Shown here piece by piece: positions 1 to 30,278 of a DNA stretch of 30,278 bases. How positions within the stretch are numbered: position 1 is the first letter of the stretch; each line of letters starts with the position of its first letter. The notes below the pieces were generated by a model. It was not told the origin of the DNA. It saw only the letters and a program-made list of their open reading frames with translations, and did no database searches. Position numbers and translations under genes: made by a program. This DNA comes from a virus: the IMG/VR virus record IMGVR_UViG_3300044630_005970, positions 1 through 30,278 of that record; one strand, written 5' to 3'.

Positions 1-2
1 AG

Positions 3-293
3 GTGCGCCGTCACCTCGGAGTAGATGCTGCGCATGTCTACGGCGGTTTGCTGGCCACGCTGACCGCATGGTGTGAGCGTCACCAGATACCGTACCAAGG
101 TGTGCCTGTGGGCACCATCAAACGCCATGCCACTGGCAAGGGCAACGCGGGCAAGGCCGAGGTGATTGCGGCCATGAAAGCGCTTGGCCACCCGGTCACC
201 GACGACAACGAGGCGGATGCCCTTGCGCTCTTGCACTGGGCGCTGGCGCAGTGTACGGATCCCGCCTTGAGCAAGGAGGTGCGCCATGGCTAA
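3..293 (+). CDS. RuvC-like Holliday junction resolvase, 5'-truncated by the window edge
   Basis: The visible 96 residues are the C-terminal part of an RNase H-fold nuclease of the RuvC type, which cleaves branched DNA. The region around residues 45-80 carries the pattern GKGNAGK...DDNEADALALLHWA, whose acidic residues (DNEAD) match the last catalytic carboxylates of RuvC-like enzymes. The lysine-rich segment before it also fits the family. The first codon in view is GTG, but the true start and the N-terminal catalytic residues almost certainly lie left of the window. The stop overlaps the next gene by 8 bases, so the two are probably cotranscribed. Phage resolvases of this kind usually sit in the replication or late-early region and trim DNA branches before packaging. 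Confidence 0.7.
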   Translation: MRRHLGVDAAHVYGGLLATLTAWCERHQIPYQGVPVGTIKRHATGKGNAGKAEVIAAMKALGHPVTDDNEADALALLHWALAQCTDPALSKEVRHG

Positions 294-807
294 AAAGCAA
301 GTTGCACAGCCATTGACCCATGGCACTTTGGTGAGTCTGCCCGGCGGTCGGGTTGGTGAGTGGATCAGTGAGGCGGAGGAAGGCACCAGCTTTCGCACCG
401 AGCATTTCCGGACTGTCGACTCGCTCGGCCTTTTGATGCGCAATGGCGCGATCACGGCGCAGATGCACGACGCGGGTCAGGACTTCTCTCGCACATTTGT
501 TTTTGCTCAGCTAAGTTCAGCGGGCTCACCACCGCTTGATCGCATACCTGGTGGTCATTGGCAGGACACGATGACAGAGCGCTGTGCCTGGGCTAGAAAG
601 CGGTTGGGTGAGGCGCTCGATGCAGTGGGTGGTATCAGTAGCCCCGGTGGTTGCGCTGTCTGGCACGTGGCCGGTTTGGGTCAAAGCGTGAAGGAGTGGT
701 CTGCTCAGGAAGGTTGGAACGGACGCACACTCAACCAGTACGAGGCCAAGGGCATTTTGGTTGGCGCATTGGGTGTGTTGGCGGTGCATTACGGGTACAG
801 TCGTTAA
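286..807 (+). CDS. DUF6456-like phage protein of unknown function
   Basis: A 173-residue protein that starts at an ATG preceded by AAGGAGG (273-279) inside the end of the resolvase gene. Its C-terminal half, with RKRLGEALDAVGG, a WHVxG element, a GW.GR segment and a final LGVLAVHYG, resembles the DUF6456 domain found in proteobacterial phage and phage-derived proteins. No catalytic motif or membrane segment is visible. Some members of this group are annotated as helix-turn-helix or replication-associated proteins, but I cannot derive a function here. Its coupling to the resolvase suggests it is the last gene of the early or middle operon. Confidence 0.6.
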   Translation: MAKKQVAQPLTHGTLVSLPGGRVGEWISEAEEGTSFRTEHFRTVDSLGLLMRNGAITAQMHDAGQDFSRTFVFAQLSSAGSPPLDRIPGGHWQDTMTERCAWARKRLGEALDAVGGISSPGGCAVWHVAGLGQSVKEWSAQEGWNGRTLNQYEAKGILVGALGVLAVHYGYSR

Positions 808-814
808 AAAACGC

Positions 815-843
815 TTGTCAGGACGTTGTCCGGACGCTATGAT
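815..843 (+). promoter_or_regulatory. sigma70-type promoter with overlapping operator for the toxin-antitoxin operon
   Basis: TTGTCA (815-820) and TATGAT (838-843) are separated by exactly 17 bases, a near-consensus sigma70 promoter. The spacer holds two nested inverted repeats, GGAC-GTT-GTCC (821-831) and GTCCGGAC (828-835). They would suit binding by a ribbon-helix-helix antitoxin, so autorepression is likely. The antitoxin ATG lies 28 bases after the -10 element. Confidence 0.7.
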
Positions 844-871
844 GGGTCAACTTTTCAAAAAAGGGGTCGCC

Positions 872-1150
872 ATGACCGCAGTCATTCATTCCAAATCTGA
901 GCGCATTGATGTGCGAGCCAGCACGCCTGTGAAGCAATTGCTTCAGGAAGCGGCGCGCGTGGCGCACAAAAATGTGAGCGAGTTTCTGCTTGACGCGGGC
1001 ATCATCGCGGCTAACCAGACCTTGGCTGACCGCACCCGTTTCGAGCTAAGCGACGACAAGTGGTTGGCGTTTCAGGCTGCACTTGACCAGCCCGTGAGTG
1101 CCAAGCCCAAGCTCAAGAAGCTTTTGTCTGAGCCGGGGCTGCTTGGTTGA
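872..1150 (+). CDS. Antitoxin of the DUF1778/TacA family (ribbon-helix-helix)
   Basis: A 92-residue protein. The ATG at 872 was chosen because it follows a purine-rich AAAAAAGGGG tract and sits just behind a strong promoter; the longer reading frame would begin upstream of that promoter. Residues 9-50 (ERIDVRAS..VKQLLQEAARVA..NVSEFLLDAG) form a typical ribbon-helix-helix DNA-binding domain. Residues 58-72 (FELSDDKWLAFQAALDQP) match the C-terminal segment that wraps and blocks GNAT toxins. The stop overlaps the toxin start by 4 bases (TTGA), so translation is coupled. Known family members repress their own operon together with the toxin. Confidence 0.9.
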   Translation: MTAVIHSKSERIDVRASTPVKQLLQEAARVAHKNVSEFLLDAGIIAANQTLADRTRFELSDDKWLAFQAALDQPVSAKPKLKKLLSEPGLLG

Positions 1151-1659
1151 GTTCGCATGCTTACGAGCCAGTTCGCAAACTGGCCGGCTCGGACACCGTT
1201 GAGTCCTTCGACTGTGGCCAGAGCGCACTGAATCAGTTTTTGCAGCGCTTTGCGCTCGTCAACCAAAAATCTAATAGCGCGCAAACCTACGTGAGTTGCC
1301 ATTCGGGCTCGGTCGTTGGTTTCTACAGTTTGGCGGTTGGTAGCGTTGAGCCTTCCAGTGCGGCACCTCGTGTAACCAAAGGTATTCCACAGCACCCCGT
1401 GCCGGTGATGATTCTGGCCCGGCTTGCGGTGGACCTTCAGCACCAAGGCGCTGGGCTTGGCAAAGCACTGCTCAAAGACGCGCTGCTGCGCACTGCACAA
1501 GCGGCAGACATTGCCGGAATTCGTGCACTGCTGGTGCATGCAAAGGACGAGACTGCCAGGCAGTGGTATCTCAATTGGGAGTTTGAACCCAGCCCATCTG
1601 ATCCGTTTCACCTGTTCCTTTTGATGAAGGACATCAAGGCCATGGTGGGTAAATCGTGA
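1147..1659 (+). CDS. GNAT-family acetyltransferase toxin (TacT-like)
   Basis: A 170-residue toxin that starts at TTG inside the antitoxin stop (TTGA). TacT-type toxins acetylate the amino group of charged aminoacyl-tRNAs and stop translation. Family features seen are the N-terminal FDCGQSALNQFL (21-32), the acetyl-CoA pyrophosphate-binding loop QHQGAGLGKAL (98-108) and a tyrosine in WYLNWEFEP (Y141), which corresponds in position to the catalytic tyrosine of TacT. The length is normal and no damage is seen, so the module looks functional. It probably serves prophage maintenance or anti-phage defence, carried as a moron between phage modules. Confidence 0.9.
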   Translation: MSSHAYEPVRKLAGSDTVESFDCGQSALNQFLQRFALVNQKSNSAQTYVSCHSGSVVGFYSLAVGSVEPSSAAPRVTKGIPQHPVPVMILARLAVDLQHQGAGLGKALLKDALLRTAQAADIAGIRALLVHAKDETARQWYLNWEFEPSPSDPFHLFLLMKDIKAMVGKS

Positions 1660-1708
1660 GTTAAAAGTACAGGGTATTTAGTCGATGAATAAATCGCACG
1701 AAAACCCC

Positions 1709-1738
1709 TTGACGCGGTATATATCGAAGCGGTAGCAT
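1709..1738 (+). promoter_or_regulatory. Possible promoter upstream of the methyltransferase
   Basis: TTGACG (1709-1714) is followed after 18 bases by TAGCAT (1733-1738). This is a fair -35 but a weak -10 with a long spacer. It lies in the gap between the toxin gene and the terminator-like hairpin at 1759-1790. Transcripts starting here would meet that hairpin first, so this may be a leader with attenuation, or the match may be chance. Confidence 0.3.
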
Positions 1739-1758
1739 TCAGCTAATCACTCAAATTA

Positions 1759-1790
1759 CGCCCACACGGTTTGCGCCTTGTGGGCGTTTT
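1759..1790 (+). terminator. Intrinsic terminator or attenuator hairpin before the methyltransferase
   Basis: CGCCCACA (1759-1766) pairs perfectly with TGTGGGCG (1779-1786) across a 12-base loop and is followed by TTTTGTTT. It can end the toxin-antitoxin transcript. It lies inside the longest open frame of the following methyltransferase, which is one reason to place that gene's start downstream. Confidence 0.6.
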
Positions 1791-1881
1791 GTTTGGGTCT
1801 TCACTTCCCCGCATTTACCGCGCTTGCAAGCAGCCCTCGCTGGTTGACCTGCAAGCTGCGCTCCAACCCGAAAGCTTCCCT

Positions 1882-3168
1882 ATGACACCCGAGATCCGAA
1901 TGGTCGCGGTGGATTCGCTCATCCCGTATGCGCGAAACGCCCGCACCCACAGCGATGACCAGGTGGCACAAATTGCCGCATCCATCTCCGAGTTTGGTTT
2001 TACCAATCCGATCCTGACAGATGGGGACAAAGGCGTGATCGCAGGACACGGACGCTTGGCTGCAGCGCGCAAACTTGCACTGACTGAAGTGCCCGTGATT
2101 GAGCTGGGCCACCTCACCGCAATTCAAAAGAAAGCCTACATCCTGGCCGACAACCGCATCGCTGCAAACGCTGGCTGGGACGAAGAGTTGCTCAAGCTTG
2201 AGATTGCCGAACTCGATGAGGCTGACTTCAATCTGGAGTTGATGGGCTTTGGTGATGAAGAGCTTGAGCGTTTGCTCAACGGTGATGGCGACACCACGGG
2301 CCTGACCGAAGACGATGCAGTACCCGAGTTGCCAGCCGAACCTGTTTCCAAAACAGGTGATGTGTGGGTCTTGGGTCAGCACCGTTTGCTGTGTGGTGAC
2401 TCCACCGTGCTCTCCGATGTGGAGCGACTGATGAATGGCCAGCTCGCCGACATGGCTTTCACCGATCCACCCTACAACGTGGACTACGGCAACAGCGCCA
2501 AAGACAAGATGCGAGGCAAGGACCGTCGCATCATGAACGATGCGCTAGGAGATGGGTTCTATAAGTTCCTCTACGACGCCTGCGTCAACTTGTTGGTGGT
2601 CACCAAAGGAGCCTGCTATGTGTGCATGAGCTCCTCTGAGTTGCACACCTTGCAAAAAGCCTGGCTTGATGCGGGCGGCAAGTGGTCCACATTTGTGATC
2701 TGGGCCAAGAACACTTTTACGCTTGGACGCGCCGACTACCAGCGCCAGTACGAGCCAATCCTTTATGGTTGGAAAGATGGCGCAAAACACTTCTGGTGCG
2801 GTGACCGCGACCAGTCAGACATTTGGAATTACAACAAGCCCCGTGTGAACGATTTACACCCGACGATGAAGCCGGTGGAGTTGGTCGAGCGTGCCATCAA
2901 GAACTCATCCAAGACACGCGACATCGTGATCGATTTGTTTGGCGGATCTGGCACAACGCTCATTGCATGCGAGAAAACGAATCGCCAAGCCCGTCTCATG
3001 GAGATGGATCCCAAGTACGTGGACGTTATCGTCAAGCGTTGGGAGGAATACACAGGACAAAAAGCCACCCGTGAAGCGGATGGCTCTGCATTTGCAGATC
3101 TATCGCCGCAAGGTCAGTCTGTTTTAGCTGATGCTGTGGGGAGCGAGCTAGAGGGTGAGACCCTGTAG
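1882..3168 (+). CDS. DNA methyltransferase with N-terminal ParB-like domain
   Basis: A 428-residue two-domain protein. Residues 5-100 are a ParB/sulfiredoxin-like domain (VDSLIPYARNARTHSDDQVAQIAASI...GHGRLAAARKL). The rest is an N4-cytosine/N6-adenine methyltransferase: DPPYN (195-199, catalytic motif IV), followed much later by DLFGGSGTT (351-359, SAM-binding motif I) and MEMDPKY (373-379). The order IV before I indicates a beta-class enzyme. The frame is open from 1771, but that region contains a terminator hairpin, so ATG 1882 is preferred; its ribosome binding site is weak. Such fusions are common next to phage terminase genes and are thought to modify phage DNA against restriction. Target sequence unknown. 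Confidence 0.88.
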   Translation: MTPEIRMVAVDSLIPYARNARTHSDDQVAQIAASISEFGFTNPILTDGDKGVIAGHGRLAAARKLALTEVPVIELGHLTAIQKKAYILADNRIAANAGWDEELLKLEIAELDEADFNLELMGFGDEELERLLNGDGDTTGLTEDDAVPELPAEPVSKTGDVWVLGQHRLLCGDSTVLSDVERLMNGQLADMAFTDPPYNVDYGNSAKDKMRGKDRRIMNDALGDGFYKFLYDACVNLLVVTKGACYVCMSSSELHTLQKAWLDAGGKWSTFVIWAKNTFTLGRADYQRQYEPILYGWKDGAKHFWCGDRDQSDIWNYNKPRVNDLHPTMKPVELVERAIKNSSKTRDIVIDLFGGSGTTLIACEKTNRQARLMEMDPKYVDVIVKRWEEYTGQKATREADGSAFADLSPQGQSVLADAVGSELEGETL

Positions 3169-3590
3169 ACCCGCTCACCACCGCTCTCTTTGACGGAGTC
3201 GATGGTCAGGCCCAGCTTCTTTTTCAAAGTTCCAGCCATACAACCGCGCACCGTGTGCGCCTGCCATCCTGTGGCCTCCACCATTTGAGGGAGGGTTGCA
3301 CCTTCGGGGCGTTTCATCAGATCGATGAGTACCGACTGTTTGCTGCCTTCGCGTTTGGGTTTGGCCGGTGGCTCAATACCAATGGCCTTCAAGCCTGCAA
3401 CGGTGATGGCAAAACGGGTAGAGCCCTCTGGTCCTTTGCTGTGGGGTCTGATCAGGCCTTCATTGCCAAGGCTGGTCAGCACCTTGATCAATGCACCACC
3501 TTTGAGGTTGGACGGGAAGTCGGTCAGCACATGCTGAGGATGGCTGGCTGCAGCGTTGAGAAGCAAGGTTTGGCTGGGTGTGAGTTTCAT
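3114..3590 (-). CDS. DUF3489 domain protein
   Basis: A 158-residue protein read leftwards, with a good ribosome binding site (GGAGG five bases before ATG at 3590). The C-terminal part carries the DUF3489 signature (GATLPQMVEATGWQAHTVRGCMAGTLKKKLGL), which resembles a winged-helix fold. The N-terminal 60 residues (LTPSQTLLLNAAA...KVLTSLGNEGLI) also look like a winged helix. A DNA-binding or regulatory role is plausible but not shown. It is the last gene of a three-gene minus-strand operon, and its 3' end overlaps the methyltransferase 3' end by 55 bases in convergent orientation. Confidence 0.8.
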   Translation of the reverse strand: MKLTPSQTLLLNAAASHPQHVLTDFPSNLKGGALIKVLTSLGNEGLIRPHSKGPEGSTRFAITVAGLKAIGIEPPAKPKREGSKQSVLIDLMKRPEGATLPQMVEATGWQAHTVRGCMAGTLKKKLGLTIDSVKESGGERVYRVSPSSSLPTASAKTD

Positions 3591-3604
3591 GTTGACCTCC
3601 GGTA

Positions 3605-3793
3605 TCAGTTTGGTTGGGTTGTTTGTTTGGATTGCTGGCCAGCCGTGAATGCGGCTTGCAGGGCTTCTTTGAGGCCCCAGACGCTGACTTCATGAAAGTC
3701 CAGGCGGTCGCTGTTGCGTGTTGCCAGCGTGTCGATGTGCAGATGCTCTGCGGCGATTTGGTTGAGCAGACGCTCCAATGTTTTGGCGTCCAT
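3605..3793 (-). CDS. DUF6900-like small protein
   Basis: A 62-residue protein starting at ATG 3793, overlapping the upstream stop by one base (TGATG); a GTG one codon earlier is the alternative. The pattern LLNQIAAEHLHIDTLATRNSDRLDFHEVSVWGLKEALQAAF fits the DUF6900 family, found widely in proteobacterial prophages and plasmids beside DUF3489 genes. Function unknown. No membrane segment or catalytic motif is visible. Confidence 0.7.
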   Translation of the reverse strand: MDAKTLERLLNQIAAEHLHIDTLATRNSDRLDFHEVSVWGLKEALQAAFTAGQQSKQTTQPN

Positions 3794-3999
3794 CACTTGG
3801 CTCCCCGCACCTGGTGGATCTGGCGGGCGCGGTCAAAGCCGACCCACTCGCCTTGGGTATCAAGGCCGCGTGAGGCCAGCTCCTCGCGGGCCAGCAGGTT
3901 GAGGTCAAGTTCCCCACGTGCGGCGGCTGCCAGTACCTTGGTGAGCGCGATCTGGATGAACCCGACCTCGTCGACGGTGAACTGTGTGGTGTAGGTCAT
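3793..3999 (-). CDS. Conserved hypothetical small phage protein
   Basis: A 68-residue protein. ATG 3999 is chosen because AAGGAG lies nine bases before it on the minus strand; the longer frame has no comparable signal. The sequence (LAAAARGELDLNLLAREELASRGLDTQGEWVGFDRARQIH) resembles small proteins that commonly precede DUF6900 genes, but I know no function. It is the first gene of the minus-strand operon, and its promoter should lie in the divergent interval 4000-4128 shared with the HNH gene. Confidence 0.65.
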   Translation of the reverse strand: MTYTTQFTVDEVGFIQIALTKVLAAAARGELDLNLLAREELASRGLDTQGEWVGFDRARQIHQVRGAK

Positions 4000-4128
4000 T
4001 TGCAAAGCTCCTTGGGTTGTTGATGACGTTCCTATGAACGCTCTGAATCCAAGTGAAGCCAAGCTTTATCTGCATCAATTGCGATTAGTTTTTTGATTGA
4101 GTTGCTTACACGCCAATACCGAGCCGCT

Positions 4129-4494
4129 ATGCCCCGCAGTGCCCCGACACCATGCCGTCACCCCGCCTGCGCGTTGGTGCTGGACAAGCCCGGCTACTGC
4201 GAGCAGCACCGCCCCAAGGTGCACCGGGACTACGGGCGTGCCAGGCGTGGCTTTGATACTGAGCTGGGCTTCTACCAGTCCGCGCGCTGGCGTGAGGTAC
4301 GTGCTGCATTCCTGCGTGAACACCCGCTGTGTGTGGCGTGCAAGGGGGCGGGTCTGGTGGTGGCTGCCAAGGTTGCCGACCACATCAGGCCGCTCAAGGA
4401 CGGCGGCGAGCGCTTTGACTGGGTCAATCTGCAAGGGCTGTGCGTCTCATGTCACAACCGAAAGACGGCGCGTGAGACTGCAGGTCGGGGCTGA
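4129..4494 (+). CDS. HNH endonuclease (packaging-associated)
   Basis: A 121-residue protein starting at ATG 4129; the frame extends to a TTG at 4093, but the zinc-binding segment begins only after the ATG. An N-terminal C9-C14-C24-H27 set may bind zinc. The nuclease core has CVAC (68-71), ADHIRPL with H85, N100 in WVNLQGLC and C105-xx-C108-H109-N, the classic HNH arrangement with its structural zinc. HNH proteins directly before small terminase genes work with the terminase in cos cleavage in HK97-like phages, and this position supports the same role here. Confidence 0.88.
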   Translation: MPRSAPTPCRHPACALVLDKPGYCEQHRPKVHRDYGRARRGFDTELGFYQSARWREVRAAFLREHPLCVACKGAGLVVAAKVADHIRPLKDGGERFDWVNLQGLCVSCHNRKTARETAGRG

Positions 4495-4497
4495 CTA

Positions 4498-4524
4498 CCC
4501 CCCCCGGGGGGGTCTCAATCTCTA
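4498..4524. other. C8G7 palindrome and following sequence, candidate cos region
   Basis: Four bases behind the HNH stop, eight C (4498-4505) run directly into seven G (4506-4512), giving a 14-base perfect palindrome, followed by TCTCAATCTCTACAG. G-rich stretches of this type are often seen between HNH and small terminase genes of cos phages. A cleavage or recognition site is therefore plausible by position; this is an inference, not a demonstrated site. Confidence 0.35.
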
Positions 4525-4639
4525 CAGACGGCGGCCAAAGATGCGTGCGCCTGCCAAGATTTTTGCGCGTGCAAATTGAAACCAAGGGGGGTTGCCCCGA
4601 AGGCAGCCTAATGCCGGACCTCGCCGGTCGGGGCTAAGA

Positions 4640-4659
4640 GCCGATCAGTTGAGATCGGC
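4640..4659. other. Perfect 7-bp hairpin in the HNH-terminase gap
   Basis: GCCGATC (4640-4646) and GATCGGC (4653-4659) flank the six-base loop AGTTGA. No T-tract follows on either strand, so it is not a standard terminator. It covers the stop of the possible minus-strand gene and could be part of the packaging site. Confidence 0.4.
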
Positions 4660-4872
4660 GATGAACTTTTCAATATTGATGGCTTTGGATTTCCCCACCG
4701 AGCGAATGATGGAGTTGGCGACGTTTTCTTCAACGACGCTGTTCCATTTGGAAAAGCTTTTGTCCGTCACGCTCTTGTCAAACGCAGATCGAACCGCCTC
4801 ACGCCCAGCTTTCATATCAGCCGCCAGAGCGGACTGAACGAGGCATTTTGAGATGACGTCGGCTTTGCGCAC
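4645..4872 (-). CDS. Possible small minus-strand gene, unknown
   Basis: The 438-base stretch between the HNH and small terminase genes holds no convincing plus-strand gene. On the minus strand a 75-residue frame starts at GTG and encodes a balanced, charged, helical-looking protein (for example SAFDKSVTDKSFSKWNSVVEENVANSIIRSVG). Its composition is more protein-like than that of shadow frames nearby. There is no strong ribosome binding site and I recognise no family. It may be a genuine small gene in the antisense orientation or chance coding potential. Confidence 0.3.
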   Translation of the reverse strand: MRKADVISKCLVQSALAADMKAGREAVRSAFDKSVTDKSFSKWNSVVEENVANSIIRSVGKSKAINIEKFIADLN

Positions 4873-4932
4873 TGGGAGTTTTCCGGTGGGTTTGAAGCCT
4901 CCATATTAACGATTACCAACGACTGAACCCAG

Positions 4933-5391
4933 ATGGCCGGAAGAAAACCACTCCCGACGGAGATCAAAAAGCTCAGGGGAACCCTGCAAAAGTGCAGGAC
5001 CAACCCGCATGAGCCGCAGCCCCAAGGGGATCTGGTTGCGCCGCCCGAGTACATGTCCGACGGGGCCAAGCAGGCCTGGCGCTATGCCATTGAGAGCGCG
5101 CCTGAGCATTTGCTGCGCAAACTCGATATGTCGGTGCTGGAGGTTTGGTCCTGCGCCGCTGACTTGTACCGCAAGGCCCAGATCGGAATCACCAAGACGG
5201 GTCTGCTGATCAAAGCGCCGAACACCGGTGTGCCGATGCAGTCGCCGTACTTGGCCATCGCCAACAAGCAGGCCCAGATCATGACCAAGGCAGCGGTGGA
5301 GATGGGATTTACGCCAGCCTCTCGTTCGCGTATCACACAGCCCACAGATACCCAGATCGATCTCGATCCTTGGGCGGACATAGCAGGCTGA
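4933..5391 (+). CDS. terS: Phage terminase small subunit, P27 family
   Basis: A 152-residue protein. The opening MAGRKPLPTEIKKLRGT and the helical body with a C-terminal basic and acidic tail are typical of P27-family small terminases. These bind the packaging site and hand the DNA to the large subunit. The gene lies nine bases before the large subunit gene, in the conserved HNH-TerS-TerL-portal order of HK97-type phages. No strong Shine-Dalgarno sequence precedes the ATG. Confidence 0.88.
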   Translation: MAGRKPLPTEIKKLRGTLQKCRTNPHEPQPQGDLVAPPEYMSDGAKQAWRYAIESAPEHLLRKLDMSVLEVWSCAADLYRKAQIGITKTGLLIKAPNTGVPMQSPYLAIANKQAQIMTKAAVEMGFTPASRSRITQPTDTQIDLDPWADIAG

Positions 5392-5400
5392 GACTGAACT

Positions 5401-7113
5401 TTGGCAGCAGATAACTACGCCGCCGTTGCCCGCAAGTATGCACAGGCAGTCGTTGCCGGTGACATCCTGACCTGCAAATGGGTCCAGCGTGCATGCCAAC
5501 GGCAGTTGAATGATCTGGCAAAGTTCAAGGGCAAGGCAAGTCCCTACCAGTTCAACCCAAAGCTCACCGACAAGGACGGGCGGGAATTCCATCCCGCTGA
5601 CAACCTGTGCGCGTTCATTGAACGCCTGCCCCACGTCAAGGGGCCGCTGGCAGGCGAAACGATCAAGTTGGAGCCTTGGCAGGTGTTCATCCTGACCACC
5701 GTATTTGGATGGGTCAAGCCTGACGGTAATCGCCGCTTTCGGCGCTCGTACATTGAGGTGCCACGTGGCAACGCTAAGTCGACCCTGTCGTCTGCGCTTG
5801 CGCTGTATATGCTGGCCGCCGATGGTGAAGGTGGTGCAGAGGTTTACTCTCTGGCCACCACCCGCGACCAGGCGCGCATTGTGTTTGGTGATGCGCAGAC
5901 CATGGCGCGCAGGTCACAGGGCTTTCGCAGCCGGTTCTCTGTCAACGTTGGTGCGCACAACATGAACGTGCTGCATACCGGCTCAAAGTTTGAAGCGCTC
6001 TCGGCAGAGGGATCTACGCTCGACGGCCTGAACATTCACTTCGGCTGCATTGATGAACTGCACGCCCATAAGACTCGCACCGTCTACGACGTTGTGGAGA
6101 CCGGTACCGGCAAGCGAGACAACTCGCTCTTGTGGGTGATCACCACCGCTGGCAGCAATCGCGCAGGCATTTGCTACGAGGTACGCACCTTTGTAACTCG
6201 ACTACTCGATGGTGTGTTCGAGGACGACAGCCAGTTTGGCATCGTCTACGGGCTGGACGACGGGGACGACTGGACCAGCGAAGACTCGCTGATGAAGGCC
6301 AACCCCAACTGGGGTATCTCGGTGCGCCCGGAAATCCTGGGACCGCTGCAGGCCAAGGCCATGCAGTTGCCCAGTGCAATGAACAACTTCAAGACCAAGC
6401 ACTTGAACGAGTGGGTCAACGCTGACACTGCATGGATGGACATGCGCTCCTGGGACGCCTGTGCTGATCAGGACCTGGACATCGAGTCCTTTGTTGGCCA
6501 GCCCTGCTGGGTGGGTCTGGACTTGGCCAGCAAGACAGACATTGCGGCATTGGTGATTGTGTTTGCCCATCCCGAGATTGCTGACGCATTCGTAGTCTTC
6601 GGCAAGTACTACCTGCCAGAGGACACGGTCAATGCCAACGGCAACAGTCAGTACCCGGGATGGATGCATACCGGACGCCTCACCGTGACGCCGGGCAATG
6701 TGATTGATTTCAGTTGGATCGAAGCGGATCTGAATGATCTGTCCTCTAGCTTTGCTGTTCAGGCAGTCGCGTTTGATCCGTTTCAGGCGACGCAACTCTC
6801 GACCCGAATGTTGAGTGAGGGGCTGCCCATGATTGAAGTGCGTCCGACGGTGCTGAATTTCTCAGAACCGATGAAGGCGCTTGAAGCCCTGGTGCTTCAA
6901 AAGAAATTGGTTCACGACGGTGACCCGGTTCTGGGTTGGATGGTCAGCAACGTGGTGGCCCACCTGGACGCCAAAGACAACATTTACCCACGCAAGGAGC
7001 GAGCAGAAAACAAGATCGACGGCATCGTGGCACTGATCATGGCCCTTTCAAGGGCAATCAAACCGGGAGACTCGGTGGTGCTGGGATCCGACTACGAGTT
7101 GATGTTGCTCTGA
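5401..7113 (+). CDS. terL: Phage terminase large subunit
   Basis: A 570-residue packaging motor and nuclease. It starts at TTG 5401, the only start that keeps the conserved N-terminus (NYAAVARKYAQAVVAGDI). The ATPase domain has a Walker A-like PRGNAKST (121-128, with Ala in place of the commoner Gly) and Walker B FGCIDE (214-219). The RNase H-like nuclease has GLDLASKTD (372-380, D374), D459 in AVAFDP and D540 in ENKIDG, which fit the usual three acidic metal ligands. It belongs to the terminase_1-type family (COG4626) that accompanies P27 small subunits. It cuts concatemers and pumps DNA through the portal encoded next. Confidence 0.95.
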   Translation: MAADNYAAVARKYAQAVVAGDILTCKWVQRACQRQLNDLAKFKGKASPYQFNPKLTDKDGREFHPADNLCAFIERLPHVKGPLAGETIKLEPWQVFILTTVFGWVKPDGNRRFRRSYIEVPRGNAKSTLSSALALYMLAADGEGGAEVYSLATTRDQARIVFGDAQTMARRSQGFRSRFSVNVGAHNMNVLHTGSKFEALSAEGSTLDGLNIHFGCIDELHAHKTRTVYDVVETGTGKRDNSLLWVITTAGSNRAGICYEVRTFVTRLLDGVFEDDSQFGIVYGLDDGDDWTSEDSLMKANPNWGISVRPEILGPLQAKAMQLPSAMNNFKTKHLNEWVNADTAWMDMRSWDACADQDLDIESFVGQPCWVGLDLASKTDIAALVIVFAHPEIADAFVVFGKYYLPEDTVNANGNSQYPGWMHTGRLTVTPGNVIDFSWIEADLNDLSSSFAVQAVAFDPFQATQLSTRMLSEGLPMIEVRPTVLNFSEPMKALEALVLQKKLVHDGDPVLGWMVSNVVAHLDAKDNIYPRKERAENKIDGIVALIMALSRAIKPGDSVVLGSDYELMLL

Positions 7114-7117
7114 ACTG

Positions 7118-8635
7118 ATGGGACTGTTTACCTTTTTTGATCGCTTTCGCGGATCTGGTAGCTCCAACGCCTCAGGTGGAGATCGTTCGCCATGGGGTGA
7201 CTTTTCATTCGAGTCAGTGTCTGCGCGTACCAGCAGTGGCATGCGCGTCTCGCCCGATAGCGCGCTGCGCCTAGCTGCTGTGTATGCCTGTGTGCGGATA
7301 CTGGCCGAAACAATTGCATCACTGCCTTTGGTGGTTTACCAGCGCCGCCCTGACGGCGGCAAGGACAGGGTCACGGACCACTGGCTTTACCGCTTAATGG
7401 CCAAGCGGCCGAACCGGTTTCAAAATCCTTTTGAGTGGCGCGAGATGCTGCAAGGACACCTGGCTTTGCGCGGTAACGCCTTTAACCAGATCATCACCAA
7501 CCCGCGCGGCGAGATCATCGAACTCATGCCGATCCACCCGGACCGGGTCAAGATTGAGTTGTTGCCATCAGGTGAATACCGCTACCGAATTAGCGATCGT
7601 TCTGGCACTGAGGTGATCTTGCCAAGAGGGGAGGTCTGGCACTTGCGTGGCCTGTCCTCGGACGGCTTGATGGGTATGAGCCCGATTGAGCTTGCCCGGG
7701 AGAATCTGGGTACTGCACTAGCAGCCCAAGGCTATGGTGCACGTTTCTTTGCCAATGACGCCAAGCCCACAGGAGGGTGGATTGAATTTCCTGGCTCGTT
7801 CAAGGACTCCGAGGCCAAGAAGGTGTTTCGTGAGTCTTATCAGCAGGCGCAGTCCGGCTCCAACCGGGGCAAGGTCCTGGTGTTGGAAAACGGCATGAAG
7901 TTTCACGAAGTGGGCGTCACAAACAAAGACGCCCAGTTTCTGGAACTGCGCAAGTTTCAGATCACCGACGTGGCCCGGCTCTTTCGTGTGCCACCGCACA
8001 TGATTGCTGATCTTGATAGAGCGACCTTCTCCAACATCGAGCAGCAGAGTCTGGAGTTCGTCATGCACACCATGACGCCCTGGGCTGAGCGCTGGGAGGC
8101 CAGCATTCAATCTGAGTTACTTCTTGAGAGTGACGATATAGAGATTGAGTTTGATTTCGCCAATCTGATGCGCGGTGATGCTGCAAGCCGCTCAAGCTAC
8201 TACCAAAGCGGAATTCAGAACGGCTGGCTCACCAGAAACGAAGCACGCATTGCAGAAAATCTCAATCCCATTGACGGACTTGATCAGCCACTACGACCAC
8301 TCAATATGGTCGAGGAGGACGCGGCAGAGGATTTGGAAATCGATACACAAGCAGAAGCAGCAGAGTCACCGGAGCAAAAAGCGATCGAGCCTGCGGAGGA
8401 TGAGAGTGTTGCCCGTCTCAATGGGCGATTTAACGCACTTGTTCAAACGACCTCTGAGCGACTTGCTCGCCGAATTGGCCGGTCAGGTCATTTGGCAGAA
8501 AAAGACATCCTGTTGATCTCCCAAGCCTTGGCCGTACCGCTTGACCGGGTTCAGCTTTGGTCAAACCAGATAGCCGAGCCGCTAGATCAAAAAAGACTCA
8601 CCGAATCACTTATCACTCTCGGACAGAATTTATGA
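7118..8635 (+). CDS. Phage portal protein, HK97 family
   Basis: A 505-residue portal protein. It has the family's N-terminal pattern (AVYACVRILAETIASLPLVVYQR), the conserved NPFEWREMLQGHLALRGNAF segment and the later region (ITDVARLFRVPPHMIADLDRATFSNIEQQSLEFV). The last 100 residues are charged and less conserved. Twelve copies form the ring at one capsid vertex through which DNA passes. The stop overlaps the protease start (ATGA). Confidence 0.95.
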   Translation: MGLFTFFDRFRGSGSSNASGGDRSPWGDFSFESVSARTSSGMRVSPDSALRLAAVYACVRILAETIASLPLVVYQRRPDGGKDRVTDHWLYRLMAKRPNRFQNPFEWREMLQGHLALRGNAFNQIITNPRGEIIELMPIHPDRVKIELLPSGEYRYRISDRSGTEVILPRGEVWHLRGLSSDGLMGMSPIELARENLGTALAAQGYGARFFANDAKPTGGWIEFPGSFKDSEAKKVFRESYQQAQSGSNRGKVLVLENGMKFHEVGVTNKDAQFLELRKFQITDVARLFRVPPHMIADLDRATFSNIEQQSLEFVMHTMTPWAERWEASIQSELLLESDDIEIEFDFANLMRGDAASRSSYYQSGIQNGWLTRNEARIAENLNPIDGLDQPLRPLNMVEEDAAEDLEIDTQAEAAESPEQKAIEPAEDESVARLNGRFNALVQTTSERLARRIGRSGHLAEKDILLISQALAVPLDRVQLWSNQIAEPLDQKRLTESLITLGQNL

Positions 8636-9576
8636 AAAACCAACTGTTAGTCGCTGAATTTCTGGCAACACCATGGGCCTTGATGCCCGAGCGATTGAGT
8701 ACCCTGACTACGGTCATTTCCCGGTGGTCGCAAGGTGCGCCTGCCAGCGACGCCGCCAAGTTTCAGGTCCAAACAGACCGTGTGCTGCGCGACACTCGCA
8801 GACAGACCTCGGCTGCCATTTCGGGTGGCGGCATTGCCGTCATCCCAATTTACGGCGTCATCACACAGCGTGGAAATATGGTGGATGACGTCTCCGGCCC
8901 TGGCATGGTCAGCACCCAGATCATCACCCAGATGCTGAGGCAAGCTGTTGCCGATGATGCGGTCAGTCAGATCTTGCTCGACATCGATAGCCCTGGCGGC
9001 AGTGTCTATGGCGTTTCTGAACTGGGTGATGCTATTTTGAGTGCCCGGGCACAAAAGCCGGTGGTGGCCATCGCCAACAGTCTGGCAGCTTCGGCGGCTT
9101 ACTGGATCGGCTCTCAGGCTGGCGAGTTCTATGTCACCGCCGGTGGCGAAGTGGGCTCAATTGGCGTGTGGCAGGCGCACCAGGACTACAGCAAAGCCAT
9201 GGACGAGGCAGGCGTTAAGACCACGCTCATATCGGCTGGCAAGTTCAAGGTCGAGGGCAATCCCTATGCACCACTGGACGAAGAAGCGCAAGGATTTATG
9301 CAGTCCCGCGTAGATGACTATTACGCCGCATTTACCAAGGCTGTGGCCAAGGGGCGTGGTGTGCCCATCACCCAGGTCCGCGATGGCATGGGCCAAGGCC
9401 GTGTCCTGGGGGCTGATGCAGCCTTGGCTCAAAACATGGTGGACGGCATCGCCAGCTTTGATCAGGTCTTGAGCAAGATGCATAAAGACGCGGCGTCAAG
9501 TGCTAAGTCCAGTCCACCTGCCAAGCCCAAAACCTCCCGATTGGCCCAAGCCCGCTCAGAGCTTGGGATTTTGTAA
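8632..9576 (+). CDS. Prohead protease, S49 (SppA/ClpP-like) family
   Basis: A 314-residue serine protease starting at ATG 8632 inside the portal stop. It shows the ClpP/SppA fold markers SPGG (120-123, oxyanion region), the nucleophile S154 in LAASAAYW, GSIGV (175-179) and the lysine-containing SAGKFKVEGNPYAPL (K204/K206), giving the Ser-Lys dyad of S49 enzymes. Residues 290-314 form a proline- and lysine-rich tail. In HK97-type morphogenesis it removes scaffold or delta segments from the capsid protein; its place between portal and capsid supports this. Confidence 0.93.
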   Translation: MKNQLLVAEFLATPWALMPERLSTLTTVISRWSQGAPASDAAKFQVQTDRVLRDTRRQTSAAISGGGIAVIPIYGVITQRGNMVDDVSGPGMVSTQIITQMLRQAVADDAVSQILLDIDSPGGSVYGVSELGDAILSARAQKPVVAIANSLAASAAYWIGSQAGEFYVTAGGEVGSIGVWQAHQDYSKAMDEAGVKTTLISAGKFKVEGNPYAPLDEEAQGFMQSRVDDYYAAFTKAVAKGRGVPITQVRDGMGQGRVLGADAALAQNMVDGIASFDQVLSKMHKDAASSAKSSPPAKPKTSRLAQARSELGIL

Positions 9577-9623
9577 TTTGGACTGCTCAGGAGTTGCTCC
9601 GTTGAGCGCCTCCGGTCCGAACG

Positions 9624-9673
9624 GCGACCCGTAGGTCGCAACCCTCATGCGTGACTAGCTTCGCGCATTTTTT
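9624..9673 (+). terminator. Tandem hairpins, the second with a T-tract, between protease and capsid genes
   Basis: First hairpin: GCGACC (9624-9629), loop CGTA, GGTCGC (9634-9639). Second hairpin: ATGCGTG (9647-9653) with CGCGCAT (9662-9668), containing one G-T pair and followed by six T. The second has the form of an intrinsic terminator. Together with the hairpin at 9690-9711 they fill most of the 153-base gap, suggesting partial termination or processing that sets capsid expression apart. Confidence 0.55.
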
Positions 9674-9689
9674 AATCTTTGCAATCCCG

Positions 9690-9711
9690 CCACCCAAGAG
9701 GTGGTTTTTTT
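9690..9711 (+). terminator. Terminator-like hairpin just before the capsid ribosome binding site
   Basis: CCACC (9690-9694), loop CAAGA, GGTGG (9700-9704), followed by seven T (9705-9711). The capsid Shine-Dalgarno sequence begins about seven bases later. It could terminate transcription or form the 5' end of a processed capsid mRNA. Confidence 0.55.
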
Positions 9712-9729
9712 ACGTCTGGAGAAACCCAA

Positions 9730-11067
9730 ATGAGTAAGCAATTGCGCGAGCTTCAAGCTCGTAAGTCTGATCTTGTCAAAGAGGCTCGTGCCTTAACTGA
9801 CATCGCCGCCCAAGAAAACCGTGACCTCTCAGATGAGGAGGTAATCAAGTTCAATGGACTCAAGAGTCGAATCGAAGCCACTTCGGCGGCAATTGACCGC
9901 GAGTCGGCCTTGATTTCCGAAGAGGTTCAGATGGGGGCGCATGTAGGCAACCACTCTGGTGCTGGTCATGGTTCGGTATTCCCAAGCGTCGTGGTGAGCG
10001 ATAACCGCGAACTCGACCCTAAACATGGCTTTCAAAGCCTGGGTGACTTTTTGCAAAACGTCTGCCATGCGCAAAAGCCTGGCAACCCGATAGACGACCG
10101 CCTGCTGATTGGCAGCGGTCGTGGTGCTGCCGCTCCAGCCACCTTTGGCAGTGAAGGCTCCGGTCAAGACGGTGGCTTCTTTGTACCGCCACAGTTCTCA
10201 AAGGAGATTTTCCAGCTGTCTTTGGGCGAGGACTCATTGCTGCCGCTTACTGACAATGTGGAGATCAGCGGAAACACCATGGCGTTTCCTAAGGATGAAA
10301 CTACGCCCTGGGGCACCAACGGCATTCGCGCTTACTGGCAAGGCGAAGCAACTCCATCGGTGACCACCAAGCCCGTTTTGGGACTGTCTACATTACGGCT
10401 GAAAAAGTTGATGGCCTTAGTGCCTACGACCGATGAGTTGTTGGAAGACGCCAATGCCTTGTCGACCTATCTGCCTGAGAAAATTGCACACTCCATTCGC
10501 TGGAAAACCAATGAATCAATCCTGTTCGGATCCGGATCGGGTGTTCCAGTAGGAGCGTTAAATGCCGGCTCAACGGTCACCGTGGCAAAGGAAACGGGAC
10601 AGGCGACACAAACGTTGCTTCCGCAAAACCTGGCCAAGATGATTTCGCGTCTGCCAACGGGCTCATTTGCCAATGCGGTTTGGATCGTCAATAACGATGT
10701 ACTGCCAGCATTGTTCACTTTGACGTTGGGGAACTACCCGATCTACTTGCCAACAGGGTTGACCGTCGGTGGTCTTCAGGTGTCCCCTTACGGTACGTTG
10801 CTGGGCCGCCCGGTGTTTGTGTCTCAGCACGCCAACACCTTCTCGGCCCAAGGGGACATCTTGCTGGTGGACCTGAAGTACTACCAAACGATCACCAAGT
10901 CTGGCGGTATGCAGACTGCCACATCGATGCACCTGTACTTCGATGCTGATCTCACGGCGTTTCGAACCACCTTCCGTATGGATGGTCAGTCGAAGATTTC
11001 TACAGCGATCACGCCTGCCAAAGGCAGCGCAACGATGTCGCCCTTCATCCAACTGGGCGCGCGCTAA
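9730..11067 (+). CDS. Major capsid protein, HK97 family
   Basis: A 445-residue protein. ATG 9730 is chosen because GGAGAAA precedes it by six bases and the longer frame would include the terminator hairpin. Residues 1-68 are a charged helical segment (LRELQARKSDLVKEARALTDIAAQ...) that acts as the built-in scaffold (delta domain). The HK97-fold core follows, including GGFFVPPQFSKEI, ATPSVTTKPVLGLSTLRLKKLMALVPTTDELLEDA (E-loop and spine helix region) and the C-terminal FRTTFRMDG strand. Cleavage of the N-terminal part by the neighbouring S49 protease is expected from the family. Confidence 0.95.
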   Translation: MSKQLRELQARKSDLVKEARALTDIAAQENRDLSDEEVIKFNGLKSRIEATSAAIDRESALISEEVQMGAHVGNHSGAGHGSVFPSVVVSDNRELDPKHGFQSLGDFLQNVCHAQKPGNPIDDRLLIGSGRGAAAPATFGSEGSGQDGGFFVPPQFSKEIFQLSLGEDSLLPLTDNVEISGNTMAFPKDETTPWGTNGIRAYWQGEATPSVTTKPVLGLSTLRLKKLMALVPTTDELLEDANALSTYLPEKIAHSIRWKTNESILFGSGSGVPVGALNAGSTVTVAKETGQATQTLLPQNLAKMISRLPTGSFANAVWIVNNDVLPALFTLTLGNYPIYLPTGLTVGGLQVSPYGTLLGRPVFVSQHANTFSAQGDILLVDLKYYQTITKSGGMQTATSMHLYFDADLTAFRTTFRMDGQSKISTAITPAKGSATMSPFIQLGAR

Positions 11068-11093
11068 GCAGCCCCAAACCTTAGGAGAAAACT

Positions 11094-11540
11094 ATGTTTC
11101 CCAACGCAAAAGGCAGCGAACTGCTGTCCGTTCTCGCCACCATCGACCCTGCCGCGCAAGCCGCAGGAACTGTCACTACAGGCTGGATTTCTGTGGCCAA
11201 CCACCACGGATTCCTCTCCTTGGTTCAGACCGGAGTGCTCGGCACCAGCGCCACAGTGGATGCGAAGTTGCAGCAAGCTGTTGATTCCACTGGCACCAGT
11301 GCCAAGGACATCACCGGCAAAGCGATCACCCAGATCATCAAAGCCACAGGCGACAACAAGCAGGCGCTTATCAACGTTAAGCCCGAGGAGCTCGACACAG
11401 TCAACGGCTTTGGCTTTGTTCGCCTGTCTCTGACGGTAGGAGTGGCTGCCAGCCAAACTGCTGCTCAAGTCCTAGGTGTTAATCCGCGAGAGCTCCCTGC
11501 CAATGCTGGTAATCAGGCGGCTGTTGTGCAGATTGTCTAA
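11094..11540 (+). CDS. Putative capsid-associated virion protein
   Basis: A 148-residue protein with a strong ribosome binding site (AGGAGA, 11083-11088). It is rich in Ala, Thr, Val and Gly, with beta-strand-like segments (TVTTGWISVANHHGFLSLVQTGVLG, FGFVRLSLTVGV) and no membrane helix. Similar small proteins located between the capsid and connector genes are usually decoration or other head proteins. I do not recognise a named family with certainty, so the role rests on position. Confidence 0.6.
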   Translation: MFPNAKGSELLSVLATIDPAAQAAGTVTTGWISVANHHGFLSLVQTGVLGTSATVDAKLQQAVDSTGTSAKDITGKAITQIIKATGDNKQALINVKPEELDTVNGFGFVRLSLTVGVAASQTAAQVLGVNPRELPANAGNQAAVVQIV

Positions 11541-12164
11541 ATGCCACTGCAACTCGTTTCAGCTCCAACCGGGGAGCCGATCACGCTTCTTGAGGCAAAG
11601 CAGCACCTGCGGGTGGATGTTGATGACGATGATGCATTGATCGGCTCGCTGATTACGGCAGCCCGGCAGGCAGCCGAGACTCGCACCGGCAGGCAGTTGA
11701 TGACTGCCCGCTGGAAGCTGGTACTCGACGCCTTTCCGGGTTCTTTGGCCAATCATGTTCCATCCGATGCTTCCTTTAGCTTGCCTGGGCACGCAATCCT
11801 TCTTGATAAATGCCCAGTGCAGTCATTGGTCAGCATCGAGTACCTCGACATGAATGGCAACCCTCAGGTGATGCCGCCTGGGGATTACGTCTTGGACGCT
11901 GCATGCGAGCCTGCGCGACTCACCCCGGTATTTGGTAATACTTGGCCCCCGACTCTCCCACAGATTGGCTCTGTGATCGTCACCTTTGACGCAGGATACG
12001 GCGCAGGCTCCTCTGTGCCTGAGGGAATCAAGAGTTGGATTAAGTTGCGTGTGGGAAGTCTCTACGGACATCGGGAAGAAATGGCAGTCCTAACGCGCGG
12101 TCGCATTGACTCATTGCCATTTGTAGATGGACTTTTAGACGGTTACCGCGTGAGCGTTGTATGA
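11541..12164 (+). CDS. Head-tail connector, gp6/phiE125 gp8-like
   Basis: A 207-residue protein starting immediately after the previous stop. The N-terminal helices (PITLLEAKQHLRVDVDDDDALIGSLITAARQAAETRTGRQL) are the typical start of gp6-like adaptor proteins. The middle part (GYVL-like strands, VIVTFDAGYG) and the final SWIKLRVGSLYGHRE helix match the phiE125 gp8 type. It forms the ring under the portal and passes DNA to the head-closure protein. It overlaps the next gene by ATGA. Confidence 0.88.
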   Translation: MPLQLVSAPTGEPITLLEAKQHLRVDVDDDDALIGSLITAARQAAETRTGRQLMTARWKLVLDAFPGSLANHVPSDASFSLPGHAILLDKCPVQSLVSIEYLDMNGNPQVMPPGDYVLDAACEPARLTPVFGNTWPPTLPQIGSVIVTFDAGYGAGSSVPEGIKSWIKLRVGSLYGHREEMAVLTRGRIDSLPFVDGLLDGYRVSVV

Positions 12165-12511
12165 GCTTAATCAGTGCAGGTCAGATGAGCCAGCGTGTTC
12201 GCATTCAGCAGCCCACTGTTGCAAAGGATGCATTGGGTGCGCCGACACAGATCTGGAGCGATATAGCGACTGTCTGGGCTGATATCCAACCGATATCAGG
12301 CCGCGAGGCACGAATTGCAGATCGTATAGCTGCGGTGGTGAGTCATCAAATTACTGTGCGTTACAGATCCGAGTTCAACGACCCCAAAAGCGTTTCACAA
12401 ATGCGAGTTCTGTTTCGAGATCGTATTTTTTCAATCCACGCGGCCCTAAATGTTGACGAGGCCAATGTCTCGATCATGCTTTTGGCAAGTGAAGGGGCGC
12501 GCAATGGCTAA
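12161..12511 (+). CDS. Head closure protein (phage head-tail joining family)
   Basis: A 116-residue protein with the small beta-barrel pattern of the head-tail joining family: MSQRVRIQQPTVAKDALGAPTQIWSDIATVWADIQPISGRE at the start and a strand-rich second half (HQITVRYRSEFNDPKSVSQMRVLFRDRIFSIHAALN). The length is normal. It plugs the connector after packaging. The start overlaps the connector stop (ATGA) and the end overlaps the next gene by eight bases. Confidence 0.88.
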   Translation: MSLISAGQMSQRVRIQQPTVAKDALGAPTQIWSDIATVWADIQPISGREARIADRIAAVVSHQITVRYRSEFNDPKSVSQMRVLFRDRIFSIHAALNVDEANVSIMLLASEGARNG

Positions 12512-12992
12512 AGTTGAAACAGTTCGCATTGAAGGACTGGCACAACTTGATCGTGCACTTCGTGAACTGCCTGACCGTGTTGCTAATCGAGGGCTCAGGG
12601 CATCGGTTTATGCAGGAGCAAAGGTCATACGTGATGAGGCGCGTGCTCAGGCTCCAAAAGCTGCGCAGTCGCTTGGCTCTAAGCAACCACCACCCGGAAC
12701 GCTCAAGCGTTCGGTGATCATGAAGCACGTTCGCGAGCTATCTGGTGGGGGTCGCCAGACCTTTTATGTTTTGGTGCGCCACGGTAAAAAGTACCGCAAT
12801 CAGGGCAAGCGAGGGAACCTATCTCAAGATGCTTGGTATTGGCGATTTGTTGAATTCGGTACTCGCAAGATGGCGGCTCGTCCATTTCTGCGTCCGGCAC
12901 TGGAATCTCGACGCCGCCAAGCCGTTGATGCCATTAAGCAGCGACTGACCCAGCGCATCGAGATAGAAGCGCGAGCCTTGAATGGTCGATAA
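12504..12992 (+). CDS. HK97 gp10-like tail completion protein
   Basis: A 162-residue protein starting at ATG 12504 behind GAAGGGG. The pattern IEGLAQLDRALRELPDRVANRGLRASVYAGAKVIRDEARAQAPK is the hallmark of the HK97 gp10 family. The C-terminal WYWRFVEFGTRKMAARPFLRPALE motif is also conserved. It joins head-closure and tail proteins. The longer frame starting upstream has no ribosome binding site. Confidence 0.9.
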   Translation: MAKVETVRIEGLAQLDRALRELPDRVANRGLRASVYAGAKVIRDEARAQAPKAAQSLGSKQPPPGTLKRSVIMKHVRELSGGGRQTFYVLVRHGKKYRNQGKRGNLSQDAWYWRFVEFGTRKMAARPFLRPALESRRRQAVDAIKQRLTQRIEIEARALNGR

Positions 12993-12994
12993 CG

Positions 12995-13330
12995 ATGCAG
13001 GACTTCTATGACGCGATCAAACATCTGGCCGCTGGGCAGGTGTACGCCATCGTTGCACCTGCGGGTGCTCGGTATCCGACGCTTGTTTACACCCCTATTG
13101 ATCAGTCAAACGTTGCGTCGCTTGACGGACCAAACCAGCTGCGGCGCTCGCGAGTGCAAGTTGATGCGTACGCACTAACACTGGTCGCTTGCGAACAACT
13201 GCAAGAGCAGGTCCTTGCGGCATTGCTAGCCAGTATCAAAACGGTGGCCGATGTACGCATGGGCCTTACCGATTTCGACGATGAAGCCGGTACTTACCGG
13301 ATATCCGTGGACTTCACCTACTACCGGTAA
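12995..13330 (+). CDS. Tail terminator-like protein, DUF3168
   Basis: A 111-residue protein with the DUF3168 layout: a short N-terminal helix, VYAIVAPAGARYPTLVYTPID, the strand RRSRVQVDAYA, a helix (CEQLQEQVLAALL) and a terminal YRISVDFTYYR strand. Proteins of this family are tail terminators or completion proteins comparable to lambda gpU. It lies between the gp10-like gene and the tube gene, the normal place. Confidence 0.85.
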   Translation: MQDFYDAIKHLAAGQVYAIVAPAGARYPTLVYTPIDQSNVASLDGPNQLRRSRVQVDAYALTLVACEQLQEQVLAALLASIKTVADVRMGLTDFDDEAGTYRISVDFTYYR

Positions 13331-13372
13331 CGGTGGTCAGGTTGTCTTTTCATTTTTTTATGGAGGCCTTTT

Positions 13373-13786
13373 ATGCCTAGTACTGCCATCACCGCGCAGG
13401 GCATCACCATTGCCCGTTTTGGAACCACAACCTTTGAGACCATCCCCAACGTAGTCTCCTTTCAGGGGCCTGGGGGTCAAGCCTCAGTTATTGACGTCAC
13501 CAATCTTGCTTCAACAGCCAAAGAGAAGAGAGTCGGTCTTCGCGATGAAGGTCAACTCTCACTGAGCCTGCACTTCAATCCTGACGACACGGTCCATCAG
13601 GGCCTTCGTACAGATCGAGCCAATCGCGTACGTCGCCAGTTCAAGATCACCTTCACCGACACCACACCCGCTGCGACATGGACTTTCTACGGCTACGTTA
13701 CACAGTTCAGTGTTCAAGGTGGTGTGGATGCTGTAGTTGAAGCCAGCGTCACGATCGAAATCGATGGCGACATCACGGAGGCATAA
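13373..13786 (+). CDS. Major tail tube protein
   Basis: A 137-residue protein with a strong ribosome binding site (GGAGG, 13362-13366). The alternation of strands (ITIARFGTTTFETIPNVVSFQGPGG, VIDVTNLASTAKEKRVGLRDEGQLSLSLHF, FKITFTDTTPAATWTFYGYVTQF, VEASVTIEIDGDI) is that of phage tail tube proteins related to lambda gpV-N. It stacks as hexamers around the tape measure. No C-terminal Ig-like domain is attached, unlike lambda gpV. Confidence 0.85.
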   Translation: MPSTAITAQGITIARFGTTTFETIPNVVSFQGPGGQASVIDVTNLASTAKEKRVGLRDEGQLSLSLHFNPDDTVHQGLRTDRANRVRRQFKITFTDTTPAATWTFYGYVTQFSVQGGVDAVVEASVTIEIDGDITEA

Positions 13787-13791
13787 AGACT

Positions 13792-14148
13792 ATGAATATT
13801 TTGACCAAAGAAGCCATCCTTGCAGCCGATGATCTGCCGCGCGAAACAGTCCTCGTACCTGAGTGGGGTGGAGACGTCTACGTCCGCACCATGAGCGGTA
13901 CGGACCGCGATGCCTTTGAGAGCAGCCTTATTGCTCGCGATGGTGCAAAGGATGGTCGTATGGAAAACGTTCGAGCCAGACTTGTTGCGCTCACCCTTTG
14001 CGATGCGACGGGCAGCCGTCTTTTTGAAGATGGCGAAATTGTTGCGCTTGGCCGAAAAAGTGCTCGTGCACTAGACAGGGTTTTCGCTGTTGCTCAGCGT
14101 CTAAACGGTATCGGTATCGAGCAGGCTGAATCAGCAAAAAAGGACTAA
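13792..14148 (+). CDS. Tail assembly chaperone, G-like (unshifted product)
   Basis: A 118-residue protein made by normal reading. Its position between tube and tape measure genes, the sequence (LVPEWGGDVYVRTMSGTDRDAFESSL, CDATGSRLFEDGEIVALG) and the slippery site at its very end identify it as the gpG-type chaperone that coats the tape measure during tail assembly. The coding sequence ends with GCA AAA AAG GAC TAA. Confidence 0.85.
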   Translation: MNILTKEAILAADDLPRETVLVPEWGGDVYVRTMSGTDRDAFESSLIARDGAKDGRMENVRARLVALTLCDATGSRLFEDGEIVALGRKSARALDRVFAVAQRLNGIGIEQAESAKKD

Positions 14149-14477
14149 AGGCCAATCCCACTCGTCGCTTCGCTTTTCGCTTGGCGCTTGCGCTGGGCAT
14201 GCCGGTTCGTGAGCTATTGCAGCGGATCGGATCAGACGAGATCACCGAGTGGATGGCCTTTTATCAACTGGAACCCTTTGGCGACATGCGGGCTGATTTG
14301 AGAAGTGGTGTGATTGCGTCAACCTTTGCCAACGCCAACCGTACCAAGCACGCACGTCCTTTTACGCCAGAAGATTTCATGCCATTTATCGTCCGACCCG
14401 AGCCAATTGATGAGGCCCGATTGAACGTCGCTCGCCTTAAGTCAATGTTTGCACACAGGGTCAAAAAGCATGGCTGA
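13792..14477 (+). CDS. Tail assembly chaperone, GT-like fusion by -1 frameshift
   Basis: At A-AAA-AAG (14136-14142) a -1 shift would carry ribosomes past the stop at 14146 and add 111 residues (beginning GLKANPTRRFAFRLALALG), for a fusion of about 228 residues ending at the TGA at 14475. The T-like part (MPVRELLQRIGSDEITEWMAFYQLEPFGD) has the helical pattern of phage T extensions and lacks a credible start codon or ribosome binding site of its own. In lambda the GT form recruits tube subunits to the tape measure, and the ratio is set by frameshifting. The end overlaps the tape measure start by eight bases. Confidence 0.85.
14136..14142 (+). promoter_or_regulatory. Programmed -1 ribosomal frameshift site A-AAA-AAG
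   Basis: In the zero frame the codons are GCA AAA AAG, giving an ideal X-XXY-YYZ heptamer two codons before the stop. The overlapping T frame is exactly -1. A short stem, GCCAA (14151-14155) with TTGGC (14181-14185), starts eight bases downstream and may be part of a stimulatory structure, but it is weak. Confidence 0.85.
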
Positions 14478-16932
14478 TCTTGGCTCACTTGTCGTAAAGC
14501 TTTCGGCGGAAACCTCTGAGTTTCGTGCCGATCTAGGGCGGACGGCGCGACTTTTAGATCGACATGCCAATGACATGAAGACCTCGCTGCAGCAGGTCTC
14601 ATCCATTGCCAGGACAACCTTTGCGGTAGCGATAGGTGCGACCTCTGTTGCCGCCTTGAGAGACTTTGTTAGTCAGACCATCGAGGCCGCTGCGGCTCTT
14701 CAGGGTCTTTCAGAGCAGACAGGCGCAAGTGCTGCGGCCCTTTCAGGCTTTGCACCCGTGGCCACTATTTCAGGCACGGCCATGGAGGCAATTGGCGGCA
14801 ATCTCGCCAAACTCTCCAAAGGCTTGGCAGGTGTTGATGATGAGACTGCTGGGGCAACGAAGGCGCTGCAGTTTTTAGGTATTCGCGCAAAAGAAGCCAG
14901 TGGAACTTTGCGTGATCCTGCAGAGGTCATGAATGATGTCGCGCTCAAATTGGCGGAGTTTGAGGACGGTGCTGGAAAAACCGCAATTGCAATGGAGCTC
15001 TTTGGAAAGTCGGGGGCCACCATGCTCCCGTTCCTTAAAGATTTGGCTGAAAACCAAGACCTAAACATTCGCTTAACGGCTAAGCAAATTGAGGAGGCAG
15101 ACAACGCCTCCAAGGCAATGGGCCGCATGAGAGCAGAGTCGAATTTCGTTGCTCAGACTTTGGTGACGGCGGCAATTCCTTCAATGTCCGTTTTGACACA
15201 AGAACTCAAGCGTGTTTTTCTGGGAACAGATAACGCAGTAGAGGGAATTCAGCGCATGCGCGCTGAAGGTACGCTGACCAACTGGGCAGAGAAAACGGCC
15301 TATGCGATTGCCGTCGTTATTGATGCACTTCGAGGTATTGGCCACACAATAAAATCGGTCATCGGCAGCTTTTCTGCTGTTTGGGCCGATATTGAATTGG
15401 CGGGAACATTCTTGGCGGGGGGGAAAGGGCTTAATCCTTTTTCAGATGAAAACCGTTCTCGCTTGCAGGCCGCGCTTGAAAAGCGAAATGCCATCGTGGC
15501 GCAGTCCAACCAGAACTACGTTGAGCTCTGGGATATGCCGCTTTTGGCGGATGCGGTAACTAAACGATTTGACGAGATCCGTAAAGGTACGGAGGCTTCC
15601 AACGCAGCCACTCAGGCAGCCGCTCCCAGAAAGCAGTTGAATTACAGCACTGCGACTGGCGCTGTTTCGGCCAATGCAATGGCCGGAATAGACAGCGAGA
15701 TTAAGCGTCTTCAGGGGCAGGTGGATGTCGAAAGTGCCATCCTCAAGGACAGGCAAAGAATCATCGACCTCTACGAAAGTCAGGGCTACCTGAGCTTTAA
15801 AGATGCAAGTGAGGCGCGCTTGGCTGCGCAAGAGGACTTCACGGAAAAGCTTCGTGCACTGTCTGCAGATGAAGAGACGATCTTGCGCAGAGGCCTAGAG
15901 ACAGTCGCTAAGACCACCCAAGACAAACTTAAGCTTCAGGATCGTCTGGCTGAAATCACTTTAAAACGGCAAAGACTAGAGCGTGAAGCTCAACAGTCGA
16001 ATTTGGAGCGCCAGATTCGGTTGCCTGGCGAGTCGATGAAGGATCTGCAAGAGCAAGCAGCCCGAGGGCTTGGGGAGCTTCGTGCGGTTGAAGAGCAAAT
16101 CAAAACTTTGCGTGAAACGGGCGCTATCAGTGAACTGAAATCATTGCAGCAACTGGCAACGGCACGCCAAGAAAGTGGTCTTCAATTGTCAGCGCTTGCA
16201 AGGCAAGCACGTGAATTGGCTGAGGCAGCGCCTGGTAACGAAAAGCTAGCAGATGCCCTCAGAAAAATCGAGGAAGCGGCTCGACAGGCAGCTGATGGCG
16301 CATCTCTTTTGACTTTACGTGTCAAGGAACTGTCTGATCCGGAAGCTGGCTTTGCCAAGGGCCTGCGCTCTGTTGCCGAAGAGGCCGAGCAGGTTGGCAA
16401 GCAAATGGAGTCAGCCACCACCCGAGCATTTAACGGGATGACCGATGCTTTGGTGAACTTTGTGATGACCGGCAAGCTTGATTTCAGAACCTTGGCAAAC
16501 TCCATCATTTCTGACTTGATCAGGATTCAGATTCAGAGGGCCATCACACTGCCCCTGGCCAACGCCATGGCCGGGTTTTTTGGTTTTGCCAGCGGTGGTG
16601 TCATGACCTCTGCAGGTCCAACTGCACTGCGCAGTTATGCCAGCGGGGGTATTGCCAACTCACCTCAGTTAGCCCTTTTTGGTGAAGGCTCTCGCCCAGA
16701 AGCCTATGTACCGCTGCCTGATGGTCGTTCAATTCCCGTAACCATGAGTGGGGCTGGGGGCGGTGGGGATGTCTTCAACATTTCCGTCAGTTTGACTGAC
16801 TCAGGTGCATCTAGCCGTGGTGATGACCCAGGTGGGCGCGATTTAGGCCGCGCTATAGCAAGTGCAGTGCGGCAAGAACTCCTTGCGCAAAAACGTGCCG
16901 GTGGCCTGCTTGACGGTCGCAGGGGGGCGTAA
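14470..16932 (+). CDS. Tail tape measure protein
   Basis: An 820-residue protein starting at ATG 14470 inside the end of the T frame. It has a tail length similar to lambda gpH (853 residues), so a tail of comparable length is expected. Features are an N-terminal LVVKLSAETSEFRADLGR, hydrophobic stretches near residues 51-67 and 275-310, a long charged coiled-coil region (about 407-607), a membrane-active segment near 690-712 (AITLPLANAMAGFFGF) and a C-terminal glycine-rich lambda-H-like block (ASGGVM...YASGGIAN...LFGEGSRPEAYVPL). It sets tail length and is ejected ahead of the DNA. Confidence 0.92.
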   Translation: MADLGSLVVKLSAETSEFRADLGRTARLLDRHANDMKTSLQQVSSIARTTFAVAIGATSVAALRDFVSQTIEAAAALQGLSEQTGASAAALSGFAPVATISGTAMEAIGGNLAKLSKGLAGVDDETAGATKALQFLGIRAKEASGTLRDPAEVMNDVALKLAEFEDGAGKTAIAMELFGKSGATMLPFLKDLAENQDLNIRLTAKQIEEADNASKAMGRMRAESNFVAQTLVTAAIPSMSVLTQELKRVFLGTDNAVEGIQRMRAEGTLTNWAEKTAYAIAVVIDALRGIGHTIKSVIGSFSAVWADIELAGTFLAGGKGLNPFSDENRSRLQAALEKRNAIVAQSNQNYVELWDMPLLADAVTKRFDEIRKGTEASNAATQAAAPRKQLNYSTATGAVSANAMAGIDSEIKRLQGQVDVESAILKDRQRIIDLYESQGYLSFKDASEARLAAQEDFTEKLRALSADEETILRRGLETVAKTTQDKLKLQDRLAEITLKRQRLEREAQQSNLERQIRLPGESMKDLQEQAARGLGELRAVEEQIKTLRETGAISELKSLQQLATARQESGLQLSALARQARELAEAAPGNEKLADALRKIEEAARQAADGASLLTLRVKELSDPEAGFAKGLRSVAEEAEQVGKQMESATTRAFNGMTDALVNFVMTGKLDFRTLANSIISDLIRIQIQRAITLPLANAMAGFFGFASGGVMTSAGPTALRSYASGGIANSPQLALFGEGSRPEAYVPLPDGRSIPVTMSGAGGGGDVFNISVSLTDSGASSRGDDPGGRDLGRAIASAVRQELLAQKRAGGLLDGRRGA

Positions 16933-17271
16933 ATGGCCACATTTACTTGGACTCCTTCTGTTGGTGCCAATTTGTCAATGCGTCCCACAGTGCGCCGTGT
17001 CTCCTTTGGTGATGGCTATGAACAGCGCTTGGGATTCGGAATCAATACACAGCCACAGGTGTGGTCGCTGGAGTTTCGCGGACGCACCAGTAGTGATGCC
17101 GTAGCAATCGACAACTTTCTTCGGGCTCGTGGTGCAGTCCAGGCCTTTGATTGGACGCCTCCAGGTGGATTGCCTGCCAAGTTTGTTTGTGATGAATGGA
17201 GTCGTTCCGTGGACGAGCCAAATATTGAATCTGTCCGAGCAACTTTTAAGCAGGTATTTGATCTCTCATGA
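16933..17271 (+). CDS. Minor tail protein M-like
   Basis: A 112-residue protein directly after the tape measure stop. The sequence FTWTPSVGANLSMRPTVRRVSFGDGYEQRLGFGIN...FDWTPPGG matches the phage minor tail family of lambda gpM (Phage_min_tail). It forms part of the distal tail or hub below the tube. It overlaps the L-like gene by ATGA. Confidence 0.88.
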   Translation: MATFTWTPSVGANLSMRPTVRRVSFGDGYEQRLGFGINTQPQVWSLEFRGRTSSDAVAIDNFLRARGAVQAFDWTPPGGLPAKFVCDEWSRSVDEPNIESVRATFKQVFDLS

Positions 17272-17972
17272 CTGCTGTCGCCATCTCTTCGGAAATCCAG
17301 AAGCTCGCACCCAGTAGTGTCATTGAGCTGTTCGTTTTGGATCTGGCGATCTTTGGACAGGGGCCAGTGCGCTTTCATGCAGGTACAAATGCGTTGCAGC
17401 AGCGCGTGGTCTGGCAGGGGAACGCCTACGAAGCATTTCCAATTGAGGTCGAGGGGTTCGAGTTCAACGGCAATGGCCAGGTGCCAAGGCCGCGTCTGCG
17501 CGTGGCAAACGTCACTGGAGCCATTACGGCGCTTGTACTGACCTATCAGGACTTGGTGGGTGCCAAGATCACACGCAAGCGAACGCTTGCCAAATACCTT
17601 GACGCAGTTAATTTTTCCGGTGGATCAAACCCAACTGCTGACCCTTTGGCGGAGTTTGCCGATGACATTTATTACGTGGATCGAAAGTCGCGTGAGACTA
17701 GAGATGTTGTTGAGTTCGAACTCGCGGCTTCATTTGATCTTGAGGGCGTAACTTTGCCGCGCAGGCAGATCGTTCAAAACGTATGTCCCTGGCGTTACCG
17801 GGGATCTGAGTGTGGCTACACAGGCTCAAATTATTTCAACGCTAACGATCAGTCGGTAGTTTCAAGCATTCAGGATATCTGTGGCAAGCGATTGGCTTCA
17901 TGCCAAGTGCGGTTTGGACAAAACGCTGAGCTTCCATTCGGCGGTTTCCCCGCAGCTGGGTTGATTCGTTGA
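17268..17972 (+). CDS. Minor tail protein L-like with iron-sulfur type cysteines
   Basis: A 234-residue homologue of lambda gpL, a tail-tip hub protein. The C-terminal domain has four cysteines (C173, C182, C205, C212) in the arrangement VCPWRYRGSECGYTG...DICGKRLASC. In lambda gpL four such cysteines hold a [4Fe-4S] cluster, so the same is expected here. The sequence and order M-L-K-I-J are lambda-like. It overlaps the K-like gene start. Confidence 0.9.
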   Translation: MTAVAISSEIQKLAPSSVIELFVLDLAIFGQGPVRFHAGTNALQQRVVWQGNAYEAFPIEVEGFEFNGNGQVPRPRLRVANVTGAITALVLTYQDLVGAKITRKRTLAKYLDAVNFSGGSNPTADPLAEFADDIYYVDRKSRETRDVVEFELAASFDLEGVTLPRRQIVQNVCPWRYRGSECGYTGSNYFNANDQSVVSSIQDICGKRLASCQVRFGQNAELPFGGFPAAGLIR

Positions 17973-18688
17973 TGCAAAGCGAGAACCAGTCTCTGGCAAT
18001 GGATCACGCCCGCGAGGAGTATCCACGCGAATCTTGTGGCTTGCTTGTGATCCGCCGGGGCCGTGAGGTGTATGTGCCTTGCCGAAACATCGGCGTGGGC
18101 ACCGATCAATTCGTTATTCATCCCGAGGACTTCGCACAAGCTGACTCGAGGGGGCAGATCGTAGGCGTGGTGCACAGCCATCCGGGCTTACCTCCGACAG
18201 CGAGTCAGGCCGATCGCGTTGCTTGTGAAGCCAGTGGTTTGCCTTGGCACATCATCAGTTTTCCCAGTGGTCAATGGGCGCAAATTCAGCCTTCTGGCTA
18301 TGTCGCACCGCTTGTGGGGCGTGAATGGTCTCACGGTGTTCTTGATTGTTACGCGTTACTGCGGGACTGGTTCCAGTCGGAGCGTGGGGTTGTGCTTCCA
18401 AACTTCGTGCGCTTTGATGATTGGTGGAAACGTGGTGAGAACTTGTACATCGACAACTTCGAAAAAGTAGGTTTTACGCAAGTCAAGCCAGAGGAAATCC
18501 AAATGGGCGATTGCATCTTGATGCAGGTTGCTTCGCCTGTTCCCAATCACGCTGCCGTCTATCTCGGGGATGGACTGATCCTGCATCACTTGCAAGGACG
18601 TCTTTCCAGCCGGGATATCTACGGTGGGTACTGGCAAAAAGTTACAACGCACGTCATTCGATATGGTCACAGTCATACTTCTCGGTGA
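17972..18688 (+). CDS. Tail assembly protein K-like: JAMM peptidase plus NlpC/P60
   Basis: A 238-residue two-domain protein. ATG 17972 overlaps the L stop by one base; a TTG one codon earlier is possible. The N-terminal MPN/JAMM domain has E20, HSH (H68, H70) and the SQAD segment (S78, D81), a complete zinc protease motif. The C-terminal NlpC/P60 domain has C126 (LDCYALLRDW) and H193 (PNHAAVYLG), with a nearby H205. In lambda-like phages K processes or inserts the tail tip and may cut peptidoglycan during infection. All key residues look intact. Confidence 0.9.
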   Translation: MQSENQSLAMDHAREEYPRESCGLLVIRRGREVYVPCRNIGVGTDQFVIHPEDFAQADSRGQIVGVVHSHPGLPPTASQADRVACEASGLPWHIISFPSGQWAQIQPSGYVAPLVGREWSHGVLDCYALLRDWFQSERGVVLPNFVRFDDWWKRGENLYIDNFEKVGFTQVKPEEIQMGDCILMQVASPVPNHAAVYLGDGLILHHLQGRLSSRDIYGGYWQKVTTHVIRYGHSHTSR

Positions 18689-19256
18689 ACTCGGACGCAG
18701 CTTTGGGCGCAGGCATACCCTTGCCATTTCATCAGCCGCAGAAGCGATTCGCGCGCTTAGTGCCAACTTTCCTAGCTTTGAGAGGGAGTTGGTTGCCTCC
18801 GGTGAACGCGGGGTTGGCTACCGGGTGCTTGCTGGCCGAGATTCCCTTAATTTGGAGCGATTGCACGAGCCCACCGGCTCCCAGCGCATCACGATTGCGC
18901 CGGTATTGTCTGGCGCTGGCGGAGATGGTTTGGGGCAAATCTTGCTTGGCGCAGCATTGCTTGCCGTCGCATGGTGGAACCCACTTGGCTGGGCTGCATC
19001 GGGTGCATTTCTGTCTCAGGCCACGCTCTATTCGGTGGGCACAGCCATGATTCTTGGCGGTGTTGCGCAGATGATTGCACCCACACCTAAAGCAACTGAA
19101 CCATCTGAGCGTCCAGAAAACAAGCCAAGCTACAGCTTCAACGGTGCAGTCAACACGACGGCACAGGGTCACCCCGTGCCTGTGGGTTATGGTCGATTGA
19201 TTGTGGGCTCGGCTGTGATCAGTGCAGGTATTGATGTCGACGAGATTCCTGCATGA
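18663..19256 (+). CDS. Tail assembly protein I-like
   Basis: A 197-residue protein. ATG 18663 begins the conserved MVTVILLGELGRSFG; the end of the K gene overlaps it by 26 bases. The N-terminal 75 residues look like the beta-grasp fold of lambda gpI. A hydrophobic, glycine- and alanine-rich part follows (about residues 88-137), and the C-terminal PVGYGRLIVGSAVISAGIDVDEI is typical of the family. It helps assemble the J tip. Overlaps J by ATGA. Confidence 0.88.
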   Translation: MVTVILLGELGRSFGRRHTLAISSAAEAIRALSANFPSFERELVASGERGVGYRVLAGRDSLNLERLHEPTGSQRITIAPVLSGAGGDGLGQILLGAALLAVAWWNPLGWAASGAFLSQATLYSVGTAMILGGVAQMIAPTPKATEPSERPENKPSYSFNGAVNTTAQGHPVPVGYGRLIVGSAVISAGIDVDEIPA

Positions 19257-22200
19257 CTGAACTAATCATCGGCGCAGGAGGTGGTGGCAAAGGGGGCGGA
19301 GGTGCTAGCGCACGCGTAGCCCAAGAAGCGCCTGACAGCTTACGCTCCAAAGCCTATGCACGGGTTGTTGATCTCATTTCCGAGGGAGAGATTGAGGGCT
19401 TGGTCGATGGGCTCCAATCGGTATATCTGGACGACACGCCCATACAGAACGCCGACGGTACAACCAATTTTTCTGGCGTAACGCTTGAGACCAGAGATGG
19501 CACACAACAGCAAAGCTATGTACCTGGGTTCTCTTCTGTCGAAAACGAGGTACCCGTTGGCGTTGAGATCAAGGCGAGCCAGCCTGTGGTTCGCTCCATC
19601 ACTGATCCTGATGTAGACGCAGTCAGGATTAAGGTGAGCGTTGGGCAACTGACCAACCAAGACACGACCAATGGAGATCTGAACGGAAGCGCTGTATCGT
19701 TTTCCATCGATCGGCAGGTCAGCGGCGGCGGGTTTGTCGAAGTAATAAACGACACGATCTCAGGTAAGACCACGACCAAGTACCAGCGCAGTTACTACGT
19801 GCCGCTAACCGGTAACGGCCCGTGGGAAATTCGTGTTCGGCGTGTCACGGCGGATTCAACCTCCAGCGCCATCCAGAACAAGACCTACCTTGACTCCTAC
19901 ACCGAAGTTGTTGAGAGCAAGCTGCGCTATCCCAACAGCGCCTTGGTTGCGTTGAGGGTAGATGCTTCGCAGTTTTCGGCCATCCCTCGGCGCAGCTACG
20001 ACATGAAACTGCTGCGTGTCCGTGTGCCGGTGAACTATGACCCTGGTACACGAACCTACAGTGGCGTGTGGAACGGAAACTTCAAAATCGCATGGACAGA
20101 CAACCCTGCGTGGTGTTTTTATGACCTGGTCACCAGTACCCGGTACGGCTTGGGTGGATACATCCCTGAGTCACAGGTCGACAAATGGGCGCTTTACCGA
20201 GTAGCGCAGTACTGTGACCAGTTGGTTCCTAACGGGCTTGGGGGCTTTGAGCCACGCTTTACCTGTAACTTGTATCTTCAGACGCGCGAGCAGGCTTACA
20301 AGGTTGTTCAGGACATGGCCTCGATTTTTCGAGGCATGGTGTATTGGTCGGGTGGAGCAATCACTGTCACGCAGGACGCACCCAGTGATGCGGTTTACCA
20401 GTTCGCCCCCGGCAACGTGGTGGACGGAGAGTTTGCCTACCAAGGGTCTTCAGCTAAAGCTCGTCACACCGTGGCGCTCGTGACCTGGAATGATCCAGAT
20501 GATTTCTACCGTCAGAAGGTTGAATATGTCGAAGATGCCGCAGGTATCGCCCGTTATGGGATTGTGCAAAGCGATGTAGTTGCACTCGGTTGCACTGCTC
20601 GAGGTCAAGCCCACCGGGTGGGCAAGTGGCTTTTGTTCTCCGAGCAATCTGAGTCAGAAATTGTCACTTTCCGAACGGGCCTTGAAGGTGCAGTGGTGCG
20701 TCCAGGCGACATCATCAAGGTCGCTGATCCTGTTCGCGGCGGTATGCGCTTGGGTGGTCGGATCGCCGCTGCAACGGCTAGCACGGTCACGCTCGACCAA
20801 GAGTTGCCAGCTGATTTACCTTGGCGACTCGCGGTCGTTTTGCCGAATGGAACTGTCGAGGAGCGACTGGTGGGGCCTGTATCCGGTCGCACTCTGACAG
20901 TGACGATACCGTTCAGCTCGGTCCCCCAAGTTGATGCAATTTGGATGTTGGCATCCTCAATCATTGAGCCGCAGCTTTTTAGGGTGGTGTCTGTCGCTGA
21001 GCGCGATCCGGGTGTCCATGAAGTTACGGCACTGGCGCACAACCCCAGCAAATACGCAGCGATTGAAGAAGGTCTGGCACTTCAGCCACGCTCGATTACT
21101 GTTCTTTCGGACATTCCTCCACCGCCTACGGGGTTGGCAATGCAAGAGAGTCTTTATAGGGTGAAAGACCAGGCTCAAGTCTTGGTTCAGGTCTCATGGA
21201 CCGAGGTTCAAACTGCCATTGCCTACCGCCTGTCTTATCGGGTCGCAGGCGGAAACTTCGTAAGCCTGCCACTGACCAGCGCAAACTACGCTGAAATTCG
21301 TGACGCTCAAGAGGGGCAGTACGAGTTCAGTCTGAGAGCCATTGGCATCACCCGTAAGGAGAGCATTCCCGCAACCCTCAGCGGGGTAGTGCTGGGTAAG
21401 ACGTTGCCGCCATCGGACGTCACTGGATTTACGGTCCAGCGCAGAGTTTCAGACTTGATGATTGCCTGGGATGAACTGCAAGATGCTGACCTCTCAGGAT
21501 ACGAGGTGCGCGTGGGGGCAGGTTGGGATGACGCTCAACTTGTGGCCAAGACGTCAGGTACTCAGATGTTGCATGATCAAAGTGCAGCAGGTCAGTACCC
21601 GTATCACATTCGTGCGATTGATACCTCTGGAAATTACAGCGCACACGTCACAACCTTTGTTCTGAATTTACTTGCTCCGAGTACGGTTCGGCAGTTCGAT
21701 GTTGTGCAATCGGCCAATCGTTTGGAATTTCGCTGGCAACCTAACCCTGAGCCAGAGGTGGTGGGCTATGAGTTACGCGAAGGGGCGGCTTGGGACGCTT
21801 CGCTATTTGTTGCCGAGGTCAAATCCACCAGCTACACGCTGCCTTCCGGTTTTGATGGCGAACGTAAGTTTTGGATCAAAGCAATTGCGTCACCTGGGAT
21901 TTACAGCGACACGCCGACCTTTGTCTCGACGGTGGTGACCCAACCTCAAAACGCAAATCTGATCCTCGCACGCGATGAGCAGGCTTTAGGGTTCCCTGGT
22001 ACCAAGCACTTCGCATCGGTCGTCTCGGTCAATGGCCGCAATGTGCTGCGCATGAGCACAGGTGCTCAGACGGCTGAGTATCTGTTTGAGTTGGACTTGG
22101 TCTCACCCATCCGTGCTCAGAACACGCTGCTCAACAGTTTGGGTGCATCGGTTGATGACCGTACAACATGGCTGGAGGCGAACTTTCCTTGGGCAAGTGA

Positions 22201-22756
22201 TGCTGCCAAACGCCAATGGGCATATGACGGTGCAATTGCCAACGTGGATGCGCGGTTTCAAATTGCGCGTGAAGATGCGCTGCAAGCCGGAGAAATTTAC
22301 GGCTGGCGACTTAATGGCTCCACTGGCGGTCTTGGTAACCCGTTGCTAAGCCAAGCAGCAAGCGTGAGTTACGCCGCAGGTCGATATGGCGACGGGCTGA
22401 TGGTCAAGGACACGACCCGAGTCGCTTGGAGTGTGAGCATTCCAGACGTCTTTCACACGTCATTCTGGTTTTCGCCATCTGAGATTACAACTTGTGTCAT
22501 CTGGGCAGCGACAGGCTCATCGGGGCAACTGCTCGTGGGATATGACGCTTCAAATGCCTCCTTTTTCTTGGAGGACCATCTCGCAAGGCGAGTGAGTGTT
22601 GCGTTCTCTGTATCCATTACGGACAGGATTTGTCTCGGTGTTTGTCAAACGGCCAGCGAGCGCCGACTCTTTGCAGGACGAATGGGTGGTGATGTCGATT
22701 CGGCGAGCGCTGCAATAGCGCCGGTCGGCACCTTTACAAGCCTGCGTTTGTACTAG
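19253..22756 (+). CDS. Tail tip attachment protein J-like with FN3 modules and LamG-like C-terminus
   Basis: A 1167-residue host-specificity protein. Residues 1-620 follow the lambda gpJ hub pattern (SLRSKAYARVVDLISEGEIEGLVDG, VEIKASQPVVRSI, DPGTRTYSGVWNGNFKIAWTDNPAWCFYDLVTSTRYGLG). Three fibronectin type III-like modules follow at about 622-719, 720-803 and 804-900. The final part, about 1013-1167, has the jelly-roll look of LamG/concanavalin-like domains (WRLNGSTGG...YGDGLMVKDTTRVAWSVSIPDVFHTSFWF). The C-terminal domain differs from lambda J and probably contacts the receptor. A terminator follows within 70 bases. Confidence 0.92.
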   Translation: MTELIIGAGGGGKGGGGASARVAQEAPDSLRSKAYARVVDLISEGEIEGLVDGLQSVYLDDTPIQNADGTTNFSGVTLETRDGTQQQSYVPGFSSVENEVPVGVEIKASQPVVRSITDPDVDAVRIKVSVGQLTNQDTTNGDLNGSAVSFSIDRQVSGGGFVEVINDTISGKTTTKYQRSYYVPLTGNGPWEIRVRRVTADSTSSAIQNKTYLDSYTEVVESKLRYPNSALVALRVDASQFSAIPRRSYDMKLLRVRVPVNYDPGTRTYSGVWNGNFKIAWTDNPAWCFYDLVTSTRYGLGGYIPESQVDKWALYRVAQYCDQLVPNGLGGFEPRFTCNLYLQTREQAYKVVQDMASIFRGMVYWSGGAITVTQDAPSDAVYQFAPGNVVDGEFAYQGSSAKARHTVALVTWNDPDDFYRQKVEYVEDAAGIARYGIVQSDVVALGCTARGQAHRVGKWLLFSEQSESEIVTFRTGLEGAVVRPGDIIKVADPVRGGMRLGGRIAAATASTVTLDQELPADLPWRLAVVLPNGTVEERLVGPVSGRTLTVTIPFSSVPQVDAIWMLASSIIEPQLFRVVSVAERDPGVHEVTALAHNPSKYAAIEEGLALQPRSITVLSDIPPPPTGLAMQESLYRVKDQAQVLVQVSWTEVQTAIAYRLSYRVAGGNFVSLPLTSANYAEIRDAQEGQYEFSLRAIGITRKESIPATLSGVVLGKTLPPSDVTGFTVQRRVSDLMIAWDELQDADLSGYEVRVGAGWDDAQLVAKTSGTQMLHDQSAAGQYPYHIRAIDTSGNYSAHVTTFVLNLLAPSTVRQFDVVQSANRLEFRWQPNPEPEVVGYELREGAAWDASLFVAEVKSTSYTLPSGFDGERKFWIKAIASPGIYSDTPTFVSTVVTQPQNANLILARDEQALGFPGTKHFASVVSVNGRNVLRMSTGAQTAEYLFELDLVSPIRAQNTLLNSLGASVDDRTTWLEANFPWASDAAKRQWAYDGAIANVDARFQIAREDALQAGEIYGWRLNGSTGGLGNPLLSQAASVSYAAGRYGDGLMVKDTTRVAWSVSIPDVFHTSFWFSPSEITTCVIWAATGSSGQLLVGYDASNASFFLEDHLARRVSVAFSVSITDRICLGVCQTASERRLFAGRMGGDVDSASAAIAPVGTFTSLRLY

Positions 22757-22788
22757 ATCTAGCTCAACAAAATTTCACCCAACCGTGG

Positions 22789-22822
22789 CGCTGCTCTCGC
22801 AAGAGGCGGCGTCATTTTTTTT
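22789..22822 (+). terminator. Intrinsic terminator after the J-like gene
   Basis: CGCTGC-T-CTC (22789-22798) pairs with GAG-GCGGCG (22803-22811) around a GCAA tetraloop, with one bulge and a G-T pair, followed by TCA and eight T (22815-22822). It separates the core tail operon from the fibre block. Confidence 0.7.
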
Positions 22823-22836
22823 AAATGAGGACTTTT

Positions 22837-23283
22837 ATGATCCAAGAATCTATGCAGCTTTATGGCGCGATGACTCTCATCGTGCACCGTTCTAACGGCG
22901 AGGTTGAAACTGTTCACAAGGACAACATCATCGTCAACGTGGGCTTCGACTTTATTGCCGATGCCATTGGAAAGTCTGTCAGTCGTCCTAACGTGATGGG
23001 CTTTATTGCCCTTGGCACAGGGACTACCGCAGCCGCAGCAACACAGTCGGCGCTGGTGACAGAACTCGATCGCAACGCTGCGACCTACGCCCATACTGCT
23101 GGCACCAAAACATTTACTTTCACAGCTGATTTCCTGGCTGGTGATGGGACCGGTGCAATCACAGAGGCAGGGGTATTCAACGCAGCGTCAGCTGGCATCA
23201 TGTTTGACCGAGTGGTGTTCCCTGTGGTCAATAAAGGTGCTGATGACAGCCTGACCGCCGTTTTCACCTTCACGATGAGCTGA
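22837..23283 (+). CDS. Small tail tip/fibre-associated protein
   Basis: A 148-residue protein. ATG 22837 is chosen over ATG 22825 because GAGGA lies directly before it, with the upstream ATG forming part of that element. The sequence (YGAMTLIVHRSNGEVETVHKDNIIVNVGFDFIADAI...FIALGTGTTAAAATQSALVTELDR...DGTGAITEAGVFNA...DRVVFPVVNKGADDSL) matches proteins found beside fibre genes in many siphophages. They are all-beta and are thought to be structural parts of the tail tip, but the exact role is unknown. First gene of the fibre block. Confidence 0.65.
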   Translation: MIQESMQLYGAMTLIVHRSNGEVETVHKDNIIVNVGFDFIADAIGKSVSRPNVMGFIALGTGTTAAAATQSALVTELDRNAATYAHTAGTKTFTFTADFLAGDGTGAITEAGVFNAASAGIMFDRVVFPVVNKGADDSLTAVFTFTMS

Positions 23284-23288
23284 TCGTC

Positions 23289-24641
23289 ATGCCCGAAACG
23301 GTGACGGTTACTGAAACCCAGGGGTCTCGATACACCTGGGCTTCGGCTGGATTCACATGGTCAAGTGCCAGTGCAGGCAAAAGCTGGACTGCAGCCTATC
23401 CTGCGGTTTACAGCATTGCTGTAGCTGCAACGCTTGCCTTCATCGAAGCTGGATCGCGAAGCTGGACAAAGCGTTCTAGTGAGAGCCTTCCAATTTCAGA
23501 AGGGCGAAAAAACATATTCACCTTGCGTGAGTCTGAGTCGGTTGGGTTCTCTGAAACCTACTCAGACCTCATCGCTTTTGTGTTGCGTTGGGTTGAATCG
23601 ATGGCCTTTGCAGAAGGCGTTGCAAAGAACAATAAAAAGCAAATTGTGGAGTCATTTCAGTCTGCTGACTACCTTGCGAATGCACTCACAAAAACCAACA
23701 ATGAAAGCCTTGCATGGTCCGATTCACTACGCCAAAACAGTATTAAGCGTCTGGCTGAAGTTCTGCCCATCTCTGAATCCATTCAAAAGTTAATCGCTAA
23801 AAACAGATCTGAGGCTTTTGGACTCAACGACGATCTTGACCGGGCGATCACAAAGCAGGTTGCAGAGGCGATTGCGTTTGCTGAAACCTACACAGACCTC
23901 ATTGCCTTTGTCCTGCGAGTTAGCGAAGGCCTCGGCGTTAGCGATTTAGGCGCTAAGCAGGTAAGAAAGCCACTGAGCGAATCCTTTAGCACGTCCGACA
24001 AGGTGACTCGCCAAGCGATCAAGCGAGTTGCCGAAGCCGTGGCCATCGGCGAGGCCCTGGGCAGGACGGTGGCATACCGGCGCAACCTCACTGATGGTTT
24101 CGGTGTGTCTGATGCACTGCGAAAAGCTTTGAGGCTGACTGCTCGAGAGGCGTTACTTCTTGCCGAGCAGTACCGCAGGCATGCCAATGGCGTTATCAGC
24201 GACATGATTGTTGCCAGCGGTGAGATCACTGAAGATGACTTTGCAGCCATCGTTCAGTCTGGACATCCACCGGGCTACACCGACTTTCGAGATTTCATTC
24301 AGGGTGACTACACCTACCGGCGCGCTTTATTTCGTGCGATCTTGAACTCAAGAAACTCAGACCGAGGGTTCATTGATGCCCTGAGAGTAACGGTGGACGT
24401 ACCCGACATCTTTGATCGTGGAACAGCTCAGATTACCGACGCAGCTGTCGGTGTCGCGATTACCTTCACGCGCTCATTTCGAGTTCCCCCCGAAGTGACT
24501 ATGACCCACAAGGGAGGAACGGTCGTGGCAATAGCGCGGCTAGTTGGCTCCATCACAACAGGCGGCTTTACAGCTGTTCTGGAAAACACGTCCGGCACTC
24601 GAGTTGCCGGTTCTTTCACTTGGATTGCACAGGGGTACTAG
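23289..24641 (+). CDS. Tail fibre protein with fourteen 18-residue repeats
   Basis: A 450-residue protein. Residues 1-46 are a short N-terminal part (TWASAGFTWSSASAGKSW). Residues 47-304 are about fourteen tandem units of 18 residues (three of 20) with the pattern E-S/A-hydrophobic-x-x-S/A-D/E, each beginning with Glu (65, 83, 103, 121, 139, 157, 175, 193, 213, 231, 249 and 287, with Asp at 269). Residues 305-365 are a linker. The C-terminus (ITFTRSFRVPPEVTMTHKGG...TSGTRVAGSFTWIAQGY) resembles the H-type-lectin-like beta-sandwich ends of phage fibres and may bind the receptor. It lies one base before the next fibre gene. Confidence 0.8.
   Translation: MPETVTVTETQGSRYTWASAGFTWSSASAGKSWTAAYPAVYSIAVAATLAFIEAGSRSWTKRSSESLPISEGRKNIFTLRESESVGFSETYSDLIAFVLRWVESMAFAEGVAKNNKKQIVESFQSADYLANALTKTNNESLAWSDSLRQNSIKRLAEVLPISESIQKLIAKNRSEAFGLNDDLDRAITKQVAEAIAFAETYTDLIAFVLRVSEGLGVSDLGAKQVRKPLSESFSTSDKVTRQAIKRVAEAVAIGEALGRTVAYRRNLTDGFGVSDALRKALRLTAREALLLAEQYRRHANGVISDMIVASGEITEDDFAAIVQSGHPPGYTDFRDFIQGDYTYRRALFRAILNSRNSDRGFIDALRVTVDVPDIFDRGTAQITDAAVGVAITFTRSFRVPPEVTMTHKGGTVVAIARLVGSITTGGFTAVLENTSGTRVAGSFTWIAQGY
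23427..24200 (+). repeat. Tandem 54-base (18-residue) coding repeats
   Basis: Fourteen degenerate units, mostly 54 bases and three of 60. Two of the long units share nearly identical codons for ETY[S/T]DLIAFVLR and start exactly 330 bases apart (CTGAAACCTA at 23551 and 23881), consistent with an older duplication of six units. Eighteen residues correspond to five alpha-helical turns, so a long helical shaft is possible. Confidence 0.8.
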
Positions 24642-25670
24642 ATGCAAAACTTTACCGACATTCCGTCGTCGCGCTCGCTTTCAGATTCGCTCATTGAGAT
24701 TTTGAACAACGACAAGACCGGAATTTCTTGCAATAGTGGAACCACATTTCCGACTACAAATCAGCAAGTTGGAATGCTCTGCTACCGCACAGATCAATTG
24801 AAGCTATACCTGTTGATCGGAGTCAACCCCGATAACTGGCGTTTCATCATGGACTTGTCCAGTGGGATCGACTCCCAGTTCGCGACCAAGCTCAATGCCG
24901 CTTATTACACCGCTGCCGATGTTTTAGCGAAGCTCCTTACCGTTGATGGGGCGGGAACTGGGCTAGATGCTGACCTGCTTGATGGTCAACAGGCTAGTGC
25001 ATTTGCCTCAAGCACTCATAACCATAACGCGACATACCTTGGTATCACTGCCAAAGCCTCAGACGCTGACAAGCTCGATGGCTATGACTCAACGGCTTTT
25101 GTAAGGTCGGTAAATGGTGCCGGGCCTGACGCTGCTGGCAATGCGACTGTCAACATTGATCTGTCTAGCCGCGTTGCCAAGACCGGCGACACGATGACGG
25201 GGAACCTGACGATACAGAACACCGCCCCGACCATCAACATGCAGGACACGGATAACGTGACCCGCTCCCTGCACGTGAACAGCAACCTGATGGGATTTCT
25301 TAATAGCGGCGGTGGCTGGGATATGTATGCAAATAACAGCGGACAAGTTTGGGCTGCGAATTACGGATGGCTACACGACTATTTCATTTCCTCTGTTTCC
25401 AATTGTCTACGTTCCACATCGGAGCCCTCTGGTGCATATGGCTACTACTACGCAAGCAGCCAAGAGGTTGGCAACGTATCAATGAACGGTAATACCGGCA
25501 ACTGTCACCCAGGGTGGACTGGCATCACTAATTGCTACGGCATTGCTGCAGCTAACGGCGTCCTTTTTGTGCACGACACAGAGCTTGTTGATAACGGTTC
25601 TTCTGTCGGAATTAGAAAGGTGCGTCGCTTCTTTAATTGCGCCTGTAACTGTGACTGCACCTGCTGCTAA
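24642..25670 (+). CDS. Tail fibre protein ending in a CxCxCxCxCC cysteine-rich tip
   Basis: A 342-residue protein whose ATG directly follows the previous stop. The N-terminus (NDKTGISCNSGTTFPTTNQQVGMLCYRTDQLKLYLL) is common to phage fibres. LDG-type shaft motifs (DLLDGQQASAF, KLDGYDSTAF) and SRVAKTGDTMTGNLTI follow. The C-terminal 130 residues hold C255, C288 and C298, then end with FFNCACNCDCTCC: six cysteines at 333, 335, 337, 339, 341 and 342. The last codon overlaps the ribosome binding site of the next gene. No fibre-assembly chaperone gene follows; enzymes do. The tip looks like a substrate for modification, or a metal- or disulfide-linked cap in the trimer; both are inferences. Confidence 0.85.
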   Translation: MQNFTDIPSSRSLSDSLIEILNNDKTGISCNSGTTFPTTNQQVGMLCYRTDQLKLYLLIGVNPDNWRFIMDLSSGIDSQFATKLNAAYYTAADVLAKLLTVDGAGTGLDADLLDGQQASAFASSTHNHNATYLGITAKASDADKLDGYDSTAFVRSVNGAGPDAAGNATVNIDLSSRVAKTGDTMTGNLTIQNTAPTINMQDTDNVTRSLHVNSNLMGFLNSGGGWDMYANNSGQVWAANYGWLHDYFISSVSNCLRSTSEPSGAYGYYYASSQEVGNVSMNGNTGNCHPGWTGITNCYGIAAANGVLFVHDTELVDNGSSVGIRKVRRFFNCACNCDCTCC

Positions 25671-25679
25671 GGAGAAATC

Positions 25680-26504
25680 ATGAAGGTATTTGCTACCCAA
25701 GAACGCAACGAGGATTTTGCTGTAGATATGCGCCTTGAGGATGAGGTTTTACATGTCTTGTGCCGTCATGCATTGCCAGCAGTCAATATTGATGGCGAGT
25801 CAAATATGAGCGAAAGTGTTGTGGAAATTCGTGGTGACTGGCTGATTCACGGAGAGGTGTTGCTCGACGAGGCAATTAATCTCTCGCAGTTGCGCAACAT
25901 GCCGGATTTTCACGACCATGCGGCGTTCTGCTTTTATCGCCCGATCGGTATCCGAAAGGAGGAGGTGTCTAACGTTCACAAACAGCCAGTCAATCTCTTC
26001 ATGATGACTTCAAGCTCGAAGATGACTGGGCCGCAATTCCATGACAACGTCTCTGGCCTACATCCATTTATCAATGTGCTTATACCCTTCAAGGACTCTC
26101 TTTTCGAAGATTGGATGATTGGTCTCAATGTGTATGACCCGAAGCTAGTTGAAGTCTCTGGCGATCTTCAAATTTTCCCCTGTGCTGGCCTTGACGTAGT
26201 TCGTCGGCTCGAGTTGCCAGAGGTGCGTTTCCAGCAGTCCCAAGCTACATCCAGCCCTGACGGCACTGTCGAAATATGTTTCTACCTTAGTGACGCCGAT
26301 GGTCAGCCAATTACAGGCCATGATGCAGAGGTTTATCTTGACACTACCGGCGGCGCACTGAGTCTGTATCGTGTGATGACGCAAGGCGGACGTGGTCGTA
26401 CTCTGTTTCGCGCTTTAGACCTCCAGGTTGGTGAAGCCGCAAAGATCAAATGCGGATTTAAGTATTTCAGCGGTACCGACGATTGTTTTGTGAAGGTGGT
26501 CTGA
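25680..26504 (+). CDS. Unknown protein with Ig-like C-terminus, part of the fibre modification cassette
   Basis: A 274-residue protein with a very strong ribosome binding site (AAGGAG, 25669-25674) that overlaps the fibre stop, so it is translationally coupled to the fibre. Residues 1-180 match no family I recognise; they are mixed alpha/beta, with histidines at 78, 80, 100, 121 and 128 and no classical catalytic signature. Residues 194-274 (GTVEICFYLSDADGQPITG...EVYLDTTGGALS...TQGGRGRTLF...GEAAKIKCGFKYF) resemble bacterial Ig-like domains of the invasin type. It could be a virion protein on the fibre, a carrier that presents the tip to the enzymes, or a new enzyme. It overlaps the next gene by one base (TGATG). 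Confidence 0.7.
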   Translation: MKVFATQERNEDFAVDMRLEDEVLHVLCRHALPAVNIDGESNMSESVVEIRGDWLIHGEVLLDEAINLSQLRNMPDFHDHAAFCFYRPIGIRKEEVSNVHKQPVNLFMMTSSSKMTGPQFHDNVSGLHPFINVLIPFKDSLFEDWMIGLNVYDPKLVEVSGDLQIFPCAGLDVVRRLELPEVRFQQSQATSSPDGTVEICFYLSDADGQPITGHDAEVYLDTTGGALSLYRVMTQGGRGRTLFRALDLQVGEAAKIKCGFKYFSGTDDCFVKVV

Positions 26505-27094
26505 TGCTCAGGATGCTATGGCCAATTCGCGTCGGAGCTTGGCTTTCGCCGTTCGACGGGGAGTTTCTGGCCGGTTTGCGCGACGAACTTCTTGAGGCAC
26601 ACCAATCTTTCTCTACAGGGCCTGAGATCTGGGAGCGATTGCCTCACAACCTCGCAGATCTGCCGACCCCGCGTATGCGAGCCGCTATCGATTGGACTGG
26701 TGCCTGTGTACGCGAATACACAGACCAGCCGCTGAAAACTCTCCACTTCGACAGCAGAGAACTTGTTCGCGTGCCAGGTCAGGAAATCCTGCATCACACC
26801 GACCGAGACGAGGGGGACCTAACCGCACAGTTCTTTCTTGATGGACTTAATCCACCCCTCGGTGTTTCTTGGGATGACATCAACAGGTTCGGTGAGAACG
26901 CTTTTCACCTCGATGACCCGTCCATGTTTGGATCCGAGCGTCGCATGCCCTGGGACCAGTTTCAGCGCTGCTGGGTACTTCCGTTCAAGGGTTTGATAGT
27001 GCTTTATCCATCTCGCCTCCCGCATGCTCAACGCCCTTACATGGGCGAAGACCGATTCGTGCAATTACTCATCAACATAAAGGTTTCCCTATGA
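26504..27094 (+). CDS. 2-oxoglutarate/Fe(II)-dependent oxygenase
   Basis: A 196-residue enzyme starting at ATG 26504, inside the previous stop. The double-stranded beta-helix motif is complete: HTD (H98, D100) in ILHHTDRDEGDLTAQFFLDG, the distal H174 in GLIVLYPSRLPHAQRP, and R184 ten residues later as the likely 2-oxoglutarate ligand. The LYPSRLPH segment resembles the 2OG-FeII_Oxy_5/prolyl-hydroxylase-like group. Such enzymes hydroxylate amino-acid side chains or small molecules. With Asn, Asp and Thr alternating with Cys in the adjacent fibre tip, hydroxylation there is an attractive but untested idea. The stop overlaps the radical SAM start by ATGA. Confidence 0.8.
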   Translation: MLRMLWPIRVGAWLSPFDGEFLAGLRDELLEAHQSFSTGPEIWERLPHNLADLPTPRMRAAIDWTGACVREYTDQPLKTLHFDSRELVRVPGQEILHHTDRDEGDLTAQFFLDGLNPPLGVSWDDINRFGENAFHLDDPSMFGSERRMPWDQFQRCWVLPFKGLIVLYPSRLPHAQRPYMGEDRFVQLLINIKVSL

Positions 27095-28455
27095 GTCAAT
27101 TTCTCATTCACACCCAAGCACCGGACGGAAGCCAACATCGCTTTATCTATGACTCCGCTGAATCCACTCTAACCACTCAGAGTGGTAAGCCGGTCGTGCC
27201 GTTCATGGTATCGAGCAGTGCGAGCAAGGCCATCATCGTGAGCCGTGACGTGCCAGTCGGTAAGTCACGCACACCCAAGACACTGAAGATTTCGCTGGGC
27301 TTGTCGTGCAATTACGAGTGCAGCTATTGCTCCCAGAGATTCGTGCCACACGCAGATGAAACGAACAAGAGTGATGTTCAGCCTTTCCTCGATGGGCTAG
27401 ATGAATGGGTCAAGGAGCCGCCCGACTGCGTTGAATTCTGGGGTGGAGAGCCGCTTGTCTATTGGAAGACCCTAAAACCGTTAGCAGAGGCTCTGCGCAA
27501 TAAGTGGAGTAAGGTTCCTTTTCAGATCATCACAAACGGTTCGCTTTTAACCCCAGAGATCAGCCTTTGGCTTGATGACATCGGTTTTCAAGTTGGTCTG
27601 AGCCACGACGGTCCTGGTTACCACGCTCGAGGAGTTGATCCGCTAGATGATCCGGAAAAGCGAGCCAACATTCTTGACCTATGGCTGCGCCTTCGGCCTA
27701 AAGGGCGCATGAGCATCAATGCCATGTTGCATAAGGACAACTTGTCGCGTGCCGCCGTGCAAGAATTTCTCACCGGTGTCTTTGGCGAAGAAGTTGGCAT
27801 AGGTGAAGGCAGTTTCATTGATCCCTACGATGAGGGCGGACTGGCATCTTCTCTTTTAAGTGACGATAAACATATTGAGTTTCGTCGGATTGCATTTAAT
27901 GATTTAAGACAGGGATTTGCCAGCAAGTTTCATATTGCGGGGGGAAAGATTCAGGATTTCATTCACTCTCTGCGCACACGTCGTCCTTTGACATCAATCG
28001 GCCAGAAGTGCGCGATGGATAACACTGAGAACATTGCCGTCGACCTGAAGGGTAATGTCTTGACTTGCCAAAATGTGAGCGCCACATCAATCGCTCCGAA
28101 CGGGGAGAGCCACAAGATTGGTCATGTAAGCGAGTTCGACAATATCGAGCTTAAAACATCGACCCACTGGAGTAGGCGAGATGAGTGCCCGACGTGTCCT
28201 GTTATCCAGTTGTGCAAAGGCAGTTGCATGTTCCTTGAGGGACCACTCTGGGAGGCTGGCTGCAACAATGCCTATAGCGACAACATTGCCTTTTTTGCTG
28301 CTGCCATCGAGTTTCTTACCGGTTGTGTGCCGGTTTACATCGATGGCCCGCAACGTGATGACCGCAAGGATATCTTTGGTCTGCTTCGTATGGATCAGGC
28401 GAAACCGAGTGAATCTCAACCCAAGCCATTTCCAATTCGAGTCGTAACAGCATAA
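27091..28455 (+). CDS. Radical SAM/SPASM enzyme, putative fibre-tip maturase
   Basis: A 454-residue enzyme. The radical SAM core has C73-xxx-C77-xx-C80 (SLGLSCNYECSYC), which binds the [4Fe-4S] cluster that cleaves SAM, and GGEP at 118-121. The C-terminal SPASM domain has C307, C326 (GNVLTC), C366-xx-C369, C375, C379 and C391, the seven-cysteine set for two auxiliary clusters. SPASM enzymes typically modify peptides or proteins, for example forming thioether or carbon-carbon links in RiPPs, or formylglycine. The first 60 residues are an extra domain not clearly like the usual RiPP recognition element. It is the last gene of the cassette and is closed by a strong terminator. Confidence 0.92.
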   Translation: MSQFLIHTQAPDGSQHRFIYDSAESTLTTQSGKPVVPFMVSSSASKAIIVSRDVPVGKSRTPKTLKISLGLSCNYECSYCSQRFVPHADETNKSDVQPFLDGLDEWVKEPPDCVEFWGGEPLVYWKTLKPLAEALRNKWSKVPFQIITNGSLLTPEISLWLDDIGFQVGLSHDGPGYHARGVDPLDDPEKRANILDLWLRLRPKGRMSINAMLHKDNLSRAAVQEFLTGVFGEEVGIGEGSFIDPYDEGGLASSLLSDDKHIEFRRIAFNDLRQGFASKFHIAGGKIQDFIHSLRTRRPLTSIGQKCAMDNTENIAVDLKGNVLTCQNVSATSIAPNGESHKIGHVSEFDNIELKTSTHWSRRDECPTCPVIQLCKGSCMFLEGPLWEAGCNNAYSDNIAFFAAAIEFLTGCVPVYIDGPQRDDRKDIFGLLRMDQAKPSESQPKPFPIRVVTA

Positions 28456-28472
28456 GAAAAACCAATCCATTT

Positions 28473-28509
28473 GCCCGCCTGGTCTTTGCCAGTGCGGGCT
28501 TTTTCTTTT
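28473..28509 (+). terminator. Strong intrinsic terminator after the radical SAM gene
   Basis: GCCCGC-CTGG (28473-28482), loop TCTTTG, CCAG-T-GCGGGC (28489-28499) with one bulged T, followed by TTTTTCTTTT. An A-rich stretch before the stem could lengthen it. It ends the fibre and modification block. The ribosome binding site of the next gene follows directly, so lysis genes need readthrough or another promoter. Confidence 0.8.
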
Positions 28510-28519
28510 GGAGATCGCC

Positions 28520-28810
28520 ATGAATGATGAAACTCAGCAGCCCTCGGTACTAAGCATGAGGCAGGAGGATCTAGATGAGTTGCTTACCCGCGCCGCCGAA
28601 CGAGGGGCCGAGCGCGCGTTGGCCTGCCTTGGCCTTGAAAACGGACACGCTGCCCGCGATATCCGCGATTTGCGGGGGCTCATCGATGCCTGGCGTGAAG
28701 CGCGCCGAACTGTCTGGCAAACCACGGTCAAGGTTCTGACCACCGGTGTGCTTGCTGCACTTTTGGTTGGAATCGCCATCAAGTTGCGTCTGATGGGAGG
28801 TCCCCAATGA
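28520..28810 (+). CDS. DUF6127-like small membrane protein
   Basis: A 96-residue protein starting at ATG 28520 behind GGAG (28510-28513). The soluble part (EDLDELLTRAAERGAERALACLGLENGHAARDIRDLRGLIDAWREARR) matches the DUF6127 family seen in prophages and gene transfer agent-like clusters. One membrane helix lies at about residues 69-90 (TVKVLTTGVLAALLVGIAIKL). Located in front of the holin, it may assist lysis, but its role is not established. It overlaps the holin gene by ATGA. Confidence 0.75.
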   Translation: MNDETQQPSVLSMRQEDLDELLTRAAERGAERALACLGLENGHAARDIRDLRGLIDAWREARRTVWQTTVKVLTTGVLAALLVGIAIKLRLMGGPQ

Positions 28811-29283
28811 TCGAGACACTATTGGGTGGCTTGCTAGGTGGTGCGTTCCGCCTGGCTCCTGAGGTCTTGAAATGGTTTGACCGCCAAGGTGAACGTGGCC
28901 ACGAGTTGGCCATGCAGGACAAGGCGCTCGAGTTTGAAAAGCTGCGTGGTGCGCAGCACATGTCCGAGCTAGGTGCGGCTGCCAACGGCGCTTGGAACAC
29001 CGGCGTAATCGAAACTCTGCGCGATGCCGTGCGTGCCCAGGGCGAAAAAACTGGGTTGGGATGGGCAGATGCGCTTTCCAGCTCTGTGCGCCCAGTGATT
29101 ACCTACTGGTTCATGGCTCTGTATTGTGCGGCGAAGACGGCAGCATTTGCGGCGGCTTTGTCTGCCGGTGCCGACTGGGGTACAGCAGTTCTGCACGCTT
29201 GGACTGAAGCCGATCAGGCGCTATGGGCTGGGGTGCTGAACTTCTGGTTTTTGGGCCGCGTGTTTGACAAAGTTCGACCATGA
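28807..29283 (+). CDS. Holin of the 3TM type
   Basis: A 158-residue protein with the pattern LGWADALSSSVRPVITYWFMALYCAAKT (84-111) and the final LNFWFLGRVFDKVRP, matching the 3TM holin family known from gene transfer agents and prophages. Hydrophobic segments lie near residues 96-120 and 137-150, with an N-terminal amphipathic LLGGLLGGAF. It would open the inner membrane and release the endolysin, which has no export signal. Overlaps the lysozyme start by ATGA. Confidence 0.85.
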   Translation: MIETLLGGLLGGAFRLAPEVLKWFDRQGERGHELAMQDKALEFEKLRGAQHMSELGAAANGAWNTGVIETLRDAVRAQGEKTGLGWADALSSSVRPVITYWFMALYCAAKTAAFAAALSAGADWGTAVLHAWTEADQALWAGVLNFWFLGRVFDKVRP

Positions 29284-29735
29284 TCGAAGTGCCCCAGGCA
29301 GCAATCGATTTGGCTAAGCGGTTCGAAGGGTTTTGCCGTGTGCCCAAAAGTGATCCAGGACGGGCATATCCATATATTTGCCCCGCCGGGTTTTGGACGA
29401 TCGGGTATGGTCATCTTTGCGATGCCAAGCATCTACCGATCACCATGGAAGAGGGCGAGTCTTACCTTGCTGCCGACATGGCAAACGCTTTGAGCGCAAC
29501 GCTTCGCTTCTGTCCGGTACTTGCGAGTGAGCCAGAGGAACGGCTTGCGGCCATTGTGGACTTCACCTTTAACCTCGGGCCGGGTCGTTTGCAGGCGTCG
29601 ACGCTCAGGCGGCGAGTCAATCAGCGGGATTGGGCGGGTACGGCGCAGGAGTTGCGTCGCTGGATTTACGGGGGCGGTAAAGTGCTGCCGGGTCTAGTAC
29701 TCAGGCGGGAGGCAGAGACTTTGCTGCTTTTTTGA
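29280..29735 (+). CDS. Endolysin, GH24 lysozyme (muramidase)
   Basis: A 151-residue lysozyme without signal or SAR anchor. The catalytic glutamate is E16 in KRFEGF; C34 and T40 in CPAGFWTIGYGH take the places of the Asp/Cys and Thr of the GH24 triad with the usual five-residue spacing. The distance E16-C34 is about nine residues longer than in T4-type enzymes, through an inserted loop (RVPKSDPGRAY), as in other betaproteobacterial phage lysozymes. FNLGPGRLQASTL and the C-terminal GLVLRREAE are conserved. It hydrolyses the glycan strands at lysis. Confidence 0.93.
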   Translation: MIEVPQAAIDLAKRFEGFCRVPKSDPGRAYPYICPAGFWTIGYGHLCDAKHLPITMEEGESYLAADMANALSATLRFCPVLASEPEERLAAIVDFTFNLGPGRLQASTLRRRVNQRDWAGTAQELRRWIYGGGKVLPGLVLRREAETLLLF

Positions 29736-29863
29736 GCAATCTGTTGTTCTCTTTTTTGCCGATCCATCCACCTAATAGCGCCCTGGGCGAGGATGGCACC
29801 AATGATGGCCATAGGGCTTGGTTCAGACCTTGAATAGATTTCCTCTTGTGTGTGGGCTTGCAT
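29666..29863 (-). CDS. Possible small minus-strand gene, unknown
   Basis: A 65-residue frame starting at ATG 29863 with GGAG nine bases before it. It has a short hydrophobic stretch (PMAIIGAILAQGAI) followed by a basic helix (RWMDRQKREQQIAQKSS). Its last third lies antisense to the lysozyme end. I recognise no family. It could be a convergent gene at the phage end or chance. Confidence 0.3.
   Translation of the reverse strand: MQAHTQEEIYSRSEPSPMAIIGAILAQGAIRWMDRQKREQQIAQKSSKVSASRLSTRPGSTLPPP
29712..29733 (+). terminator. Weak terminator-like hairpin at the end of the lysozyme gene
   Basis: GCAG (29712-29715) and CTGC (29724-29727) are followed by six T that run into the stop codon. The stem is only four base pairs, so this is a weak candidate for the end of the lysis transcript. 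Confidence 0.25.
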
Positions 29864-30278
29864 GCTGCGGGCTCCGTTAGTTCCATGGAGCCACATGGTT
29901 GCTTCGATCCCGAGGAACTATCAAGTCGATCTGACAAATTCATACCGGTTGGTTACGTGTTTTTCTCAGCGGGGTGGGTTGGTGCATCCCACTGGCAATC
30001 ATTTGCTTGTGGCGATGTTTAGGATTTCCAATCCATGGTCATGTGCTGGGTAACCTCCCTGGGTCATGGAAAAAATGTTTGTGGAGAAATCTAGGGGGCA
30101 GCTTTAGGGTGGAACCCGTCGTTGGACGTGCTGCTGGAAAGCGTCGGCTTTCGACCCATTGCAGCCGGTCACATCTTTTAAGACGTTGACTTGTTTGTAG
30201 CGGTTGCTGCCGGTCGTGTCCCGCAGTCATTTGTGGGCTTTCTGCCAGTAGCGGTCGGTCGATCTTTAACCATCAGGC
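29864..30278. other. Region without a convincing gene, probable phage/host boundary
   Basis: All frames here are short and lack ribosome binding sites or recognisable motifs. The last 150 bases contain loosely repeated GCCGGTC/GCGGTCGGTC elements, as seen in host intergenic DNA. No integrase, tRNA or recognisable attachment core is visible. The change from dense phage coding to non-coding DNA suggests the right end of the prophage lies about here. Confidence 0.35.

Follow-up and report, generated by a model that had tools for sequence, protein, structure and literature searches.

The locus described here raises the question of whether the cysteine-rich end of a phage tail fibre is chemically altered by a radical SAM/SPASM enzyme encoded in the same gene module. 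Our comparisons suggest that it probably is: the C-terminal Cys-rich strand of the fibre is the likely substrate of that enzyme, which would amount to a RiPP-type modification on a virion protein.

Gene neighbourhood of the fibre

The window, by which we mean the whole stretch of DNA analysed, is a virus record of 30.3 kb whose late region is that of an ordinary siphovirus. Its genes run from terminase and portal through the capsid and tail genes to the fibre module and the lysis genes, the early ones having been read by eye. The features of concern are:

23289..24641, + strand: upstream tail protein, 450 aa, repetitive, with a weakly H-type-lectin-like C-terminal end (PF09458, 4.6e-4, below the gathering score)
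24642..25670, + strand: tail-fibre protein, 342 aa, the predicted substrate (ORF; PHROGs tail-fibre families, best 7.6e-9)
25635..25667, + strand: core or tip, NCACNCDCTCC, residues 332-342, at the exact C-terminus of the fibre (sequence; pattern kept in relatives)
25680..26504, + strand: companion protein ACC, 274 aa, with an N-terminal domain and a C-terminal Ig-like domain (180-274); in 33/40 testable enzyme groups
26504..27094, + strand: probable 2OG-Fe(II) oxygenase, 196 aa; its ATG shares bases with the preceding stop (TGATG)
27091..28455, + strand: radical SAM/SPASM enzyme, 454 aa, the predicted tip maturase (matches to Radical_SAM, SPASM and phrog_1802)

Nine bases separate the fibre gene from ACC, ACC overlaps the oxygenase gene by 1 base, and the latter overlaps the radical SAM gene by 4 bases; this spacing suggests that all four proteins would be made from one gene run. 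A scan for promoters and terminators was uninformative. The 450-aa tail protein directly precedes the fibre gene, and we claim no membership of the system for it. Elsewhere in the window (761-1659), an overlapping gene pair resembles, by eye only, a toxin-antitoxin combination of a DUF1778-type antitoxin and a GNAT acetyltransferase.

The Cys-rich fibre tip

The fibre C-terminus reads ...FFNCACNCDCTCC up to the stop. Codon 332 (25635-25637) encodes Asn, codons 333-342 (25638-25667) encode CACNCDCTCC, and the stop occupies 25668-25670, which places Cys at 333, 335, 337, 339, 341 and 342. The sequence-only reading had put six cysteines among the last ten residues, and reading the codons confirms this; the hypergeometric probability of finding at least six of the fibre's 11 Cys within the final ten of its 342 residues is 4e-8. 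Tail fibres are generally trimeric, and on that basis one tip would carry 18 Cys. The body of the fibre carries GDTMTG-type repeats, and its distal part is rich in Asn-Cys. The N-terminal ~75 aa are strongly conserved, and across almost all of 55 viral loci the first 85 aa show 81-100% identity.

Two other explanations of the tip were rejected. Frame misreading or sequencing error is ruled out by an identical tail in a contig of a Comamonadaceae MAG (L003), where the enzyme is 92% identical. Chance or composition bias is ruled out by residue shuffling together with the two-way linkage to the enzyme described below. CxCxC tails occur in 181 of 9,291 ORFs (≥60 aa) in the fetched loci, against 6 after shuffling, a count which is descriptive and no random sample, the loci having been chosen via enzyme or motif.

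The radical SAM/SPASM enzyme

The enzyme exceeds the cut-offs of both Radical_SAM (PF04055; 8.4e-8, 33 bits against 29.5) and SPASM (TIGR04085; 32.4 bits against 27), and it matches phrog_1802 over residues 24-418 (1.5e-63, 216.5 bits). When its relatives were reduced to 80% identity, giving 61 distinct groups, the CxxxCxxC motif was kept in every group (61/61), and with it the three radical SAM Cys C73, C77 and C80. Of the seven SPASM Cys, C307, C326, C366, C369, C375 and C379 are likewise kept in 61/61 and C391 in 60/61. The best curated profile neighbours are the peptide maturases geopeptide, PapB and QhpD; because all curated maturase families score far below their cut-offs, homology does not tell which reaction is catalysed. 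By sequence, the nearest solved structures are 8vpo, the anaerobic sulfatase maturase (4k36, 4k37) and 5wgg, and the epimerase YydG matches weakly. Family scans identified no leader-binding RRE domain.

Association of tip and enzyme

The association was approached from both ends. On the enzyme side, IMG/VR was scanned with a seven-sequence alignment, which yielded at least 554 relatives, 80 loci being kept. A protein with a CxCxC core lies near the enzyme in 23/23 enzyme-found groups with at least 5 kb upstream. On the tip side, the search used a DNA pattern encoding NCNC(N/D)C(N/D)C and made no reference to the enzyme. Where a motif-found NCNCxCxC core is C-terminal and the locus extends 4 kb or more downstream, the enzyme is always present (47/47), as against 11/25 loci in which the pattern is no C-terminal core (Fisher P 1.5e-8, only a guide, these control loci being few and unmatched for phage type). 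Several of the 11 are versions in which a Hint or S74 domain is involved (see below). The linkage spans enzyme scores from 93 to 841 bits as well as unrelated fibre types.

Among enzyme loci with 5 kb or more of upstream sequence, a single one was found to be without a core (L086); its enzyme is N-terminally truncated, with foreign genes joined to it, and the other members of its group carry the core. Four further candidate exceptions (L129, L174, L194 and L199) were rejected as off-target or repeat noise. The linkage of a modifying-enzyme gene to a variable precursor core, one of the criteria for a RiPP system, is thus seen from either end (23/23, 47/47). The sequence-only reading had envisaged a structural leader that carries a RiPP-like core and adjoins modifying enzymes, and had held that homologues with the enzymes and without the tip cysteines would speak against the tip as substrate; the conserved core and its linkage to the enzyme support the idea, and no intact counter-example emerged among the 23 enzyme groups. 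On these comparisons the proposed enzyme-substrate link is strongly supported. Gene linkage alone may also be compatible with the enzyme acting on ACC instead.

A decayed prophage in an isolate-genome contig (L252:6501-10177) has the enzyme in three frames with one SPASM Cys changed, a split oxygenase and the tip NCNCDRNCGC. As a natural knock-out it proves little, because many other genes in this locus are broken too.

The Asn-Cys unit

In homologous C-termini the Cys spacing is kept and the spacers vary, as a conserved core with variable filling had been expected to show on alignment. The number of alternating core Cys ranges from 3 to 7 among relatives, and the tails include NCNCDCNCC, NCNCNCDCACCC, NCACACEC and NCNCDCDCDCG, among others. 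Statistics were drawn from 24 non-redundant proteins gathered without use of the motif. The core begins at a nearly invariant Asn preceding the first Cys (23/24 proteins, the 24th being a spurious frame), and Asn (53) predominates among its spacers, followed by Ala (13), Asp (12), Thr (3), Glu (2) and a few residues seen once each. The preference extends upstream: 67 of the 77 non-core Cys (87%) in the preceding 150 residues follow Asn, which makes up 11% of that region (P 7e-53). In 26/67 proteins the core ends on the C-terminal Cys itself, and the residue after each Cys is therefore not required. The simplest reading of these patterns is that the modified unit would be a residue plus its following Cys, that is, Asn-Cys.

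Position of the core at the chain end

The core lies 0-8 residues from the stop in 60/67 proteins. Most fibres retain the N-terminal body, and in a minority of relatives the core is followed by a further domain; such followers are confined to relatives and absent from the window. A Hint domain, starting CFxxGT, comes directly after the core in L001, L002, L083/L257, L160, L178, L121 and L279, and by motif in L186; Hom_end_hint is above cut-off in L001, L121 and L279. In L169 and L192 the follower right after the core is Peptidase_S74 (PF13884, 22.5 against a cut-off of 22). Hint and Peptidase_S74 domains are known to cut themselves off, and self-cleavage of these followers would expose the core at the chain end. 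A free chain end appears to matter, because three independent routes to a terminal core are otherwise hard to explain. In L101:4636-5631 and L107:41-934 the core sits inside a longer protein, and no Pfam family matches the ~170 residues that come next; this C-terminal part may be another kind of follower.

The bodies that carry the core are varied. Besides fibres of the GDTMTG type, as in the window, they include a collagen-like fibre (L014), a 133-aa protein directly preceding the enzyme (L125/L158), and FGDGTT proteins of 92-107 aa, three of them in a row in a viral contig of 229,675 bases (L008). Since the same tip occurs on unrelated bodies, no single leader is needed.

The three small proteins of the latter contig (L008:3549-4473) are paralogues, each terminating in NCNC repeats, and two 2OG-type genes lie close to them. 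A more distant enzyme branch, at about 105-144 bits (L147:9423-10377, L096:2383-3116, L156 and L176), has paired proteins of 120-197 aa beside the distant radical SAM gene. These contain long CQxCQ repeats (CQTCQGCQKCQ...) and end NCNCDC...SDDSGGG, and some are found in isolate-genome contigs.

Companion genes

ACC is replaced in some groups, such as that of JWF, by a protein of 232-240 aa. Its AF2 model has a pLDDT of 92.6, and at Z about 12 its C-terminal Ig-like domain resembles those of intimin and of GH2 enzymes. The first 178 residues gave no fold match in the PDB (best Z 2.7), and the BFVD entries that match over the whole length are uncharacterised proteins of phages.

A 2OG-type gene of one of two families occurs in 25/40 testable groups, with none detected in 15/40; the second family (og3) is assigned by eye only, outside Pfam support. 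Relatives of the window oxygenase align with an LWPTxV start and two invariant His, and 12/26 of those aligned match PF13759 (2OG-FeII_Oxy_5) at E≤0.001 (best 1.2e-16). The window protein itself reaches E 0.028 and 15.2 bits, under the gathering score of 27, and is probably a divergent copy that works like a 2OG-Fe(II) oxygenase. Hydroxylation would not be essential, because the oxygenase is undetected in 15/40 groups.

Proposed modification and its alternatives

We propose that the radical SAM enzyme would act on the Asn-Cys (or Xaa-Cys) units of the tip, and that the Cys sulfur would be joined to a carbon of the preceding Asn, Asp or Ala, or of a neighbouring chain, as a thioether of sacti- or ranthipeptide-like character. 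In many but not all phages, the 2OG-Fe(II) oxygenase may hydroxylate Asn or Asp of the same strand. Where Hint or Peptidase_S74 is observed after the core, it would cut itself off, so that the finished tip ends the chain. The trimer would then, judging by fibre polarity, show the modified tip distally for host contact.

Thioether formation is favoured here only tentatively, because the nearest maturases make thioethers and because PapB, which joins Cys to Asp/Glu and takes Cys-Xn-Asp with n = 0-6, accepts adjacent Cys and Asp (PMC9413430). Ala spacers are ill-suited to a PapB-type Asp/Glu acceptor, and point to alpha-carbon attack or another reaction. More tentative still is a fuller picture, that of a widespread route to phage receptor tips in which the radical SAM enzyme, together with a dioxygenase in many cases, would convert the strand of Asn-Cys units to a ladder of thioether rings at the fibre end. 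Each Cys sulfur might, for example, be tied to a carbon in the residue before it, giving a non-protein-like contact surface that self-cleaving followers could expose.

A tip modified by the enzyme without thioethers, whether through epimerisation, Cys oxidation of the sulfatase kind, or C-C or C-N cross-links, is possible though doubtful. The enzyme does fall outside all curated maturase families, its few solved relatives include the anaerobic sulfatase maturase (4k36, 4k37) alongside the weak match to YydG, and Asn alternating with another residue recalls epimerised RiPPs. However, the CxPxR motif used in sulfatase maturation is absent from the tip, a SPASM domain with all seven Cys is typical of cross-linking maturases, and the best profile neighbours PapB and QhpD form thioethers.

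Explanations that detach the enzyme from the tip fare less well. Metal ions are known in phage spike and fibre tips, and CxCxC on an extended strand would, in a trimer, make a good thiolate cage; yet an unmodified end binding metal or an iron-sulfur cluster, with the radical SAM enzyme serving something else, is improbable, since it leaves the tight two-way linkage unexplained, and since the spacers and the number of Cys (3-7) vary and isolated Asn-Cys units occur far from the tip. Fibre cassettes move between phages, and the decayed prophage lost its enzyme and one tip Cys together, though many of its other genes are broken. That tip and enzyme are co-travelling passengers of such a cassette, with no substrate relation, is nevertheless very unlikely, given that their linkage holds across the whole range of enzyme scores and unrelated fibre types and that all enzyme cluster Cys stay conserved. 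So many Cys in a trimer could also form interchain disulfides that lock it, the enzyme acting only in a side reaction, but we give this hardly any credence: a dedicated radical enzyme would not be needed for disulfides, fibre synthesis takes place in a reducing cytoplasm, and the preference for Asn-Cys is left unexplained.

If enzymatic modification of the fibre tip is indeed what occurs, RiPP chemistry would operate directly on the virion, where it touches its host, and would add a new layer to host-range determination. The phages would also represent a new source of peptide cross-linking enzymes which accept a whole protein and read a very simple Asn-Cys code.

Occurrence and a cellular relative

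Among 50,697 isolated-phage records, two carry the system, namely Achromobacter phages JWF and 2-1. Set against the at least 554 enzyme relatives in IMG/VR, this makes the system nearly invisible to cultivation-based work; the two isolates render the proposed reading directly testable.

Strong enzyme matches occur in 5/301 genomes from the family of the Comamonadaceae MAG. Four loci from these five were freshly fetched, and in three the core lies amid phage tail genes, once with Hint. The fourth (L280:7182-11028, - strand) holds a cellular relative of the enzyme (386 bits; 72.6 bits to PapB NF047865, cut-off 340) without a CxC protein. This relative adjoins a nitroreductase-YcaO fusion, which is a RiPP gene, and a 65-aa ORF, and the locus looks like an uncharacterised mixed radical SAM/TOMM (thiazole/oxazole RiPP-type) locus. 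Its position beside the YcaO fusion sets the phage enzymes next to true RiPP enzymes.

Comparison with known systems

No description of a modified fibre tip was found in the open-access papers of PubMed Central, the scope of the search. Among phage proteins, the window enzyme is by score a member of phrog_1802, a family of radical SAM proteins that includes those of Achromobacter phages JWF and 2-1; its annotations give no function and do not note a link to CxC tips. In pelagimyophages, radical SAM cassettes stand beside tail fibres in the host-recognition cluster, where the authors left them unexplained (PMC7029224). They resemble the window in gene neighbourhood, and Cys tips are unmentioned there. 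The radical SAM proteins of Campylobacter phage CPt10 were considered as a published case and set aside, there being no CxC protein nearby.

Among maturases, those of the PapB/freyrasin type (NF047865), which make ranthipeptides, likewise combine a radical SAM/SPASM enzyme with a Cys-rich substrate. The window enzyme scores 51.3 bits against their cut-off of 340, and their substrate is a small leader-core peptide with CX3D, whereas here it would be the C-terminus of a fibre, its Cys in CxC spacing with Asn or Ala between them. The SCIFF maturase (TIGR03974), CcpM (TIGR04068) and TIGR04463 also pair many core Cys with a SPASM enzyme. Scores against these maturases of Cys-rich RiPPs are 25-36 bits where the cut-offs are 425-525 (25.1 against 425 for TIGR03974), and SCIFF-type precursors are free peptides with six Cys in forty-five residues, unlike the fibre tip, which has six in ten and involves no free peptide. 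The anaerobic sulfatase maturase (TIGR03942; 34.2 bits, cut-off 349) acts on CxPxR, which the tip lacks. QhpD (TIGR03906) is a radical SAM/SPASM enzyme that places thioethers in a functional protein subunit, and it is the best precedent for acting on a product other than a peptide; the enzyme scores 46.7 bits against its cut-off of 453, and target protein and spacing differ. We accordingly rate the system as known enzyme logic applied to a new type of substrate, the tip of a virion fibre.
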